From Flammeovirgaceae bacterium (lineage in GTDB: Bacteria; Bacteroidota; Bacteroidia; Cytophagales; Cyclobacteriaceae), in the NCBI GenBank assembly GCA_015180985.1, contig CP054185.1, forward strand, positions 1,054,001-1,118,000: a DNA stretch of 64,000 nt. Reading direction: 5' to 3'. Below, piece by piece: positions 1-64,000 of the stretch. The notes under the pieces are model-generated. The model was not told where the DNA came from, made no database searches, and was given only the letters and a program-made list of their open reading frames with translations. Within the stretch, counting starts at the first letter, position 1; every line of letters begins with the position of its first letter. A program made the translations under genes and the position numbers.

Positions 1-1918
1 TGATCAGTTCGGCCGGCAGCGTGAGAGATTGGGGCGTTACTGTGTTGAGCAATGCATCCAACGCTTTTTGCTGCTGCGCAGCAGGAATCATTTCGGCAAC
101 CGGCTGGCCATCGCCCCGCAGCGCGTACCGGTAATTCAAACCTCCGAGGATTTTCGAAGCGGCTTCGGCCTGGTAGCGGTGAAAGAAGTACATGGGCACC
201 AGCACAACTTCAAGCATGGCCATGGGTGTGCCTTCGCGTATGTTTTTCTCACCGAAGTTTTTTAACGCTACCGATCGGATTTGCATAACCCGGTTCAGTT
301 CATCGGCTGCATCCTTGCCGTTATCCCACAGGTGGGCGTACGGGTGTGCGCTTCCTTCGGGCCGGGCGTCCTGGTCAGACAGGAAAGTAAGGCCTGCCCG
401 CAAACTGTTTTGAATAATTTTTTCGAGCTCTTCTGCTTCGCTGGTGCCTTCCGGAAAATGCTGGTAGCCGTAAGCGATGGAAACTTTATCCCACGCCCCG
501 ATTTTGTCGTCATAGGCTCTGGAGAGATCAATTTTTCCATCAACAAGGTTTACCACCGGGTGGGGGTAATCCATTACCGAAGCCAGGTTTTCAGAAGAGG
601 ACGCATAGCTGTGGGCAAGCCCCAGCGTGTGGCCTACTTCATGAGCGGAAAGCTGACGCAGGCGGGCCAACGCCATTTGCTGCATCTCAGGCGGAACGGT
701 GCGGCCATCGGCATAGGGAGCCAGCAGTCCTTCGGCAATCAGAAAATCCTGCCGCACCCGCAGCGAACCCAGCGACACATGGCCTTTGATGATCTCACCG
801 GTACGCGGGTCGCTTACCGAAGCGCCATACGACCACCCGCGGGTGGAACGGTGTACCCACTGAATTACGTTGTAGCGTACATCCATGGGGTCGGCATCTT
901 CGGGCATCAATTCTACAATAAAGGCATTGCGGTAACCAATTGCTTCAAAGGCCTGGTTCCACCAGCGGGCGCCATCCAGTAAGGCGGAGCGGATCGGTTC
1001 AGGCGTTCCGCGATCGAGGTAATACACAATGGGTTTAACCGGATCACTGATGGATGCTCTCGGATCTTTTTTCTCCAGCCGGTGGCGGTTAATAAAACGC
1101 TTTTCGATGGGCTCCTGGATGGGTGTGGCATAATCGTAAAACGAAATGCCGAAGTAGCCGGCCCGCGGATCAAATTTGCGTGGTTTGTAATTGGCATCGG
1201 GTAACTGTACAAATGAATGATGCTGCCGTACGGTAACACTGTTGGGGGTGGGCGTTACACTGCGGATGTAACTGCCCGTTGCCTGCCCGGTAAACGTGAG
1301 TGTAACTTCCACCTCGGTGTTCTGCGGAAAGTTTTTGGTGCGCGGCAGGTAAAAGGCCGAGCGCGTTTTATCGAGTGTGTAATTGCCTTGCTGCATGCCG
1401 CGCAACCGGCCGGTAACATCGTGCGCATCCTGAAAGTAAAAATCGGTGGCGTCAACCAATACCTTGCCGGGCTCTTCGGCCGTTACGGTAAAGCCCCACA
1501 ACACCGATTGGGCAAAGGCCTGCTCTACGGCTTTTTGTTCCTCCTTGTTATCGGTGATCGCGCGGAAGCGGTAGTTCGGTTGTACCATTAAAATTTTTGG
1601 TCCCCTGCGTTCGAACTTTACGATGCGGTCATCACCCAGCTGCCCGCGATCGAGCCCGATGTCGTTGGAGCCGATACCGGCAGGCAGGGAATTGACGTAC
1701 AGGAATTCGGTATCGAACTTATCAATCAGCAGGAAAATCCTGTCCTGCTTTTCATCGTAGTAAAAATCAAAGTAGCCGGGATAGTGCTTCATGCCGGTCA
1801 CTTTGGCGGCAATGCCTGTGGCGGGTGGCTGGGTTACGGGTTGAGTATCGGGTTTTTTCTTTTGGGCGGATGCTTCAAAAAGAAGAAGGGCGCAAACGAG
1901 GAGCAGCAAATTTTTCAT
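1..1918 (-). CDS. Zinc-dependent metalloprotease, secreted (C-terminus cut by window edge)
   Basis: The frame is open from the ATG at 1918 to the window edge, giving about 639 residues without the C-terminus. It starts with a signal peptide (KNLLLLVCALLLFEASAQ). A complete metzincin-type zinc motif, HEVGHTLGLAH, lies at residues 426-436, with the three His as zinc ligands and Glu427 as the catalytic base. A downstream SVMDYP segment looks like the Met-turn. The architecture matches the large Bacteroidota family with DUF5117 and DUF4953 domains, usually above 800 residues, so roughly 200 residues are probably missing. It should act in the periplasm or outside the cell as a peptidase; the substrate is unknown. 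The family call is sure, the physiology is not. Confidence 0.9.
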   Translation of the reverse strand, partial: MKNLLLLVCALLLFEASAQKKKPDTQPVTQPPATGIAAKVTGMKHYPGYFDFYYDEKQDRIFLLIDKFDTEFLYVNSLPAGIGSNDIGLDRGQLGDDRIVKFERRGPKILMVQPNYRFRAITDNKEEQKAVEQAFAQSVLWGFTVTAEEPGKVLVDATDFYFQDAHDVTGRLRGMQQGNYTLDKTRSAFYLPRTKNFPQNTEVEVTLTFTGQATGSYIRSVTPTPNSVTVRQHHSFVQLPDANYKPRKFDPRAGYFGISFYDYATPIQEPIEKRFINRHRLEKKDPRASISDPVKPIVYYLDRGTPEPIRSALLDGARWWNQAFEAIGYRNAFIVELMPEDADPMDVRYNVIQWVHRSTRGWSYGASVSDPRTGEIIKGHVSLGSLRVRQDFLIAEGLLAPYADGRTVPPEMQQMALARLRQLSAHEVGHTLGLAHSYASSSENLASVMDYPHPVVNLVDGKIDLSRAYDDKIGAWDKVSIAYGYQHFPEGTSEAEELEKIIQNSLRAGLTFLSDQDARPEGSAHPYAHLWDNGKDAADELNRVMQIRSVALKNFGEKNIREGTPMAMLEVVLVPMYFFHRYQAEAASKILGGLNYRYALRGDGQPVAEMIPAAQQQKALDALLNTVTPQSLTLPAELI

Positions 1919-1987
1919 AATGAAAGGTTAAGGCAAGTAAGCTAAGAAGTTTGGCGGGTATGGCAAAGGTGGTTTATTGGAATGTGG

Positions 1988-3447
1988 TCACCGCAGCAAC
2001 TGCACCCATCCTTTAGCTGTTCCTATCTTTCCGTTTTTGCCTTCGTAACGTAGCAGCCAGTAATAAACCCCCGCTGGTGCATTGTTGCCATCCCACCCGG
2101 TCTCTACATCGCGGGTGTAAAATATGCGCTGCCCCCACCGGTTGATGATGGTTAAATCAGCATCCAGCATGTGGTCAAACGCAATGGGTTTAAACACGGG
2201 GTTGTAGCTGTCACCGTTGGGCGTAAACACATTGGGCATGTCAATAACGGGGTCTTCAAACCGGAAGTAAGACGCGATGAAGTTGGGTAGGCCAACTATG
2301 TTTTTTCTTCCGCCTAATGAAACACCTTTACTAATAAAATTGCAGGCTTTACCTTCCTGGCCGGGGTTGTTGATGACGGCCAGATGTTCCGAATCATTGG
2401 TAATGTCGTTGCAGCGCGAAATGTAAATGCGCCCGTCAGGCCCAAGTTGCATGGCGTTGAGCGAGCCAACAAATTCCCCAACTTTTGTTAGGTTTTTCGA
2501 ACGAATTGAATATTGCCATACTTCACTCGGGTCTTCAGCAATATTAACACCACATGCTGACAGCGCTAAGCTATAAGTAAAATATACCTGCCTACTGTCA
2601 GGGGAAAATTCGATTCCATAATATTGGCCAAGCCGATTGTCTGAATGAGCGGTAAAGGAGTCAATCAAGCCAGTGATTTTACCGGTGCCGGAGTCAAAAA
2701 AAAAATCTCGACCTTTCTAGAATAAAAAATCACCAACCCCAGTAACGAGCCATTTGGTGAAATTTTCATGCCTCCCATTGCATTGTAATTATAGCTTATT
2801 CCTGGAACCGTGTCCCCGCCTCGATGCACCGTGCCAACGCAACTGATCACAGGGGGCATTTCAATCCCGTCTTTAGTAATCAGATAGGACCTGAAGCAGT
2901 TGCTTTCCCACTCATGGAACACCACCCAGATGTCGGTGCCGTTGGCATGGTGTACGGCTGAAACTTTTTCGGTGGTTTTTTTGAACAGCAGGATATTTTT
3001 TTGTGTGACATCACCTAAACCGCTTTCCAGGCGCATGTTCACAACGGAATAATGACAACCAACAGAATCATTGCCAAAAAGCACATTGTAATTGGGCGAC
3101 ATCGTGAAAATAAAAAAAATAGAATCATTTTTAGGCTGTGGAACAATTAATGTTTGTGTGGTTGAATTGTGGCCCCAAAGGTTTCTACCGTTTGGCATTA
3201 CCTCATGCAAGCTGTTAAAAACTTTTTCCCCATCAGTGTAAAAAAGCAGGTTGCCCTCCGAATCGGAGATTACCGCTGTTCCTTCACCATGTCCATAAGA
3301 AACCTTACCATCTAAAAGTGCTGGTGGCGGTTGTGAACCGAAATTCAATCCAGCCCGGTTGCCAAAGAACCAGTTATAGGCTTCTTTCTGGCCAAAAACC
3401 TTAATGCAAACAACCAGGTAAAGAAGGGCGGACAACAGAATACGCAT
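1988..3447 (-). pseudogene. T9SS type B sorted secreted protein, frameshifted (cassette copy A)
   Basis: Two overlapping frames (3447-2665 and 2668-1988) together match the intact 480-residue protein at 49086-50528. The N-terminal part has a signal peptide (RILLSALLYLVVCIKVFG) followed by a WFFGNRAGLNF segment. The C-terminal part ends in a CHU_C/gliding-motility type sorting domain (NVFTPNGD, NRWGQ, GWDG, KGWVQLLR), which directs export by T9SS and surface attachment. The break is at a run of ten T on the coding strand (2696-2705). Eleven T would restore the frame and give VEIFFFDSGTG, matching IELFEFDSSSG in the paralogue. The second frame has no ATG, only an in-frame TTG. This may be a real lesion, a slippage site or a homopolymer base-calling error. 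Confidence 0.8.
2696..2705 (-). other. Poly-T (10) tract at frameshift
   Basis: Ten consecutive T on the coding strand lie exactly where the reading frame of the type B cargo gene changes. Such tracts are known substrates of replication slippage and of transcriptional slippage. Confidence 0.75.
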
Positions 3448-3478
3448 GGCTTTGGCAGAGGCTTACAGTTTGGAAATT

Positions 3479-3506
3479 GAAAGCGGGAGGCAAAACTCCC
3501 GCTTTC
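3479..3506 (-). terminator. Hairpin between the two genes of cassette A
   Basis: A perfect 11-bp stem (GAAAGCGGGAG / CTCCCGCTTTC) with a 6-nt loop lies just past the stop of the upstream gene. The trailing T-tract in the direction of transcription is weak, so it may act as an attenuating or partial terminator. An unrelated-sequence hairpin of the same stem length sits at the same place in cassette B. Confidence 0.55.
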
Positions 3507-3516
3507 AAAAATAATT

Positions 3517-5715
3517 TTATTCCACAATAATCCGTTGTTCAATACGCTGGTTGGGCAGTTGCACTTTAAAGAAGTAGGTATCTTTCTTTAAATCGCTCAC
3601 GTCAAGCACCAGGGCATTTTTGCGCGTTGCCCCGCTTTTAACGGTTGCCCCGTTTTTGTCAATCAGCCTGTAGCTGTATTCAAAGTCAACCATTTCCTTA
3701 CCGCCCGGCTCCAGCACAAAGTTAATCTGCTGTTGTGTGGGGTTGGGGTAGCCCATCATAAATTGCTGGCCTCCGCTGCAATCGCCCGTGAAAAACGTGG
3801 TGCAGGCCTGTGGCCCTTCACCGCATGAGTTGGCATAGGCCACGCACAGGGTGTGCTGACCTGCTTGCAGCGGGTTGAGGATAAGGGAAATGTAGGCGTA
3901 ATGCAAGTCGGTGGTGAGCACCAGGTTACCATCAATATACCAGTTGTAGAGCGGCCCACCGCTGCAGGTTTGGGCGTACAGTGTGTTGCAGGGTTCCAGC
4001 ACCAGGTTAGAGGGCGCGCAGGCCTGCCCGCCCGGCAGGCCGATGGAAAGACTTTTGAAGGCCGTGCCGCCACACTCGGCAGGCACGGAAGCGGTAATGG
4101 TTGCCGTACCGGTAACACCGGGCAGTACGGTTACCGTAAACGGGTTGCCGGTGCCACTGGCCGGAGTAACCAGCGTACCGGGGCCGGCCGTCCAGCTGAC
4201 CACAGCCCAGCGGCACATTCACGGCTGTAAAAGTTACCGGGCCGGGACTGCACACCTCGTCAGGCCCGATGATGCCGAGCGGCAGGTCGGTGGTGTTGTA
4301 GCCGATCAGAAAAGCATCTATACTGGTGGCGGTAAAGGCGGTGAAGTTGCCGCAGGTGGTGAAATCGCCCGTGCCCTGAAAGTTGCCGCCCAGCACCAGC
4401 TTTCCGGCCACCAGCCGGGCGCCATTTATTTCGTGTAAGGGAGGGTCAATGTTAAAGTCAATCCTGCGGGCCCACTGGCATGCCAGGTTAGACAGGGAAT
4501 ATTTGGCGTAGAAGAAATTATGAAAACTACCGCTTGAAGTTAGCCTATGGGTACCTGTTGTTGGTCGAAGGCAATGTCAGTCCCGTTAAAAAGCCCGCTC
4601 AGGTACAGGCTGCCGGCACCGTCAAGCACCAGCGCCTGGCCCACATCGGCATTGCTACCCCCAATGGATTTAAATGCCTGTTGCGTGCCGGATGAGTTGA
4701 ACTTAGCGAGGAAAATAATTCCGCCATTGGTGTTGAACGAGCCGGTTACATACACGTTTCCGGAGCCGTCAACAGCAACGCGGTTGCCCAGGTCGCCATT
4801 CTGGCCGGTTACCTGGCGGGTCCAGGTGTGGTTGCCGCTGCTGGTGTACTTGCACACGTAGGCGCTGCCATTGGCGCTGTTAATGGTTGGCGTAGAAGCA
4901 GTAGGGTGAAAATCGGCTATGCCTGCAAACTGCCCGGTGATATGAATGTTGGCAGAGGCATCGAGAGCAAGGTCCCACAAGTCGGTAGTAGTGGAATTGG
5001 CCGGACCCACAATGCGGGCGAGGTTGTTTACACCGGCACTGGTATAGCGGGCAAAGAAAGCCGAACCCTGGGAAGTGCTGACTGAGCTGCCACCAAAATT
5101 AACCGATTGTGTTGATGTGGCCCAAAGCGTACCCGCAATGTACACGTTATTGGAAGCATCCACGGCTATAGCCCGTGCACGGGAGGTAACGTTGTTGTTA
5201 CCTACAGTACGCAACCATTGAAACGTACCATCATTTGTGGAGTACTTGGCAAGGAACAGACCGTGAGCAACATCAGGGTAAGCCACACCCGGTCCCGGGT
5301 CAAAATCCGGAGGCGGGCCGGCCCCGAAAAACCCGGTGATGTAGAGACTGCCGGCATTATCGAGGGCGATATCCCAGCCGAAGCCATCATGGCAGCCCAC
5401 GATCCATTTGGCCCAAATCAGGTCACCGGTACTGGAGTATTTTCCGAACCAGATATCCCTGTCGTGAGCCGGGCCGGCAATGGCCTGGCCTGCTCCGGGG
5501 TCAAAGTCGAACGTTTCGGTAAAAGCACCGACCACATAGATGTTGCCGGCAGCATCCGAAGTCATGCCTTTCAAAAAATCGGGACCGGGTCCCGGCAATT
5601 GACGAGCCCAGTTTAAGTTTTGTGAAAAAGCGGAGGGAGATTTGGAAAAATAAAATACCATTACTACCAGTAATGAAACGTAATGAAACGTAATGAAACG
5701 TAATGAATTTTTCAT
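3517..5715 (-). pseudogene. T9SS type A sorted beta-propeller protein, two frameshifts (cassette copy A)
   Basis: The ATG at 5715 opens a clean signal peptide (MKNSLRFITFHYVSLL then FSKSPSAFSQ), followed by SBBP-like beta-propeller repeats with recurring GNIYVVG / SLYITG / NVYVTG blades, an Ig-like segment (PGPVTFTAVNVPLG) and a T9SS type A sorting tail (GYPNPTQQQINF to RIEQRIIVE). The frame breaks twice relative to the paralogue at 50588-52785. Near 4546 it closes after QQQVPIG and resumes as LTSSGSFHNFFYAKY. Near 4208 the segment NVPLG continues in another frame as AVVSWTAGPG. Three frames (5715-4540, about 4546-4208, and 4215-3517) therefore carry one protein of about 730 residues. The signal-peptide codons contain a 10-bp tandem repeat. 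Confidence 0.8.
5671..5707 (-). repeat. 10-bp tandem repeat in signal-peptide codons, 3 copies
   Basis: TAATGAAACG (plus strand) occurs three times in a row at 5671-5700, followed by a partial unit. On the coding strand this is ATTACGTTTC, codons 4 to about 15 of the type A cargo protein. Ten is not a multiple of three, so each gain or loss of a unit changes the reading frame. Three copies keep the frame open here. Confidence 0.9.
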
Positions 5716-5835
5716 AAGCCTGAGGGTTTTGGTAATGACCAGCCGAAGTTACCGAAAAGATGGCTAAACTTTTTTGGTGGTTTGCAGTCATTTATTACAT
5801 CTTTCTTACATCACGATTTGATCTTTTTATTGATT

Positions 5836-6372
5836 ATGTCCAATTTCCAAAACATGTTCGGTCTATTCAGAAAAGATGACAGCGTGAAAATAATCGACCG
5901 TGTGTGGCTGTCCACCCCGGCCAAATGGAACGCCTGTGTGGCCATGCTCAAGGCAAACCCGGCTTGCTTGTTTATAGCCTGGTTTGAAGACACCTCATTG
6001 CAATTGAAAAGCCTGTTAGGGAACGAGGCACCTGTATTCCTCGCCAACGAAGTGAACTACGTCAACGGCAGGCTGGTGATGATGGTTGAGCATTATCCGC
6101 TGGCTCAAACCGAGCAGGATTTCTTTAAGCGGCTGCAGTTGCGTGAAGTGCCCGTGCTTTCGGCTTTGGATGAGCCGCTGTTTATGCAGTTTGGCGGTGA
6201 GCGCACGGTGGAGCTGATGAAGAAACTGGGCATGGGCGAGGATGAAATTCTGGGGCATGATCTGATTACTTCATCCATCCGGAGGGCCCAGCAGAAAATT
6301 TCAAGAAGTGTAAAGGTAGAACAGAAGGCCCCCTCGCAGGAAAAGTGGTTTGCGCTGAACTTTCGGAATTGA
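5836..6372 (+). CDS. Orphan SecA-NBD2-like protein (degenerate)
   Basis: This 178-residue cytosolic protein starts at ATG 5836; an upstream in-frame ATG at 5782 would add 18 residues that overlap the divergent promoter region. It has no signal peptide. The first half (RVWLSTPAKWNACV, LFIAWFEDTSLQLKSLL) reads like the start of the SecA second nucleotide-binding domain, where the family has 'KWxAV...VLVGT.SIEKSELLS'. The second half (LSALDEPLFMQFGGER, MKKLGMGEDEILGHD, SIRRAQQKI) reads like the end of that domain ('LSLEDDLMRxFGxER...GxxExEPIEHxMV..SIExAQKKVE'). The QxRGRSGRQG arginine-finger region is not recognisable and there is no NBD1 or Walker A. The family match is from memory, not from a search. 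A role in SecA regulation is possible but unproven. Confidence 0.55.
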   Translation: MSNFQNMFGLFRKDDSVKIIDRVWLSTPAKWNACVAMLKANPACLFIAWFEDTSLQLKSLLGNEAPVFLANEVNYVNGRLVMMVEHYPLAQTEQDFFKRLQLREVPVLSALDEPLFMQFGGERTVELMKKLGMGEDEILGHDLITSSIRRAQQKISRSVKVEQKAPSQEKWFALNFRN

Positions 6373-6456
6373 TTTGGTGTATGAAGGTGGTGTAGTTCGC
6401 AAGCTTATAATGCGAACATGCGTTAATGATATTGACATTAAATTAAAAAGTGTAGA

Positions 6457-6951
6457 ATGAGAAAGACAATAGTTACCCTACTTGCTTTAGCTCCGCTGTA
6501 TGTGTTTGCCCAACCTTCGGATTATAAAATTTCCTCTTTTCTTACGGAAGGTACAAAGGCCCCAAATACGCATTACATTGGTGAGGCTTGGTTGAATGCC
6601 ATCATTCACAATGATCCCGACCTGGGGTATAACATCACAAAAGCAACGTTCAGGGCCAACTCCACCCTGGACTGGCATAAACATAGCTCGGTGCAGGTTT
6701 TAATAATTGTGGATGGTGAAGCTTATTATCAGGAGCGGGGAAAAGAGCCCGTAATTTTGAAAAAAGGTGATGTAATTAAATGCGATAAAGATATTGAGCA
6801 CTGGCATTCCTCTACAAAGTATAACGATGTAACCTACTTGGCTTTCTATGGTGGTGACCAGCCTACTATTTGGACGGAGGTACTAACACAGGAATACTAT
6901 GATAAGGTGGCTGAAAAACTGAAAAGCAGCCGGAGGCCATCTCAAAAATAA
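6457..6951 (+). CDS. Secreted cupin-domain protein
   Basis: This 164-residue protein has an N-terminal signal peptide (RKTIVTLLALAPLYVFAQ). A single cupin barrel follows: motif 1 contains DWHKHSS and a QVLIIVDGEAYYQERG turn, and motif 2 contains KKGDVIKCDKDIEHWHS. The paired histidines are the usual metal ligands. Small exported cupins of this kind are often annotated as quercetinase/mandelonitrile-lyase-like, but the sequence alone does not show the reaction. It stands alone between the SecA-like gene and the DUF2911 gene on the same strand. Confidence 0.8.
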   Translation: MRKTIVTLLALAPLYVFAQPSDYKISSFLTEGTKAPNTHYIGEAWLNAIIHNDPDLGYNITKATFRANSTLDWHKHSSVQVLIIVDGEAYYQERGKEPVILKKGDVIKCDKDIEHWHSSTKYNDVTYLAFYGGDQPTIWTEVLTQEYYDKVAEKLKSSRRPSQK

Positions 6952-6954
6952 ACA

Positions 6955-7053
6955 TAACCACAAAAGGCCACTAAAGTACACACAAAGAACACGAAGGATT
7001 ATTGACCTAATTCTTGGTGACCTTTGTGCCTTCTCTGTGATACTTTGTGGTTA
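6955..7053. repeat. Imperfect long inverted repeat in intergenic spacer
   Basis: The arms TAACCACAAA (6955 on) and TTTGTGGTTA (ending 7053) are perfect, and the similarity continues inward for roughly 30 bp as CACAAAG-type words. This is a MITE-like or intergenic repeat; no transposase is present. Confidence 0.6.
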
Positions 7054-7111
7054 GCTTGATTTTAGCATGGCTTTTAATTGCCAGAAAGTTTTATAACTAA
7101 CCGCTTGTACT

Positions 7112-7672
7112 ATGATAAAGAAAATTCTGCTCGGCTTTGGTGTACTTATCATCATTATTGCCGGTTATGTCGGTTACCTGATGCTCACCACCAAAAATCA
7201 CAGTCCGGCAGCCGTGGCTGAATTCCGTGACGGTGATTTTCTGATCCAGGTAAACTATTCGCAGCCCTACAAAAAAGGCCGGCTTATTTTTGGCACCGAA
7301 GCTGAAGGGGCGCTGGTGCCGTATGGAATGAAATGGCGGACCGGGGCCAATGAAGCTACCGAAATCAGTTTCAGTGGCGATGTGTTGGTGGATGGCAAAT
7401 TGCTGAAGGCCGGCCGGTATTCGGTATACACCATTCCGGATGCTGCCGTGTGGACGATTGCCTTCAACAGCAAACTGGGTTACTGGGGCAAAGGGTTTGG
7501 CGATGTGTTCGATGAATCGCTGGATGTGCTCCGTGCAGTTGCCAGCGTACAAAACGATTTACCCGAGGTGGAGCAGTTCACCATTTCATTCGCTCCATCA
7601 GACAGCCTGATTAACATGCACTTTTCGTGGGATAAAACACGTGCCACACTGCCCATTCAGCGGGTTCAATAA
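7112..7672 (+). CDS. DUF2911 family membrane-anchored protein
   Basis: This 186-residue protein has an uncleaved-looking N-terminal membrane segment (ILLGFGVLIIIIAGYVGYL), then the DUF2911 (PF11138) pattern: VNYSQPYKKGR, IFG, VPYGMKWRTGANEAT, LLKAGRYSVYTIP and AVWTIAFNS. The family is common in Bacteroidota, is exported and has no assigned activity. The domain is complete; only the anchor, in place of a cleavable signal, is notable. It converges with the thioesterase gene, whose stop begins one base after this gene ends. Confidence 0.85.
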   Translation: MIKKILLGFGVLIIIIAGYVGYLMLTTKNHSPAAVAEFRDGDFLIQVNYSQPYKKGRLIFGTEAEGALVPYGMKWRTGANEATEISFSGDVLVDGKLLKAGRYSVYTIPDAAVWTIAFNSKLGYWGKGFGDVFDESLDVLRAVASVQNDLPEVEQFTISFAPSDSLINMHFSWDKTRATLPIQRVQ

Positions 7673-8095
7673 TCAGGTATTTTCAAAGCGCTCAATGGCC
7701 TTTCGCTGTTCTTCGGGAATGGCGATGGTTTGTTCGTGTGCGTAATCGTAGCACACCAGCACGGCAATGCCTTGCGCAACAACTTCTTCGGTGCCGGATT
7801 TTTCGCGCACAACAACCCAATCGAGCGTGAGGCTTTTATTGCCGATGCGCGAGCAGCGCGTGTACACGGCAATGGTATCGTGTAAAAACACGGGTGACTT
7901 GTAATCAATTTCAATCCGTGCCAGAATAATTCCAACTTGCTGGCTCCACTTCTTATCGGTGCTCACCACATCTTCAAAATACTTTACCCGCGCCAGTTCA
8001 ATGTAGGTAAGGTAGTTGGCGTTGTTCACATGACCCATTTTGTCAATGTCTTTAAAGCGCAGCTGGATGGGGAATTTGTGTTTGAACGGGTGCAT
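7673..8095 (-). CDS. Acyl-CoA thioesterase, 4-hydroxybenzoyl-CoA (hot-dog) family
   Basis: This 140-residue protein is the usual length for a single hot-dog fold. The N-terminal motif RFKDIDKMGHVNNANYLTY contains the catalytic Asp and the HVNNxxY loop of the YbgC/FadM-type thioesterases, followed by the helix IELARVKYFE. It should hydrolyse short or medium acyl-CoA thioesters in the cytosol. Its neighbours give no pathway clue. Confidence 0.88.
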   Translation of the reverse strand: MHPFKHKFPIQLRFKDIDKMGHVNNANYLTYIELARVKYFEDVVSTDKKWSQQVGIILARIEIDYKSPVFLHDTIAVYTRCSRIGNKSLTLDWVVVREKSGTEEVVAQGIAVLVCYDYAHEQTIAIPEEQRKAIERFENT

Positions 8096-8125
8096 GGGTT
8101 AAGGGTGTGTTTTAAAAGTCGGGCG

Positions 8126-8770
8126 TTATGGATTTTCTTCTCTGAACATAGTAAGATATACTTTGCTTGCCTTAATCATAGTGGCAGTTATGTCGGTCCA
8201 GGAAACTTCTTTCAGCATATCGGGCATAACAGATTGATTTGCTTGCGCTGCTTTTACCTCCGACAATGCAAAAATTAACGACTTTGGCGAAAGAAGCGGA
8301 TCATACTCCTTGAACTGCGCCAAAAGTTGATTGATTCCCAAGGCTGAAAAGAGGAAATAGAGGTCGATGTAATCTTTTTTTTCGCGTCTGCCGGTAATAG
8401 CGCTGAGTTTGAACGCGGTCAGATCGGTAAGTGAGGCCAGCCGGAGTCCCTCCGCTTCAACAGCGGGAGTTTTGAAAGGCATCAGCCAATGGTCATATAA
8501 CTCAACTTTCAATCCGCTTATCTCTGCCTGAATGCGATCGGGCGACACAAAAAAAACTGTTTCTTTGAATTGATTTGCTAAAATTTTCCGAAGGCTTGCT
8601 TTATTGGTTTTTTGGTTGGAGAAGAGGTCAATATCAACTGACTTGCGGTGGCCAAGTTGGAGGGCAATGGCAGTGCCTCCGGCCATCCGGAAGGAAGCCA
8701 GTTCGGGAACAGCGCACAATTTTCTGGCGGTTTCCAGTAGTTGCGGTGTTACGGTTTCCTTAAACAGCAT
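8126..8770 (-). CDS. AbiEii/AbiGii-type nucleotidyltransferase toxin
   Basis: This 214-residue protein starts at MLFKETVTP (ATG 8770), 11 bp inside the upstream gene; a longer in-frame start at 8794 overlaps it further. The nucleotidyltransferase signature is visible: RMAGGTAIALQLGHR then KSVDIDLFS, the GG...(D/E)xD core that binds metal and NTP. Later it has a KxDYxD-like element (RREKKDYIDLYFLF). AbiE-type toxins transfer nucleotides onto RNA acceptors and are blocked by a partner gene. The overlap with the small upstream gene supports a toxin-antitoxin operon; the target is unknown. Confidence 0.85.
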   Translation of the reverse strand: MLFKETVTPQLLETARKLCAVPELASFRMAGGTAIALQLGHRKSVDIDLFSNQKTNKASLRKILANQFKETVFFVSPDRIQAEISGLKVELYDHWLMPFKTPAVEAEGLRLASLTDLTAFKLSAITGRREKKDYIDLYFLFSALGINQLLAQFKEYDPLLSPKSLIFALSEVKAAQANQSVMPDMLKEVSWTDITATMIKASKVYLTMFREENP

Positions 8771-9023
8771 AGTAGCCTTGCGGGTCGAACTCAAGAAATA
8801 AAAATGCCATCGAACGGGTAACGGGCTTCATTGGGCTGCTGCGAAGCATATCTTTAACTTTTTCAGGGCCATACAACGTAATTACGGCATCAATGTCGGC
8901 TATGGAGCCGTATTCAAACACCCGATGTACTACCCATGCGGGCGAATGCGCAAGCACCGAAGGAATGGTCTCTTCAGCAATATCCCAAAATAGTGAGCGC
9001 CTGTGTTCAAGGACGGAATTCAT
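8760..9023 (-). CDS. Putative antitoxin, DUF6922-like
   Basis: This 87-residue protein lies directly upstream of, and overlaps by 11 bp, the AbiEii-like toxin. The sequence SLFWDIAEETI, then SPAWVVHRVFEYGSIADID and ITLYGPEKVKDMLRSS, resembles the small DUF6922 proteins that pair with AbiEii nucleotidyltransferases; this is a recognition from memory. No DNA-binding domain is evident. The start follows a TATCTTTG -7 element by five bases. Confidence 0.7.
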   Translation of the reverse strand: MNSVLEHRRSLFWDIAEETIPSVLAHSPAWVVHRVFEYGSIADIDAVITLYGPEKVKDMLRSSPMKPVTRSMAFLFLEFDPQGYYAV

Positions 9024-9028
9024 GATTT

Positions 9029-9036
9029 CAAAGATA
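9029..9036 (-). promoter_or_regulatory. TAnnTTTG -7 element of the AbiE-like operon
   Basis: TATCTTTG on the minus strand matches the Bacteroidota -7 consensus and ends five bases before the ATG at 9023, so the transcript would have almost no leader. Confidence 0.55.
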
Positions 9037-9067
9037 GGGCATTTGCCGGTATCTGTTGGGCAAAGCC

Positions 9068-10231
9068 TTAATACGTGAATATGCCGGCAGCTGTTTTAAG
9101 CGTTACCTGTTTTTGGTTTGCACCTTCAACCCTTCCGATGACCTGTGCATCTATTCCAAAATTTTTGGAAATATCGATCACTGCTTGAGCATATTGTTCA
9201 TCCAAATACACTTCCATCCGGTGGCCCATGTTGAAGACTTTGTACATTTCTCTCCAACCGGTGCCGCTGACTTGCTGGATGAGTTTAAATAAGGGTGGAA
9301 TTTCAAACAGGTTGTCTTTGATGACATGAAGGTTATCAATGAAATGCAACACTTTGGTTTGCGCGCCTCCACTGCAATGCACCAGTCCGTGAATATGCGG
9401 CCGAAGTTCTTTAAACACTTCAATCATAACAGGCGCATAGGTGCGTGTTGGCGAAAGCACCAGTTTACCTACAGGGAGCGGAACACCCGGCAGCTTATCC
9501 GTCAATTTGTACTTGCCGCTATACACAAGTTCAGTCGGAACATCCTTGTCATACGATTCAGGATATTTTGAAGCGTATTCTTTTGCAAACACATCATGGC
9601 GCGCAGAAGTTAATCCGTTGCTGCCGATTCCACTATTGTATTCATGTTCGTAGGATGCTTGTCCATACGAAGCCAGTCCCACAATTACATCACCTGCCTG
9701 TATGTTGCTGTTGTCAATTACATTGCTGCGTTTCATGCGTGCGGTTACCGTGCTGTCGACAATGATCGTTCGTACCAGGTCGCCTACATCGGCAGTTTCG
9801 CCACCGGTGCTACGGATGTTCAGTCCGTACTGGCGTAACATTTCAAGCACCTCTTCAGTGCCGTTGATGATGGTGGAAATTACTTCACCGGGAACAAGAT
9901 TTTTATTCCGCCCAATAGTGGATGACAGTAAAATATTATCGGTAGCGCCTACACACAGTAAATCATCCACATTCATGATGATGGCATCCTGCGCAATGCC
10001 TTTCCAAACGGAGAGGTCGCCCGTCTCTTTCCAGTAGATGTACGCCAGTGATGATTTTGTGCCCGCGCCATCGGCATGCATGATGGTACAATAATCCGGG
10101 TGGCCAGCTAAATGATCTTCAACAATTTTGCAGAAAGCGTTAGGAAACAACCCCTTATCCAGCTTTTGGATGGCCTGGTGCACATCTTCTTTGCTTGCAG
10201 AAACGCCCCGTTGGTTGTAGCGGTCGGACAT
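9068..10231 (-). CDS. purM: Phosphoribosylformylglycinamidine cyclo-ligase (AIR synthase)
   Basis: This 387-residue protein of the PurM superfamily converts FGAM and ATP to aminoimidazole ribotide in de novo purine synthesis. Visible signatures are the N-terminal YNQRGVSASKEDV, HADGAGTKSSLAYIY, DDLLCVGATDNILL, GGETADVGDLV (substrate and ATP loop) and LVHCSGGAQTKVLHF. It is about 40 residues longer than the classical enzyme, as is typical for the Bacteroidota form. It is followed downstream by the AbiE-like pair on the same strand and preceded by a TrmH gene 18 bp upstream. Confidence 0.9.
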   Translation of the reverse strand: MSDRYNQRGVSASKEDVHQAIQKLDKGLFPNAFCKIVEDHLAGHPDYCTIMHADGAGTKSSLAYIYWKETGDLSVWKGIAQDAIIMNVDDLLCVGATDNILLSSTIGRNKNLVPGEVISTIINGTEEVLEMLRQYGLNIRSTGGETADVGDLVRTIIVDSTVTARMKRSNVIDNSNIQAGDVIVGLASYGQASYEHEYNSGIGSNGLTSARHDVFAKEYASKYPESYDKDVPTELVYSGKYKLTDKLPGVPLPVGKLVLSPTRTYAPVMIEVFKELRPHIHGLVHCSGGAQTKVLHFIDNLHVIKDNLFEIPPLFKLIQQVSGTGWREMYKVFNMGHRMEVYLDEQYAQAVIDISKNFGIDAQVIGRVEGANQKQVTLKTAAGIFTY

Positions 10232-10235
10232 GGTG

Positions 10236-10243
10236 CAAATATG
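10236..10243 (-). promoter_or_regulatory. Near-consensus -7 element of purM
   Basis: CATATTTG (one mismatch to TAnnTTTG) ends four bases before the purM ATG. Confidence 0.35.
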
Positions 10244-10249
10244 GTGCGG

Positions 10250-10792
10250 CTAACTGGCGCCCGCAAATTTGAGTTTACGAACCAACTCCCACACCACAAT
10301 ACCCAGGCAAACGGAAACATTCAGGGAATGCTTGGTGCCCGCTTGCGGAATTTCAATGGCCGCATCGGCCAACTCAATTACCGGTTCGCTCACCCCATTG
10401 ATTTCGTTTCCAAATACCAGGCAAAGCCTATCGTCAGGCACAAAGCTGGATTGGTGCAGGGGCTGGCTCGCTGTTGTTTGTTCGATGGCAACAATCGTAT
10501 AGCCACGCGATTTAAGTTTACGAACTGCTTCCTCAGGTTTTTCAGCATATTCCCAGTCAACTGATTCGGTGGCACCCAGGGCTGTTTTGTGAATTTCGCG
10601 GTGCGGAGGGGTACCCGTTATTCCCGTCAGGTAAATTTTTTCAATCCTGAATGCATCGGCTGTGCGGAACGCGGAGCCTACATTGTGCAACGAACGAATA
10701 TTATCCAGCACAATGCAAACCGGGAGTTTCTCCGCATCTTTGAACTGATCAACCGAGATCCGGCCTAACTCTTCCAGTTTAAGTTTTTTCAT
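10250..10792 (-). CDS. TrmH/SpoU family RNA 2'-O-methyltransferase
   Basis: This 180-residue protein consists of one SpoU (SPOUT) domain. Motif 1 is LDNIRSLHNVGSAFRTAD, motif 2 is LVFGNEINGVS, and motif 3 is AAIEIPQAGTKHSLNVSVC, which forms the trefoil knot that binds S-adenosylmethionine. It methylates ribose 2'-OH in tRNA or rRNA; the exact target cannot be read from the sequence. It lies just upstream of purM and may be co-transcribed with it. Confidence 0.9.
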   Translation of the reverse strand: MKKLKLEELGRISVDQFKDAEKLPVCIVLDNIRSLHNVGSAFRTADAFRIEKIYLTGITGTPPHREIHKTALGATESVDWEYAEKPEEAVRKLKSRGYTIVAIEQTTASQPLHQSSFVPDDRLCLVFGNEINGVSEPVIELADAAIEIPQAGTKHSLNVSVCLGIVVWELVRKLKFAGAS

Positions 10793-10796
10793 CGCG

Positions 10797-10804
10797 CAAA
10801 AGTA
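10797..10804 (-). promoter_or_regulatory. TAnnTTTG -7 element of the TrmH gene
   Basis: TACTTTTG on the minus strand is an exact match and ends four bases before the ATG. Confidence 0.6.
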
Positions 10805-10839
10805 GCCATAAGTAACAAGACTTTAGACGTAAGACTTGT

Positions 10840-10847
10840 TAGCTTTA
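10840..10847 (+). promoter_or_regulatory. Near-consensus -7 element of the DinB gene
   Basis: TAGCTTTA (last base differs from TAnnTTTG) ends four bases before the ATG at 10852. Confidence 0.35.
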
Positions 10848-10851
10848 CTCC

Positions 10852-11382
10852 ATGAGAAAGGGAGACATCATTAATAATCTTAACAATGAAGTGTTACTCG
10901 CTGCATCCTGTTTTAAGGCACTGCCTGAAGAGAAATTTTTTGCCCGGCCGCTGCCCGAAAAATGGTCGCCTGCCGAGCATGCGCAACACCTGATACTTTC
11001 AGTGAAGCCGCTTATTACGGCCTTTTCACTTCCGCGGTTTGTATTGCGATGGACCTTTGGCAAACCTAACCGGCCCGGAAGAACATTCGATCAGGTTGTG
11101 GAAAAATATAAGGCCAAACTGGCGGCTGGCGGTAAAGCAAGCAAACCGTTTATTCCGAAACGACTTGCTGTGAGTGATAATCCGAAAACCGTGATTCAAC
11201 ATTTTACGAACGCGTATTCACGGTTTGCGTACAGGCTGAGTTCCTGGCCGGAAGAGCAACTCGACCGGTATTTATTGCCACACCCGCTGCTTGGAAAACT
11301 CACCCTGCGCGAGATGCTATACTTTACCATATACCATGTTTCGCATCATCATGGCCTGGTAAAGCATATGCAAACAGATTAG
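10852..11382 (+). CDS. DinB-like (DUF1569) protein
   Basis: This 176-residue four-helix protein has the DinB/YfiT layout. An N-terminal KWSPAEHAQHLILS supplies the first His, and a C-terminal HVSHHHGLVKHM supplies the His pair that binds a divalent metal. Members act as metal-dependent thiol transferases or hydrolases, often stress-induced, but the substrate here is unknown. Its 3' end overlaps the convergent membrane-protein gene by four bases. Confidence 0.8.
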   Translation: MRKGDIINNLNNEVLLAASCFKALPEEKFFARPLPEKWSPAEHAQHLILSVKPLITAFSLPRFVLRWTFGKPNRPGRTFDQVVEKYKAKLAAGGKASKPFIPKRLAVSDNPKTVIQHFTNAYSRFAYRLSSWPEEQLDRYLLPHPLLGKLTLREMLYFTIYHVSHHHGLVKHMQTD

Positions 11383-11843
11383 CCTTCCAGGTTCTGCAGT
11401 TGCGGAATAACGATGTACCCTGTAATAATAGCCAGTGCCGTTGATCGGATGATCAGGATGAGGTATTCGGTGTTGTGCGATTTCATCCAGTAAAACAGCA
11501 AAATCAGAACAACAGGTACCATGGATAAGAAACCAACCAGCAGCATTTGCATCCAGCCCTCCATGCCCAGTTTCATAAACACCAGGCCGGTGAGGCATAC
11601 AGCCCCGCCAATACCCGATACTTTAGTGGCCACCACGCCAAACAATTCCTTAACCGAAGAAATCAAATACGCACTTATAAAATAAAAGGCTGCCAGAGCG
11701 AAAAGGGTAAACTGCAAAAGTTCCTGTGGCTCGCCTACAAACCAGGCAGCAAGGGCCAGCGCAGTCAGCACGGCTTCAATTTTAAATTTGTGTTTGGCCA
11801 GTTGGATGAAAAACTGTTGTTGTGAGTTGGGTTGAGTGCTCAT
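11379..11843 (-). CDS. Four-helix integral membrane protein, function unknown
   Basis: This 154-residue protein has about four hydrophobic segments: AVLTALALAAWFV, LFALAAFYFISAYLI, LLVGFLSMVPVVLILLFYW and IIRSTALAIITGYIVI. The N-terminus is polar and Gln-rich. I do not recognise a family. It is divergent from mutS, with a 122-bp spacer, and convergent with the DinB gene. Confidence 0.7.
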   Translation of the reverse strand: MSTQPNSQQQFFIQLAKHKFKIEAVLTALALAAWFVGEPQELLQFTLFALAAFYFISAYLISSVKELFGVVATKVSGIGGAVCLTGLVFMKLGMEGWMQMLLVGFLSMVPVVLILLFYWMKSHNTEYLILIIRSTALAIITGYIVIPQLQNLEG

Positions 11844-11953
11844 GGTTACAGCGGTTTGGTTGATTGATTAAATATAAGAAATGCCTACGTTAAAATAAAC
11901 GCTGGTTGCATCGTTCATGCAAGGAATGCTGCGATTGGTTTACTGAATCGCTC

Positions 11954-11961
11954 TATATTTG
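11954..11961 (+). promoter_or_regulatory. TAnnTTTG -7 element of mutS
   Basis: TATATTTG is an exact -7 match and ends four bases before the chosen mutS ATG. A TTG at 11935-11937 is a possible -33 element, with slightly short spacing. Confidence 0.6.
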
Positions 11962-11965
11962 CCTG

Positions 11966-14569
11966 ATGGCCGCAACCACTGCCTCCGAAACCCCGCTGAT
12001 GAAGCAGTACAATGCCATTAAGGCAAAGTACCCCGGTGCGTTGCTGCTTTTTCGGGTTGGCGATTTTTACGAAACCTTCGGGCAGGATGCGGTAGCCACA
12101 GCCAAAGTACTCGATATTGTTCTGACCAAACGTGGCAACGGGTCGGCATCGGAAATTGAGCTGGCCGGATTTCCGCATCATGCGCTCGATACCTACCTGC
12201 CCAGGCTGGTGCGGGCAGGCCACCGGGTAGCCATTTGCGATCAACTGGAAGATCCGCGATTTGTTAAAGGAATTGTAAAGCGCGGTGTTACCGAACTGGT
12301 TACGCCCGGTGTATCGTTTAACGATACCGTTCTTGAGAAGAAACAGAACAACTTTCTGGCTTCGGTCTTTGCCGGCAAGCAGGCCTATGGTGTTTCGTTT
12401 CTTGACATCAGCACCGGAGAGTTTTATGCTGCACACGGAACAGAAACCTACATCCTGAAACTTATTCAAAGTTTTGCGCCTGCCGAAATCATTTTCAGCA
12501 AAACGCAACGCGAATTGTTTGAAAAGAAATTTGCGGAAGGTCATGCTACGTTTGCCGTTGATGACTGGGTATATGTTTTTGAGTATGCACATGAAAAACT
12601 CATCAGCCAGTTTAAAACGGCAACACTTAAAGGCTTTGGTGTTGATGGATTGAACGAAGCCATTGTTGCTGCCGGTGCCATTTTACACTACCTCGAAGCT
12701 ACCGAGCATAAGGATACGCAGCATATTGCCTCCATTGCCCGGCTGGATGAAGACAAATACGTTTGGCTCGATAAATTCACTATCCGTAACCTGGAGTTGG
12801 TGTCGTCACCGTTTGAAAACGGTGTACCCCTGATACAAATTCTTGATCAAACCGCTACCCCGATGGGGTCGCGGCTGTTGCGCAAATGGATGGTGCTGCC
12901 GCTGAAAGAAATAGCACCCGTTGAAGAACGATTACGGATGGTGGATGTTTTCCACCAACAGGTTGAACTGGCTGAGCGGTTAACGGACGAATTAAAACAG
13001 ATAGCCGACCTGGAGCGGCTGATTTCAAAAGTGGCTGTGGGCCGCATCAGTCCGCGCGAAATGTTGCAGCTAAAACGATCGTTGCAGCGCACCGGCCCGA
13101 TAAAAGGTTTGCTGGAACAACATTCTTCCGCTGACTTGAAAAAACTGGGCGATCAACTGAACCGGTGTGAGTACCTGCTAGAGAAAATAGAAAAGGAACT
13201 TCGCGATGACGCCCCGATGCTTACCAACCAGGGAGGAATCATCAAGGAAGGAATCCATGCTGAACTGGATGAGTTGCGAAGCATCGCTTTCTCCGGAAAG
13301 GATTACCTGCTGCAGGTACAAAAGCGCGAAATTGAACGCACGGGAATCAACTCGCTGAAAATTTCTTACAACAAGGTTTTTGGTTACTACCTGGAAGTCA
13401 GCAATGCCAACAAAGACAAAGTGCCGGCCGATTGGATACGCAAGCAAACGCTGGTGAATGCCGAACGGTACATTACCGAGGAGCTAAAAGTGTATGAAGA
13501 GAAAATTCTGCATGCCGAAGACCGGCTGGTGATAATTGAGCAGAAACTTTTTCAGGAACTGGTGCAGCAGGCAGCTGATTTTGTTTCTCAAATCCAGCAA
13601 AATGCCCGCACCCTGGCTGTGCTTGATGTGTTGCTGTCGTTTGCGTGGGCGGCACGGCAAAACAACTACTGCCGGCCCGAAATCAACGAATCGACCACGC
13701 TGGATATCAAAGCCGGTCGCCACCCGGTTATTGAAAAGCAACTGCCTGTTGGCGAAAGCTATGTGCCCAACGATGTGTACCTCGATAATGATACGCAGCA
13801 GATTCTCATCATCACAGGCCCCAACATGGCGGGTAAATCGGCTTTGTTGCGGCAAACTGCGCTGATTGTTCTGATGGCGCAAATCGGAAGTTTTGTGCCG
13901 GCCGAAAGCGCCCGCATCGGGTTGGTGGATAAAATTTTTACGCGCGTGGGCGCTTCGGACAATTTATCGAAAGGCGAATCAACCTTTATGGTGGAGATGA
14001 TTGAAACGGCCAGCATCCTGAACAACCTCAGCAACCGCAGTTTGATTTTGATGGATGAAATCGGGCGGGGAACTTCCACCTACGATGGCGTGTCCATCGC
14101 CTGGGCCATTGTGGAATACCTGCATCAACATAAAGATTACAGACCAAAGACTTTGTTTGCCACACACTATCACGAACTCAATCAACTGGCTGAGGATTTT
14201 GTGCGGGTGAAAAATTTCAACGTGAGTGTAAAGGAGGTTGGCAACAAAATTATTTTCATGCGCAAGCTGAAGGAGGGAGGCAGCGAGCACAGTTTCGGTA
14301 TTCACGTGGCGCAACTGGCCGGTATTCCCAACAAGGTGGTGATACGCGCCAACGAGGTACTGCATTTCCTGGAAAAGGAAAAACATAAAAATGAGCCCAA
14401 AAAGAAACTACAAGACCTGCCGAAAGCCACGCACCAGATGAGTTTGTTTGAGATGGACCCGAAGTACAAACACGTGCAGCAACTGCTGGAACATATCGAC
14501 ATCAACACCATCAGCCCGGTGGAGGCGTTGCTGAAGTTGAATGAGATACTTTCTGTTCTAAAAAAATAG
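11966..14569 (+). CDS. mutS: DNA mismatch repair protein MutS
   Basis: This 867-residue mismatch sensor is complete. The mismatch-reading motif GDFYETF sits at residues 32-38 (Phe34 and Glu36). The ATPase has Walker A GPNMAGKS at 618-625, Walker B LILMDEIGRGTS around 693, and the FATHYHEL switch. The lever and clamp regions fill the middle, and the C-terminus ends in a short dimerisation helix. I place the start at MAATTASET because a TAnnTTTG promoter element ends four bases before it; a longer in-frame TTG start at 11906 would place that promoter inside the gene. Confidence 0.97.
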   Translation: MAATTASETPLMKQYNAIKAKYPGALLLFRVGDFYETFGQDAVATAKVLDIVLTKRGNGSASEIELAGFPHHALDTYLPRLVRAGHRVAICDQLEDPRFVKGIVKRGVTELVTPGVSFNDTVLEKKQNNFLASVFAGKQAYGVSFLDISTGEFYAAHGTETYILKLIQSFAPAEIIFSKTQRELFEKKFAEGHATFAVDDWVYVFEYAHEKLISQFKTATLKGFGVDGLNEAIVAAGAILHYLEATEHKDTQHIASIARLDEDKYVWLDKFTIRNLELVSSPFENGVPLIQILDQTATPMGSRLLRKWMVLPLKEIAPVEERLRMVDVFHQQVELAERLTDELKQIADLERLISKVAVGRISPREMLQLKRSLQRTGPIKGLLEQHSSADLKKLGDQLNRCEYLLEKIEKELRDDAPMLTNQGGIIKEGIHAELDELRSIAFSGKDYLLQVQKREIERTGINSLKISYNKVFGYYLEVSNANKDKVPADWIRKQTLVNAERYITEELKVYEEKILHAEDRLVIIEQKLFQELVQQAADFVSQIQQNARTLAVLDVLLSFAWAARQNNYCRPEINESTTLDIKAGRHPVIEKQLPVGESYVPNDVYLDNDTQQILIITGPNMAGKSALLRQTALIVLMAQIGSFVPAESARIGLVDKIFTRVGASDNLSKGESTFMVEMIETASILNNLSNRSLILMDEIGRGTSTYDGVSIAWAIVEYLHQHKDYRPKTLFATHYHELNQLAEDFVRVKNFNVSVKEVGNKIIFMRKLKEGGSEHSFGIHVAQLAGIPNKVVIRANEVLHFLEKEKHKNEPKKKLQDLPKATHQMSLFEMDPKYKHVQQLLEHIDINTISPVEALLKLNEILSVLKK

Positions 14570-14581
14570 GAAGCCCGGATC

Positions 14582-15304
14582 CTAATTTCTCCTAAAAAGT
14601 TTGTTCCCCATAATTTTCTGCAACACCTCATCTTTCAGTGCCCGGCTGATGGGGATGCGGGAAGTGCCGATCAGGATTTCACTGCCATCCAGTGCATTGA
14701 TTTTTTCCAACGAAACGATAAACGACTTATGAACTTTGAGGAACCGGTCTTTCGGCAACTGTTCTTCCAGGGCCGTAAGTGTTATGTAGGTAATCAGTTT
14801 ACGGCCGGGGGTGTAAAGGATGCAGTAATTTTGCATGGCCTCGGCATACAGCACATCGGTGTAGTTTATTTTTTCGTATTTATGATCAACCTTAATAAAA
14901 AAGTAATCCGGTGCAGCGGAAGGTTTCTGAACCAGTAAATGGTAGTCGTACGCTTTTTGAACAGCCTTCAGAAACCGGTCGAAGGGAATGGGCTTAACAA
15001 GGTAGTCAATCACATCAAGCGAATAACTCTCCAGTGCGTAATCCGGGTAGGCCGTGGTAAAAATTACCAGCGGTGGGCGTTGCAGGGTTTTCAGAAATTC
15101 AATGCCTGAAAGTTTAGGCATGTGAATATCGAGCAGCATTAAATCAATATTTCCTTGCCGAAGGAAGGAGGCGGCTTTCAGCGCATCTTCGCAGGAACCG
15201 GCCCACTGAAGAAAATCAATGTCGTTTACATACTCTTCCAGTCCTTTGCGGGCCAGCGGTTCATCATCAACAATCAGGCAATTCAGTTTTACAGCGCTAC
15301 TCAT
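14582..15304 (-). CDS. LytTR family response regulator
   Basis: This 240-residue protein has an N-terminal receiver domain with the acidic pair VDDEP (residues 12-16), phospho-acceptor Asp59 in LLDIHMP, and the conserved Thr (FTTAYPDYA) and Lys (YLVKPI). A C-terminal LytTR DNA-binding domain follows (EKINYTDVLYAEA, YITLTALEEQLP, FLKVHKSFIV). It pairs with the upstream LytS-like kinase, overlapping it by four bases (ATGA). Targets cannot be inferred. Confidence 0.95.
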   Translation of the reverse strand: MSSAVKLNCLIVDDEPLARKGLEEYVNDIDFLQWAGSCEDALKAASFLRQGNIDLMLLDIHMPKLSGIEFLKTLQRPPLVIFTTAYPDYALESYSLDVIDYLVKPIPFDRFLKAVQKAYDYHLLVQKPSAAPDYFFIKVDHKYEKINYTDVLYAEAMQNYCILYTPGRKLITYITLTALEEQLPKDRFLKVHKSFIVSLEKINALDGSEILIGTSRIPISRALKDEVLQKIMGNKLFRRN

Positions 15305-16344
15305 TGGGCGGGGTTTACTGGTTGTTGCAGTTTCAGTTCAAGATTCACCACAAACCGATCGGGCGTTTCATTAATTTGCAGGTGATGCCGATCAGGATAC
15401 AACAGTTCAAGTCTTCGCTTAACGTTTTGCAGCCCGATTCCGCTGTTTTCGGTTGATGCCTTTATGCCATCGATTGTGTTGGAAATGTTCAGGCAAAAGG
15501 AGTTACCCCTTTTATCCAGGTCAATGCAAATTGTATTCAGCTTATCGGTAAAGTGCGACACGTGTTTGAAGGCATTTTCAACAAATGGGATAAGGAGTAA
15601 AGGTGCTATAGTAAAATTTTTTAAGTCAGGCGAGTATCGAAAGGTGATTTGATACTTATCATCCTTGCGTAGCCGCTGCAGGTTAATGTAATTTTTCAGG
15701 TAGCTGATTTCTTTTTCGATCGGGATGTCGGCCCCGTTGCACTCGTACAACTGGTAGCGAAGCATATCGGAGAAGGCAGTAAGTGTTTCGCGGGCCTCGT
15801 TGTTTTGCCTGTCGATCATAAAGTAAATGGCGTTGATCGAGTTGAAAAGGAAATGCGGGTTGATCTGGGCTTTGAGGTAGGCGAGTTCGGTGTTTAATTT
15901 CTCCAGTTCAATTTTCCGAAGCAGGGTTTGCTGCAGATACCATTGCCTGCTCAGGTACAGCGTTACAGCAAAGGTGAGGTAGAAAATCACAATGGAAAGA
16001 TTATATAATGAATTATTAAAAAACGACTGTTTGGCGGGCACGTTCAAAACATACCCGTATAAATAAACATCGTGGGTATTTTTACCGGCTACATAAACCG
16101 CAAGGGTCAACAGAATCAGACCCAAACTGGTAATCGGATTGCGCTTCTTCGTAAACCGCGGCACGATAACCAGCAGGGTAAAGTAGATGGCCATTGCCAG
16201 TAAGCCGTTGCGGATGAGTAACTCCAGCATGAAGTGAACCGGGCCAGCTTCGTGCAGCACATTCAGCCGGGTGTATGCGTGAAAGAAAATCGTAAGCGAC
16301 CAGAAAATAAGGTGGTCAATTTTGTACCGGAAGAATCGCTCCAT
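15301..16344 (-). CDS. LytS-like sensor histidine kinase
   Basis: This 347-residue kinase has about four transmembrane segments in the first 135 residues (HLIFWSLTIFFHA, LAMAIYFTLLVIV, SLGLILLTLAVYV, NLSIVIFYLTFAVTL) and no large periplasmic sensor domain. A His_kinase domain follows, with phospho-acceptor His164 in AQINPHFLFNSIN, and a HATPase with PLLLIPFVENAFKHV (N box) and GIGLQNVKRRLEL (G box). It is translationally coupled to the LytTR regulator. A near-consensus promoter element (TAATTTTC) lies four bases before the ATG. Confidence 0.95.
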   Translation of the reverse strand: MERFFRYKIDHLIFWSLTIFFHAYTRLNVLHEAGPVHFMLELLIRNGLLAMAIYFTLLVIVPRFTKKRNPITSLGLILLTLAVYVAGKNTHDVYLYGYVLNVPAKQSFFNNSLYNLSIVIFYLTFAVTLYLSRQWYLQQTLLRKIELEKLNTELAYLKAQINPHFLFNSINAIYFMIDRQNNEARETLTAFSDMLRYQLYECNGADIPIEKEISYLKNYINLQRLRKDDKYQITFRYSPDLKNFTIAPLLLIPFVENAFKHVSHFTDKLNTICIDLDKRGNSFCLNISNTIDGIKASTENSGIGLQNVKRRLELLYPDRHHLQINETPDRFVVNLELKLQQPVNPAQ

Positions 16345-16348
16345 AGTT

Positions 16349-16356
16349 GAAAATTA
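16349..16356 (-). promoter_or_regulatory. Near-consensus -7 element of the LytS/LytTR operon
   Basis: TAATTTTC (last base differs) ends four bases before the kinase ATG. Confidence 0.35.
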
Positions 16357-16479
16357 CACCTTTCAGACAGACTGGCCTAAGCCGGTTTTCGCATTTCGTC
16401 AAGAAAACCCTGCCGATGGTCAAAGCCGGTTCTCCTGAAAAGCTCAGGCTTCGTTATTTGAACCAAAAAACCACCGGCC

Positions 16480-17091
16480 ATGATTCAAAAACCTGTATTG
16501 GTTGCTGCCATTTGTTTAAGTTTTTTAACCGCCTGCACGCAAACAAAAACTCAGCGTGAAGAAGTACTGGGCGGTTCGTGCGAAGATTGTGAACTGCTGT
16601 TTGAAGGGATGCCGAAACAGTTGTTTTGGCGTACAACAATTTCAGGACCGGATGAACCCGGTGAACCGCTTATTATCAGCGGAACGATTTATAAAAAGGA
16701 CGGAAAAACTCCGGCACCGGGCGTAATTCTCTACATCTATCAAACTGATAGCCGTGGGCTATATTCTCCCGCACCCAATCAAACTATGGCCAAAGCACAT
16801 GGGCATTTACGCGGCTGGATGAAAACCGATGAGCAGGGCCGGTATGAATTTAAAACGATACGCCCGGCCCCGTATCCCAACCGGAATGATCCGCAGCACA
16901 TTCACCCGATAATCTATGAACCGGGAAAGGGCTATTACTGGGTAGATGATTATTTGTTTGATGATGATCCGTTGCTGACGGAACAGCACCGAATCAGGCC
17001 GCCTGAACGCGGAGGCACCGGAATTATAAAGTTGTTAAAAAGCCCTGATGGTGTATGGATGGCCAACCGCGATATTGTTTTATTTTTTTAG
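16480..17091 (+). CDS. Intradiol ring-cleavage dioxygenase-like lipoprotein
   Basis: This 203-residue protein carries a lipoprotein signal ending LSFLTAC (Cys19). The remainder has the intradiol dioxygenase fold seen in the protocatechuate 3,4-dioxygenase beta chain: ISGTIYKKDGKTPAPGVILYIYQTD, GLYSP (first Fe-ligand Tyr), RYEFKTIRPAPYP (second Tyr) and PQHIHP (two Fe-ligand His). All four ferric-iron ligands are therefore present. Exported members of this fold are common in Bacteroidota and their aromatic substrate is unknown. It leads a three-gene exported cluster with YceI and an NHL protein (20-bp and 1-bp gaps). Confidence 0.85.
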   Translation: MIQKPVLVAAICLSFLTACTQTKTQREEVLGGSCEDCELLFEGMPKQLFWRTTISGPDEPGEPLIISGTIYKKDGKTPAPGVILYIYQTDSRGLYSPAPNQTMAKAHGHLRGWMKTDEQGRYEFKTIRPAPYPNRNDPQHIHPIIYEPGKGYYWVDDYLFDDDPLLTEQHRIRPPERGGTGIIKLLKSPDGVWMANRDIVLFF

Positions 17092-17111
17092 ATGATTAAT
17101 CCGTAAAGCAT

Positions 17112-17705
17112 ATGAAGTTAACACACAGCGTTGGCGCATGGCTTGCACCGTTTTTGGTAACAGTTTTGACGAACGTCCAGGCGCAAACGTTACCACTTTC
17201 AACAAAGGAGTCAAAAATTGTCTGGACCGGCACCAAGTTAACCGGCTACCACCAGGGCACCGTTAACATTAAGGAGGGTAACGTGGCAATGAAAGAAAAC
17301 CGCCTGGCCGGGGGCTATGTGGTTGTTGATATGAATACCATTGTTTGTACGGATATCCCCGCATCGGATCCTATTCCGAAACGGAAACTGGAAAACCACC
17401 TGAAGGACGCTGATTTTTTTAACGTTGCGAAGTTTCCTGCTGCACGATTTGAAATAACCGAGGTGCGACCACACCCCGCCAACCCCAAACGGTACGTGGT
17501 ATCCGGAAAGCTCACCATCAAACAAACCACACGACTGGTTACAGCCGAAGTAACACCCACCATTCAATCGGACAAGCAGTTTATTGGCGAGGCAGACCTT
17601 CGTTTTGATCGGCAGTTGTTTGGTGTTTCGTATAAAGGAATTAAAGATGAACTGGTTCACGATGAGGTGCACCTACGCATTCTGATAAAAGCAAAAAGCA
17701 GGTAA
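17112..17705 (+). CDS. YceI family periplasmic lipid-binding protein
   Basis: This 197-residue protein has a signal peptide ending at VQAQ. The YceI lipocalin-like barrel shows KIVWTGTKLTGYHQGTV, GYVVVDMNTIVC, LENHLKDADFFNVAKFPAA, VSGKLTIKQTTR and FDRQLFGVSYKG. Family members bind polyisoprenoids or amphiphiles in the periplasm. It sits between the dioxygenase-like lipoprotein and the NHL protein, so it may bind the hydrophobic substrate or product of that cluster; this is inference. Confidence 0.9.
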   Translation: MKLTHSVGAWLAPFLVTVLTNVQAQTLPLSTKESKIVWTGTKLTGYHQGTVNIKEGNVAMKENRLAGGYVVVDMNTIVCTDIPASDPIPKRKLENHLKDADFFNVAKFPAARFEITEVRPHPANPKRYVVSGKLTIKQTTRLVTAEVTPTIQSDKQFIGEADLRFDRQLFGVSYKGIKDELVHDEVHLRILIKAKSR

Positions 17706-17706
17706 A

Positions 17707-18555
17707 ATGAAATTACATTTTCTGATTTCTCTCTTGTTGATTTCGGGCGCTGCATCGGCTCATCCGGGTGTGGGCATTGTAATGGACAGTAAGGGCAACG
17801 TGTTTTACACCGACCTGAAACAGGTGTGGAAGATTGACACGCAAGGAAGGAAGTCGGTAGCGGTAAGAAATGTGCATACACACGAGCTATACATGGATGA
17901 ATCGGACAACCTGTATGGTGAGCATTTGTGGTACAATGGGGAGCGGCTGGATACCTGGGGCCATTATGTATGGAAATATTCTGCTGATGGAAGATTTGAA
18001 AAAATCATTCCGGATACGGAAGGATTTTTATCCAACTACAGCTTTGTTCGCGATCATCACGGTAATATGTACTGGGCACATCGCGAGGACAGTTGCCAGA
18101 AGATAGTAAAGCACGACCGCAACAGGATAACCACAAAGCTGGGCAATGAGTGTCTGGAGAATATTCGCTGGATGACATCAACAGCGGAAGGAAATGTCTA
18201 CCTCGTTGATCTGTACGGTATCAAGAAGGTTGACCGGCTTGGCAGGGTGTATACTCTGGCCACTCAACTTCAGGAACGCAAACTGACCCGGGCATTCGTT
18301 AATGATCCCCACCAGCTCATGGGGCTAAGTACTGACAAGGACGAGAATGTGTATGTGGCTGTGTATGGAGCAGGAAAGGTAAAGAAAGTGACACCAAAGG
18401 GGAAAGTTTCAACTGTAGCAGAGACCAATCTGAGTTGGTCGCCAACAGGCGTGTTGAGTGCCCCCAATGGCGATTTGTGGATTTTGGAGTGCTCACCTGC
18501 CAATGCGGTGCGGGTGGAGCGGATAACCCGCGATGGCCGTAGAATTATCTATTAG
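17707..18555 (+). CDS. Secreted NHL/SMP-30-like beta-propeller protein
   Basis: This 282-residue protein has a signal peptide (KLHFLISLLLISGAASA). The mature part has repeated blades of the NHL or virginiamycin-B-lyase type: GIVMDSKGNVFYTDLKQ, LYMDESDNLYG, ENIRWMTSTAEGNVYLVDL, LSTDKDENVYVAVYG and GVLSAPNGDLWILE. A catalytic assignment is not possible. It begins one base after YceI, and its 3' end overlaps the convergent helicase gene by 11 bp. Confidence 0.8.
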   Translation: MKLHFLISLLLISGAASAHPGVGIVMDSKGNVFYTDLKQVWKIDTQGRKSVAVRNVHTHELYMDESDNLYGEHLWYNGERLDTWGHYVWKYSADGRFEKIIPDTEGFLSNYSFVRDHHGNMYWAHREDSCQKIVKHDRNRITTKLGNECLENIRWMTSTAEGNVYLVDLYGIKKVDRLGRVYTLATQLQERKLTRAFVNDPHQLMGLSTDKDENVYVAVYGAGKVKKVTPKGKVSTVAETNLSWSPTGVLSAPNGDLWILECSPANAVRVERITRDGRRIIY

Positions 18556-19771
18556 TGCGGGGCCCGAAACGCTTTCTGCGCGGGCCTCTTCCTTTTTTTC
18601 TGAAGTTTTCTTTTCGTTTTGTTTGCGGGGCGTATGCAGGGCCTTCACCTAATTCGGCAGGCAAGGGCATTTTGGGTATCGGGTAGCCAATCAGGTTTTC
18701 AATGCTCCGGAACCTGCGCTGGTCGCGCTCGTTCACAAAGGTGATGGCCGTACCGGTAGTTTCTGCACGGGCTGTGCGGCCAATGCGGTGAACATAATCT
18801 TCCGGGTCGGGCGGAACATCCCAGTTTATCACCATGCTGATGCCCTCTACATCAATGCCGCGCGAGAGCACATCCGTGCCGATGATGATGTTGATTTGCT
18901 TGTTTTTAAAAGCGCGCAGAATTTCTTCCCGCTCCGCTTGCTCTAAATCTGAATGGAAAGCCCGTGCCTGAATGTTCGATCGCCTGAAGGCCGCATCAAG
19001 TTTTTTCACCGTTTCCTTTGTGGAAGCAAACAGGATGATGCTGTTCCAGCGATGCGTTTTTAATACATGGTTAAGCAGGTTTCCTTTCTGCTCATCATAA
19101 ACCACGTAGGCTTCCTGTGCTATGCCTTCGGCTGGTTTGGCAATGGCGATGTTAATCTCAATCGGTTGATTAAGAATCTTGTTGGCCAGCGCCCGGATTT
19201 TTGGCGGCATCGTAGCGGAGAAAAGAAGGGTTTGTCGCTCTTTTGGTAAGTAGCTTACAATCTTTACAATGTCATCATAGAAACCCATATCCAGCATCCG
19301 GTCGGCTTCATCTAAAATCAGGTGTTTAAGATGCTCAAAGACGGTAGTGCCGGCTGCGAGCAAGGCGATCAGCCTGCCCGGGGTGGCAACAATAATATCG
19401 GCACCCTGTTCAAGCGCGCGTTTTTGCTGGTCCCACGCTGCGCCATCGCCACCGCCATACACGGGGATGGAACTGATGCCTGTAAAGTAGGCAAACCCTT
19501 CAATCTGCTGGTCGATTTGTTGTGCCAGTTCTCGGGTAGGGGCAATGATAAGTGTATTGAGATGACGGTGATCGGCATGAATCATTTTGTTGATTACGGG
19601 CAAAATATAGGCAGCTGTTTTACCGGTGCCGGTTTGGGCGCAGGCGATAACATCGTTGTTCTGCAAAATTACCGGGATGGCCTGCTCCTGGATAGGCGTG
19701 GGCTTTTCATAGCCCATGGCATCCAGGCCATCATTTAATCTTTGGTCGAAACCGAAATCAGAAAAATTCAT
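18545..19771 (-). CDS. DEAD-box RNA helicase, RhlE-like
   Basis: This 408-residue protein is a complete two-domain SF2 helicase: Q motif (NDGLDAMGYEKPTPIQ), motif I AQTGTGKT, Ia PTRELAQQ, II LDEADRMLD, III FSATMP, V TDVLSRGIDV and VI HRIGRTAR. A short basic tail (KKGRGPRRKRFGPR) probably binds RNA. RhlE/CsdA-type helicases remodel structured RNA in ribosome assembly and at low temperature. It lies next to a cold-shock protein gene but is separated from it by a terminator. Confidence 0.93.
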   Translation of the reverse strand: MNFSDFGFDQRLNDGLDAMGYEKPTPIQEQAIPVILQNNDVIACAQTGTGKTAAYILPVINKMIHADHRHLNTLIIAPTRELAQQIDQQIEGFAYFTGISSIPVYGGGDGAAWDQQKRALEQGADIIVATPGRLIALLAAGTTVFEHLKHLILDEADRMLDMGFYDDIVKIVSYLPKERQTLLFSATMPPKIRALANKILNQPIEINIAIAKPAEGIAQEAYVVYDEQKGNLLNHVLKTHRWNSIILFASTKETVKKLDAAFRRSNIQARAFHSDLEQAEREEILRAFKNKQINIIIGTDVLSRGIDVEGISMVINWDVPPDPEDYVHRIGRTARAETTGTAITFVNERDQRRFRSIENLIGYPIPKMPLPAELGEGPAYAPQTKRKENFRKKGRGPRRKRFGPRTNR

Positions 19772-19779
19772 GGGGGTTC

Positions 19780-19812
19780 AAAAAACAAAGCCAGACGGAA
19801 GGCCTGGCTTTG
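19780..19812 (-). terminator. Rho-independent terminator of the cold-shock gene
   Basis: On the minus strand a perfect 9-bp stem CAAAGCCAG / CTGGCTTTG is followed by TTTTTTG. It lies 20 bp past the csp stop and separates it from the helicase. Confidence 0.85.
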
Positions 19813-19831
19813 TGTGTGCTTGTTGGAGAAA

Positions 19832-20029
19832 TTAATTATTGACTAACCGTACGTTTACGGCATTCAATCCTTTTCTTCCTTGTGTTACCTCGAAGGTGAT
19901 GGCATCGTTTTCGCGAACCTTGTCAACAAGGCCTGATACGTGCACAAAAAACTCTTCATTGGTTGCTGTTTCCCTTACAAAGCCGAATCCTTTGGCTTCG
20001 TTAAAGAACTTTACGGTTCCTTCTTTCAT
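19832..20029 (-). CDS. Cold-shock domain protein (CspA family)
   Basis: This 65-residue protein is a single cold-shock OB fold with RNP1 (KGFGFV) and RNP2 (EFFVHVS); it binds single-stranded RNA or DNA as an RNA chaperone. I start it at MKEGTVKFF (20029), the normal family start. An in-frame extension to 20068 would read through a leader hairpin. The neighbours are a DEAD-box helicase and a desaturase, all compatible with cold adaptation. Confidence 0.95.
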   Translation of the reverse strand: MKEGTVKFFNEAKGFGFVRETATNEEFFVHVSGLVDKVRENDAITFEVTQGRKGLNAVNVRLVNN

Positions 20030-20050
20030 GGTGATAAATTGTGTTTTTTT

Positions 20051-20073
20051 GACCAATGGAAGAACCATTGATC
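20051..20073 (-). promoter_or_regulatory. Hairpin in the 5' leader of the cold-shock gene
   Basis: GACCAATGG and CCATTGATC pair with one mismatch around a 5-nt loop, 22 nt upstream of the csp ATG. A TACCTTTA -7-like word further upstream (near 20100) suggests a leader of about 70 nt containing this stem. It may modulate translation, as csp leaders do elsewhere. Confidence 0.45.
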
Positions 20074-20150
20074 GGTGTTATAAATTGATTAAGGCCGTAA
20101 AGGTAGTAATAAATACCTAAATCGGCAGGTTTACTGGTAATCCCACCTGA

Positions 20151-20918
20151 TTAGGCTGCTGCTTTCACTTGTTCAAGAGCCGCTGTTTTCTGCCGGTTGA
20201 TGGTTATAATCCTCAATTTGTCGAGCAAGCGAATGATCAGATATGTGGGGTCAATTTCATGCCAGCGTATGCCACCAAAGTTAGCGCGCGACCCGTGTTT
20301 GTGGTGATTGTTATGATAGCTTTCACCCATCATCAGAAAATCAACCGGCAGAAAGTTTTTGGAGGTATCGCCTACTTCAAAGTTTCGGTACCCGTACTTG
20401 TGCGCAAACCAGTTAATGATGGCTCCGTGTATGGGGCTTAGCAGAAACTGTATGGGGAGCAACAGCCATAGCCACCAGGTTGTGGCAAACTGCAGATAGA
20501 ACAACACATAAAGTCCGCCCCATAGAATGCGTGACGGCCACGAGCGTGCAAACTTATCGAACGCATTCCACTGCGGCACGCCCTCGGTAAAGCGCTTATC
20601 CACCACAAGTTTACCATTGGCAATAGCCGAATAGATGGTTTTGGTTTTCCACATCATGTTCCAGATGGTTTCATCGTAAGACGGTGAATGTGGATCGTTT
20701 TCGGTGTCGGCAAAGGCATGGTGCATGCGGTGCATAACGCCATAGCCATACGCACTCAGGTAATTGGATCCCTGAAAAATCCACGTCAGCACAAAGAATA
20801 CCTTCTCGGTAAATTTGTTCATGGTAAATGCCCGGTGCGAAGCGTACCGATGAAGAAAGAATGTTTGGAAGAAAAGTGACAGGTACCAATGCGCTATAAA
20901 AAAGGCAATAATGATCAT
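20151..20918 (-). CDS. Acyl-lipid/acyl-CoA fatty acid desaturase
   Basis: This 255-residue membrane di-iron desaturase has the three histidine boxes: HRYASHR, HRMHHAF and HNNHHKHG. Hydrophobic hairpins lie between them (IIIAFFIAHWYLSLFF, FVLTWIFQG, LYVLFYLQFATTWWLWLLLPIQFLL split by a basic turn). It introduces a double bond into membrane fatty acids. It is shorter than the second desaturase at 21816, beginning almost directly in the first membrane helix. A role in membrane fluidity is the likely one. Confidence 0.9.
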   Translation of the reverse strand: MIIIAFFIAHWYLSLFFQTFFLHRYASHRAFTMNKFTEKVFFVLTWIFQGSNYLSAYGYGVMHRMHHAFADTENDPHSPSYDETIWNMMWKTKTIYSAIANGKLVVDKRFTEGVPQWNAFDKFARSWPSRILWGGLYVLFYLQFATTWWLWLLLPIQFLLSPIHGAIINWFAHKYGYRNFEVGDTSKNFLPVDFLMMGESYHNNHHKHGSRANFGGIRWHEIDPTYLIIRLLDKLRIITINRQKTAALEQVKAAA

Positions 20919-21025
20919 ATAATTCGGTCAGGTTAATGGTAAAATGCAGTAATCAGCCTATAATCGGCATGATTTACAGTAAGACAAATTACCTTACCGT
21001 TTGTGACAAACCGGGGTGGAGAAAT

Positions 21026-21643
21026 TCAGGATTCTTTTTCGGGCTGAAACCAGATGTCGCGTTTTAGCGAGTCAATGAGATCATCAGTATTGCCCAGACA
21101 GGCTTTTTTAAAACTTTCCAGCAACGAAGAGGGCACCGGGACATCGAAATGAATCTTGGCCGACTCCTCACTTAACTTCTTTTTTGCGCGTGTAAGGAGT
21201 TGGCGGCAATGGTCTTTCTTTTTATTGAGTGTTTTGTGAAGCGTATCGTAATCCAGGTCTAACACTTCTTTTAGCAGGTAAACAGCGCGTTCAAGGGGCT
21301 TAAGTTTCTGATGGATAACCTTTATGGCACCGGCCAGGTAAACATCCATATCCAAGTGTGGAAAACTGCTCTCTTTGATTTTGGTTATAAACTCGGGTAA
21401 CTGCATGGAGTCGAGATACTCCATCTTCTTTCTTTTCAATGCGTTGAGGTGATTCAGGCAGTTATTGGTCACGGCCTTAATCAGGTATGCTTTGGTGTTA
21501 TTGATTTTTTCCTTTTCGGCACTTAGCCATTTAAGAAAAGTTTCCTGCACAATATCTTCTGCATCGGCTTTGCAACGCAACAGGTTGTAAGCAATTGCCT
21601 GCAACATGGGTTGGTAAAGCGTTATAACAGCAGCGTGATTCAT
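21026..21643 (-). CDS. RNA polymerase ECF-type sigma factor
   Basis: This 205-residue protein has sigma region 2 (LYQPMLQAIAYNLLRCKADAE, DIVQETFLKWL) and a helix-turn-helix region 4 that is rather divergent (LKPLERAVYLLKEVLDLDYD, LHKTLNKKKDHCRQLLTRAKKKL). A C-terminal extension of about 40 residues (VPVPSSLLESFKKACLGNTDDLIDSL... split) resembles the tail of SigJ-type ECF factors. No anti-sigma gene is adjacent. An exact TACCTTTG -7 element lies seven bases upstream of the ATG. Confidence 0.85.
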   Translation of the reverse strand: MNHAAVITLYQPMLQAIAYNLLRCKADAEDIVQETFLKWLSAEKEKINNTKAYLIKAVTNNCLNHLNALKRKKMEYLDSMQLPEFITKIKESSFPHLDMDVYLAGAIKVIHQKLKPLERAVYLLKEVLDLDYDTLHKTLNKKKDHCRQLLTRAKKKLSEESAKIHFDVPVPSSLLESFKKACLGNTDDLIDSLKRDIWFQPEKES

Positions 21644-21650
21644 CGGGAAG

Positions 21651-21658
21651 CAAAGGTA
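21651..21658 (-). promoter_or_regulatory. TAnnTTTG -7 element of the ECF sigma gene
   Basis: TACCTTTG on the minus strand ends seven bases before the ATG at 21643. Confidence 0.55.
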
Positions 21659-21754
21659 CGGTAATATTATGGTATTTAAGCCATGAGCTCTGACCTTACA
21701 GACGTTCGTACCGGCAACTTTCTGTAAACGGCAATGTATTCGCAGACAAACCGT

Positions 21755-21762
21755 TACCTTTG
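21755..21762 (+). promoter_or_regulatory. TAnnTTTG -7 element upstream of desaturase 2
   Basis: TACCTTTG lies 53 bases upstream of the ATG at 21816, which allows a leader of about 45 nt. Confidence 0.5.
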
Positions 21763-21815
21763 TTGTTCGGAGTCAACGTATTGCATACTGTGGGTCCGGT
21801 TTATTTTGTAAGTAT

Positions 21816-22751
21816 ATGACAACAACATGGGTACCGGAGCCGCGCAGGAAACCGATATTATCACAAGAGATAAGTTTTACGCTTGTGCATTTGCTGCCAT
21901 TGGCCGCCATCTGGACAGGGGCCACTTTGTTTGACTGGATGGTTTGTATTTTCCTTTACTTCTTCCGCATGTTCTGGGTAACGGCCGGCTACCACCGGTA
22001 CTTTGCTCACCGGTCGTACAGCACTTCACGCTGGTTTCAGTTCGTTATCGCGTTTATGGCACAAACCTCTGCTCAAAAAGGAGCGTTGTGGTGGGCTGCG
22101 CACCACCGGCATCACCACCGGCACAGCGATACACCGGCCGATCCGCACTCGATGAAAATTTATGGTTTCTGGTACTCGCATGTAGGCTGGATTGTAGGAC
22201 CTGATTTTAAAGAAACGGACTACAAGACCATTGGCGATTATGCGAAATACCCTGAGTTGGTGTGGCTGAACAAATATTACCTGGTGCCACCTGTTTTGCT
22301 GGCGCTTGGGGTTACTGCATTGGGCGCTGTGGTAAACGGAGGAAGTATTTCAATGATGTTTACATCACATGGCATGTCAACGTTATTAGTCGGATTCTTT
22401 CTCAGCACGGTAATCCTGTATCACGGCACGTTCTCCATCAACTCCATCATGCACAAGTTTGGCCGGCAGCGGTATGAATCCAACGATGAAAGCCGCAACA
22501 GTTTGTGGCTTGCGCTGCTTACGCTGGGCGAAGGCTGGCACAACAATCATCATTATTATGAGACGGCAGCACGCCAGGGTTTTTTCTGGTGGGAAATTGA
22601 CATTACCTGGTATGTGCTGAAGGCGATGTCGTGGGCAGGTCTTATCTGGGATTTGAAGGGCGTTCCCCTGCATATTAAGTATTCAAAAAACCGGGCGCAC
22701 GCCCGCCAGCTTAAGCAGGAGATGGAGGAGGAACTGCGCCAGTCGGCTTAA
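21816..22751 (+). CDS. Delta-9-type acyl-CoA desaturase
   Basis: This 311-residue protein has the complete stearoyl-CoA desaturase pattern: box 1 HRYFAHR, box 2 HRHHHRHSD and box 3 HNNHHYYE, with EGWHNNHH preceding the last. Membrane segments flank each box (HLLPLAAIWTGATLFDWM, PPVLLALGVTALGAVV, LLVGFFLSTVILYHGTF). The product is an unsaturated acyl chain for membrane lipids. Together with the desaturase at 20151 it gives two related enzymes within 2.6 kb, probably with different substrates or conditions. Confidence 0.92.
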   Translation: MTTTWVPEPRRKPILSQEISFTLVHLLPLAAIWTGATLFDWMVCIFLYFFRMFWVTAGYHRYFAHRSYSTSRWFQFVIAFMAQTSAQKGALWWAAHHRHHHRHSDTPADPHSMKIYGFWYSHVGWIVGPDFKETDYKTIGDYAKYPELVWLNKYYLVPPVLLALGVTALGAVVNGGSISMMFTSHGMSTLLVGFFLSTVILYHGTFSINSIMHKFGRQRYESNDESRNSLWLALLTLGEGWHNNHHYYETAARQGFFWWEIDITWYVLKAMSWAGLIWDLKGVPLHIKYSKNRAHARQLKQEMEEELRQSA

Positions 22752-22812
22752 TTGCACTGATATTGGAATTTTAGAATCGCCTGCTAAATTTGCAGTCCCT
22801 TTACGGGAAAAA

Positions 22813-22886
<74 letters not shown>

Positions 22887-22888
22887 AA

Positions 22889-22934
22889 CCTCACCCCCAA
22901 CCCCCTCTCCTTAAGGAGAGGGGGCTTGTTTTTT
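22889..22934 (+). repeat. GC-rich palindromic repeat between the tRNAs, doubling as a terminator
   Basis: CCTCACCCCCAA is followed by a perfect stem CCCCCTCTCC-TTAA-GGAGAGGGGG, then CTTG and six T. It is the same family as the element translated inside uvrA at 46945-46983. The stem plus T-run would end transcription after tRNA-Gly. Confidence 0.75.
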
Positions 22935-22954
22935 ATAGAGAAGTAAGCGGGGAT

Positions 22955-23040
22955 GCCCGGGTGGTGGAATTGGTAGACACGCAGGACTTAAAATCCTGTG
23001 GCCAGTAATGGCTGTACGGGTTCAACTCCCGTCCCGGGTA
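22955..23040 (+). tRNA. tRNA-Leu (UAA)
   Basis: This 86-nt class II tRNA has acceptor GCCCGGG pairing with CCCGGGT (a G-U at the first pair), anticodon stem CAGGA/TCCTG with loop CTTAAAA (anticodon TAA), a long variable arm (TGGCCAGTAATGGCTG) and T-arm ACGGGTTCAACTCCCGT. The 3' CCA is not encoded. Confidence 0.96.
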
Positions 23041-23229
23041 CTTAACTATAACAGTTATCAACTGAAGTAGAAGCGGGTTCAATGCTGACGCTTTCGGTCA
23101 GCATCCTGTCATCCGCGTAAGGCGGATCGTCCAGGGCTCCCGTCCGGGTACTCATTTTTTTAAGGCTATCAACCAATGCAGAATAGGGTTCAATGCTGAC
23201 GCTTGCGGTCAGCATCCTGACAATCGCGA
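23027..23229 (+). repeat. Degenerate about 111-bp tandem duplication including the tRNA-Leu 3' end
   Basis: Unit 1 starts with CTCCCGTCCCGGGTACT (23027, the tRNA 3' end) and unit 2 with CTCCCGTCCGGGTACT (23137). Both continue through an (A)TCAAC word into GGGTTCAATGCTGACGC at 23075 and 23186 and a GGTCAGCATCCTG hairpin. The offset is 110-111 bp throughout. The hairpin stem is ATGCTGAC / GTCAGCAT. There is no gene in this 240-bp stretch. Confidence 0.7.
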
Positions 23230-23280
23230 GCGGTGATATGCTCCTCTTGCATTTTGTTAAATTCAGGAGTTTATTACTTC

Positions 23281-24075
23281 ATGTTTCGAGGGTTCTTGCT
23301 GTTACTGGGTATCCTTTTCCTTTTGGGCTGCCATCCTTCCAAAAGGAAAAATTTAATCTGGTCAGATGAATTTAATTATTCGGGCTCACCCGATTCTGCC
23401 AAATGGAGTTATGATTTGGGCAATGGTTGCCCCGATTTGTGCGGGTGGGGCAACCAGGAATTAGAATACTACACCAAGGATCCAAAAAACGTACGGGTTG
23501 AAAACGGAGTATTGATTATTGAAGTGCATAACGATTCAGTGGGTGGAAAGCCTTGCACCAGTACCCGAATAATCAGCAAATACAAAGGCGATTGGCTTTA
23601 CGGACGCATTGACGTAAGGGCCCGGTTACCGCGCGGCCGGGGTACATGGCCTGCTATCTGGATGTTGCCAACGGATTGGGCGTATGGCGGCTGGCCCGCC
23701 AGCGGTGAAATTGATATTATGGAACATGTGGGGTTTGACCCGGGGCTCATTCACGGAACAATCCATACCGAGGCGTATAACCATCAGAAGAAAACCCAAA
23801 AGGAAGGCATTATCACGGTGGCTGATGCGCAGGATGCTTTCCATGTGTACAGTATTGACTGGCACGCTGATAAAATTGACTTTTTTGTTGATGGTAAATT
23901 GTATCATTCCGTGTTGCGCTTACCTGAAGATACGTTTCGCGAATGGCCGTTTGACAAGCGGTTTCACCTGATTATGAATGTAGCAGTTGGTGGCTTTTGG
24001 GGTGGTATGCAAGGCATTGATGATTCCATCTGGCCACAGCGCATGGAAGTGGATTATGTACGGGTGTATCAGTAA
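23281..24075 (+). CDS. Glycoside hydrolase family 16 lipoprotein (beta-glucanase-like)
   Basis: This protein has 264 residues from MFRGFLLLL (23281), giving a lipobox LFLLGC; an upstream GTG at 23233 would only add a non-signal extension. The GH16 catalytic motif is GEIDIMEHVG, with nucleophile Glu143, Asp145 and acid/base Glu148. Around it lie WSDEFNYSG, GNQELEYYT, YGRIDVRARLPRG, WPAIWMLP and HLIMNVAVGG, the normal laminarinase/licheninase layout. It should cleave beta-1,3 or mixed-linkage glucans at the cell surface. It stands alone, with no SusCD pair nearby. Confidence 0.92.
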   Translation: MFRGFLLLLGILFLLGCHPSKRKNLIWSDEFNYSGSPDSAKWSYDLGNGCPDLCGWGNQELEYYTKDPKNVRVENGVLIIEVHNDSVGGKPCTSTRIISKYKGDWLYGRIDVRARLPRGRGTWPAIWMLPTDWAYGGWPASGEIDIMEHVGFDPGLIHGTIHTEAYNHQKKTQKEGIITVADAQDAFHVYSIDWHADKIDFFVDGKLYHSVLRLPEDTFREWPFDKRFHLIMNVAVGGFWGGMQGIDDSIWPQRMEVDYVRVYQ

Positions 24076-24105
24076 GCACAGGGAAAAGTTTCAATGAAGG
24101 GTAGC

Positions 24106-24456
24106 TCAGGATGCCTGTTTGCTTTTTGTAAGGTCCTCAAACAAGCCGTTGAATAAGGATAGTATCAAGCTGAATGCCAGGGCCCACCAGAAACCATCTA
24201 CCTCAAAGCCATCTACAAACCAATCGGCAAGCTGAATCATCAGCGCATTGATGACCAGCAGGAATAGTCCGAAGGTAACAAAGGTGATGGGAATGGTTAA
24301 TACCACCAGGATGGGCTTAACAATGGCATTGACAATGGCCAACACCAACGCAACCAGAAGGGCATATCCGTAATGTTCAACATGAACTCCCGGTAACAGA
24401 TAAGCGGTTAGCAATACCCCAAGCCCATTCAGTAAAAAGCGTATAATCCCATTCAT
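24106..24456 (-). CDS. Phage holin superfamily IV (YvlD-like) membrane protein
   Basis: This 116-residue protein has four predicted membrane helices: LNGLGVLLTAYLLPGV, YALLVALVLAIVNAIVKPIL, VLTIPITFVTFGLFLLVINAL and GFWWALAFSLILSLFNGL. The spacing and the KPIL/FGLFLLVINAL motifs are those of PF04020, which despite its holin name is a widespread chromosomal membrane family of unknown role. It overlaps the nucleotidyltransferase gene by four bases, but a functional link is not evident. Confidence 0.85.
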   Translation of the reverse strand: MNGIIRFLLNGLGVLLTAYLLPGVHVEHYGYALLVALVLAIVNAIVKPILVVLTIPITFVTFGLFLLVINALMIQLADWFVDGFEVDGFWWALAFSLILSLFNGLFEDLTKSKQAS

Positions 24457-24908
24457 TGCGGCAGGTTTTCGAGGTCGTCCAGATCTTTTTTCCGGTTTGT
24501 AGCGGCTTTATTTTTTTTCAGACTTTCCAAATCAAGGTAGGGCAGTATGGTGCCATCAACCACCGTGAGTTGACGTTTTTCATAACATTCACTAAAATGA
24601 ATTCCACTAACCGATGTCATCACATCGATTCGAAGCGGGGGATAACCGAATTGTACAACTGTATTTTCCTTTGTAAAATCTTCAACAGACAAGTCCTTAA
24701 AAGGCCCAAAGCCAAATTCAGCTATACAACTCATTAAGTTAATTGCATTTTCCGGAGTAGGCTCAACCCAAATATCGAGGTCGCCAGTAAATCGTACATA
24801 ACCATGCAGGCCTACGGCATAGGCTCCAACAACAATGTACCGAACATTATTTTTGTTTAGTAATTCGATAAATTCTTTGAAGTCCTTGCTTAAATGGATC
24901 TTCTCCAT
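24453..24908 (-). CDS. Nucleotidyltransferase-fold protein (MNT-like)
   Basis: This 151-residue protein has the minimal nucleotidyltransferase core: YIVVGAYAVGLHGYVRFTGDLDIWVEP, with the G(A)Y loop and the DLD metal-binding pair, then a third acidic strand in PPLRIDVMTS. It resembles the DUF6036-like proteins that occur in toxin-antitoxin-like operons. Its first 62 bp overlap the small gene upstream, suggesting translational coupling. Enzymatic activity is likely from the intact acidic residues; the substrate is unknown. Confidence 0.75.
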   Translation of the reverse strand: MEKIHLSKDFKEFIELLNKNNVRYIVVGAYAVGLHGYVRFTGDLDIWVEPTPENAINLMSCIAEFGFGPFKDLSVEDFTKENTVVQFGYPPLRIDVMTSVSGIHFSECYEKRQLTVVDGTILPYLDLESLKKNKAATNRKKDLDDLENLPQ

Positions 24909-25029
24909 AATGGCGTTTTCTTAGTGATTCAATTCCGGCAATCCGTTTTGCCGCAGGCTGCGATAGCCAAAAGGTGTAGTCTTTGGGTTCTTCCCCAAGC
25001 CGGAATTTCCGGACCACCGTCCGATTCAT
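24847..25029 (-). CDS. Small basic protein paired with nucleotidyltransferase
   Basis: This 60-residue protein starts at ATG 25029 (a GTG at 25047 would add six). The sequence VVRKFRLGEEPKDYTFWLSQPAAKRIAGIESLRKRHYG resembles the short partner proteins found ahead of MNT-type nucleotidyltransferases in Bacteroidota, which read 'LTPxERLxxLxxL'. It overlaps its downstream partner by 62 bp. A regulator or antitoxin role is inference. Confidence 0.6.
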   Translation of the reverse strand: MNRTVVRKFRLGEEPKDYTFWLSQPAAKRIAGIESLRKRHYGEDPFKQGLQRIYRITKQK

Positions 25030-25071
25030 TTTGAATTCTATCAACACATGTTAAAGATAAGCAAAATGATA

Positions 25072-25079
25072 TTACTTTG
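25072..25079 (+). promoter_or_regulatory. Near-consensus -7 element of the exonuclease/GIY-YIG gene
   Basis: TTACTTTG (one mismatch to TAnnTTTG) ends four bases before the ATG at 25084. Confidence 0.4.
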
Positions 25080-25083
25080 AAGT

Positions 25084-26457
25084 ATGTACGCCATTGTGGA
25101 TATCGAGACGACCGGGGGCTACGCTGATCATCACCGCATTACCGAAATTGCTATTTACCATCATAACGGCAGCGAAATTACCGATCACTTTTATACGCTG
25201 ATCAATCCGGGACGGAGGGTGCCATATTACATTACCGGCTTAACCGGCATAACCACCAAAATGGTTTCGGAGGCGCCTGCTTTTGAAGAAGTGGCAGAAG
25301 ATATACTCCGGCTGCTGGAGGGAAGAATTTTCGTGGCGCACAATGCACATTTTGATTACTCATTTTTAAAGAAAGAGTTTGAACAGGCCGGCATAACGTG
25401 GCATGCCAGAAAGTTGTGCACGGTAAGGCTGAGCCGCAAAATTATCCCCGGGCTCCGATCGTACGGGCTGGGCAGCCTGGCCGAAAGTTTAGGCGTACGG
25501 ATTGAAAACCGGCACCGGGCCGGTGGCGATGCCGAGGCAACCGCCAGCATATTTTCGCGTTTGCTGCAACGCGATAAGGACGGGTACATCAGCCGCTCGT
25601 TAAAACGCAATTCGGGCGAAACGATTCTTCCGCCTAACCTTCCCAAGGAAGAATTTGACAGGTTGCCTGCTAAACCCGGAGTGTATTATTTTTTGAATGC
25701 CCGCGGACAGGTAGTTTACGTGGGCAAGGCCAACAACATTAAAAAACGAATTGCCGGGCACTTTGCCGGTGAGGCGCGTGAATGGAACCGTTCGAAAGTC
25801 CGGAACGAAATTCACCACATCCGGTACACATTAACAGGCAATGAACTGGTATCACTCATCCTCGAATCGCAGGAGATCCGCAGGCTTTGGCCGAAATACA
25901 ACGTGGCACAGAAATTTAAAGTTGATGAATGGGGTATCTTTTCCTACGATGATCAACTCGGCTACAAGCGCTTTTCGGCAAACCAGGTAGCGCGGGGGGC
26001 AAAACCACTGATAAAGTTTAATACAAAAGGCGATGCCTGGAATTTTTTGTGGGAGAAGGTGCATGGGTTTGAACTGTGCCCTAAACTAAGCGGACTGCAA
26101 GTGAAGAAAGGACTATGCTTCAGTTACCAGACGGGCGAATGTAAAGGCGCCTGTGCAGGATTGGAAAAACCGGCCGTTTACAATAAACGTGTAATGAAAG
26201 CCATCCAAACTTTTATTAATATCGATTTATCAATTGCTATTGTGGGCAAGGGCCGGAATGCTGACGAGAAATCCGTAGTGCTGGTTGAAAAAGGAAAGTT
26301 TTTTGGTTTTGGTTTTATCAGCAAGAATAAAAAAATCGGCAGCCTTCGTACGCTGAAGCGATATGTAAACAATGGAGCAGAAACAACAACTGTACAGAAC
26401 ATCATCAACTCCTACCTTCTTAATCCGCGCGATTCGGAAGTAATCCGCATTAAGTGA
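25084..26457 (+). CDS. DnaQ-like exonuclease fused to GIY-YIG nuclease (UvrC/Cho-like)
   Basis: This 457-residue two-nuclease fusion has an N-terminal DEDDh exonuclease (about 1-160): DIETTGG (Exo I), VAHNAHFDYSFL (Exo II) and HRAGGDAEATA (Exo III, HxxxxD). A UvrC-type GIY-YIG domain follows (about 195-275): KPGVYYFLNARGQVVYVGKANNIKKRI, with the catalytic Tyr/Arg/Glu pattern (ELVSLILESQEI). A C-terminal region contains a Cys cluster (FELCPKL, GLCFSYQTGECKGACAG) like that of the UvrC middle. Such fusions are annotated as DNA polymerase III epsilon or UvrC-like. A role in 3' incision or gap processing in repair is plausible, alongside the uvrA gene in this window. Confidence 0.9.
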   Translation: MYAIVDIETTGGYADHHRITEIAIYHHNGSEITDHFYTLINPGRRVPYYITGLTGITTKMVSEAPAFEEVAEDILRLLEGRIFVAHNAHFDYSFLKKEFEQAGITWHARKLCTVRLSRKIIPGLRSYGLGSLAESLGVRIENRHRAGGDAEATASIFSRLLQRDKDGYISRSLKRNSGETILPPNLPKEEFDRLPAKPGVYYFLNARGQVVYVGKANNIKKRIAGHFAGEAREWNRSKVRNEIHHIRYTLTGNELVSLILESQEIRRLWPKYNVAQKFKVDEWGIFSYDDQLGYKRFSANQVARGAKPLIKFNTKGDAWNFLWEKVHGFELCPKLSGLQVKKGLCFSYQTGECKGACAGLEKPAVYNKRVMKAIQTFINIDLSIAIVGKGRNADEKSVVLVEKGKFFGFGFISKNKKIGSLRTLKRYVNNGAETTTVQNIINSYLLNPRDSEVIRIK

Positions 26458-27136
26458 TGCGCTTTCTTCCTTCAATTCCGGGGTACAGCGATGGAACCGG
26501 GTCGCTTGTAAAAAATTCTTTAGTATCAATATCCATCATCGACAATACGCCCGACCAGCCCGCCCCGGTGTCCATCAACCAGATGCCGCAGGAATGAAGT
26601 GGTTTGCCTGACGTGATGGGGGTATGCCCCAGGTAAACTTCATCGTAAACCGTAAGCGGGGCATCAATTTCTTTGTTATAAAAATCGATAGCGATTCGCG
26701 CAAGGTTCCGATCCCACAGAAAGTCGTTCAGGGTTTGCTCTTCAATTGGTCTTAATGGATTAAAGCCTGCATGTACAAACAGTTTATTTTCAAGGATGAA
26801 GTAAGGTAATGCACGCTCAAAAAAATCTTTGTGGTGTGTATTTACTTTCTCTCTGTACGATTGTAAGGTAGCCAGGCCACCCTGCTCAAGCCACACGTCT
26901 TCCCTGATTCCGTACTGCATCCATTTCAGGGCCAGGTAATCATGGTTGCCCAAAATGTAGTGCAGGTTTTTGACTTTCAGCAGTTCATCAACTGCCGCTT
27001 TTGTTTCGGGCCAGCCATCGCATACATCGCCTAGGCAAATAAGCAGGTCGGTTTCGTAATCAAAACCTGATTGCTCAAAGCATTGCAACAAGGCCTTTCG
27101 GGCACCGTGTATATCACCAATAACAAATCGTTTCAT
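26450..27136 (-). CDS. Calcineurin-like metallophosphoesterase (Ser/Thr phosphatase)
   Basis: This 228-residue protein has the five metal motifs of the bacterial PPP family: GDIHGARKAL, LGDVCDGWPET, LGNHDYL, FVHAGFNP and YLGHTPI. It should dephosphorylate protein or small phospho-substrates in the cytosol using two metal ions. The length is typical for the single-domain form. It converges with the exonuclease fusion (8-bp overlap at 3' ends) and diverges from the SemiSWEET gene. Confidence 0.9.
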   Translation of the reverse strand: MKRFVIGDIHGARKALLQCFEQSGFDYETDLLICLGDVCDGWPETKAAVDELLKVKNLHYILGNHDYLALKWMQYGIREDVWLEQGGLATLQSYREKVNTHHKDFFERALPYFILENKLFVHAGFNPLRPIEEQTLNDFLWDRNLARIAIDFYNKEIDAPLTVYDEVYLGHTPITSGKPLHSCGIWLMDTGAGWSGVLSMMDIDTKEFFTSDPVPSLYPGIEGRKRIT

Positions 27137-27174
27137 CGGCTTTGTAAGGGTAAATTAATAGATTCGCACTTTCT

Positions 27175-27182
27175 TAACTTTT
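27175..27182 (+). promoter_or_regulatory. Near-consensus -7 element of the SemiSWEET gene
   Basis: TAACTTTT (last base differs from TAnnTTTG) ends four bases before the ATG at 27187. Confidence 0.35.
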
Positions 27183-27186
27183 TTTT

Positions 27187-27453
27187 ATGAATTGGATAGA
27201 ACTGGTAGGCTTGCTCGGGGCGTTCTTAAGCAGCATCACCTTTATACCCCAGGTGTATAAAGCCTGGCAAACAAAAAGTGTAGGCGACCTGAGTTTAACC
27301 ATGATGCTGATTGTGTTTACGAGTACCATCGTTTGGCTTATCTATGGTGTAAAACTTTACTTGCTGCCGGTAATAATCTGCAATGCCATCATCTGTGTGC
27401 TGAGCCTCACCCTTATCTACTTCAAATTTGCCTTTAAGAGCAAAGGCGCCTGA
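27187..27453 (+). CDS. SemiSWEET sugar transporter
   Basis: This 88-residue protein has three transmembrane helices, the half-size bacterial relative of SWEET transporters. The PQ-loop is complete (FIPQVYKAWQTKSVGDLSL), followed by helix 2 (MMLIVFTSTIVWLIYGV) and helix 3 (LLPVIICNAIICVLSLTLI). Two protomers form the pore for mono- or disaccharide exchange across the inner membrane. It stands alone as a single gene. Confidence 0.93.
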   Translation: MNWIELVGLLGAFLSSITFIPQVYKAWQTKSVGDLSLTMMLIVFTSTIVWLIYGVKLYLLPVIICNAIICVLSLTLIYFKFAFKSKGA

Positions 27454-27514
27454 CCGGCAATGGTTCAAAGCAACTGCCCATCAACATTTTAGCACTAAAT
27501 CATTAAAATTGCGC

Positions 27515-27522
27515 TACTTTTG
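27515..27522 (+). promoter_or_regulatory. TAnnTTTG -7 element of moxR
   Basis: TACTTTTG is an exact match; the ATG follows after 45 bases, leaving a leader of about 40 nt. Confidence 0.6.
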
Positions 27523-27567
27523 AAATTGGCCTCATAAAGGCCGTGCAGCAAATTAATTGTTGAGTTT

Positions 27568-28554
27568 ATGGAAGCGGTAGAAACCGGAAAGCAGATTGAG
27601 CACAAAGAAAAAATCAGGCAGGTAATTTCCGAAGTGGGCAAAGTGGTGGTGGGCCAGGAGTACATGGTAAACCGGTTGCTGATAGGGTTGTTTACCAACG
27701 GCCACATTTTGCTTGAGGGTGTGCCCGGCCTGGCCAAAACGCTAACCGTAAGCACACTGGCCCGTGTACTGCATCTCGACTTTTCGCGTATACAATTCAC
27801 ACCTGATTTATTGCCCGCTGATTTGGTGGGCACGATGATCTACAATCAGAGGGAGGGGAAGTTTGAGGTAAAGAAAGGGCCGATCTTCGCCAACATTATT
27901 CTGGCCGATGAGATAAACCGGTCGCCCGCCAAAGTTCAGTCGGCCTTGCTGGAGGCCATGCAGGAAAAACAGGTTACCATTGGCGAAACCACGTTTAAGC
28001 TGGACAAGCCATTTTTGGTGCTCGCCACACAAAATCCGGTAGAAAACGAGGGAACTTATCCGTTGCCGGAAGCGCAGATAGACCGGTTTATGATGAAAGT
28101 GTTTGTCGATTATCCCAGCAAGGAACAGGAACTTGAAGTGATGCGCAGGATAGCAAACATGAAGTTTGATTTCTCTGTAAATCCTGTTCTCACAAAAGAA
28201 GATATTTTCAATATCCGGGATGAAGTGAATAAAGTGAAGATTTCTGAATCGCTTGAGCGGTATATTATTGAGTTGGTTTGGGCAACGCGCAAGGCGTTGG
28301 ATTATAAACTAACGGAACAGGCACCCTACATTCAGTTCGGTGCATCACCTCGTGCCAGCATTAACCTGAACCTAGCTGCTAAGGCTGCCGCCTATATGGA
28401 GGGCCGCGATTACGTGTTGCCCGAAGACATAAAAGAGGTAGCGCTGGATGTGATGAACCACCGCATAATTTTAAACTACGAAGCCGAAGCCGATAACGTA
28501 AAAACAGCCGACATCATCAAGGCTATTTTGGGCAAGGTGCCCATCATGAAATAA
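27568..28554 (+). CDS. MoxR family AAA+ ATPase
   Basis: This 328-residue chaperone-like ATPase has Walker A GVPGLAKT, Walker B ILADEINRSPAK, sensor 1 LATQNPVENEGTYPLPEAQIDRF and sensor 2 GASPRAS. MoxR proteins help assemble or activate partner complexes, usually with a von Willebrand A protein and a DUF58 protein encoded next door. Here neither partner follows; the next gene is a TonB-dependent receptor with its own long regulatory region. The partner may be elsewhere in the genome. Confidence 0.95.
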   Translation: MEAVETGKQIEHKEKIRQVISEVGKVVVGQEYMVNRLLIGLFTNGHILLEGVPGLAKTLTVSTLARVLHLDFSRIQFTPDLLPADLVGTMIYNQREGKFEVKKGPIFANIILADEINRSPAKVQSALLEAMQEKQVTIGETTFKLDKPFLVLATQNPVENEGTYPLPEAQIDRFMMKVFVDYPSKEQELEVMRRIANMKFDFSVNPVLTKEDIFNIRDEVNKVKISESLERYIIELVWATRKALDYKLTEQAPYIQFGASPRASINLNLAAKAAAYMEGRDYVLPEDIKEVALDVMNHRIILNYEAEADNVKTADIIKAILGKVPIMK

Positions 28555-28593
28555 TCTGCGGCTTAACATTACCATAAGAATTTTTTAAACTGA

Positions 28594-28610
28594 TTAACAG
28601 CCTTGTAACA
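28594..28610 (+). promoter_or_regulatory. PhoP-box-like direct repeat, distal
   Basis: TTAACA-N5-GTAACA has an 11-bp start-to-start spacing, the geometry of PhoB/PhoP half sites and close to the TTAACA unit of Bacillus PhoP boxes. A further isolated TTAACA is at 28563. Confidence 0.4.
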
Positions 28611-28684
28611 AAACACCTTGAGCCTCTCCCTGCCAGCCTGGCACATACTCCTGTAAATCAACAAATTAAGAAAACAGTGGTCCT

Positions 28685-28701
28685 TTAACAATTTAGTAAC
28701 A
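28685..28701 (+). promoter_or_regulatory. PhoP-box-like direct repeat, proximal
   Basis: A second TTAACA-N5-GTAACA with the same 11-bp spacing lies 83 bp before the receptor ATG. A weak -7-like GACCTTTG follows at 28733. Confidence 0.4.
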
Positions 28702-28768
28702 CTGGCTTGCCGGTGGGGTAATAGTAGGTTCTGACCTTTGCGCCAACGTTCATCAAAGCCAGTGATTT

Positions 28769-31585
28769 ATGACTCAACGGTTTATACTACTACTCGGAGC
28801 ACTTTTTTTTTCATGCCTGCATGCGTTTAGCCAGGGGTCAATCGGGGGCTTAGTGAAAGATGCTCTTACCGGTGAGCCGATAATCGGAGCCAACGTAGTT
28901 ATTCAGGGTACGCAGCAAGGTGCTTCAACTGACCTGGAGGGTAAATTTTTGATTACTAATGTAGCCGCTGGTAAATACGTACTGCAAATTTCGTTTGTAA
29001 CCTACAAAACCCACATTGTTAACGATGTTGTTGTTGATAATGGGAAACGGATTTCCATTGATGTGCAATTATCCGAAGATGTTTCCGAATTAAGCGAGGT
29101 TGTTGTGCGGGGTACTCGTACCATTGATAACGATTTTGCGTTGTTGGCATCTATTCGTGAAAGTAAACTTGTAGTGAGTGGCATTTCTGCAGAAATGATC
29201 ACCCGTTCGCCTGACCGTGATGCGGCTGAAGTTGTTAAGCGGATCCCGGGCGTTACCATCATGGGGGGCCGGTACATTGTTATTCGTGGCGCCAGCGAGC
29301 GATACAACGTTACCATGCTTCATGGCGCTTATGCACCCAGTATGGAAGCCGATCGCAGATCATTTGCTTTTGATGTAATACCCAGCGGACAGATCGATCA
29401 ACTTCTTATTTTCAAGAGTCCTTCACCCGAACTTCCGGGCGACTTTGCCGGTGGCGTTGTAAAGATTACCACCAAAAGTATCCCCGATGAGAATAACATC
29501 ACATTTGGGTACTCCATGGGGTATCGTACAAACTCAACATTCAATGACTTCTACCAAAGCAAGCGTGATCCCATTCAAAATCTGGGCTTTAACGGAGGAA
29601 TTAATGATTTGCCGGCAGGCTTTCCTGCCGACCTTCGCGGCATAACCAGCGAAACCTCGTTGCGCCAGGCGGCCCAGTCGTTAAGCAATAACTGGGTGCC
29701 CGAGCAGGTTACTTCTTTTCTTGACCAAAGCGCATCAATTACCGGTAACTTCCGGTTCAAGGTTAAAAACATTGAGATTGGAAACATCACGGCCATTAAC
29801 TGGAGCAATAACCGAAACCGTTTTGCTGTTCGCAGGCAAGACTTTAATCAGTTTGATGAAATCAACAATACCCCATCGCTCATATACGACTATTCCGATG
29901 ATCAGAACAATCAAAACAGCCGAACAGGCGTACTGTTTAACTGGGCATTTAAGTTTAATGACAACCACACCATCGAGTTTAAAAACCTGTATAACCAGAT
30001 TAACAACTCTCAGTATATTTTCAGGCAGGGACAAAATTTTGAAGGCAATTTCTATGGGCAGTGGGGTGGTTTTCAGGAAGTATTCCGTGGAGTTTATTCA
30101 GGCCAATTACTTGGTAAACATAAACTGTTTAATGGTAAAACAACCATAAACTGGGTGGCCAACCTGGGGCAGTCGTACCGCGATATGCCCGACAACCGCA
30201 GATACAGGCGTGATTTAGACCTGCAATCCGGTACCGAGAGAACATATGTACCGGTAAGCGCAGCCCAGGTTTACTTTCTGGGCAGGTTTTATGGCGATAT
30301 GACTGAGGACAGTTACTCGGGCTCGGTGGGGATCGATCATACACTTGAAATAACCGAAAACTTTTTGCCGGTGTTGTCAGCAGGTATTTTCTATGACAAG
30401 AAAGACAGAACATTTATTGCGCGGAACTTAGGGTATGCACGCGATGCCTTTAATTGGAATTCCAGTTTGGAATACCTGCCCATTGAAGAGCTTTTTGCAT
30501 CTGAAAATATTTACCCCACCACCGGTGATGGTTTAATAATTGATGAACAGACTAATGGCAGCGATTCCTATACGTCAAGCAATGAATTAAAAGCGTATTA
30601 TGCCGGGCTGTCTTTACCCTTCGGAAAAAAGTTCACCCTTTCGGGCGGAGTGCGTGTTGAGGACAATCTTCAGGTTCTTTCTACAGCTACCAAAACAGGA
30701 GACGATATTGCACAACAGGTTCCGGTTAAGCGGGTACTGCCATCGGCAAACCTGTCGTACAATTTTTCTGACAACATGCTGATACGGGCCACTTATGGAC
30801 AGACCTTAAACAGGCCGGAGTTCAGGGAAATTGCTCCGTTTAGCTTCTATGATTTTGAATTTAACTGGGTGTACAGCGGGGAGCCGAATTTGCGCACGGC
30901 CAAAATTCAAAATTATGACCTTCGCTGGGAGTGGTATCCATCAAAGAACGAGATGATAACCTTCGGTGGATTCTATAAAGATTTTACCGATGCTATCGAG
31001 GCTGTTTACGTGCCGGGTGCAGGCTCGCAGGGTGCTAAAGGATTTCGTTATGCCAACGCAACTTCGGCTTATGTTTACGGTGTTGAACTGGATATCCGTA
31101 AGTCATTGGCAGGACTCACATCAAGTAAGTTTGTGGATAACCTTAATATTCTTTTTAACACGGCCCTTTCAAAAAGTTCTGTTGATGTTGGCACACAGCC
31201 GGAACGCCCGCTGATGGGTCAGTCGCCATTCGTTATTAATACCGGTGTGTATTATCAAAATGATGAGTCCGGTTTACAGGTTTCTGTATTATACAATGTG
31301 GTTGGCAGAAGGCTCTTTGCTGTGGGTGGTTATACCGATATGGGTGATGCCCTTTATGAGGACATCTATGAAATGCCCCGCAATGTTGTTGACTTAAGTG
31401 TAACAAAGCGTTTTGGCGAGCGCCTGCAGGGCAAACTTACCATTGCCGATATACTTAATCAGAAATACATTCTGATGCAGGACGGAAACCGTGACGGGAT
31501 ATTTGACAAAAAGCGCGATCAGATTGTTCAGGAAAACCGGTTTGGTTCGTTGTTCACCCTTGGATTTACCTACCGAATCTGGTAA
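28769..31585 (+). CDS. TonB-dependent outer-membrane receptor
   Basis: This 938-residue protein has a signal peptide (TQRFILLLGALFFSCLHAFSQ). A carboxypeptidase-regulatory-like domain follows (GGLVKDALTGEPIIGANV), then a plug domain (SAEMITRSPDRDAAEVVKRIPGVTI split, RYIVIRGASERYNVTML), and a beta-barrel ending in an aromatic residue (SLFTLGFTYRIW). It imports a scarce ligand using energy from TonB-ExbBD. No SusD gene follows; instead a large lipoprotein gene lies 120 bp downstream. Upstream TTAACA repeats suggest starvation control, possibly by phosphate. Confidence 0.95.
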   Translation: MTQRFILLLGALFFSCLHAFSQGSIGGLVKDALTGEPIIGANVVIQGTQQGASTDLEGKFLITNVAAGKYVLQISFVTYKTHIVNDVVVDNGKRISIDVQLSEDVSELSEVVVRGTRTIDNDFALLASIRESKLVVSGISAEMITRSPDRDAAEVVKRIPGVTIMGGRYIVIRGASERYNVTMLHGAYAPSMEADRRSFAFDVIPSGQIDQLLIFKSPSPELPGDFAGGVVKITTKSIPDENNITFGYSMGYRTNSTFNDFYQSKRDPIQNLGFNGGINDLPAGFPADLRGITSETSLRQAAQSLSNNWVPEQVTSFLDQSASITGNFRFKVKNIEIGNITAINWSNNRNRFAVRRQDFNQFDEINNTPSLIYDYSDDQNNQNSRTGVLFNWAFKFNDNHTIEFKNLYNQINNSQYIFRQGQNFEGNFYGQWGGFQEVFRGVYSGQLLGKHKLFNGKTTINWVANLGQSYRDMPDNRRYRRDLDLQSGTERTYVPVSAAQVYFLGRFYGDMTEDSYSGSVGIDHTLEITENFLPVLSAGIFYDKKDRTFIARNLGYARDAFNWNSSLEYLPIEELFASENIYPTTGDGLIIDEQTNGSDSYTSSNELKAYYAGLSLPFGKKFTLSGGVRVEDNLQVLSTATKTGDDIAQQVPVKRVLPSANLSYNFSDNMLIRATYGQTLNRPEFREIAPFSFYDFEFNWVYSGEPNLRTAKIQNYDLRWEWYPSKNEMITFGGFYKDFTDAIEAVYVPGAGSQGAKGFRYANATSAYVYGVELDIRKSLAGLTSSKFVDNLNILFNTALSKSSVDVGTQPERPLMGQSPFVINTGVYYQNDESGLQVSVLYNVVGRRLFAVGGYTDMGDALYEDIYEMPRNVVDLSVTKRFGERLQGKLTIADILNQKYILMQDGNRDGIFDKKRDQIVQENRFGSLFTLGFTYRIW

Positions 31586-31627
31586 GGTTTAGTTAACCTT
31601 AACGAAGCATTGGTAACTTAAAGTTCG

Positions 31628-31658
31628 GCCCCTGTTAATATTCAGTTAACAGGGGCCT
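31628..31658 (+). terminator. Perfect 12-bp hairpin between receptor and lipoprotein genes
   Basis: GGCCCCTGTTAA and TTAACAGGGGCC form a perfect stem around 7 nt, followed only by TGATAGTTTTGG. It is probably a partial terminator or mRNA-stabilising stem that sets the ratio of the two products. Confidence 0.6.
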
Positions 31659-31705
31659 GATAGTTTTGGGGCATCTAATTGAAAATCAATTTAAACCCAT
31701 ATCGA

Positions 31706-33529
31706 ATGAAAAATTTAATGTTTACATGGCGTAGCCTGCTGGCTTCCACGGCTTTGGCTGGTAGTTTGGTTTTTGTGTCGTCTTGCAGCGATGATGAAGC
31801 CGAACCGGCTGCTCCGAGTATTACCCTTGCTTCGCCTTCGTTTACCGGTATTATAGGAGCCGATGCTTCTGTAGTAGCGACCATTGCTGCACCTGGCGGA
31901 TTGGACGAAGTGGTTGTTTTGAAAAACGGTGGTGCTTTTGATACAGAAACCTACGGTGGTGAAAAAAATGCCACTTATACACTTACCTATGCAGTAGAAA
32001 ATCTTGCAGTCGGAACAGTAACTAATTTTACCATTCAGGCGATTGATTTAAAGGGCAAGTCCTCAGTACTGGCAACCTATTCAGTTACAGTGTCAAGCAA
32101 AGAAATTGTAACGGTAAGTGGCATTATTAATGCCAATACAACCTGGATGAGCAATAAAATTTATCAATTGTCCGGTTATGTTCGGGTTGGTGATGATGCC
32201 AAGCGTTCAGGCGGCACAAACATTACCGGAGTTACCCTTACAATTGAACCAGGCACAATTATTCAGGGTTTGCCTAAGAGTGGTTCAACACCTCCGGGAA
32301 CGCTAATCATCCAACGTGGCAACAGGATTATTGCTAACGGAACAGTAGACAATCCGATCGTCTTCACTTCTTCAAAAGCCCCGGGAACCCGTAACCCCGG
32401 AGACTGGGGAGGACTTGTAATTGTCGGCCGTGCAAATAACAACCAAAGTGCTAATGCCGAACTGGAAGGAAATTACGGAGCGTTTCATGGTATAGGCGAT
32501 ACGCCCATCGGCAGCCCCGATACAGATGACTCCGGCTCGCTTAAGTATGTGCGCATTGAATTTGCCGGAACCCCCATTAACCCGAACCAGGAAGTAAACT
32601 CATTAACCCTGGGCAGTGTGGGAAGCACCACAACTATAGAATACGTTCAGGCATCGTACGGATTGGATGACCAGTTTGAGTGGTTTGGCGGAACGGTAAA
32701 CAGTAAATACCTGGTAGCCTACCGAGGACTTGATGATGATTTTGATGTGGACTTTGGCTGGTCTGGGAATGTTCAGTGGGCTATTGGTATTCGCGATAAT
32801 ACGCTGGCCGACCAGTCTGGCTCGAATGGCTTTGAGGTTGACAATGACGGAACCGGCTCTGCGGCAACTCCGTTCACCTCAGGCGTATTTGCTAACGTAA
32901 CTGTTATTGGTCCAAAAAAAACCAGCGATCTCAACATTCAGGATAATTTCCAGAATGCAGCCCACTTGCGCAGAAACAATAAACTTAAAATTTACAACTC
33001 AGTATTTACAGGGTATCCTAACGGAATTTTCATTGATGGCACGGGTACACGCACCAATGCCGATAACGGAGATTTGCAACTTCGCAACGTTTACCTTGCC
33101 GGAGTACAAAACTGGGGTGGTAACGGATACGGATCTGCAAGTACTGCCGAAGAGCAAACTGTAACCGGGTTGCCGTTTACCCCCGATTCCAATAACCCTC
33201 AGTTACCGCGTGGTTTCATCTTTGCTGCAACGGGCAATATAGGAGCAGTAACTGCTCAGACCTGGTTTACTACTGTGTCTTTCGGTAATGTACTTGAAGA
33301 CAAGTGGACTGACCTTGGTATTAACTCAAATCTCTTTGATTTGGGCACGCCAACATTTTTACCAGCCGGTGGCTCCATATTGCTAAATAAAACTAATCTT
33401 TGGGATAACTGCCCGGCAGCCGGAGCGTTCTTCAATAAAACGGTAAATTACATCGGAGCGTTCGGAGCAACCGACTGGACAGCGGGATGGACTAACTTTG
33501 ATCCGCGTAACACTAATTACAATAACTAG
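31706..33529 (+). CDS. Large surface lipoprotein with beta-helix-like repeats
   Basis: This protein has 607 residues from MKNLMFTWRSLL (31706). The lipobox is LVFVSSC, followed by SDDEAEP, acidic residues that resemble the surface lipoprotein export signal of Bacteroidota. After an Ig-like stretch come segments rich in Gly, Asn and Asp (TIEPGTIIQGLP, DWGGLVIVG, FHGIGDTPIGSPDTDDSG, YVQASYGLDDQFEWFGG, DDDFDVDFGW) that suggest a right-handed beta-helix with Ca-like binding turns. I do not recognise a catalytic motif. It most likely serves as the ligand-capturing partner of the upstream TonB receptor. Confidence 0.7.
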   Translation: MKNLMFTWRSLLASTALAGSLVFVSSCSDDEAEPAAPSITLASPSFTGIIGADASVVATIAAPGGLDEVVVLKNGGAFDTETYGGEKNATYTLTYAVENLAVGTVTNFTIQAIDLKGKSSVLATYSVTVSSKEIVTVSGIINANTTWMSNKIYQLSGYVRVGDDAKRSGGTNITGVTLTIEPGTIIQGLPKSGSTPPGTLIIQRGNRIIANGTVDNPIVFTSSKAPGTRNPGDWGGLVIVGRANNNQSANAELEGNYGAFHGIGDTPIGSPDTDDSGSLKYVRIEFAGTPINPNQEVNSLTLGSVGSTTTIEYVQASYGLDDQFEWFGGTVNSKYLVAYRGLDDDFDVDFGWSGNVQWAIGIRDNTLADQSGSNGFEVDNDGTGSAATPFTSGVFANVTVIGPKKTSDLNIQDNFQNAAHLRRNNKLKIYNSVFTGYPNGIFIDGTGTRTNADNGDLQLRNVYLAGVQNWGGNGYGSASTAEEQTVTGLPFTPDSNNPQLPRGFIFAATGNIGAVTAQTWFTTVSFGNVLEDKWTDLGINSNLFDLGTPTFLPAGGSILLNKTNLWDNCPAAGAFFNKTVNYIGAFGATDWTAGWTNFDPRNTNYNN

Positions 33530-33547
33530 TATTGGTTGAACATCAGC

Positions 33548-33578
33548 AAAAGTCGGGGTATCGTACCCCGACTTTTTT
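33548..33578 (+). terminator. Rho-independent terminator after the large lipoprotein
   Basis: The stem AAGTCGGGGTA / TACCCCGACTT is followed by TTTTTG, 19 bp after the stop codon. Confidence 0.92.
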
Positions 33579-33584
33579 GTTTAT

Positions 33585-33592
33585 TAATTTTG
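33585..33592 (+). promoter_or_regulatory. TAnnTTTG -7 element of the small lipoprotein gene
   Basis: TAATTTTG directly follows the terminator and ends five bases before the ATG at 33598, so the gene has its own nearly leaderless promoter. Confidence 0.6.
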
Positions 33593-33597
33593 TATCG

Positions 33598-34143
33598 ATG
33601 AAGGTAATAATCAACAGCCTGACAGTTTTTTTTATTGCGTTTTTTTCCTGCTCGGATAAACAGGATCCTCGAAATTATTTTGATGACCGGCAACGTGATT
33701 CATTGTTGGCTGATATCATCACCTACATTTATGTGCGGCCAACAGGTGCCACGTGGGAAACCCGATTCAATCCCGAATTCAGGAAATTTTATGTAACGAG
33801 TTTACCAAAATTTAAGCTCGAGAAACTTTACCGCGACAAATCGGATATATATTATTTCTTCATCATCCGCCCGGCACGCAGTGCAGAGGGTGTTCTTCGT
33901 GGGGTAGGAGGTAAATTTCGAATAGATGATAGAGGCAACATAACCTCATTCGTTGAAGTGTACAATACACCGGTTGGCCCAATAACTGAATTGCATAAAA
34001 AAGGAACTGAACTTTTTAACCACATGGTGAAACATGGCCATGTTGACGAGTACTTATTAAATGATGAATACCTGGAGTGGCCCAACGCATGGACTTATTA
34101 TGACACCATACGGCACGAGTGGCTTGTTAAGCCCGGAATTTAA
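33598..34143 (+). CDS. Hypothetical lipoprotein
   Basis: This protein has 181 residues from MKVIINSLT (33598). The lipobox is FIAFFSC, then SDKQDPRNYFDD. The rest is soluble, with RQRDSLLADIITYIYVRPTGATW and a C-terminal DEYLEWPNAWTYYDT; no known motif is visible. The upstream in-frame extension to 33532 runs through a terminator and is rejected. The gene is set apart from the receptor pair by that terminator, so it is probably not part of the uptake system. Its 3' end overlaps the convergent gene by four bases. Confidence 0.65.
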   Translation: MKVIINSLTVFFIAFFSCSDKQDPRNYFDDRQRDSLLADIITYIYVRPTGATWETRFNPEFRKFYVTSLPKFKLEKLYRDKSDIYYFFIIRPARSAEGVLRGVGGKFRIDDRGNITSFVEVYNTPVGPITELHKKGTELFNHMVKHGHVDEYLLNDEYLEWPNAWTYYDTIRHEWLVKPGI

Positions 34144-34841
34144 TGCACCTTTTTCTGCTTCTCCTTGTGCATTTCCACCACTTTCTTTACCTGCTCCAGT
34201 GCAACAGCCAGTGAATCCTGGCTTTTTTTATTCTGCTCAATTTTGGTGAGCAGGTTCAGGTATTCAAGTTTGTTGGCATCGAGTGATTTTTCCAGCTGAA
34301 CCCTCTCTTTTTGATTGTTCTCCAGGCGGATGTTCAGATTTTTATTTTCGGTGTTGAGCCGCTGCTGCTGCCGCTCAACAGCCTGCAAGGCGCGAACTGA
34401 TTCATCAATTTGTACCTGTATTTTATCGCGGTAAAACTGCACACCAAAATCGTAGGTGAGCCGCTCCAACTCCTTGTTTATTTTTTCTGCTTCTTCGGGG
34501 CTCCACTCATCGGCTTTTATCCCAATCCAGGCGGCTGTACGATCGCCCTTTTCTTTGGTGAGTGCGTAAACCGGACTTTTATATACCGATCCGCCAACGG
34601 CAAATTCACTCGTAGCTATCGGATTGGCACCCAGTTTAAGTTTTGCAAATGTTTTCATATACTTTGTTAAAGCAGTATTTACCTCATCAACAGTACCCTC
34701 CAACTCCACCTCAAAACCATCGGCATTTTTGCCTTTAATGCGCGCTGTTTCTTTTGTTGCCTTAACCGATTGAGCAAATACTGAAAAGGCACTTACAATA
34801 AGAATAAGTACGAATACGGTAAACTTTCTCAACACAACCAT
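34140..34841 (-). CDS. Secreted coiled-coil protein, function unknown
   Basis: This 233-residue protein has a signal peptide (KFTVFVLILIVSAFSVFAQ). The first half is a small alpha/beta domain (EVELEGTVDEVNTALTKYM, AWIGIKADEW). From about residue 125 onward it is a charged heptad-rich helix (VRALQAVERQQQRLN, ERVQLEKSLDANKLEYL, LAVALEQVKKVVEMHKEKQ), predicted to form a coiled coil in the periplasm. I recognise no family. It shares a 33-bp divergent promoter region with the SDR39U1 gene. Confidence 0.6.
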   Translation of the reverse strand: MVVLRKFTVFVLILIVSAFSVFAQSVKATKETARIKGKNADGFEVELEGTVDEVNTALTKYMKTFAKLKLGANPIATSEFAVGGSVYKSPVYALTKEKGDRTAAWIGIKADEWSPEEAEKINKELERLTYDFGVQFYRDKIQVQIDESVRALQAVERQQQRLNTENKNLNIRLENNQKERVQLEKSLDANKLEYLNLLTKIEQNKKSQDSLAVALEQVKKVVEMHKEKQKKVH

Positions 34842-34860
34842 GTTTCTTAATTTGAGTAAT

Positions 34861-34868
34861 CAAAGCTA
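34861..34868 (-). promoter_or_regulatory. TAnnTTTG -7 element of the coiled-coil protein gene
   Basis: TAGCTTTG on the minus strand ends 19 bases before the ATG at 34841. Confidence 0.5.
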
Positions 34869-34874
34869 ACAAAA

Positions 34875-35783
34875 TTGAGTCCAAAAAAAGTACTGATTAC
34901 CGGGGCCAGCGGATTGGTGGGCAGCCGTCTGACGGAACTGCTGCTAAAGCAGGGATATGAAGTTGCACACCTGAGCCGCCAGGCAAAAGCAGGAAGGGTG
35001 CCCGCCTTTGCCTGGGATGTTTCTGCCGGCACTATAGATGAAAAAGCCTTTGAAGGAGTTGATTCGGTGATTCACCTGGCCGGAGCCGGTGTGGCCGATA
35101 AACGGTGGACAGTGAAACGCAAAAAAGAAATTCTTGACAGTCGGGTGCAGTCAACCCGGTTGTTGTACCAATTTCTTGGCAGGGGAAATCATCAGGTTAG
35201 TTCATTCTTATCAGCATCGGCCATTGGCATTTATGGATTTGGATTACGTGATGAAGTTTTAACCGAGAGCAGTAATCCGGGTAATGATTTCCTGGCAGAG
35301 GTAGTAAAGGCTTGGGAGAACGAAGTGAATGCAGTTCAATCGTTGGGTATCCGCACCGCCATTTTACGCATTGGTATTGTGCTAAGTAAGAAGGGTGGAG
35401 CGTTGAAAGAGATGGCCAGGCCGGTACAATGGGGCGTAGGCGCTCCCCTGGGCACCGGCAACCAATACCTGAGTTGGATACACATTGATGATCTGTGCCG
35501 GATGTTTTTGTTTGCCAAGGAAAATAATTCTGTGGCTGGTGTTTACAATGCAGCCGGGGTTCAGCCGGTTACAAACAAAGAATTTACACGGGCGATTGCC
35601 GTTGTTTTGAAAAAGCCCATGTGGTTACCCCCGGTGCCGGCCTTTGCGTTAAAACTTGTGTTGGGCGAGATGGCCGGTATGGTTTTAAACGGAAGCCGGG
35701 TTTCATCGGAAAAAATTCAACGGGCCGGTTTTACCTTTCGCTTTACAGATTTGCACAGCGCATTGCTTGATCTCCTGGCCTGA
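34875..35783 (+). CDS. SDR39U1-type NAD(P)-dependent epimerase (TIGR01777 family)
   Basis: This 302-residue extended short-chain dehydrogenase starts at TTG 34875; no ATG in frame fits, because the Rossmann strand begins at once. It has the nucleotide-binding loop ITGASGLVGSRL, VIHLAGAGVADKRW, SASAIGIYG and a C-terminal DUF1731 (VPAFALKLVLGEMAGMVL, GSRVSSEKIQRAGF). The family is universally conserved but its substrate is undefined; relatives are implicated in cell division (YfcH, SulA-like). Confidence 0.88.
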   Translation: MSPKKVLITGASGLVGSRLTELLLKQGYEVAHLSRQAKAGRVPAFAWDVSAGTIDEKAFEGVDSVIHLAGAGVADKRWTVKRKKEILDSRVQSTRLLYQFLGRGNHQVSSFLSASAIGIYGFGLRDEVLTESSNPGNDFLAEVVKAWENEVNAVQSLGIRTAILRIGIVLSKKGGALKEMARPVQWGVGAPLGTGNQYLSWIHIDDLCRMFLFAKENNSVAGVYNAAGVQPVTNKEFTRAIAVVLKKPMWLPPVPAFALKLVLGEMAGMVLNGSRVSSEKIQRAGFTFRFTDLHSALLDLLA

Positions 35784-35844
35784 CAGGCTTCCGGTTTTTG
35801 TCGGGCAAGTTCATCCTTGTATCTTTCGAGAGATAATAACCAGT

Positions 35845-36606
35845 ATGAAGTCAAAAAGGAAGTCGAACAACAATCCGAAAGCCGAGCTCATTCAGCAAGC
35901 TATAGAAGATGAACACCGTATTCGCAAAGCGTTTAAAGATAAAGACTGGTCGGAAATTAAGGGCGAAAACAGCTGGATGATATTTAAGGTGATGAGTGAA
36001 TTTGTGGAGGGTATGGAAAAACTGGCCAAAATTGGTCCGTGTGTAACCATCTTCGGTTCGGCCCGCACCAAACCCGGTCACGCCTATTACAAAACGGCCG
36101 AAGAGTTGGCATACCAACTGGTACAACATGGTTACGGAGTAATTACCGGTGGCGGCCCCGGCATTATGGAAGCCGGTAACCGGGGCGCCCATCGCGCAGG
36201 AGGAAAGTCAGTTGGGTTAAACATCTTTTTACCGTTTGAACAAAAGGGTAATCCCTATATCGATCCGGATAAACTCATCACGTTCGACTACTTCTTTGTT
36301 CGTAAAGTGATGTTTGTAAAATATTCTCAAGGGTTTGTGGTGATGCCGGGTGGCTTTGGTACACTCGATGAATTAACCGAAGCGCTAACCCTTATACAGA
36401 CCAAAAAGATTGGCCGCTTCCCGATTGTGATGGTGGGCAAGAAATTCTGGCAGGGCTGGCTGAAGTGGGTGAAGGAAATTTTAATTGAAGAAGGCATGAT
36501 CAGCGAGGAAGACCTGGATTTGTTTGCCCTTGTAGAAACACCCAAAGAAGCCGTTAAAGTAATTGACGATTTCTATTCGAAATACCTGCTGGCACCGAAT
36601 TTTTAG
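35845..36606 (+). CDS. LOG family protein (TIGR00730, Rossmann fold)
   Basis: This protein has 253 residues from MKSKRKSNN (35845); the earlier in-frame ATG at 35767 overlaps the previous gene. The diagnostic LOG motifs are GGGPGIMEAGNRGA and PGGFGTLDELTEAL. LOG proteins release free nucleobase cytokinins or hydrolyse nucleotide 5'-monophosphates (AMP/GMP nucleosidase-type activity). A charged N-terminal extension of about 60 residues precedes the core, as in the longer bacterial subgroup. The old lysine decarboxylase label is not supported. Confidence 0.9.
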   Translation: MKSKRKSNNNPKAELIQQAIEDEHRIRKAFKDKDWSEIKGENSWMIFKVMSEFVEGMEKLAKIGPCVTIFGSARTKPGHAYYKTAEELAYQLVQHGYGVITGGGPGIMEAGNRGAHRAGGKSVGLNIFLPFEQKGNPYIDPDKLITFDYFFVRKVMFVKYSQGFVVMPGGFGTLDELTEALTLIQTKKIGRFPIVMVGKKFWQGWLKWVKEILIEEGMISEEDLDLFALVETPKEAVKVIDDFYSKYLLAPNF

Positions 36607-36616
36607 AAGATTGTCC

Positions 36617-37585
36617 GTGCAAACACTGGAGAAGAATTTTCCACTCCTGATTTCGCTTCTGTCGTTGATTATTGTTTTGGGTTACGTCAGGTATTCTGAT
36701 GATCGCATTAAGAAACTGCTTAGTGAAGCCAAAAGAGATCAACAACAGGAGGAAGGAATTTTGCCGCCATCACAATGGGATGCCGAAATACCCCGCTACC
36801 TGGCGGTATCCTATGATCTGCCAACTGCTCTAAATTTTGCCGGTGAACCGGTTCCGCTCGAAATCCCCGATGTGCTCGAACGCCTGGATCGCGAACTGCA
36901 AATCAATATTTACCTGCACAGCAGTACCATTTTTCTGATGAAACGCGCCAACCGCTGGCTTCCGCAGATGCAGGAAATTTTGCGCAGGCACAACATACCC
37001 GATGATTTTAAATACCTGCCGTTGATTGAATCGGGTTTGGTAAATGATATTTCACCCAAGAATGCTGTGGGGTACTGGCAGATTTTAAAAACCTCAGGCC
37101 GTGAACTCGGACTGGAAATTGAAAATGATGTTGATGAGCGCTACGACCCTCTTAAAGCCACAGAAGCAGCCTGCAACTATTTAAACAATGCCTATAAAAA
37201 GTTTGGTAACTGGACACTGGTGGCGGCTTCGTATAACCGGGGCATTGCCGGTGTTGGGCGTGCGTTAGAAAATCAGCAGGTGGATAATTTTTATGACCTG
37301 CATTTGGTTGATGAAACCTCGCGCTATGTGTTCCGGATTATCGCTATAAAGGAAATTATTGAAAACCCTGTGAAGTACGGATTTAATGTTAACCCGAAAC
37401 ACCTGTATCAACCTGAGAAGCTTCGCTATGTGGAAGTAACCCAAGACATCCCCGACCTGGTGAAGTTTGCAAAGCAACAAGGTGTGAATTATAAACTGTT
37501 AAAACGCCACAACCCCTGGCTGCGCGATGACCGGTTAACAGTTAAGAAGGGAAAGACCTACCGCATTGCCTTGCCGGCCGAATAG
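36617..37585 (+). CDS. Membrane-bound lytic murein transglycosylase (MltD/SLT-like)
   Basis: This protein has 322 residues using a GTG start at 36617 preceded by AGAAGA; an ATG at 36563 would overlap the LOG gene by 44 bp and add a basic stretch. The N-terminal anchor is FPLLISLLSLIIVLGYV. The SLT domain has catalytic Glu in YLPLIESGL, then SPKNAVGYWQI, DERYDPLKATEAACNYL and LVAASYNRG. The C-terminus has a LysM-like or linker region (LLKRHNPWLRDDRL). It cleaves peptidoglycan between MurNAc and GlcNAc with 1,6-anhydro product formation, acting in the periplasm. Confidence 0.9.
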   Translation: MQTLEKNFPLLISLLSLIIVLGYVRYSDDRIKKLLSEAKRDQQQEEGILPPSQWDAEIPRYLAVSYDLPTALNFAGEPVPLEIPDVLERLDRELQINIYLHSSTIFLMKRANRWLPQMQEILRRHNIPDDFKYLPLIESGLVNDISPKNAVGYWQILKTSGRELGLEIENDVDERYDPLKATEAACNYLNNAYKKFGNWTLVAASYNRGIAGVGRALENQQVDNFYDLHLVDETSRYVFRIIAIKEIIENPVKYGFNVNPKHLYQPEKLRYVEVTQDIPDLVKFAKQQGVNYKLLKRHNPWLRDDRLTVKKGKTYRIALPAE

Positions 37586-37587
37586 CG

Positions 37588-37827
37588 TCAGTCTTCCAAC
37601 TGCTCATAGCCCGACCGAAGCAACAGGTAGCCAAGCGTGCCCATAACAAGGCCAATGGCACCCAAACCCGCTGGTGTTCCCCACCCGTGTTCGGTGGAGC
37701 CCATGAAAAATTTTACTGCCATTACAATCGCACCCACGGTTGCTGCAACACCCGTAAGCAGTATACCGATGCCGTAGTAAACCGACATGCCGCCTGTTAC
37801 CCGTTTTTCAAATTTTTGATTCTTCAT
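37588..37827 (-). CDS. Small two-helix membrane protein, function unknown
   Basis: This protein has 79 residues from MKNQKFEKR (37827). It has two hydrophobic segments (YYGIGILLTGVAATVGAIVMAV and GLGAIGLVMGTLGYLLL) joined by a Gly/Thr loop. I recognise no family. An in-frame start at 37908 would overlap the end of the gamma-glutamyltransferase gene; I prefer the ATG just downstream of that gene's stop. It is probably the last gene of a two-gene unit with ggt. Confidence 0.6.
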   Translation of the reverse strand: MKNQKFEKRVTGGMSVYYGIGILLTGVAATVGAIVMAVKFFMGSTEHGWGTPAGLGAIGLVMGTLGYLLLRSGYEQLED

Positions 37828-37841
37828 CGTATTAGAATTGT

Positions 37842-39695
37842 TTACCACCCTAAGCCATAATCCTCTCCGTGATTGCTCGATCCGCCCCAGAAACTTCCGT
37901 TCTTCCAATCAAAATAGATGGCATTAATCGGACCGCTGGTGCGTTCGCGGTAGGTAATCCGGTAGCCTTTCTGGCCCAGTTCTTTGCGTACCCACGGAGG
38001 CATCTGGTTGTTGAGAATCAACCCTCCCGGCTGTTTTTCATGATCACCAAAACTGGAAAACATCTGGTTGGTAATGAAGCTGGGCGCTTCGCAGGCCTCC
38101 TGCACGGTCATGTCAAACTCTACCATATTCAGAAAGAACTGAATCAGTAACTGATCCTGTTCATCACCGGCCTGCTTGGCAAATGATAGAAACGGTTTCC
38201 CGTCTTTTAATGCAAGGCTGGGTGTAAGCGTAACGCGCGGCCGCTTACCGGGCTCAACCACGTTAAACGGATTCTCTTTCTCATCCAGCACAAAACTTTG
38301 CATGCGCTGGCTCATGCCAATGCCTGTATTGCCCGCAATGCAGGCAGGTACCCAGCCCCCGCTGGGCGTAATGGATACCACCCAGCCTTCTTTATCGGCA
38401 GCCTCAACACTGGTTGTTCCGGCCGCAAAGTCTTCAAAGTATTTTTCATCAAACGGCCGATACAAACTGCTTTGTGCGCCACCCCAGGTTTTTAGTAAGT
38501 GTGTAAATGGATTAACCTTTCCTTCGTAGGGATATGGATCGCCCGGACCGATTTTCGGATCGTTACGTTCAGGGTTAATAAGTTTCGCGCGTTCCTTAGC
38601 ATATTCTTTGGAGAGCAATCCCTTCATCGGTTCATCCGGAGGAAAGGCCGGGTCACCATAGTAAAAGTCGCGATCGGCAAACGCCAGGTTCATGGCCTGG
38701 TAAACCGTGTGTACATAGTTAGCCGAGTTGTATCCCATGCTTTTCAGGTCGAAGTTTTCAAGGATGTTCAGTGTTTGCAGCATCACAGGTCCCTGCGTCC
38801 ACTGCTGCAGTTTGTACACTTCAATACCTTTGTAGGTAGTCATCAGCGGCTCTTCTATTTTTACTTTCCAGGTGGCCAGGTCCTGTTCGGTAATCAATCC
38901 GCCCTGCTCCTGGCACCCGCGAACAAATTCTTTGGCTATGTCGCCTTTGTAAAACCGATCGTATGCTGCGTAGATGGCCTCCTTTCTAGATTTACCTTTT
39001 TTTAGTGCCTGCTGTTCAGCATCAACCAGTTTCTGCAGGGTGGCCAGCAAATCTTTCTGCACAAAAATTTCTCCGGGGTAAGGTGCTTCACGGCTTTCGC
39101 CCGGATGCGTGAGGAAAACTTTTTTGGAGTACGGCCATTCTTTAATTCGGCTCTTCTCGCGTTCAATCGAATTGGCTGTTTGCGCTTCTATCGGATAACC
39201 TTCAGCCATTTGCATGGCCGGTGTGAGCACATCTTTCAAACTCATGGTACCGTACTCGGCCAGCATGGTCATCAGTCCGCCCGGTGTGCCCGGAGTTACG
39301 GCTGCCAGTGGCCCGTACTGCGGAGGATATTTCATGCCTTTGTCTTTGAAGAACTGGGCGGTGGCTCCGGTTGGGGCTACACCCAGCGCATTAATGGCGA
39401 TTACTTTTTTTGTTTTGGGGTTGTAGATGAGTGCCTGCGTTTCACCGCCCCAACTCAGCACATCCCACATGGTGCAGGTAGCGGCCAGCATGGCGCAGGA
39501 AGCGTCCACTGCGTTGCCGCCTTTGCTGAAAATCATGGCGCCTGCGGTAGCGGCCAGCGGCTTGCCGGTAACAGCCATCCAATGCCGACCGTGTAATGGA
39601 GGTTTTTGTGTGGTTACCGGAAACGTATTGAAGGATTGTGCAAAAACTGAAGTGGCTACAAACAACAGGCAGTTAAGCAAAAGGTACTTTCTCAT
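37842..39695 (-). CDS. ggt: Gamma-glutamyltransferase (glutathione hydrolase)
   Basis: This 617-residue precursor has a signal peptide (RKYLLLNCLLFVATSVFAQ). The large-subunit start is HGRHWMAVTGKPLAA and the self-cleavage site lies before Thr427 in AAGTTSVEAAD, whose Thr becomes the N-terminal nucleophile of the small subunit. Substrate-pocket motifs SGGWV and GNTGIGMSQRM follow. It acts in the periplasm on glutathione and other gamma-glutamyl compounds. The length and the positions of the motifs are normal for the family. Confidence 0.93.
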   Translation of the reverse strand: MRKYLLLNCLLFVATSVFAQSFNTFPVTTQKPPLHGRHWMAVTGKPLAATAGAMIFSKGGNAVDASCAMLAATCTMWDVLSWGGETQALIYNPKTKKVIAINALGVAPTGATAQFFKDKGMKYPPQYGPLAAVTPGTPGGLMTMLAEYGTMSLKDVLTPAMQMAEGYPIEAQTANSIEREKSRIKEWPYSKKVFLTHPGESREAPYPGEIFVQKDLLATLQKLVDAEQQALKKGKSRKEAIYAAYDRFYKGDIAKEFVRGCQEQGGLITEQDLATWKVKIEEPLMTTYKGIEVYKLQQWTQGPVMLQTLNILENFDLKSMGYNSANYVHTVYQAMNLAFADRDFYYGDPAFPPDEPMKGLLSKEYAKERAKLINPERNDPKIGPGDPYPYEGKVNPFTHLLKTWGGAQSSLYRPFDEKYFEDFAAGTTSVEAADKEGWVVSITPSGGWVPACIAGNTGIGMSQRMQSFVLDEKENPFNVVEPGKRPRVTLTPSLALKDGKPFLSFAKQAGDEQDQLLIQFFLNMVEFDMTVQEACEAPSFITNQMFSSFGDHEKQPGGLILNNQMPPWVRKELGQKGYRITYRERTSGPINAIYFDWKNGSFWGGSSNHGEDYGLGW

Positions 39696-39810
39696 GGCGA
39701 TAAGTTTAGGTGTAAGTCATTAAAATTAAGGTATTCAACCGGAAATTCTTGCCGGATCATTACGAAAGTTCTTAACCGGATGCCTGCGGAAATCGTTGTA
39801 TTTGAATTAC

Positions 39811-39818
39811 TACATTTG
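39811..39818 (+). promoter_or_regulatory. TAnnTTTG -7 element of pnp1
   Basis: TACATTTG is an exact match and ends four bases before the ATG at 39823. Confidence 0.6.
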
Positions 39819-39822
39819 AGTT

Positions 39823-40638
39823 ATGCTGCAACAGGTTAAGGAAGCAACCGATTTTATCAAACACAGAATTAACGCCAAGCCCGAAGTGGGCATTATTCTG
39901 GGCACCGGATTGGGCAATCGGTTTGTTGAATCCATCCGAAAGCCAGTCATTATTAACTACAATGCCATACCGCATTTTCCCATTACAACCGTTGCAACCC
40001 ATAAGGGGCAACTGGTAGTTGGAGAAGTAAGCGGGAAGCACGTCATCACCATGCGGGGCCGGCTACACTACTACGAAGGCTATAGCATGCACCAGATTGC
40101 CCTGCCCATACGGGTAATGAAGATGCTGGGAGTAAAAGTTTTGCTGATTTCGAATGCAGCCGGAAATCTAAATCCTGCCTGGAAGAAAGGTGAGTTGATG
40201 CTGCTGAACGATCACATTAACTTAATGCCCGATAATCCGCTGCGGGGAGAAAACTATGAAATATTCGGGCCGCGCTTTCCGGATATGAGTGAACCGTATT
40301 CAGCCAACCTGCAGAAAAAACTGCTTGCCATTGCCGCAAAGAAAAAAATAAAATTACGTCCGGGAGTTTATGCTGCTGTACAGGGACCTTCGCTGGAGAC
40401 CCGTGCCGAATACCGTTACCTGCGCACCATCGGAGCCGATGCCGTGGGCATGAGCACCGTGCCCGAGGTGCTTACTGCCCAACATGCCGGCATAACGTGT
40501 TGTGCCGTATCGGTACTTACCAACGAGTGTAACCCCGACAAAGGTTCGGTTGTGAAACTGGAAAACATTGTGTCGGTTGCAGGCAGAGCCGAGAAGCACC
40601 TGGTTACGTTGTTTACGGAACTGATTGCGGCACTCTGA
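39823..40638 (+). CDS. Purine nucleoside phosphorylase 1 (trimeric PNP type)
   Basis: This 271-residue protein has the hallmarks of the trimeric PNP/MTAP class: phosphate loop GTGLG (27-31), MRGRLHYYEGY, LISNAAGNLNPAW, QGPSLETRAEYRYLRTIGADAVGMSTVPE (split) and SVLTNECNP. Asn234 in LTN aligns with human PNP Asn243, which reads 6-oxopurines, so inosine and guanosine are the expected substrates. It is followed 11 bp later by a close paralogue. Confidence 0.92.
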   Translation: MLQQVKEATDFIKHRINAKPEVGIILGTGLGNRFVESIRKPVIINYNAIPHFPITTVATHKGQLVVGEVSGKHVITMRGRLHYYEGYSMHQIALPIRVMKMLGVKVLLISNAAGNLNPAWKKGELMLLNDHINLMPDNPLRGENYEIFGPRFPDMSEPYSANLQKKLLAIAAKKKIKLRPGVYAAVQGPSLETRAEYRYLRTIGADAVGMSTVPEVLTAQHAGITCCAVSVLTNECNPDKGSVVKLENIVSVAGRAEKHLVTLFTELIAAL

Positions 40639-40649
40639 AAATTTAATTC

Positions 40650-41465
40650 ATGATTAAAGAAATTAACCAGGCTGTTGAGTTTTTAAAGAAGCGCGGAATT
40701 GACGCACCCGAAGTTGGCGTGATTCTCGGAACAGGTTTGGGAAATTTGTTTGTAGAGGAGATCAAATCAGTTGTGGCCATACCGTACAACTCCATACCAC
40801 ATTTCCCGATTTCAACCGTTGAGTTTCATAAAGGCCGGCTTATTTACGGAAAGGTGAAGGGCAAAAAAGTGCTGGCCATGCAGGGCAGGTTTCACTATTA
40901 TGAGGGATATGATCTGCGACAGATAACATTGCCCGTTCGGGTATTGAGGTTGCTTGGCATAAAGTACCTGCTCATATCCAATGCGGCCGGCAACCTGAAT
41001 CCGAAGTGGAGTAAAGGACAGCTCATGCTGCTGGATGATCACATCAACCTGTTGCCCGATAACCCGCTGCGGGGAGAGAATTTCGAGATGTTCGGTCCGC
41101 GCTTCCCCGACATGAGCCAACCTTATTCAAAAAAACTGAACACTAAACTCAAACGGATTGCCCGTGCGAAAAAGATAAAACTTAATGAAGGCGTTTATGC
41201 GGCAGTTCCGGGGCCCAATCTGGAGACCCGTGCCGAGTACCGCTTCTTGCGCACCATCGGTGCGGATGCCGTGGGCATGAGCACCATACCCGAAGTTATT
41301 GTGGCCAACCACATGGGCCTGCCCTGCTGCGCCATTTCAGTACTCACCGATGACTGCGACCCGGATAATTTACAGCCGGTTGACCTGGCCACCATTGTGA
41401 AGGTAGCCGGCAAGGCTGAACCGAAACTGACGGAATTGTATGTGGAGTTGATACATGCTATTTGA
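40650..41465 (+). CDS. Purine nucleoside phosphorylase 2, Asp at base-recognition site
   Basis: This 271-residue protein is a tandem paralogue of pnp1 with the same motif order (GTGLG, MQGRFHYYEGY, LISNAAGNLNP, GPNLETRAEYRFLRT, GMSTIPE). It differs at the base-recognition loop: SVLTDDCDP with Asp234 where pnp1 has Asn234. In the wider family Asp there favours 6-aminopurines, as in MTAP and the human N243D mutant, so adenosine or methylthioadenosine is a possible substrate. The last 134 bp (41319-41452) are repeated exactly beyond the HipBST genes, and its tail (ELIHAI) differs from the tail of that copy (ELIPLL). Confidence 0.9.
   Translation: MIKEINQAVEFLKKRGIDAPEVGVILGTGLGNLFVEEIKSVVAIPYNSIPHFPISTVEFHKGRLIYGKVKGKKVLAMQGRFHYYEGYDLRQITLPVRVLRLLGIKYLLISNAAGNLNPKWSKGQLMLLDDHINLLPDNPLRGENFEMFGPRFPDMSQPYSKKLNTKLKRIARAKKIKLNEGVYAAVPGPNLETRAEYRFLRTIGADAVGMSTIPEVIVANHMGLPCCAISVLTDDCDPDNLQPVDLATIVKVAGKAEPKLTELYVELIHAI
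41319..41452 (+). repeat. Direct repeat L flanking HipBST (3' end of pnp2)
   Basis: 134 bp are identical to 43112-43245. With a 3-bp mismatch the similarity extends further left over CCACATG. The copy at this position lies within the functional pnp2. Confidence 0.95.
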
Positions 41466-41492
41466 TTTCTTTATTACTGCTAAAGCAATAAT

Positions 41493-41516
41493 TGGCAATA
41501 ATAATTGCCATTTTTT
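41493..41516 (+). terminator. AT-rich terminator after pnp2
   Basis: TGGCAAT-AATA-ATTGCCA is followed by six T, 27 bp after the pnp2 stop. Confidence 0.75.
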
Positions 41517-41530
41517 GTATGAGAACGTTA

Positions 41531-41556
41531 TTAATTACTGTTATAGAAGTAATTAA
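41531..41556 (+). promoter_or_regulatory. HipB operator candidate O1
   Basis: A palindrome TTAATTACT-N8-AGTAATTAA has core GTTATAGA. The core CTGTTATAG is shared, in reverse orientation, with O2. HipB-type regulators are known to bind such spaced palindromes. Confidence 0.55.
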
Positions 41557-41594
41557 GTCTAAAAAATCAATCTAATTGTTTTTATTATTATAAT

Positions 41595-41617
41595 TTTACT
41601 ACTATAACAGTAGTAAA
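41595..41617 (+). promoter_or_regulatory. HipB operator candidate O2
   Basis: A perfect palindrome TTTACTAC-N7-GTAGTAAA with core TATAACA ends two bases before the hipB ATG, suited to block transcription or initiation. Confidence 0.6.
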
Positions 41618-41619
41618 TT

Positions 41620-41853
41620 ATGATAAAACAGCCGGAATTAGGGAAGATAATTCGTTTTCATCGAAAGAAATCAGGGCTCTCTCAGGCTGACTTCGCCCGG
41701 ATGATTGGTGTTGGAAAAACGGTGATATACGATTTGGAGAAAGGGAAAGAAACGATTCAGCTGAACACCCTGAATAAAGTTCTGATAGGATTAAATATTT
41801 CCGTGCAGTTAAACAGTCAATTGATGGATGAGTACAGGAATGCGAGCCGTTAA
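41620..41853 (+). CDS. hipB: HipB-type XRE antitoxin/repressor
   Basis: This 77-residue protein is a Cro/C1-type helix-turn-helix (LGKIIRFHRKKSGLSQADFARMIGVGKT, split; VIYDLEKGKETIQLNTL). It is the DNA-binding member of a HipBST operon and should repress it through the two palindromes just upstream. It lacks the longer C-terminal tail of E. coli HipB. Its 3' end overlaps hipS by 26 bp, so the three genes are translationally coupled. The AT-rich promoter contrasts with the flanking pnp DNA. Confidence 0.88.
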   Translation: MIKQPELGKIIRFHRKKSGLSQADFARMIGVGKTVIYDLEKGKETIQLNTLNKVLIGLNISVQLNSQLMDEYRNASR

Positions 41854-42151
41854 CGTCTATATAAACGATCAATTAGCCGGGCGTTTACAGGAGACGGACG
41901 ACCATCAATATATTTTTGAATATGAACCAAATTATACCGGCCTGCCCGTTTCGTTAACCTTGCCGCTTTCGCAGCGCGTTTTTCACTTCAACTCATTTCC
42001 TGCATTTTTTGATGGGCTGCTACCTGAAGGCCCGCAACTGGAAGGCTTGCTGAAGCAACGTAAACTCGATCGCGATGATTATCTGTCGCAATTGACTGCT
42101 GTAGGCAACGATATGGCCGGGGTGGTAACGGTTAAAGAAAGTGAACCATGA
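41828..42151 (+). CDS. hipS: HipS-like protein (HipA N-terminal subdomain)
   Basis: This 107-residue protein (a second ATG 12 bases in, at 41840, is equally possible) matches the HipA N-subdomain-1 fold (couple_hipA): VNVYINDQLAGRLQ, FEYEPNYTGLPVSLTLPL, FPAFFDGLLPEGPQLEGLL and DRDDYLSQLTAVGNDMAG. In the HipBST systems described from E. coli O127 this free-standing subdomain is the actual antitoxin that binds the kinase HipT. It overlaps hipT by four bases (ATGA). Confidence 0.88.
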   Translation: MSTGMRAVNVYINDQLAGRLQETDDHQYIFEYEPNYTGLPVSLTLPLSQRVFHFNSFPAFFDGLLPEGPQLEGLLKQRKLDRDDYLSQLTAVGNDMAGVVTVKESEP

Positions 42152-43080
42152 ATCGTTGTCCGATTACGTATGTTCTATGTGGTGATTTGAAATATTCGCC
42201 AGAAGGACTCCGGATGTTATCGCCCCGCCTCACTCAACTGAACGATTTTCCTTATACAAAAGAAGAGCAAGTTCGTGAAGCAATTGCGCGTGCATCGAAG
42301 ATATCAATTCAGGGAGTGCAACCTAAACTGAGTGCAAAACTTAATGTTTCAAAGGCCGTATTTGAGGTGGTTGATGTTGGTGGCATGTTTATTATTAAAC
42401 CGCAACAGGATTATTACCCGGAACTCCCTGAAAATGAAGATCTGACCATGCGCCTGGCGGCAATTGCAGGCATTGATACCCCTTTGCATGGAATGGTATA
42501 TTGTGCGGATGGCTCACGCTCATATTTCATCAAACGCTTCGATCGGTTACCGAGAGGTAAAAAAGTGCCTGTTGAGGATTTTGCACAACTGAGCGGCAAT
42601 ACGCGCGAAACTAAGTACCGGGCTTCTATGGAAAAGGTCGCTGGGTTGATTGATCAATTTTGCACCTTTCCGATTGTGGAGAAATTGAAACTTTTCCGGA
42701 TTACGTTGTTCAGTTTTTTGTGCGGCAACGAGGACATGCATTTAAAAAACTTTTCGCTAATCAGGCGCAATGGAAAAATTGAATTGTCACCAGCTTACGA
42801 TTTGGTTAACTCCACCATCGCCTTGCCAAATGCAACAGAAGAATTGGCCTTGCCCCTTGCGGGCAAAAAAAGCAAAATTGACCTAAAGCTGCTGGCCGAT
42901 TTTTATGGAAAAGAAAAACTTGCCTTGAACAATAAGATAGTTGAAGAGGAGTTGGAAAAATTTAGAAGTGTACGCAAAAAATGGGAGGACATGATTACCA
43001 TCAGTTTTCTCTCAGAACCCATGAAAGGAAAATATCAGGCGGTTGTAGACGAACGCTTTAAGCGACTTTTTAATGATTAG
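42148..43080 (+). CDS. hipT: HipT-like serine/threonine kinase toxin
   Basis: This 310-residue protein is a short HipA-type kinase lacking the N-subdomain. The Gly-rich loop is KISIQGVQPKLS (Ser53, Ile54, Gln55), with the autophosphorylated position expected at Ser53; E. coli HipT has SIS here, so this is a SIQ variant. The catalytic motif is GNEDMHLKN (Asp196), and the metal motif is AYDLVN (Asp218). The target of E. coli HipT is tryptophanyl-tRNA synthetase; the target here is unknown. All catalytic residues appear intact, so it should be an active toxin. Confidence 0.9.
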   Translation: MNRCPITYVLCGDLKYSPEGLRMLSPRLTQLNDFPYTKEEQVREAIARASKISIQGVQPKLSAKLNVSKAVFEVVDVGGMFIIKPQQDYYPELPENEDLTMRLAAIAGIDTPLHGMVYCADGSRSYFIKRFDRLPRGKKVPVEDFAQLSGNTRETKYRASMEKVAGLIDQFCTFPIVEKLKLFRITLFSFLCGNEDMHLKNFSLIRRNGKIELSPAYDLVNSTIALPNATEELALPLAGKKSKIDLKLLADFYGKEKLALNNKIVEEELEKFRSVRKKWEDMITISFLSEPMKGKYQAVVDERFKRLFND

Positions 43081-43101
43081 TAATACCGGAAGAGACAGCA
43101 C

Positions 43102-43258
43102 CCACATGAAGCTGCCCTGCTGCGCCATTTCAGTACTCACCGATGACTGCGACCCGGATAATTTACAGCCGGTTGACCTGGCCACCATTGTGAAGGTAGC
43201 CGGCAAGGCTGAACCGAAACTGACGGAATTGTATGTGGAGTTGATTCCGTTGTTGTAA
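43102..43258 (+). pseudogene. 3' remnant of pnp2 beyond the HipBST insertion
   Basis: A truncated copy encodes HMKLPCCAISVLTDDCDPD to LTELYVELIPLL and a stop, in the same orientation as pnp2. Bases 43112-43245 are identical to 41319-41452. Left of the repeat the sequence resembles pnp2 only over CCACATG. It has no usable start and is best read as the displaced original end of pnp2. Confidence 0.85.
43112..43245 (+). repeat. Direct repeat R flanking HipBST
   Basis: 134 bp with no mismatches to 41319-41452. Perfect identity implies recent duplication or ongoing gene conversion. Confidence 0.95.
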
Positions 43259-43259
43259 G

Positions 43260-44693
43260 TCAGTTCTTGATTACTTCTTTAAGATACTCCATCACCGGGT
43301 CGCGGCCCGAAACCTTATCAGCTGGTTCCGAAACGATTTCCACATCGGGTTTGACACCGCGAAGGGTGTCATCGCTGCACGGATGAATAAATTTTTTATA
43401 GCTGCAACCGGCAGCTAACCCGGTATTGGGCAATTGAATAGGAATAACATCGCCAAATGCGATAAGAACTCCGCCCGTTTCTTCACCAATAACGGTACCC
43501 ATGTTGTAACATTTAAACGCATCGGCAAGCATATTGGCGCTTGAGAAGGTGTAATGGCTCACCAGTAAATATGTTTGGCCTTTGAATTTTAGCGACTCGT
43601 TTTTTGGTTTGATCAGTTTTTTCATTTCAACCACCTGGATTTTACCCGGTTTTCCGAACGCATAAAGGCGGGCTTGCTTATTAAAAACAGCAACGGGCAT
43701 AAGCGGGTACATATACCATTTAACATAGCGCTGGCGAAAATAGTGTTTCATTTCTTTGCTGGCTTTTACTTCCATCCGGTCAACCTGGCGGTATGGTTTA
43801 TCGGTTATGTAATTAAAGAGCAGGTCGCCCAATTGCGAGTTGCCGCCACCGTTGTTGCGAATGTCGATGGCCAGGTGCTGAATGGTTTCGTTGCGGATAA
43901 CCTGAAAAGCCGAATCCAGAAACCGGGCGAAACGTTTTTTATCCGTCATCGAACGAAAATCAATAATTGCAAACCTTTCCGGAGTAATGGTGAGGGAATA
44001 GGGTTTGGCATTTTGGTTTACCAATCGATGAAGAGCCGCAGCCTGAAATTGTGCTGAGGTAATTCCCTCAACGTATTTCCTAACGGGCAGATCATTTATA
44101 ACCAATTCAAGATCATAGCTATCAGCATATCCCAAAACATACCACAGCAGGCTTCTGAACGATCGCTGGATGCGTATATCCCGGTAAAAATCCAGTTCAG
44201 CACTTACATACGGCCGCAGTTGATTGAGTAATTCAGGTGTGCGCAATCCGTTTATCGAAATAACTTCAACTACTCCCGTTAAGGTTGAGTCGCTGCTGTA
44301 ATTAGTCGTGATATACAGCCGGTTGTTGCGAATGAGCACGTCAAACGGAAATACCTTGCCGCCTTGTTTCAAAAATTCACTGCGTTCCTCCTGCGGAAAA
44401 TAAACTGATGTGTGTCCATCGCCCAAGGCCGTTGTTAACGGAATGAGTTTTCTTGCAAATTCAAGACGGGTAATCGGCTCAGTGAGCCCCAGTTCCAGTG
44501 CTTCAACATCCTGGTAAAATTTTTCCTTTGAAGTAGCGGCATACAGGTTGGGATGGATGTTCTCCAGTGTGCTAACCAAAAAGCGGAGGTCGGTTTTCAG
44601 TTCATCCGGAGAGTAAAGTTTTTGGGTAATATCAACCTGACCAGGTAGCAGGGTTGAATTCAGCAGTAAACACAGGGTTAAGGCTCTCTGCAT
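43260..44693 (-). CDS. Secreted S41 family C-terminal processing peptidase
   Basis: This protein has 477 residues from MQRALTLCLLL (44693), giving a signal peptide ending at LLPGQ; the longer in-frame start at 44780 lies in the uvrA 3' end. The S41 core is visible: IDIRNNGGGNSQLGDLL, then YLLVSHYTFSSANMLADAF with the nucleophile Ser, and GEETGGVLIAFGD. A PDZ-like segment (GVVEVISINGLRTPELL) lies before it. It should cleave proteins in the periplasm. Confidence 0.88.
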   Translation of the reverse strand: MQRALTLCLLLNSTLLPGQVDITQKLYSPDELKTDLRFLVSTLENIHPNLYAATSKEKFYQDVEALELGLTEPITRLEFARKLIPLTTALGDGHTSVYFPQEERSEFLKQGGKVFPFDVLIRNNRLYITTNYSSDSTLTGVVEVISINGLRTPELLNQLRPYVSAELDFYRDIRIQRSFRSLLWYVLGYADSYDLELVINDLPVRKYVEGITSAQFQAAALHRLVNQNAKPYSLTITPERFAIIDFRSMTDKKRFARFLDSAFQVIRNETIQHLAIDIRNNGGGNSQLGDLLFNYITDKPYRQVDRMEVKASKEMKHYFRQRYVKWYMYPLMPVAVFNKQARLYAFGKPGKIQVVEMKKLIKPKNESLKFKGQTYLLVSHYTFSSANMLADAFKCYNMGTVIGEETGGVLIAFGDVIPIQLPNTGLAAGCSYKKFIHPCSDDTLRGVKPDVEIVSEPADKVSGRDPVMEYLKEVIKN

Positions 44694-44769
44694 AAAACCA
44701 ATTTTAAACCCTACAGACTTACGCCTGAACGGATGGTTGCTTCTGGGGTTAATGCTTTTGGTGATACAG

Positions 44770-47607
44770 TCAACCGCCAATCTTTTTTCGCAAAAATTCA
44801 GCGGTATAGCTGCCTTTAGCTTTCTTTATCATATCCTCGGGCGTTCCGGCAAACAGCAAGTGCCCGCCTTTTTTCTCGCCTCCTTCCGGCCCCAGGTCAA
44901 TAATCCAGTCGGCACATTTTATTACTTCCAGGTTGTGCTCAATAACAAGTACCGTGTGCCCCTGATCCACAAGGGCATTGATGGCTTTTAACAATTTGGC
45001 GATGTCATGAAAATGGAGGCCGGTGGTGGGTTCATCGAAGATGAACAGGATCTGGCCGTCCGGTGAATTTTTGCCTAAAAAAGAAGCCAGCTTTACGCGC
45101 TGCGCCTCGCCACCGCTCAGCGTATTGGACGACTGACCGAGTTTTACATAGCCCATGCCCACATCGAAGAGCGGCTGAATTTTTTCGTGGATCGACTTTT
45201 TGTCTTTAAAGAATTCAAGCGCTTCTTCCACCGTCATATCCAGCACATCGGCTATGCTTTTGCCGTTGTAATCAACCTCCAGTATTTCCTGTTTAAAGCG
45301 CTTGCCCTGGCACGATTCGCATTTCAGAAAAATGTCGGCCATGAACTGCATCTCTACTTTTATTTCGCCTTCGCCTTCGCAGGTTTCGCACCGGCCACCC
45401 TCTACGTTAAATGAAAAGTGTGCGGGTTTGTAGCCACGCTGTTTCGATAACGGTTGCTCCGAATACAACTGGCGGATGGCATCGTAGGCCTTAACATAGG
45501 AGATGGGATTAGAACGGGAAGATTTTCCAATCGGGTCCTGGTCAACAAATTCAACCTGGGTGACGCGGGTTATATCGCCTTCCAGTTTATCGTATTTACC
45601 GGGTGTTTCGGCAACTGATCCGTTCATCCTGCCCAGGGCGGGGTAGAGTATCTTTTTCACCAGCGTTGATTTACCGGAACCGCTTACACCGGTAACCACA
45701 GTAAGCACGCCAAGCGGAAATTTTACCGTCAGGTTTTTCAGGTTATTTTCGCGAGCGCCAACAACGCTGATCGAATCTTTCCATTTTCTGCGCCTGGCCG
45801 GCACTTCAATTTTATCTTTTCCGGTTAAGTAGTTGGTAGTGTGCGAGACCACTTTTCCATTAAGTTCCTTCAGCGATCCCTGAAAAACGAGTTGCCCGCC
45901 ATGCGTACCTGCATCGGGCCCGATGTCAATAAGCTGATCGGCTGCACGCATGATTTCTTCCTCGTGTTCAACCACAATTACGGTGTTGCCCAGGTTGCGC
46001 AGCGATTTGAGTACTTCTACCATCCGGCTGGTGTCGCGCGGGTGCAGGCCGATGCTGGGCTCGTCCATAATGTACATGGAGCCCACCAGTGCACTACCCA
46101 GCGAGGTGGCCAGTTTTATCCGTTGGTACTCGCCACCTGAAAGCGTTGAGCTTAAACGGTTTAACGTCAAGTAGCCGAGACCGACCTTTACCAAATAGTC
46201 CAGGCGCGTTTTTATTTCAGTAAGAATTCTATCCGAAATCTTCTGTTCAAAATCTGAGAGTTTTAGTTTGTCAAAAAAAACGGCAACATCCTCAACGGGC
46301 ATCAGCACCAGATCGGTAATGGAGGTGCCGGCAATTTTTACATACTGGGCGTCTTTGCGAAGGCGGGTGCCTTTGCAGTCGGGGCAGGTGGTTCTTCCGC
46401 GGTAGCGCGACAGCATAACCCGGTATTGGATTTTATGAAGTTTGGATTCAACGTATCTGAAAAAACCGTTAATGCCATCGAAATATTCGTTGCCGGTCCA
46501 AAGAAGTTCCTGTTCCTTTTTGGTTAATTCATTATAGGGCCGGTGTATCGGAAAATTGAATTTGATACCGTGTTTCAGCAAAGGTTTTACCCATTCGCTC
46601 ATGGCTTCGCTGCGCCAGGGGGCTACGGCCCCCTCATAAACCGAAAGTGATTTATCGGGTATAACCAGGTCTTCGTCAATGCCGAGGATTTTACCAAACC
46701 CCTCGCAGGTGCGGCAGGCGCCATACGGGTTATTGAAACTGAAAAAATTAACCGAAGGCTCAGTGAATTTTATACCGTCCAGTTCAAAACGATCGGAAAA
46801 ATGCAGTGGGTTTTGTCCTTCGACATGTATCACGCACTCGTCATGTCCTTCGTAAAAAGCCGTTTGAACCGAATCGCCCAGGCGATACACAGTGTCATCA
46901 TCATTGGGGTTTACGGCCAGGCGATCAATGAGGATGTGAAGATTCCCCTCACCCCCGGCCCCTCTCCCCAGGGAGAGGGGAGCTTTGATTAGATCTTCAA
47001 TGAAGTTGGGTTCGCCATCAATCAACACCCTTGCAAAGCCTTTGCTCAACAGCAGGTTTAGTTCTTCTTTTAGTTTTTTGCCCTTCTTCAACGGCAGCGG
47101 TGCAGCAATCATCACCCGCGTTCCGGGTGCCAGGGCGTTAATGGTGTTCACCACATCAGTAACCGAATCGCGCTTCACTTCTTTTCCGCTAACGGGCGAA
47201 TATGTTTTGCCAATGCGGGCAAAGAGCAGTTTCAGGTAATCGTACACCTCGGTAGTGGTGCCTACGGTTGATCGCGGATTGCGGGTATTTACCTTTTGTT
47301 CGATGGCAATGGCGGGCGAAACGCCACGGATGTAATCCACATCGGGTTTTTCCATCCGGCCGAGAAACTGGCGGGCGTAGGCGCTGAGGCTTTCCACGTA
47401 CATCCGTTGCCCTTCGGCAAACAGCGTATCAAAAGCCAGCGAAGATTTGCCGGAGCCCGATAAGCCGGTAATAACCACCAGCTTGTTTCGTGGAATAGCA
47501 ACACTCAGGTTTTTCAGGTTATTTACGCGTGCCCGTTTGATGATGATGTAATCCCTGGGATCGAGGGAATCAAGTTCAGAATCGGATAAAACAGGCTTCG
47601 GGGGCAC
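44770..47607 (-). CDS. uvrA: Excinuclease ABC subunit A, with translated palindromic repeat
   Basis: This 945-residue damage-recognition ATPase of nucleotide excision repair has two ABC modules: Walker [10 protein letters not shown] (near 48) and GVSGSGKST, signatures LSGGEYQRI and LSGGEAQRV, and zinc fingers [16 protein letters not shown] and [17 protein letters not shown]. It starts at GTG 47607. Between Walker A and the signature of the first module, residues about 209-222 ([14 protein letters not shown]) are encoded by a GC-rich palindromic repeat element. The frame is preserved. Confidence 0.96.
46945..46983 (-). repeat. Palindromic repeat element inside uvrA coding sequence
   Basis: CCCCTCACCCCCGG is followed by CCCCTCTCCC-CA-GGGAGAGGGG (perfect 10-bp stem). 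The same element family stands at 22889-22925 between the tRNAs. In uvrA it is read as [12 protein letters not shown]. Confidence 0.85.
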
Positions 47608-47633
47608 AGGGCAATTTAACGGGTTTTACATTT

Positions 47634-47677
47634 CTGCCGAAAGCAAAACACCATCGCAACGGATGGTGTTTCGGCAG
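47634..47677 (-). terminator. Terminator of the acidic-protein gene
   Basis: A two-part stem lies 20 bp past the stop of the minus-strand gene: CTGCCGAA / TTCGGCAG outside and AACACCATC / GATGGTGTT inside; TTTTGCTTT follows the inner stem on the minus strand. It separates this gene from uvrA. Confidence 0.65.
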
Positions 47678-47696
47678 GTATTAAATTCTTTATGTA

Positions 47697-48083
47697 TTAA
47701 TTGTCAAAGTCGGGGTCATAGCTGGCTTCGCGGCCGCTTTTTCGGCTACTGCCTTCATCATCAAACGAATCGGCCTCCTCACCGGTTGAAAATTCGTCAT
47801 CCGATGAGAAGTCGTCATCATCGTCTCCGGAATTATCAAATTCCTGCGGCCCGGTGGGCTCCATTTCGTATTCGCCCTCGCTGTTTTTCGTAATGGGAAT
47901 TTTTACCAGGTAGGTAGCATCTTCCGTTTCGAGCGGGAAAACAAAAATGGGTTCCTTTTTGGCATTTGAGATGCGTGTTATGCTGGACTCGTAGCCGTTG
48001 GGATACTGCTTTTTGAGCAATTCTTTCAAATCATCGCTCAGGGTTTCAAGGCTTTTAATCAGGCGCTTTTTACTTACGGCCAT
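47697..48083 (-). CDS. Hypothetical protein with acidic C-terminal tail
   Basis: This 128-residue protein has an N-terminal basic and helical region (AVSKKRLIKSLETLSDDLKEL split; KKQYPNGYESSITRI) followed by a small beta region (IFVFPLETEDATYLVKIP). From residue 82 the sequence is dominated by Asp, Glu and Ser (NSGDDDDDFSSDDEF), a disordered acidic tail typical of nucleic-acid mimics or of proteins binding basic partners. I recognise no family. It has its own terminator and starts close to an ECF sigma gene that runs the other way. Confidence 0.65.
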   Translation of the reverse strand: MAVSKKRLIKSLETLSDDLKELLKKQYPNGYESSITRISNAKKEPIFVFPLETEDATYLVKIPITKNSEGEYEMEPTGPQEFDNSGDDDDDFSSDDEFSTGEEADSFDDEGSSRKSGREASYDPDFDN

Positions 48084-48259
48084 AGGGGTTACAAACTCAA
48101 AAAATCGGGAACAAATACCAAAATAAAATCCCGATCAGGCAAGAATTTTAAAGATTTTTTTGCGCTGAATCGGAATCTGGTTATCTTTTCAACCTAATTA
48201 TTAACCAAAACCCCCGCAATATCGAGCAGCACGTCTACGTTACCTAAATGTGAGACAGA

Positions 48260-48913
48260 ATGATAGAGAACAAGTGCACCGACAGCGAGTTGCTGTCGCG
48301 CTATCAACAAGGTAACGAAGAGGCTTTCGCCATGCTGCTTCAACGCCACAAGTCGAGATTGTACACCGCCATTTACCTGATTGTAAAAGACCGGTATGTG
48401 GCCGAGGATTTATTGCAGGATACCTTCATTAAGGCGATCAACACCATCCGGGAAGGCCGCTATAATGAGGAAGGCAAATTTCTGCCGTGGATAAGCCGCA
48501 TTGCGCATAACCTGGCCATCGACCATTTCCGTAAGGAGAAACGGTACCCCGAGATTGTTCTGGAGGATGGGAGCCGGTTGATGAACTCGCTGCAGTTTGC
48601 TGCCGAATCAATTGAAGATAAGCAGGTATGGCAGGACAACCGCAGCCGGTTGAGGACTTACATCAAAGAATTGCCCGTTGAGCAGAAGCAGGTGCTGATT
48701 ATGCGCCATTACCTGAAGATGAGTTTTCAGGAAATAGCCGAACGTACCGGGGTGAGCATTAACACCGCGCTGGGCCGCATGCGCTACGCACTCATTAACC
48801 TGAGGAAAAAAATGAACATTAACCATAATGCCTATGACAAAGACCTTTACCCAAACCGATCTGATCAGGTTTCTGTACCACGAGATTACGGAGGAGGAGG
48901 AGCGCCAGATTAA
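48260..48913 (+). CDS. ECF-family RNA polymerase sigma factor
   Basis: This 217-residue protein has sigma region 2 (ELLSRYQQGNEEAFAML, AEDLLQDTFIKAINTI, WISRIAHNLAIDHFRKEKR) and region 4 (LPVEQKQVLIMRHYLKMSFQEIAERTGVSINTALGR, split), a complete helix-turn-helix. It matches the Bacteroidota ECF group with a downstream small partner. The C-terminal tail beyond region 4 (YPNRSDQVSVPRDYGGGG) is encoded by the stretch that overlaps the next gene by 80 bp. It directs transcription of an unknown regulon. Confidence 0.9.
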   Translation: MIENKCTDSELLSRYQQGNEEAFAMLLQRHKSRLYTAIYLIVKDRYVAEDLLQDTFIKAINTIREGRYNEEGKFLPWISRIAHNLAIDHFRKEKRYPEIVLEDGSRLMNSLQFAAESIEDKQVWQDNRSRLRTYIKELPVEQKQVLIMRHYLKMSFQEIAERTGVSINTALGRMRYALINLRKKMNINHNAYDKDLYPNRSDQVSVPRDYGGGGAPD

Positions 48914-49079
48914 CCAGGCGCTGCTCACCGATGCCGGCCTTCGCCAGCAGTATGCCACACTGGTGGCCCTGAAAAAAGAAATGGACCAGGCCATGCTGGA
49001 ACCTTCGAAGGAAACCGAAGAGTTCATTCTGAATTATGCCAAAAGCGGTGTAGCCGTGAAGAGTTCAACTGGTGTGTAA
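48834..49079 (+). CDS. Small sigma-linked protein, possible anti-sigma factor
   Basis: This protein has 81 residues from ATG 48834 (48828 also possible). Sequence TQTDLIRFLYHEITEEEERQINQALLTD, then AGLRQQYATLVALKKEMDQAML, is all helical and acidic with no zinc ligands. Its start lies inside the sigma gene in another frame, so the two are translationally coupled. Helical proteins of this size follow many Bacteroidota ECF genes; an anti-sigma role is inferred from position and shape only. Confidence 0.65.
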   Translation: MTKTFTQTDLIRFLYHEITEEEERQINQALLTDAGLRQQYATLVALKKEMDQAMLEPSKETEEFILNYAKSGVAVKSSTGV

Positions 49080-49085
49080 GGCCGC

Positions 49086-50528
49086 TCATCGAAGCAAATG
49101 TACCCAGCCTTTGGCTGTACCTTTTTTGCCGTTTTTGCCTTCGTAACGCAGTAGCCAATAATAGACCCCTTCCGATGCATTGTCCCCATCCCAACCGGAC
49201 TTTACCTCGCGAGTGTAATATACTTGCTGACCCCACCGGTTAAAAATCGTTAAATCGGCATCCACCATGTGGTCAAACACAATTGGTTTAAACACGGGGT
49301 TATAAACATCTCCATTGGGGGTAAAAATATTGGGCATATCGATAACGGGATCTTCAAAACGAAAGTAAGACGCAATAAAGTTGGGCAGGCCTGATCGACT
49401 TCTTCCTGTAGTAGAAATCGCTTTTGATTGAAAGTTACAAGAATTTCCGTGGCGGTTCGGGTAATTAATAACAGCAATGGAGCCCGATTCACCGGCAATA
49501 TCATTACAACTGGCTACATAGATCTTGCCATCCGGCCCAAGTTGCATTGCTCCGAGCTTTCCAATATAGTGTCCGACTTGTTTGAGGGTTTTATTTTCAA
49601 ATGAGTATTGCCAGACAGTGCTTGGTTGATCGGGATCGTTCACTCCGCAGAAAGTATATGAAACAGTAAAATAAACAAACCTGGAATCAGGTGAGAATTC
49701 AGTTCCGTAGTGAGTCAAAACCTGTAGGCCCAGATTAATTCGGTCTATCAAATTGGTTACCATGCCCGATGAGGAATCAAATTCAAACAATTCAATAATA
49801 CCACCTGCAGGAAAATCAGGGGTTGCATTCACAACCTTGGTTCCATCGGGCAAAATTTTTAACTGGCCTGCTGCATTAGCATTGGTACCATTCTTCTTTT
49901 GAAGAATAGACCCTTTGATGCTTGCAACTGGGCTGGTATTAATCCCGGTTTCAGTAATGAGGTATGCCAAGAAGCGGTTGCTGTTCCATTCGTGAGTGAG
50001 TACCCAGATGTCAGTACCGTTGGTGTGAAACACGGCCGCCATTTTTTCAGTAGTGTTTCTGTGCAACAAAATGTTTTTTTGAACGACTTCGCCCGCTCCA
50101 CCTCTCAGGGCTTTGTTAACCACCGAATAATGAAACCCGACCGAATCAGAACCCGGCCCAAACCAAGTATCAAAAGAGGGAGAAGCGGTAAATATATAGT
50201 AAATGGAGTTGTCATTAGGCCTTTGAACTACTAGTGTTTGTGTGGTTGAAAAGTGTCCCCACAAATTTGTGCCGTTAGTCATTACTTCATGAAATTGATT
50301 GTAAACGGTAACACCATCTGTATATAAAAGCAAATTACCTTGGGCGTCACTAATTGTTGCTGTACCTTCTTCTGTTTTAAGGGCACCGTTGGGTAATAGT
50401 CTGGGCGATCCTTGGCGAAAATCAAGGCCTGCGTTTTCGCCAAAGTACCATATGGCGGCTTGTTTTTGAGCTGCAACCGGGTTAAGTATTACACAACAAA
50501 AAAAGGCAATCAGCAATGATTTCATCAA
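49086..50528 (-). CDS. T9SS type B sorted secreted protein (cassette copy B, intact)
   Basis: This 480-residue protein has a signal peptide (MKSLLIAFFCCVILNPVAAQ), then AAIWYFGENAGLDF and a seven-bladed propeller-like body (GTATISDAQGNLLLYTDG, LWGHFSTTQTLVV, IKGSILQK, AMQLGPDGKIYVASC). It ends in a CHU_C sorting domain: NIFTPNGDVYNPVFKPI, FNRWGQQVYYTRE and KGWVHLLR. It should be exported by T9SS and attached to the surface or released. It is the only gene of the two cassettes without a visible lesion, and its product corresponds to the frameshifted copy at 1988-3447. Confidence 0.88.
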   Translation of the reverse strand: MMKSLLIAFFCCVILNPVAAQKQAAIWYFGENAGLDFRQGSPRLLPNGALKTEEGTATISDAQGNLLLYTDGVTVYNQFHEVMTNGTNLWGHFSTTQTLVVQRPNDNSIYYIFTASPSFDTWFGPGSDSVGFHYSVVNKALRGGAGEVVQKNILLHRNTTEKMAAVFHTNGTDIWVLTHEWNSNRFLAYLITETGINTSPVASIKGSILQKKNGTNANAAGQLKILPDGTKVVNATPDFPAGGIIELFEFDSSSGMVTNLIDRINLGLQVLTHYGTEFSPDSRFVYFTVSYTFCGVNDPDQPSTVWQYSFENKTLKQVGHYIGKLGAMQLGPDGKIYVASCNDIAGESGSIAVINYPNRHGNSCNFQSKAISTTGRSRSGLPNFIASYFRFEDPVIDMPNIFTPNGDVYNPVFKPIVFDHMVDADLTIFNRWGQQVYYTREVKSGWDGDNASEGVYYWLLRYEGKNGKKGTAKGWVHLLR

Positions 50529-50554
50529 TAAATAACGCCTGACTCCCTAAAAGA

Positions 50555-50580
50555 TTGAGAGGGGCAACAGCCCCTCTCAA
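50555..50580 (-). terminator. Hairpin between the two genes of cassette B
   Basis: TTGAGAGGGGC-AACA-GCCCCTCTCAA has a perfect 11-bp stem just past the type A gene, with a weak T-run (TCTTTT) on the minus strand. The position matches the cassette A hairpin. Confidence 0.6.
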
Positions 50581-50587
50581 AGATACG

Positions 50588-52785
50588 CTAATCAATAACA
50601 ATACGTTGCTCAATACGCTGGGTGGGCAACTGGACTTTAAAAAAGTAGGTGTCTTTCTTCAGGTTACCAACGTCTATAACAAGTGAGTTTTTATTGGTTG
50701 TTCCACTCCTTACGGCCACCGCGTTTTTGTCCAGCAACGCATACGAATAAGTAAATTCAACGGTTTCTTTACCACCAGGTTCTAACACGAAATTAATTTG
50801 CTGTTGTGTAGGGTTGGGGTACCCCATAGCAAATTGCTGTGACCCGCTGCAGTCGCTTGTGTAAAAAGTAGTACAGGCCATTGGACTCTCACCGCAGGAG
50901 TTGGCAACTGTTACACATAACGAGTGCTGTCCCGCTTGCAAGGAGTTAAGTATTAATGAAATATAGGCATTGTTTATTTCGGTAGTCATCGCCAGATTTC
51001 CATCAATATACCAATTGTAAGTTGGTCCGCTAATGCAGGTTTCTGCATACAGCGTTGCACACGGTTCAAGAATCAGGTTTGCCGGGGCACAAGGTGTTTC
51101 ATCAGGTATACCTATAGTAAAACTGCGGTAAGCTGTTCCGGCACATTCACCACCATTTGCGGAGACACTGACAACACCATAGCCGGCTCCAGAAAGAACG
51201 TTGGTTGTAAATTGGAGACCGACACCGGTTACAGGTGATACCAATGTTTCGGGAGTGGCTGTCCAGTTAACCGATGCGCCTAACGGTACATTAAAAGCGC
51301 TGAATGTTACCGGACCTGAGTCACAGGCTTCTGAGGGGCCAGTAATATAGAAAGGCAACTCGGAAGTGTTGTAACCAACAAGGTACCCGTCTAACTGGGT
51401 AGAAGTAAATACAGTATGGTTTCCGCACGTAGTAAAGTCACCCGAACCGAATAAATTTCCAGCCAATACAAGTTTGTTATTTACTACCCTGATACCATTC
51501 ATTTCAGGATCGATGTTTTCAAAAACAAAATCAACTCTTCTGGCCCACTGGCATGAAAGGTCAGTAAGAGAGTATTTGGCATAGAAAAAATCAATATTAA
51601 ATGCAGTAAGTGGAATTGGTGGATTTTCTTGTGAATTGAAATTAACAGTGCCACTAAAAAGCCCCGTCAGATATAGGCTGCCTGAACCATCAAGGGTAAG
51701 TGCATGTCCGGCATCTTCAAAGGGACTTCCAATTGATTTTAATGCTACCTGGTTGCCCGATGAGCTAAACTTTGCAAGCATCGTATTACCGTTGCTGACA
51801 TTTAATGTACCGGTTACGTACACATTGTTGGCGTTGTCAACTATAAGGCGCCTTCCAACATCTCCACTTTGCCCGCTAACCTGCGAAGACCAAACGAAAT
51901 TACCATTACTGTTGAATTTACACACATAGGTACTGCCTGCAGAACTGTTCAGCACCGGAGAATTTGAAGAGGGATTAAAATCTGCTGAACCGCTAAAGAA
52001 GCCTGTTATATGAATATTATTTGAAGCATCTAAGGCCAGGTCGTTGCATATTGTGGTAATGCTATTTCCTGGTCCGACATTTTTCACCCAAGATAACGTG
52101 CCGGCACTGTTGTATTTCGCATAAAAGATCGAACCGTTAAATGTATTAACCACACCTGTTCCACTAAAAATTACATTCTCGGATTGAAAAGATAAAATTG
52201 TTCCTGCTACGTATACATTACCAGAACCATCTACTGCAACAGCGCTTGCCTTAGTTTCAAAAATTAAATTTGACCCACCAAATCTAACCCATTGAAACGC
52301 TCCGCTACTATTGTACTTGGCTACAAACATACTTTGCGGAGAATTGGTTGGAGGCGTTGCTACTCCAGTGCCTGGATTGAAGTCAACTGTGCTTTCAGAT
52401 TGTATGAATCCTGAAATGTAAACATTACCGGCATTATCAACAGCAACATCTGTTCCTTTCTCATCTTTAAACAGTCCATTTAAAGCGTGTGCCCAAATAA
52501 GATTCCCTGTGCTTGAATACTTGCCGAACCACACATCGAACGATGAAGAATTTCTTATTTATGTGCCAGGTCCTGGATCAAGATCTATAGTGCCTTCGAA
52601 GTGTCCAACCATAAAGATGTTGCCACTACCATCTGAAGTCATCCCTTTAAGGTGATGCATGCCAGTTTGACCTGCGATACGCTTTACCCAGTTTAAATTT
52701 TGCGAAAAAACGAGTGGAGATTTTGAAAAATAAAATACACTCGCTAATAGTAATGAAACGTAATGAAACGTAATGAATTTTTCAT
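50588..52785 (-). pseudogene. T9SS type A sorted beta-propeller protein, out of frame plus stop (cassette copy B)
   Basis: It matches the gene at 3517-5715 along its length, including the signal-peptide region (FYFSKSPLVFSQ), SBBP-like blades, Ig-like segment (SGPVTFSAFNVPLG) and type A sorting tail (GYPNPTQQQINF to RIEQRIVID). Two lesions are visible. First, the ATG at 52785 is followed by only two complete 10-bp repeats, so its frame ends at TAG after 13 codons. Second, the main frame contains a TAA at 52561-52559 between DPGPGT and IRNSSS, and the next possible start is GTG at 52534. The 648-residue downstream frame is otherwise open. Confidence 0.8.
52751..52777 (-). repeat. 10-bp tandem repeat in signal-peptide codons, 2 copies
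   Basis: TAATGAAACG occurs twice at 52751-52770 plus a partial unit, one unit fewer than copy A (5671-5707). Adding one unit would join the ATG to the rest of the signal peptide in frame. Confidence 0.9.
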
Positions 52786-52889
52786 AAGCTTGAGGGTTTA
52801 GGTAATAAAATCCGAAGTTAATTAAAACCCCTCTAAACTTTTTTAGCAGTTTTGAGACATTTATTACGCGGTTCTTACATAATTGATTA

Positions 52890-54068
52890 GTGACAATCCT
52901 CATCCTGCACCAGTTTTTTAACACGCCCCAGCACGGAGGTTCGCTCCGATCGTATTACCTCGCCAACGCCCTGCAGGATGCCGGACATAAGGTAGTGGTA
53001 ATTACCACGCACAACCAGGCCAATGAATTGGTTGAGGAGGCAGAAGGTATTGAAATCCATTACCTGCCGGTAGCGTACAGTAACCATTATGGTTTTTTCA
53101 AACGGATTTATTCGTTCATCCAGTTTGTTTTGCGCATCGTGAATAAAGCGGGGCAGTTTAAAAATGCCGATGTATGCTACGCCATATCCGCTCCGCTCAC
53201 TACCGGCCTGGCGGCCATCTGGATTAAAAGGCGATACACCATTCCTTACTACTTTGAAGTGGGCGACCTGTGGCCCGAGGCGCCCATTCAGGTAGGCATT
53301 GTTCGCAATTATTTTCTGAAGCGTCTACTCTATCGCCTGGAAGCATCCATTTATAAACGGGCTGTTATCGTGGTGGCGCTTTCTGCTGCCATTAAACAAA
53401 ATATTCTTCAGCGTTTCCCAATGCTAACGGTTCAGGTTATACCCAATATGGCCGACACAGAATTTTTTAAACACGCTCATAAAAATCAGGAACTGCAAAA
53501 AGCATTCGATGTTTCCGGCCGGTTTGTGATTGCGTATATCGGCACATTAGGACTGGCCAACGGATTGCACTATATGCTGGATTGCGCAGCGGCTACACTA
53601 CAGGAAAAATTGCCTGTTTCATTTTTATTGTGTGGTGATGGCGCCATGCGCGAAGAACTGAGGCATTCAGCAAAAGTCCGTAACCTCAGTAATGTAAGGT
53701 TTATTCCTCACCAAAACCGCGAAGGCGTTAATGCAATAATAAACGTAACCGATGCTGTTTTTGTGAGTTACCTGCCGCTGCCGGTTTTGGAAACCGGCTC
53801 GCCAAACAAATACTTTGATGGACTTGCGGCTGGAAAATTAATTGTAGTGAATACCGGTGGCTGGATGAAGGGAGAAGTTGAACACGAACAATGCGGAATA
53901 GCGGTTGATCCGAACGATGCCCGGGATTTTGTAAAAAAAATCACTCCGTTTGTTCGTGATTCGGGATTGCTGGCTGCTTATCAGGCAAGAGCGCGCCAGT
54001 TGGCTGAAACTTCTTATTCAAGGCAAATACTTGGAAGAGCATTTACCGGATTGTTCGAGAAATTGTAA
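52890..54068 (+). CDS. Glycosyltransferase family 4 (WbuB-like)
   Basis: This 392-residue GT-B glycosyltransferase starts at GTG 52890. The N-terminal acceptor domain begins ILILHQFFNTPQHGGSLR. The C-terminal donor domain has VIPNMADTEFF, RFVIAYIGTLGLANG, FLLCGDGAMREEL and LETGSPNKYFDGLAAGKL (the EX7E-type region). It transfers an activated sugar to a lipid or polysaccharide precursor; the specificity is unknown. No other polysaccharide gene is adjacent. It is divergent from cassette B. Confidence 0.9.
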   Translation: MTILILHQFFNTPQHGGSLRSYYLANALQDAGHKVVVITTHNQANELVEEAEGIEIHYLPVAYSNHYGFFKRIYSFIQFVLRIVNKAGQFKNADVCYAISAPLTTGLAAIWIKRRYTIPYYFEVGDLWPEAPIQVGIVRNYFLKRLLYRLEASIYKRAVIVVALSAAIKQNILQRFPMLTVQVIPNMADTEFFKHAHKNQELQKAFDVSGRFVIAYIGTLGLANGLHYMLDCAAATLQEKLPVSFLLCGDGAMREELRHSAKVRNLSNVRFIPHQNREGVNAIINVTDAVFVSYLPLPVLETGSPNKYFDGLAAGKLIVVNTGGWMKGEVEHEQCGIAVDPNDARDFVKKITPFVRDSGLLAAYQARARQLAETSYSRQILGRAFTGLFEKL

Positions 54069-54073
54069 TTTTA
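54066..54073 (+). promoter_or_regulatory. -7-like element of the lipoprotein gene at 54077
   Basis: TAATTTTA (last base differs) ends three bases before the ATG. The element overlaps the glycosyltransferase stop, so co-transcription is equally possible. Confidence 0.25.
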
Positions 54074-54076
54074 GTC

Positions 54077-54571
54077 ATGTTAAAATTCGTTACTTTTTTA
54101 CTGATGGTGTTCGTGGCCTGTTCACCTTCTGCCAGGAAGGAACAGCCGGAAGAGAACCGATCGCAGGTAGTAACCGATTTACAGGGCGGGTGGGAGCGCC
54201 TTACCCGCTGGGAAGACGGCCAGTGGGTTGTCTTTCGTCCGTGCGATGCGGATAACATGTCAATGGAGATTTCGGGCGACACGCTGGTTATCGGGTGGGG
54301 GCAGGATGCTTCCTTTGGCATCATCCGGTCGGTGGCACAAAGCGAAGTGCCGGAAATTTATATACTTACCGTTGAACAGGATGAACAACAGGTTACCTAC
54401 CGGATGCGGTGGGACGATGAGATGTACAACCGGGCTGAATGGTGGCTGTGGGAGGATGATGAATCGGTGATTCTGGTGCGCAGCGAGTTGCTTGACGACT
54501 ATACACTTATTGAGCAACCCTGCCATGAGTGTTGGGAAGATTGTGAAGAAGAAGTAGAAGATATTGAATAA
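54077..54571 (+). CDS. Hypothetical lipoprotein, acidic, Trp-rich
   Basis: This 164-residue protein has lipobox LMVFVAC followed by SPSARKEQPEEN. The mature part looks like a small beta-barrel (GGWERLTRWEDGQWVVFR, YILTVEQDEQQVTYRMRWDDE) with many Trp and acidic residues and a CxxC tail (PCHECWEDCEEE). A lipocalin-like fold is possible. I recognise no family. It follows the glycosyltransferase by 8 bp. Confidence 0.65.
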   Translation: MLKFVTFLLMVFVACSPSARKEQPEENRSQVVTDLQGGWERLTRWEDGQWVVFRPCDADNMSMEISGDTLVIGWGQDASFGIIRSVAQSEVPEIYILTVEQDEQQVTYRMRWDDEMYNRAEWWLWEDDESVILVRSELLDDYTLIEQPCHECWEDCEEEVEDIE

Positions 54572-54669
54572 AAGGTCCTTCGCTAACGCTCAGGACAACA
54601 AGGTAGAGTTTTGATATGCTGAGCCACGTTTTGAGCGTGCCGAAGCATCTTTTGGTTGTTACAACTAAT

Positions 54670-55647
54670 TTAATGTTGCCGGGCAATCAGGTCTTCGGCA
54701 AACTTTCGGAGAGTTTCAATAGCGGCTTTATTTGCCCTTACTTTATCAAGCGATCGGAATCCTTTGCGAAAGTATGAACTGATTTTTTTTTCGGTCTCCT
54801 GCCGGATGAGAAGTTGATCCCAGATGGTTTTAACCGCATCCACTTTTTCGGAAGGATTAAAATTTACTACCGAAAGCCAGTTGTCGAGTTCGTTGCGCTG
54901 TTCAGCGTTAGCAGCCTGAAGGGCCTTGATCATCAGGTAGGTTTTCTTATTCGCAATAATATCGCCCCCCGGTTGTTTACCGAATTTTTCCGGATCGCCA
55001 TAAGCATCGAGCAAGTCGTCCATCAACTGAAATCCGAGGCCGATGTTGGTGCCGAAATCGCGCAAGGCTTTGCAGTTGGCCGGAGTAGCTTCAGCCAGTA
55101 TGCCACCCAGCTCAAGGCTGAACCCAAGCAGTACTGCCGTTTTTTGCCGGATCATCTGCAGGTACTGCTTTTCGGTAACGTTTTGCATGGTTTCAAATTC
55201 CATGTCCCACTGCTGTCCCTCGCACACTTCGGCTGCACATTGATTGAAAAGCGCTAAAACCTTATTCAATTTTTTTGATGGTAAGCTCAGAAACAAATTG
55301 TACACATGCACCAGCATCACATCGCCTGAAAGGATGGCGGTGTTTACGTTCCATTTTCTGTGTACCGTTGCTTTCCCCCTGCGTAAGGGGGCGTTGTCCA
55401 TAATATCATCGTGCATCAGCGTGAAGTTGTGAAAGGCTTCAACAGCAACGGCAAAGCGAACAACATTTTTAACATCGCGTTTAAACAGACTATACGCCAG
55501 CAACACCAGCAGCGGGCGTAAGCGTTTGCCGCCAAGGCCCATGATGTAGCGGATGGGCTCATACAGCGAAGCGGGCCGGCTGCCGAATTTAAGCCGCCTG
55601 ATTTCGGATTCTATTAACGAGCGATACGCGGTTGTAGAATTTTTCAT
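54670..55647 (-). CDS. Polyprenyl (geranylgeranyl/octaprenyl-type) diphosphate synthase
   Basis: This protein has 325 residues from MKNSTTAYR (55647; an upstream ATG at 55656 would add three). The trans-prenyltransferase Asp-rich motifs are LMHDDIMDNAPLRRGK (FARM) and FQLMDDLLDAYGD (SARM), with GGKRLRPLL upstream. It chains isopentenyl diphosphate units for quinone or carotenoid lipids; product length cannot be read reliably. It ends the operon lipB-rnr-prenyl synthase. Confidence 0.93.
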   Translation of the reverse strand: MKNSTTAYRSLIESEIRRLKFGSRPASLYEPIRYIMGLGGKRLRPLLVLLAYSLFKRDVKNVVRFAVAVEAFHNFTLMHDDIMDNAPLRRGKATVHRKWNVNTAILSGDVMLVHVYNLFLSLPSKKLNKVLALFNQCAAEVCEGQQWDMEFETMQNVTEKQYLQMIRQKTAVLLGFSLELGGILAEATPANCKALRDFGTNIGLGFQLMDDLLDAYGDPEKFGKQPGGDIIANKKTYLMIKALQAANAEQRNELDNWLSVVNFNPSEKVDAVKTIWDQLLIRQETEKKISSYFRKGFRSLDKVRANKAAIETLRKFAEDLIARQH

Positions 55648-55670
55648 CAAATGCAAGTAAGCAGAAATTT

Positions 55671-57875
55671 TTACACCCCCTTAAATCGTTCTCCTTTGGC
55701 AGGTTTTTTTTTGAGTAGTTCTGATTTGGTATTGTCTTTTGCCAGTACCAGGTCAATCAGCCTGCGGTCGATATCGGTTTTCTTTACCTTCACCCGCACC
55801 TGGTCACCGAGGGTGTAAATTTTCCGGTTCCTTCTTCCGATGATGCAGTAGTTCTTTTCATCGTATTCATAGTAATCATCGTCCAGGTCGGCCATGCGAA
55901 TCATGCCCTCGCACTTGGTTTCAATAATTTCCACGTAAATGCCCCACTCGGTTACTCCGGATATCAGGCCATCGTACACCGTATCCGCGGCCATCGTTGC
56001 CATGAATTCAACCTGTTTGTATTTGATGGACGCCCGCTCGGCATCGGCTGCCCGTTTTTCCCGCTCCGATGAGTGCACGCATTTTTCTTCATAGTCTTTT
56101 TTATTCACCGGTTTTCCTTCATCCAGGTAGTGCTGCAGCAGGCGGTGCACCATCATGTCGGGGTACCTGCGGATGGGTGAGGTAAAGTGTGTGTAGTGAT
56201 CGAAAGCCAGCCCGAAATGACCTTTCGGGTCGGTGGAGTATTTTGCCTTGGCCATGGCCCGCACGGCAATCTGCTGAAGCACGTTTTGTTCGGGTTTGCC
56301 TTCAATCTCATCCATCAGTTTATTGAGCGAGCGCGAAATGGATTTTTCATCAACGCTTATGCGGTGGCCGAATTGCCGCGCAAACAGGGCAAAGTCTTTT
56401 ACCTTTTCCGGGTCGGGGTAATCGTGGATGCGGTACACAAACGTATTTTTATCGGTGCCCTTTCGCTGGTTGTAAACAAACGTAGCCACCCGCTTGTTGG
56501 CCAGCAGCATAAATTCTTCAATAAGTTTGTGGGCATCTTTACGCACCTTGGGCACAACAGCCAGCGGCCGGCCTTTCTCATCGAGTTTGAATTTTACCTC
56601 GGTGGTTTCGAAGTTAACCGCGCCTTTGGCAAAGCGATCTTTGCGCAGCTTGTGTGCGAGTTCATTCAGTGTTTTCAATTCTTCGGCAAACAAGCCCGTG
56701 CCACTTTCCAGTACCTGCTGGGCTTCTTCATATGTAAACCGGTGGTCAGAATGAATAACGGTACGGCCGAACCACTCCTTTAGTATTTGTGCGTGTTTAT
56801 CCAGTTCAAAAACGGCTGCAAAGGTAAGTTTGTCTTCTTTGGGTCGCAGCGAGCACAATTCGTTCGACAGCCTTTCAGGCAACATGGGGATGGTGCGGTC
56901 CACCAGGTACACCGAGGTGGCGCGGTCAAGCGCTTCTTTTTCCAGGTTTGACTGTTCGCTTACATAGTGCGTAACATCGGCAATGTGAACGCCCACCCGG
57001 TAATTGTCGTTGGGCAATACTTCAAACGAAAGGGCATCGTCAAAATCTTTGGCGTCTTCCGGGTCAATGGTAAAGGTGGTAACCTGGCGGAAATCCCACC
57101 GCTTTTTAATTTCGGCCGGTGTAATGCCTTCGTCTATTTTTTTAGCTTCCTTTTCTATCTGCGGAGGGAAGCGGAAGGGCAGCCCGAACTCAGCCATGAT
57201 GGAGTGAATCTCGGCTTCGTTTTCACCGGCTTTACCCAGAATTTCAACAATGCGGCCTACCGGGTTGCGGTCGCCTTCGGCCCAGTCGATCACCTCAACA
57301 ATTACTTTGTCGTTGGTTTTGGCGCCATTAATGTCTTCTGGGTACACGTAAAAATCCTGGTGTATTTTCCGGAAGTCGGGAACCACGAAAGCGTAGTTTT
57401 TCGAAAGTTCAACTTTGCCCACAAAGCGTGTGCGGTTGCGTTTAACAACCTCCACCACCTTGCCTTCGGGGTGCTGGCCGTGCCGCGAGGGAAAGATCAC
57501 CAGTTTTACGGTATCGCCATCTACAGCCGATTTCAGATCAGCCGTGCGCACGTACACATCGGGCCGGCCTTCGCCAATGGCCACATAGGCAAAGCGTGAG
57601 CTAACATGGTCAACAATGCCGGTAAGCGTTTCTTCCTTGGTTACGCTGGTGTAAGTGCCGTTGCTCAGTTGCTTGATAAGCTCTTTCTCTTCGAGGTCGT
57701 AAATGGTAAATGTGGCCGCCTTAATGTCATCACGTTTTTTCAGGCCGATTTTTTTGGCGATTTGTTTGACGCTGTAGGCGCGGCCGGGGTGCTGATTTAA
57801 AAATGCAAGGATAGCCTCCCTGAATTTGGCCTCGTACGGATTTGCTTTCGATTTGTTTTTATTGCGTTTGCTCAT
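55671..57875 (-). CDS. rnr: Ribonuclease R
   Basis: This protein has 734 residues from MSKRNKNKS (57875); an in-frame start at 57908 lies inside the previous gene. A basic N-terminus and winged helix (YSVKQIAKKIGLK) is followed by cold-shock domains (FAYVAIGEGRPDVYVR), the catalytic RNB domain (TFTIDPEDAKDFDDALSFE split, with the Asp cluster), HFGLAFDHYTHFTSPIRRYPD (split) and a C-terminal S1 domain (VTEWGIYVEIIETKCEGMI). It degrades structured RNA 3' to 5'. It starts four bases after the exonuclease gene. Confidence 0.95.
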   Translation of the reverse strand: MSKRNKNKSKANPYEAKFREAILAFLNQHPGRAYSVKQIAKKIGLKKRDDIKAATFTIYDLEEKELIKQLSNGTYTSVTKEETLTGIVDHVSSRFAYVAIGEGRPDVYVRTADLKSAVDGDTVKLVIFPSRHGQHPEGKVVEVVKRNRTRFVGKVELSKNYAFVVPDFRKIHQDFYVYPEDINGAKTNDKVIVEVIDWAEGDRNPVGRIVEILGKAGENEAEIHSIMAEFGLPFRFPPQIEKEAKKIDEGITPAEIKKRWDFRQVTTFTIDPEDAKDFDDALSFEVLPNDNYRVGVHIADVTHYVSEQSNLEKEALDRATSVYLVDRTIPMLPERLSNELCSLRPKEDKLTFAAVFELDKHAQILKEWFGRTVIHSDHRFTYEEAQQVLESGTGLFAEELKTLNELAHKLRKDRFAKGAVNFETTEVKFKLDEKGRPLAVVPKVRKDAHKLIEEFMLLANKRVATFVYNQRKGTDKNTFVYRIHDYPDPEKVKDFALFARQFGHRISVDEKSISRSLNKLMDEIEGKPEQNVLQQIAVRAMAKAKYSTDPKGHFGLAFDHYTHFTSPIRRYPDMMVHRLLQHYLDEGKPVNKKDYEEKCVHSSEREKRAADAERASIKYKQVEFMATMAADTVYDGLISGVTEWGIYVEIIETKCEGMIRMADLDDDYYEYDEKNYCIIGRRNRKIYTLGDQVRVKVKKTDIDRRLIDLVLAKDNTKSELLKKKPAKGERFKGV

Positions 57876-57879
57876 GCAC

Positions 57880-58599
57880 TTAGCCGGCCGGCAGGATTTG
57901 TTTTTCACTGAGCAGCGGGTTCCCTTTTAAGCGAAGGTAAAGCTGCGTAAGTACCACTACATCGCTGAGGCAATAGTTTTTAATGCGCTCCAGGTCTTTG
58001 TCTTTATAATACACAGCATTTACCTGGCTGCCGTCCATCCCGTTTTTACTGGAAGGAATGTTGAAGATGGCTGCCAGCAAATCCAATGACGTGTAATGTT
58101 TGTAGTCGCCAAATTTCCACATCTCCAGTGTATCGAGGTGAGGCACTTCCCAGGATTTGCGGCCGGATAGGTTGAGCAGGGCGGGTAGTTGAATACTGTT
58201 TACCAGCATCCTGCGGCTCAGGTAAGGAAAGTCGAACTCCTTGCCATTGTGGGCGCAGAGTTTTGTTGAAGTCGGATCAAGCCGTTCGAGCATGGTTTTG
58301 AATTCGGTTAATACGGCATGCTCATCGTGGCCGTAGTAGGCTTTTGTTTTTAATGCAGGTTCACCCGTTTCGGTGGCGATGATTTTTCCAACGGCTATGC
58401 AGATGATCTTTCCGAACTCGGCATAAATGCCGGCCCGCTGGTGGAAGAGTTGTTCATCGGTTACGCCTTCTTCGCGTTTCAGGAAAGAAGCTTTGCGCGA
58501 CCATTGTACCTTCAGCCGTTCATCGAGCGTTGAAAAATTATCGGTGCATGCAACCGTTTCAATATCCAGAAACAAAATGTCTTTCAGTTCGGCTGTCAT
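57880..58599 (-). CDS. PolB-type DEDDy 3'-5' exonuclease domain protein
   Basis: This 239-residue protein is the free-standing PF10108-type exonuclease: Exo I FLDIETVAC (DxE), Exo II KLCAHNGKEFDFPYL, Exo III YCLSDVVVLTQLYL (YxxxD). It is predicted to trim DNA or RNA 3' ends. It lies between a small unknown gene and RNase R in one operon, so an RNA role is possible. The three carboxylates needed for catalysis are present. Confidence 0.88.
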   Translation of the reverse strand: MTAELKDILFLDIETVACTDNFSTLDERLKVQWSRKASFLKREEGVTDEQLFHQRAGIYAEFGKIICIAVGKIIATETGEPALKTKAYYGHDEHAVLTEFKTMLERLDPTSTKLCAHNGKEFDFPYLSRRMLVNSIQLPALLNLSGRKSWEVPHLDTLEMWKFGDYKHYTSLDLLAAIFNIPSSKNGMDGSQVNAVYYKDKDLERIKNYCLSDVVVLTQLYLRLKGNPLLSEKQILPAG

Positions 58600-59000
58600 G
58601 AGTGCAGTATTCCTTCCATGTCAATTTCCCTGATAAAAGTTATGTTGTCTTCGCAGATAGAGTCGGGTACAAAAACAAATCGCTTATCAAAGATGGTAGT
58701 GCCAATGTAATAGCTTACCCAGTATTCGTTGGTGAGGTGGAAAACGGCCGGATCAATGGGCTCAACCAGTGCCGCGCTTTGCGGAGGCACGGTTTCCAGA
58801 TAATGGCGCAGGACAGACGTACGTTGCTCCTCACCGTTTTTTGTACCATACCCCTTGCTGGCCACCAGCGTGTTTTCAATCGGAAAGGCGTTGTTGTTAA
58901 TCAGGTACACGTTCCAGGTATCTTGTTCACCGGGTTGTTTTTTTCGCACCACGGCCAGCGTTACATTTTTAACTTCCGGTATTTCAATGTCGCGCATCAT
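58596..59000 (-). CDS. Conserved hypothetical protein, lipB operon
   Basis: This protein has 134 residues from ATG 59000, which overlaps the lipB stop as ATGA. It is a small, all-beta-looking protein (IPEVKNVTLAVVRKK, DTWNVYLINNNAFPI, FHLTNEYWVSYYIGTTIFD, KRFVFVP). No signal peptide, no known motif. It is four-base coupled to the exonuclease downstream as well, so it is firmly part of this operon. I do not recognise a function. Confidence 0.65.
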   Translation of the reverse strand: MMRDIEIPEVKNVTLAVVRKKQPGEQDTWNVYLINNNAFPIENTLVASKGYGTKNGEEQRTSVLRHYLETVPPQSAALVEPIDPAVFHLTNEYWVSYYIGTTIFDKRFVFVPDSICEDNITFIREIDMEGILHS

Positions 59001-59716
59001 ACCCACTCCAGTTCAAAAAGTTGTTTCAGTTTATCTTTCAGCACCGCTTCAACCTGCTTCATATCCTGTTGTGCGTTCATTTCTGCGGCCATGGAAGTAA
59101 CGGCTTTGTCGTGAATGCCGCACGGTACAATATAGTTGAAATACTTCAGGTTTGTGTTAACGTTAAAGGCAAAGCCGTGCATGGTAACCCAGCGGCTGGT
59201 CTTAACGCCCAGCGCACAGATTTTACGCGCCTTATCGGGATGGTTTTCATCCAGCCACACCCCGGTAAGTCCGGGGATCCGGCCCGCCTGTATTCCATAC
59301 TCCTGTAACGTCAGGATAACGGCTTCTTCCAGCGTGCGCATGTAGCGGTGGATATCGGTAAAAAAATTTTCAAGGTCCAATACCGGATAGCCTACAAGTT
59401 GCCCGGGGCCGTGGTAGGTGATGTCGCCCCCGCGGTTGGTGTGGATGTAGGAAGCGTTGATGGTGGGCAGGTCTTCTTTTTTTATTTTCAGGTTTGCTTC
59501 ATCACCGCTTTTTCCGAGGGTAAATACGTGGGGGTGTTCACAAAAAATCAAAAAGTTTTCGGTAGCCTTTTGCCTGTCAGCCGGCAACTCGCGGTTTTCT
59601 TTTTTAACCTCCAGGGTTTTTGAAAACAGCGAAGCCTGGTAATCCCAGGCTTTTTGGTAATCGATGAGGCCGAGGTGGATGAATCGGGTTTTTTTGCTGT
59701 GTGCGTAAGGAGCCAT
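58997..59716 (-). CDS. lipB: Octanoyltransferase LipB (lipoate biosynthesis)
   Basis: This 239-residue protein transfers octanoyl from acyl carrier protein to the lipoyl domains of oxo-acid dehydrogenases. Signatures are RGGDITYHGPGQLVGYP, LGVKTSRWVTMHGFAFNVN (catalytic Lys) and FNYIVPCGIHDKAVTS (catalytic Cys). It is the length of the standard enzyme. It is the first clearly metabolic gene after a DUF433/DUF5615 pair, with no spacing to speak of. Confidence 0.95.
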   Translation of the reverse strand: MAPYAHSKKTRFIHLGLIDYQKAWDYQASLFSKTLEVKKENRELPADRQKATENFLIFCEHPHVFTLGKSGDEANLKIKKEDLPTINASYIHTNRGGDITYHGPGQLVGYPVLDLENFFTDIHRYMRTLEEAVILTLQEYGIQAGRIPGLTGVWLDENHPDKARKICALGVKTSRWVTMHGFAFNVNTNLKYFNYIVPCGIHDKAVTSMAAEMNAQQDMKQVEAVLKDKLKQLFELEWV

Positions 59717-60052
59717 TTAAAATTCCCGTTGCCTGAACTTTGTTTCTGATAAAATGGAAATCTTTTTCCTGAAATTCCATCCCGACCGGAGTGTATTTAC
59801 AAGTAAGGTCCCGGTTTCTTTAGGCGTAAGATGACTGATCCCTTCAACCGGTATGATGTTGTTCTTAAAAATAAGTTTGCCAAAGTCGCGATCGAATGTA
59901 ATAATGAGTCGTCTTTCGCTGTTGGCTATATGAATGACAGCTGCATCGGAAATACCCGGTGAACTTATTAAAATGGATCGGATGTCATGTCCGGCCTGTT
60001 CAAGAATTCGAATAATACCCAAGCCTATGTTTTCATCAAGCAGCAGGTTCAT
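59717..60052 (-). CDS. DUF5615 PIN-like toxin
   Basis: This 111-residue protein has the Mut7-C/DUF5615 PIN-like core: MNLLLDENIGLGII (first Asp/Glu pair), DAAVIHIANSERRLIITFDRDFGKL (split; TxDxDFG motif, acidic cluster) and GISHLTPKETGTLL. PIN-like nucleases cleave RNA. It overlaps the DUF433 gene by four bases, the usual toxin-antitoxin arrangement. It is preceded by pgi and followed directly by lipB. Confidence 0.85.
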   Translation of the reverse strand: MNLLLDENIGLGIIRILEQAGHDIRSILISSPGISDAAVIHIANSERRLIITFDRDFGKLIFKNNIIPVEGISHLTPKETGTLLVNTLRSGWNFRKKISILSETKFRQREF

Positions 60053-60285
60053 TTGCGGGGCGGTAGTTCAAACAGAAAATCATCCTGTACACTTTCCTTT
60101 GCGTAAGCAAAAAGTGCCTGGAGATCTTCTTTTTTGAGCGTAGGGTAATTCTCGAGTATTTGGGTTTCAGACCAACCGGAAGCAAATAAATCCAACAGGA
60201 ATTCAACAGAAAGGCGGGTGCCTTTAATTACCGGCTTGCCTCCCAGAATTTCTTTATCCGAAACAATATGGTTTCTCCAATCCAT
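60049..60285 (-). CDS. DUF433 antitoxin
   Basis: This 78-residue protein shows the DUF433 pattern: WRNHIVSDKEILGGKPVIKGTRLSVEFLLDLFASG (split), WSETQILENYPTLKKEDLQAL and AYAKESV, a small winged helix used to bind DNA and neutralise a PIN-like toxin. It is four-base coupled to the DUF5615 gene. It lies within a same-strand run between pgi and lipB. Confidence 0.88.
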   Translation of the reverse strand: MDWRNHIVSDKEILGGKPVIKGTRLSVEFLLDLFASGWSETQILENYPTLKKEDLQALFAYAKESVQDDFLFELPPRK

Positions 60286-60321
60286 AGCTTAAGGTATTCA
60301 ATCCATATTGCTTTAACAACA

Positions 60322-61329
60322 TTACTTTGTCTTCTCCAGTTCTTCCTTCAGTTGTACGATGGGCTCAACCGGATCAGGATCGATGCCGTTTTCTTTGGCC
60401 AGGTAGTACGACACCCAGTCGGTAAGGTGGATGAGGTAATAGTATTGCTCCAGCAGCGAGGCGCCCTCACCGATGATGTCGATTATCGGGTTGGACCTGC
60501 GTTCAAAAAACTCGCGGCATATTTCCATGCGCTTCTCCACGCGCTCGTGGTCGTGGTCGGAATACATGTATACCACCTGCAGCAGCGGTAAAATATTCTC
60601 CGGGAACCGCCAGCCCACAATTTCGTTGTGGTTCATTTCGGGGAAGGTGTTTACGTGCGCCAGTTGCTTGGCATTTTCGTTAAGTTGTTGCTGAAAACGC
60701 AGCGCCATGGCATGCAGGCGGCTGTCGCAGTAAATTACCGGCAGCTTGCCTTTTAACTTTTTGGCAATCAGTTCGGCCTCGCTTTGTATTCCCTTTTCAC
60801 CGCGATCCAGAAACTGGATAGCGTTTTCGGTTTCTTTAATGAAAGCCGCGCCTATCAGGTTGGTGTGGTACAGTACTGAGAGCAGCGCAATCATGTTGTA
60901 GGCCAGCATGGCCCGCGGGCTTTCGGAGCCGGCCGGCAACTGAATGTAGAACAGGTTATACTCTTTGGCGATCTCGAGCAGTTTGCCGCCCGAGGCGATG
61001 GCAATAACATGCGAACGCTTGAGCATGGCCTTGTTCAATGCGGCAATGGTTTCTTCGGTGTTGCCGCTGTACGAGCAGGCGATAAACAGTGTATGCGGAC
61101 TGACAAACTGGGGGATGCTGTAGCTCTTGCACACCGTAATGGGGATGGGTATGCGCCCGAAGGTGAGCGACTCCACCAGGTTGGCACCAATGCCTGAGCC
61201 GCCCATGCCGGCAATTACAATGTTGCGGATGTCGCTGCCGGGGCGCACCAAATCAAGCGATTCGCCCAGGCGCAGCGCCTCGGCCAGCTGGCGTGTAAAG
61301 CCTTCGATGTATTTTTTGGTTGTAGACAT
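60322..61329 (-). CDS. Bifunctional phosphoglucose/phosphomannose isomerase-like protein
   Basis: This protein has 335 residues from MSTTKKYIEGF (61329). Two SIS domains are visible: IAGMGGSGIGANLVES, then ACSYSGNTEETIAALN for the first and MALRFQQQLNENAKQLAHVNTFPEMNHNEIVGW (split) for the second, including the catalytic Glu/His of the bifunctional archaeal/bacterial class. It should interconvert fructose-6-phosphate with glucose-6- or mannose-6-phosphate. An exact TACCTTTG -7 element lies 17 bases upstream. Confidence 0.88.
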   Translation of the reverse strand: MSTTKKYIEGFTRQLAEALRLGESLDLVRPGSDIRNIVIAGMGGSGIGANLVESLTFGRIPIPITVCKSYSIPQFVSPHTLFIACSYSGNTEETIAALNKAMLKRSHVIAIASGGKLLEIAKEYNLFYIQLPAGSESPRAMLAYNMIALLSVLYHTNLIGAAFIKETENAIQFLDRGEKGIQSEAELIAKKLKGKLPVIYCDSRLHAMALRFQQQLNENAKQLAHVNTFPEMNHNEIVGWRFPENILPLLQVVYMYSDHDHERVEKRMEICREFFERRSNPIIDIIGEGASLLEQYYYLIHLTDWVSYYLAKENGIDPDPVEPIVQLKEELEKTK

Positions 61330-61346
61330 AGTGGTAATTTCCGGTG

Positions 61347-61354
61347 CAAAGGTA
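61347..61354 (-). promoter_or_regulatory. TAnnTTTG -7 element of the isomerase operon
   Basis: TACCTTTG on the minus strand; the ATG follows after 17 bases. It could drive the whole run down to the polyprenyl synthase at 54670. Confidence 0.6.
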
Positions 61355-61384
61355 TTACAAATACCCGCCAATTACGATACGCGC

Positions 61385-61741
61385 ATGGCCCCGGAAAACA
61401 AACAGACCATCGGCAAACAAGGCGAGGAACTGGCTGCGGCTTTCCTGGAACGCAAAGGCTTTACCGTGGTGGCCAGGAACTACCGGCATAAAAAGGCCGA
61501 GGTGGACCTGATTGTGAAGAAGGATGACTTCCTTGTATTTGTTGAAGTGAAAACCCGGACGTCATCGGCTTTTGGCGAGCCGGAGGCCTTTGTGGACGGC
61601 AAGAAAGCCCGGATGATCCTGAGCGCGGCCGAGGAATTTGTTTTTGCCAATAACTGGCATGGCCATGTTCGGTTTGATGTGGTTTCGGTTAAGCTGGGGC
61701 GCGAAACTGAAATTGAGCACTTTGAGGATGCGATTAATTAA
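61385..61741 (+). CDS. yraN: YraN/UPF0102 family nuclease-like protein
   Basis: This protein has 118 residues from ATG 61385; longer in-frame starts lie inside the isomerase gene on the other strand. The pattern TIGKQGEELAAAFLERKGF, then NYRHKKAEVDLIVKKDDFLVFVEVKTRTS (split), is the Holliday-junction-resolvase/endonuclease fold with E, D and ExK residues. It is diverged from the isomerase and its role is uncertain. Confidence 0.92.
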   Translation: MAPENKQTIGKQGEELAAAFLERKGFTVVARNYRHKKAEVDLIVKKDDFLVFVEVKTRTSSAFGEPEAFVDGKKARMILSAAEEFVFANNWHGHVRFDVVSVKLGRETEIEHFEDAIN

Positions 61742-61751
61742 TTGGCAGTAA

Positions 61752-62570
61752 TCATGTGCCCGCCATCTTATTATTCCGGTAAATCTCCTTGCCCTTGTCG
61801 TTCCACTCGGTTTTAACATAGGGCTTTCCGTTTTTATCGAACGGTTCTTTGGGGTAAGCGATTAACTTTTTTCTGCGGCCGTTGGGGTAGTACTCGTACC
61901 AGTCGCCCACGCGCTGGTTCCAGTGGTACTCACCGGTAACGGCCACCTGCCCGTTTTCATGAAACATGTAGTAGTTGCCTTCCTTTTCGCCATATTCAAT
62001 GGGGATGATTTCTTTCGGTTTGGTTTTTTCAACCGGATCCCAGTAGCTGATGAGCGATTCTTTCGGCCAACCGCGGAAGTATTTTTCTTTATCCACCAGC
62101 ACGCTGTCGCGGTTGTATTTCATCCAGCGGCCGTGTTTAAGGCCTTTGTAAAAGATGCCGGTTTCGAGCGTAATGCCGTTTTGAATTTTCTGGTACGGCC
62201 CGTGCACGAGCACGCCTTTTTTGGGGTCGAACCGGCTGGTGCGCATCACTTCCCTGCGGGCGTAGTCGTAATAATAAATGTCGCGCACCAGGGTTTGCGT
62301 GGTTTCGGGTTTCTTCAGGTAGTGAAAGAGTTCGTAGGTGGTGCGTTCGCCAACGCCTTTGCGCACAAATCCTTTTTTGGTTTTAACGCCATAGAAAACG
62401 TTCTTCTTCGGCTTTTTCTTTTTAGGCGTATTGATGGGTTCTTCCTCGCGCAGAAAGTCCAGGCTGGCCGGTGTATCAATGGTAAAGAGCTGGTCGGGCT
62501 GTTCTTCCTGCGCCAGCAACGGAAAACAACCGACAATGACCAGTAACGTGATTATCAAGCCCGGCTTCAT
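61752..62570 (-). CDS. Secreted MORN/YwqK-like repeat protein
   Basis: This protein has 272 residues from MKPGLIITLL (62570), with a signal peptide ending at FPLLAQ. The second half consists of MORN-like repeats: HGPYQKIQNG, ETGIFYKGLKHGRWMKYN, GNYYMFHENGQVAVTGEY and WYEYYPNGRRKKLIAYP. Such repeats form beta strands in cell-envelope proteins and appear in YwqK-type proteins often labelled antitoxins. No toxin partner is adjacent, so the antitoxin label is not adopted. Confidence 0.75.
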   Translation of the reverse strand: MKPGLIITLLVIVGCFPLLAQEEQPDQLFTIDTPASLDFLREEEPINTPKKKKPKKNVFYGVKTKKGFVRKGVGERTTYELFHYLKKPETTQTLVRDIYYYDYARREVMRTSRFDPKKGVLVHGPYQKIQNGITLETGIFYKGLKHGRWMKYNRDSVLVDKEKYFRGWPKESLISYWDPVEKTKPKEIIPIEYGEKEGNYYMFHENGQVAVTGEYHWNQRVGDWYEYYPNGRRKKLIAYPKEPFDKNGKPYVKTEWNDKGKEIYRNNKMAGT

Positions 62571-62852
62571 ACTACCTGAAACGAACCGAAAGTTCAAAAA
62601 TTATGGATGTACTTTCAAGGTGGGTGGTAATATGCAGGAGGAAATTATTCCGGGTATCTGGCTGGGTATTTTCTGTTGTCCGCTATTGGGTTAAGCAAGG
62701 AGTGGGCTACAGGAAAATATCCTGGTGCCAACCCATCCTGATTAGTAAGGTTCATTTTTACTAATTATTTCATTATTTACTAAAATAATACGAATATAAT
62801 ATTAGTATAGTAATCTTATTTATAATAAATTAGTATAATAAAATTAATTAAA
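62571..62852. other. AT-rich intergenic region, no gene
   Basis: The last 100 bp before the ATPase are almost pure A/T with repeated ATTAGTA words (several copies between 62741 and 62840). I see no gene. It holds the likely promoter of the ATPase and contrasts sharply with the surrounding base composition. Confidence 0.6.
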
Positions 62853-64000
62853 ATGGCTTTATTACGATATTCTGAAGAGCAGGTTCTGGACCGGCTAAGG
62901 TTTGAGAATCCCTGGTGGGTGACAGGAACAGTGGAAGATTATTATAACTCCATGCAAAGGCGATTGTATTTTGACTTGTTCATGCCACTTGTTACAGAGA
63001 CAGGCGTTAGGCGTGCTGTTGTTCTTATGGGACCCCGAAGAGTTGGGAAAACCGTAATGATGTATCATGCGGTTCAAAATCTTCTTGAAAGCGAAATTGA
63101 CCCGCTGAAGGTAGCTTTCATATCTGTTGAAACGCCCATTTACAACAGTATCAGCTTAGAGCAACTTTTTAGTTTTTGCAGAAAAGCAACAAAACAGGGA
63201 AACCCCAAAGGGTGGTATATCTTCTTTGACGAAATACAGTACTTAAAAGATTGGGAGGTGCATCTAAAGTCTTTGGTTGATAGTTATCCTCACACCCGTT
63301 TTGTCGCTTCGGGCTCTGCCGCAGCTGCTTTGCGGCTAAAAAGTAATGAGAGCGGAGCAGGACGCTTTACAGATTTTATGCTGCCACCGTTGACGTTTAA
63401 TGAGTTTCTTCATTTGAAGCAATTAAACAGACTCATCACAGAAACCAACATGGAGTGGCATGGTAGTTTGACAAAATTTTACGGCACCAATAATATCAAC
63501 GAGCTTAACAAGCATTTTCTTGATTACATTAATTATGGTGGTTATCCCGAAGTTATTTTTTCGGAGAAAATTCAGAGTAATCCCGGACGATATATCAGAA
63601 GTGACATTATTGACAAAGTATTGTTGCGCGACCTGCCCAGCCTATACGGTATCAGGGATGTGCAAGAACTCAATTCGCTATTTACAGCAATAGCATACAA
63701 TAGCGCAGGTGAAGTCAGCCTTGAAGAATTAAGTAAAAATTCAGGCGTTCAGAAGAATACAATTAAACGTTACATTGAATATTTAGAAGCAGCCTTTTTA
63801 ATAAGGGTTGTTCATAAAATTTCAAACAAACCCAAACAGTTTCAACGGGCGACACAGTTCAAGGTTTACTTAACCAATCCTTCGCTGAGAAGTGCACTAT
63901 TTGCTCCGTTACAACCGACTGACCCTTTCGTAGGAAACATGGTTGAGACGGCAATTTATGCTCAATGGCTGCACAGAGGTTGGTTCACTCCGTACTATGC
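62853..64000 (+). CDS. AAA ATPase with DUF4143 (cut by window edge)
   Basis: The ATG at 62853 opens a frame to the window edge (382 residues). AAA_14-type ATPase: Walker A MGPRRVGKTVM, Walker B YIFFDEIQYLKDW, sensor VASGSAAAALR; then the LPPLTFNEFLHL segment and a DUF4143 domain (YINYGGYPEVIFSEK, DLPSLYGI, NSGVQKNTIKRYIEYLEAAFLI split). The family is common in Bacteroidota and archaea, often mobile, with unknown role. The AT-rich upstream region suggests acquisition. Confidence 0.88.
   Translation, partial: MALLRYSEEQVLDRLRFENPWWVTGTVEDYYNSMQRRLYFDLFMPLVTETGVRRAVVLMGPRRVGKTVMMYHAVQNLLESEIDPLKVAFISVETPIYNSISLEQLFSFCRKATKQGNPKGWYIFFDEIQYLKDWEVHLKSLVDSYPHTRFVASGSAAAALRLKSNESGAGRFTDFMLPPLTFNEFLHLKQLNRLITETNMEWHGSLTKFYGTNNINELNKHFLDYINYGGYPEVIFSEKIQSNPGRYIRSDIIDKVLLRDLPSLYGIRDVQELNSLFTAIAYNSAGEVSLEELSKNSGVQKNTIKRYIEYLEAAFLIRVVHKISNKPKQFQRATQFKVYLTNPSLRSALFAPLQPTDPFVGNMVETAIYAQWLHRGWFTPYY

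Follow-up and report, generated by a model that had tools for sequence, protein, structure and literature searches.

Related genomes suggest the recent import, by ordinary recombination with a relative, of a HipBST module that lies between identical copies of a pnp2 gene end

How chromosomal toxin–antitoxin modules move without a transposase, an integrase or a phage is, in our judgement, a standing question. Nobusato et al. are said to have described, in 2000, the insertion of restriction–modification systems with a long target duplication. In an E. coli experiment at the lacZ end, in which DNA with homology to that end was supplied, 56 of 60 clones yielded a PCR product of the duplication type, and in the 14 clones that were sequenced the duplications measured 109–950 bp; the available passages of that report explain them by trimming and re-circularisation of the molecule and one crossover (PMC3240628). 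A displacement of old genes resembling homology-facilitated illegitimate recombination (HFIR) has been proposed for T6SS modules, as a putative mechanism, in the portion of text available to us (PMC5361080). As for HipBST, the accessible part of a report on Legionella describes three operators at even spacing (PMC10653801). The Legionella modules also lie in poorly conserved neighbourhoods, and gene-end duplication is not mentioned for them in the excerpts at hand; among the matches listed for the literature on HipBST, on target duplication by toxin–antitoxin modules, on restriction–modification and on HFIR, the available text describes no HipBST module beside duplicated gene ends.

In this work we have analysed a stretch of 64,000 nucleotides from a Flammeovirgaceae bacterium (the window), in which an intact hipB-hipS-hipT module lies between two exact copies of a 134-bp segment (41319-41452 and 43112-43245, both on the forward strand, offset 1793). 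Our comparisons suggest that HipBST was recently imported by ordinary recombination with a relative carrying the module beside pnp2. With 260 bits the repeat tops a scan of the window for direct repeats at spacings of 300–6000 bp; second in rank comes the old paralogy (146 bits, 74%) between pnp2 and its tandem paralogue pnp1 (39823..40638, +; purine nucleoside phosphorylase, PF01048, NF006054), the two genes sharing 72–74% DNA identity over the aligned parts. The left copy corresponds to positions 670-803 of the pnp2 coding sequence and completes a purine nucleoside phosphorylase gene (40650..41465, +) that still encodes a protein of native length, 271 aa, with the tail ELIHAI; HAI and the stop (41453..41465, +) would be the first bases of the imported segment. 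The right copy is a 3΄ remnant of pnp2 on the same strand, visible as a 61-aa ORF (43073-43258) that starts within hipT and ends in ELIPLL, with PLL and the stop at 43246..43258 (+). The earlier note had described this arrangement, with a completed left pnp2 and a right remnant, and the repeat scan and the ORFs bear it out. To the left of the exact run 9 of 13 bases still match, so the homology edge at 41319 is not sharp: the 7-mer CCACATG (41309-41315 and 43102-43108) stands before the run, followed by one differing codon, GGC (Gly) versus AAG (Lys). A wrong assembly join at the repeat is unlikely, since the window belongs to one complete contig of 3.38 Mb.

The module has the HipBST gene order with a split HipA N-domain, and its three genes are open, overlapping and matched to their families. 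hipB (41620..41853, +) encodes a 77-aa HTH protein (PF01381) whose best NCBIfam match, TIGR03070, scores 68.9 bits, slightly below the cut-off of 71.65. hipS (41843..42151, +) encodes a 102-aa HipA N-terminal-domain protein (PF13657, TIGR03071) if its start is set at 41843, as we have done; the mechanical ORF list gives 41828 and 107 aa. hipT (42148..43080, +) encodes a 310-aa HipA_C kinase (PF07804) with an SIQ-type Gly-rich loop, which matches the HipT(Lp) structures 8ezr, 7vkb and 7wcf at E about 1e-106 and the PDB chains 7ab3-7ab5, which we take to be E. coli HipBST, at E about 1e-25. Three operator-like palindromes, which are the three best matches in the window to a consensus typed by hand from the loci read, are predicted to be HipB operators: the first (41474..41491, +) lies 8 nt behind the pnp2 stop, the second (41535..41552, +) follows 61 nt after it and is part of an inverted repeat (I1), and the third (41596..41613, +) comes a further 61 nt on, just before hipB. 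By analogy with described systems, the module, once placed, should act as an ordinary HipBST, with autorepression by the complex at the operators and inhibition of the HipT kinase by HipS.

Integration often targets gene 3΄ ends, and this would speak for an element moved by a recombinase, be it encoded by the element or borrowed, such as a transposon, an integron cassette or an integrative element at a gene 3΄ end; another repeat-flanked HipBST module (L111) adjoins a TrbI conjugation gene, and in the available text on Legionella a neighbouring predicted recombinase/integrase co-occurs with 75% of HipBST systems (PMC10653801). The insert itself argues against such an element. Its plus-strand ORFs of at least 60 aa are hipB, hipS, hipT and the pnp2 remnant, none of the four antisense ORFs tested matches a Pfam family, and the ORF list and Pfam reveal no recombinase gene, in keeping with the earlier note, which had reported neither transposase nor integrase. 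A terminal inverted repeat was not found in the insert, whose one strong inverted repeat is the operator pair. Searched against 50,697 phage records, HipT finds nothing at E 1e-10, and at E 1e-40 it matches seven plasmid records, all distant, each with less than 60% identity; both a phage and a plasmid origin were rejected on these searches. A recombinase-driven element is thus the explanation to which we give the least credit, and we regard it as extremely improbable.

The empty site, which had been proposed as the place to look, was found in two congeners. In G011 and G005 a single pnp2 end with the tail ELIRLL runs into the same S41 peptidase-family gene that follows the right copy in the window (43260..44780, -; PF03572; 83.3% DNA identity to G011 and 88.5% to G005), so on sequence grounds the right copy is best explained as the displaced old pnp2 end, with its old tail and its old downstream flank. 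Three further congeners, G008, G012 and G002, of the 15 whose locus was read, carry HipBST directly behind pnp2 and before uvrA, without S41 and without a second pnp2 end. In the HipBST tree the window module groups with these three at a moderate UFBoot of 87, and the branching among the four loci agrees with core-gene distances. The operators of the four loci keep common places behind the pnp2 stop (5–9, 66–70 and 127–131 nt), at 8/69/130 in the window, 8/68/129 in G008, 9/70/131 in G012 and 5/66/127 in G002. The HAI tail differs from the PLL and RLL tails of the right copy, G011 and G005 and, judged by eye, is closest to that of G008 (LINAI and stop), although homology over 13 nt is merely suggestive. 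Since the congeneric modules belong to the same clade and occupy the same gap with the same operator offsets, the tail that had been taken for new is most plausibly a pnp2 tail linked to HipBST, which travelled with the module from a pnp2-HipBST donor.

These loci also bear on a long target duplication, in which the HipBST core would have entered an empty pnp2 end and duplicated 134 bp, with a new stop arising by chance. The single-copy empty site and the long perfect duplication fit it, and for restriction–modification systems the text available reports target duplications of the order of 100 bp (PMC3874152). The module of the same clade already sits in the gap of three congeners, however, and a fresh insertion would hardly reproduce the kept operator offsets; we consider this course of events unlikely. 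It would call for a target without earlier homology to the module, and the link of the module to pnp2 in the three congeners leans against that; an entry of HipBST into a new target, as the earlier note had it, is thus not supported in that form.

We favour instead, as the probable though by no means assured course, a one-sided homologous capture, with a crossover in the pnp2 end and one illegitimate joint. A recipient of the type pnp2-S41-uvrA would have taken up DNA of a near relative in which HipBST already lay behind pnp2, and the incoming piece would have consisted of the pnp2 3΄ end with the donor tail HAI, the three HipB operators, the three module genes and a further 31 nt or so. The pnp2 end would have served as the homologous anchor of the piece. 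Its other end, for which the recipient, with S41 in the position that uvrA has in the HipBST type, offered no homology, would have been joined illegitimately. The intermediate could have been a circle, closed after trimming and integrated through one crossover (Campbell type), or a linear end that was joined directly (HFIR type). Both routes would yield an intact pnp2 with the donor tail ahead of HipBST, and the recipient's own pnp2 end, old tail included, would come to lie downstream of the module, giving the 134-bp direct repeat. The capture rests on the empty site, the donor-type congeners, the module phylogeny, the shared operator placement, the two tails and the lack of a visible recombinase gene, and the E. 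coli and T6SS precedents and a second cassette event in G005 (below) also speak for it; we infer a circular or linear intermediate, the identity of the donor, the direction of transfer and, across the 134 bp, either conversion or a nearly identical sequence in donor and recipient.

The illegitimate joint would be the 31 nt from the hipT stop to the exact repeat (43081..43111, +), which end in CCACATG-AAG, readable as pnp2 sequence of a Lys allele (HMK). On the circle route this Lys codon, which borders the right copy on its inner side, would be what is left of a trimmed donor pnp2 end; Lys at this codon is also found in G007, and in one of 30 family loci. Candidate marks of a hybrid are accordingly a donor-like left tail (HAI), a possibly donor-derived Lys codon at the right inner edge, and 134 identical bp between them. 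A 30-nt stretch of the joint occurs once in its own genome, with no further site within 3 mismatches. The uvrA 3΄ end was considered as its source and rejected: by eye the joint shows no likeness to the ends of uvrA found behind hipT in G008, G002 and G012. The joint without a matching source sequence and the moderate UFBoot value count against the capture, as do the short tail homology to G008 and the scattered window-type sites of G005. The donor raises a further demand. Over the 134-bp segment the window is identical to G011 at 119 positions and to G008 at 103, and with 31 differences in a G008-like donor a close, unsampled one must be assumed; a donor at the distance of G008 would require either a crossover confined to the final bases of the repeat or conversion of the copies. 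A near-identical donor module was not found, the best HipT match being 70% identical.

The direction of transfer could be the reverse, in that a HipBST-positive lineage (pnp2-HAI-HipBST-uvrA) gained the 134-bp pnp2 end together with S41 from an S41-positive strain, with an illegitimate joint behind hipT and a homologous one in uvrA. The agreement of the HipBST grouping with core-gene distances is what vertical descent would give, and S41 is demonstrably mobile, as in G005, where identity to the window is 88.5% for S41 versus 77% for uvrA. Yet the nearest relatives, G011 and G010, have S41 straight behind pnp2 and no HipBST (in G010 on split contigs), the window S41 diverges from that of G011 (83.3%) to about the same degree as the neighbouring genes (80.0–87.9%), and a foreign S41 segment should have brought a diverged pnp2 end, whereas the copies are identical. 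We hold this reverse transfer, including the two joints that it requires, to be quite unlikely. Duplication of the entire region in tandem and a later deletion, without import of HipBST in the same event, would also leave perfect repeats, at a locus whose pnp1/pnp2 pair shows that it tolerates duplication; it needs several events, and it sits badly with two different tails and with an outer flank that matches the S41-type relatives while the inner flank matches the HipBST-type ones, so that we judge it very improbable.

The same pnp2 end appears to have received a second cassette in G005. Among 96 diagnostic sites in the pnp2 gene of this congener, those up to position 768 are of sister-clade type in 75 cases, of window-clade type in 8 and of neither in 7, and the last six (777, 805-813) are all of window-clade type, with the S41 gene behind them; this gene apparently came in through the pnp2 end. 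The history of G005 is not perfectly clean, the 8 window-type sites being scattered before the breakpoint.

The perfect identity of the copies had been taken as proof of a recent event. Because no difference separates the copies over their 134 positions, whereas G011 deviates from them at 15 of 134, the event is, on this sequence comparison, recent relative to the nearest relative; identity alone does not prove youth, since gene conversion could preserve perfect copies.

Other HipBST modules flanked by duplicated gene ends, a search for which had been proposed, do exist. Of 114 loci given, 110 modules were located, 104 were non-redundant and 93 had 600-bp flanks, the window being excluded; direct repeats flank 12 of these 93 loci and 8 of 236 gene-bounded control blocks, with a Fisher p of 0.0022 that is nominal because controls share loci and are not independent. 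This stricter control weakened the contrast relative to random blocks, where repeats of at least 30 bits had been seen at 9 of 68 HipBST loci and in 6 of 883 blocks. Rows were left out as an artefact with a missing left flank (L180), for want of a right flank (L184), as duplicates of the modules in L130 and L147 (L156 and L172) or as too short (L127, L143, L144). The best control match (L112) is a repeated intergenic motif, and the stop in L158 is its terminal stop. In six of the 12 repeat-flanked loci the stretch lies at or near an ORF 3΄ end: L161; L141, L147 and L178, which are one umuD-like site whose empty-site relatives were compared by eye; L111, with the repeat 37 nt inside the stop; and L091, with the repeat 148 nt inside it. 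Three (L130, L159, L135) are hairpin- or REP-like, partly by eye, and L134, L139 and L098 have no assigned type. In Flavobacterium many pairs of HipBST copies have little in common outside the stretch between the first operator and the hipT stop. This and the repeat enrichment would also suit the long target duplication considered above. A tentative and rather doubtful idea is that HipBST cores (about 1.6 kb, from the first operator to the hipT stop) are transposase-free mobile units which latch onto conserved gene 3΄ ends by host recombination and repeatedly leave duplicated gene ends; the ends cited for it are those of pnp2, of umuD-like and histone-H1-like genes in Flavobacterium, and of two further genes in loci titled Proteobacteria and Deltaproteobacteria. 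If the cores do move in this way, recombination between the copies could make them lost again.

One genus thus offers an unusually complete series, comprising the empty site, two other cassettes, the module without a scar and the module with a fresh duplication, and the locus yields a testable prediction on the joint. The module resembles HipBST of E. coli O127 and HipBST_Lp of Legionella in its three overlapping genes for an HTH HipB, a HipA-N-like HipS and a HipA_C kinase HipT, in the SIQ Gly-rich loop group of its kinase and, going by the available text on Legionella, in the even spacing of three operators, which here are predicted ones; unlike them, it adjoins a duplicated host gene end. 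With the long target duplications of restriction–modification systems it shares a selfish module, a one-copy empty site, a direct repeat of about 100 bp and no visible transposase, but here congeners hold the module at the same locus and the pnp2 tail seems to travel along with it, so that homology to the target was probably contributed by the donor. In the single-crossover capture or HFIR in E. coli, according to the passages available, homology to one gene end, the duplication of that end and a joint elsewhere on the incoming DNA are found together, although in a laboratory plasmid construct and not at a natural chromosomal locus (PMC3240628). Classical HFIR, as outlined in the excerpts at hand, predicts a deletion, whereas the outcome here is a duplication, though one homologous and one illegitimate junction fit. 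In T6SS/Rhs loci, according to the accessible text, a new module likewise enters through upstream homology and pushes the old gene end or immunity gene downstream; there it is the effector gene itself that varies, whereas here a housekeeping gene exchanges its end and the module is carried along as a passenger (PMC5361080).

The window carries an exact direct repeat of 134 bp (41319-41452 and 43112-43245) that corresponds to the 3' part of pnp2 (CDS positions 670-803), a purine nucleoside phosphorylase gene according to its family profile matches. The left copy completes a full-length pnp2 of 271 aa with the tail ELIHAI, and the right copy is a pnp2 remnant ending in ELIPLL. Between them lie three open genes, coding for an HTH protein, a HipA N-terminal-domain protein and a HipA C-terminal-domain protein, and the module looks like an ordinary HipBST. 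The solved structure nearest to its HipT is Legionella HipT, and the protein has the SIQ Gly-rich loop, for which a HipT group is named in an eLife study (PMC10627512). Three operator-like palindromes, starting at 41474, 41535 and 41596 (spacing 61 nt), are the top three matches in the window to a consensus that we typed by hand for the search; the Legionella HipBST is likewise described as having three HipB operators at even spacing (PMC10653801). The earlier note had seen no transposase or integrase here, and this was borne out: the insert shows no visible gene for a recombinase, its plus-strand ORFs being hipB, hipS, hipT and the remnant only, and a Pfam search with four antisense ORFs gave no match.

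The genus sample comprised 17 genomes including the window's own, and the region was matched in 16. The pnp2 locus was read in 15 relatives, being split in G010 over two contigs with the break inside pnp2. The gap between pnp2 and uvrA holds HipBST in three of the 15 (G008, G012 and G002), a peptidase-family S41 gene in four (G005, G011, G007 and G010), a 393-aa gene in one (G016; 6152-7333 of its pnp2 locus L033) and nothing in four (G014, G006, G001 and G015); in the other three (G003, G009 and G004) uvrA is absent 3' of pnp2 within the stretch read. The duplicated pnp2 end was found in none of the 15. In G011 and G005 a pnp2 tail ELIRLL is followed by the S41 flank that also follows the right copy in the window; that copy is therefore the displaced original end of the gene, as the earlier note had proposed; these two genomes also provide the empty site that it had suggested looking for. 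The 393-aa gene of G016, which has a PHP-like look, had no family match in a Pfam search; it stands in the gap in place of HipBST, and G016 is, in the core genes compared, the nearest relative of the HipBST-positive G008. Inside the window's uvrA there is a 25-bp repeat, 96% identical (45729-45753 and 47505-47529), probably reflecting the two ATPase halves of the gene.

A second, apparent cassette exchange at the pnp2 end was seen in G005. This genome is nearest to the HipBST-positive G002 in uvrA and ggt, and its S41 gene is 88.5% identical to that of the window, with uvrA at only 77%. The S41 gene and pnp2 tail region occupy 4560-6801 of its pnp2 locus (L026), where other genes are 69-81% identical to the window. 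At the 96 pnp2 sites that distinguish G002 and G001 from the window clade, G005 has up to position 768 its own clade's type at 75, the window type at eight and neither at seven, and the final six sites, 777 to 813, are all of window type, placing the crossover in the final ~45 nt of pnp2. This stretch contains the 14-mer TATGTGGAGTTGAT, common to G005, G002, G011 and the window, and the window's 134-bp repeat terminates on its final base. The S41 gene and pnp2 tail of G005 thus appear to have been imported from the window's lineage and, judged from these sequence comparisons, the pnp2-uvrA gap is a site that swaps cassettes via the pnp2 end.

For the origin of the module, the earlier note had been right about the old end and had read the rest as a fresh insertion, a part that was not supported as stated. 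In the tree, the window HipBST clusters with three pnp2-linked modules (UFBoot 87), apart from the remaining family modules; operators lie 5-9, 66-70 and 127-131 nt after the pnp2 stop in the window, G008, G012 and G002 alike; and the replacement tail gives the native protein length. All this is what one expects of a module brought in from a pnp2-HipBST donor along with the donor's pnp2 end, and is unlikely under fresh insertion. Since hipT DNA identity to the three pnp2-linked modules is just 65-69%, the actual donor lies outside the sampled genomes.

In one genome-collection scan, the best 80 of 468 confirmed loci all contained hipB, hipS and hipT, and only three of these 80 had pnp2 as a neighbour. 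Flavobacterium carries many HipBST copies at differing sites, with little in common outside the interval bounded by the first operator and the hipT stop. Direct repeats of at least 30 bits, lying within 600 bp on both sides, flanked 12 of 93 testable non-redundant HipBST modules; among gene-bounded blocks drawn from these loci the count was 8 of 236 (nominal p 0.0022). Against random blocks the counts were 9 of 68 HipBST loci and 6 of 883 blocks. Six of the 12 repeat-flanked modules have their repeats at or near ORF 3' ends, answering the earlier note's call for further modules beside duplicated gene ends. In three possibly non-independent genomes the ORF is a umuD-like Peptidase_S24 gene; in the other three cases it is a histone-H1-like gene (Hc1), a TrbI conjugation gene and an ORF without a name. 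The pattern speaks for frequent settling of HipBST at gene ends, with their duplication, but is no proof of it.

At the Hc1 locus (L161) a 56-bp, 98% identical 3' end (737-792 and 2501-2556) flanks a Flavobacterium-group HipBST; a similar H1-like fragment lies left of HipBST in G577 (L181), and the first 90 nt to the right of that module showed nothing H1-like. At the umuD-like loci (L141, L147 and L178) HipBST sits at the gene's 3' end and the far side holds 36-50 bp remnants of that end; in L141 a fragment between operator and remnant resembles, by eye, the end of another HTH antitoxin. The repeat-flanked module adjoining TrbI (L111, 6979-8154) may sit in a conjugative element, and shows that some HipBST copies lie near conjugation genes. 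Hairpin-forming repeats surround two other modules (L130, 5078-5141 and 6965-7028; L135, 5234-5268 and 6936-6970); these are not gene ends and are possibly REP elements or terminators. The HipT homologue of L183 is cut short by an in-frame stop at aligned residue 68, and tblastn found no hipB there; this is probably a decaying module.

We infer both the route of capture, by a circle and one crossover or by homology-facilitated illegitimate recombination (HFIR), and which of HipBST and S41 is the newcomer. Because the nearest relatives are S41-positive, the comparison favours HipBST as the arrival. The codon preceding the right copy is AAG, its left-copy counterpart GGC; AAG may mark a trimmed donor pnp2 end, and Lys at this codon is also a natural variant, present in G007 and in one of 30 family loci. 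Among the papers listed by literature searches on HipBST, toxin-antitoxin, target duplication and HFIR, none was seen to report duplicated gene ends at HipBST modules. What is new is a well-resolved natural case of gene-end capture without a visible recombinase. Restriction-modification systems have been reported with long target duplications (PMC3874152, PMC3031569, PMC4978471), and for T6SS modules HFIR-like events have been proposed to displace old genes (PMC5361080). The E. coli work with DNA homologous to the lacZ end (PMC3240628) is a close experimental match. It reports duplication-type products in 56 of 60 clones and HFIR in four, and its authors explain the former by molecules that were trimmed, closed into circles again and integrated through a single crossover; the lacZ-end duplications in its 14 sequenced clones spanned 109-950 bp, a range that the window's 134-bp repeat fits.
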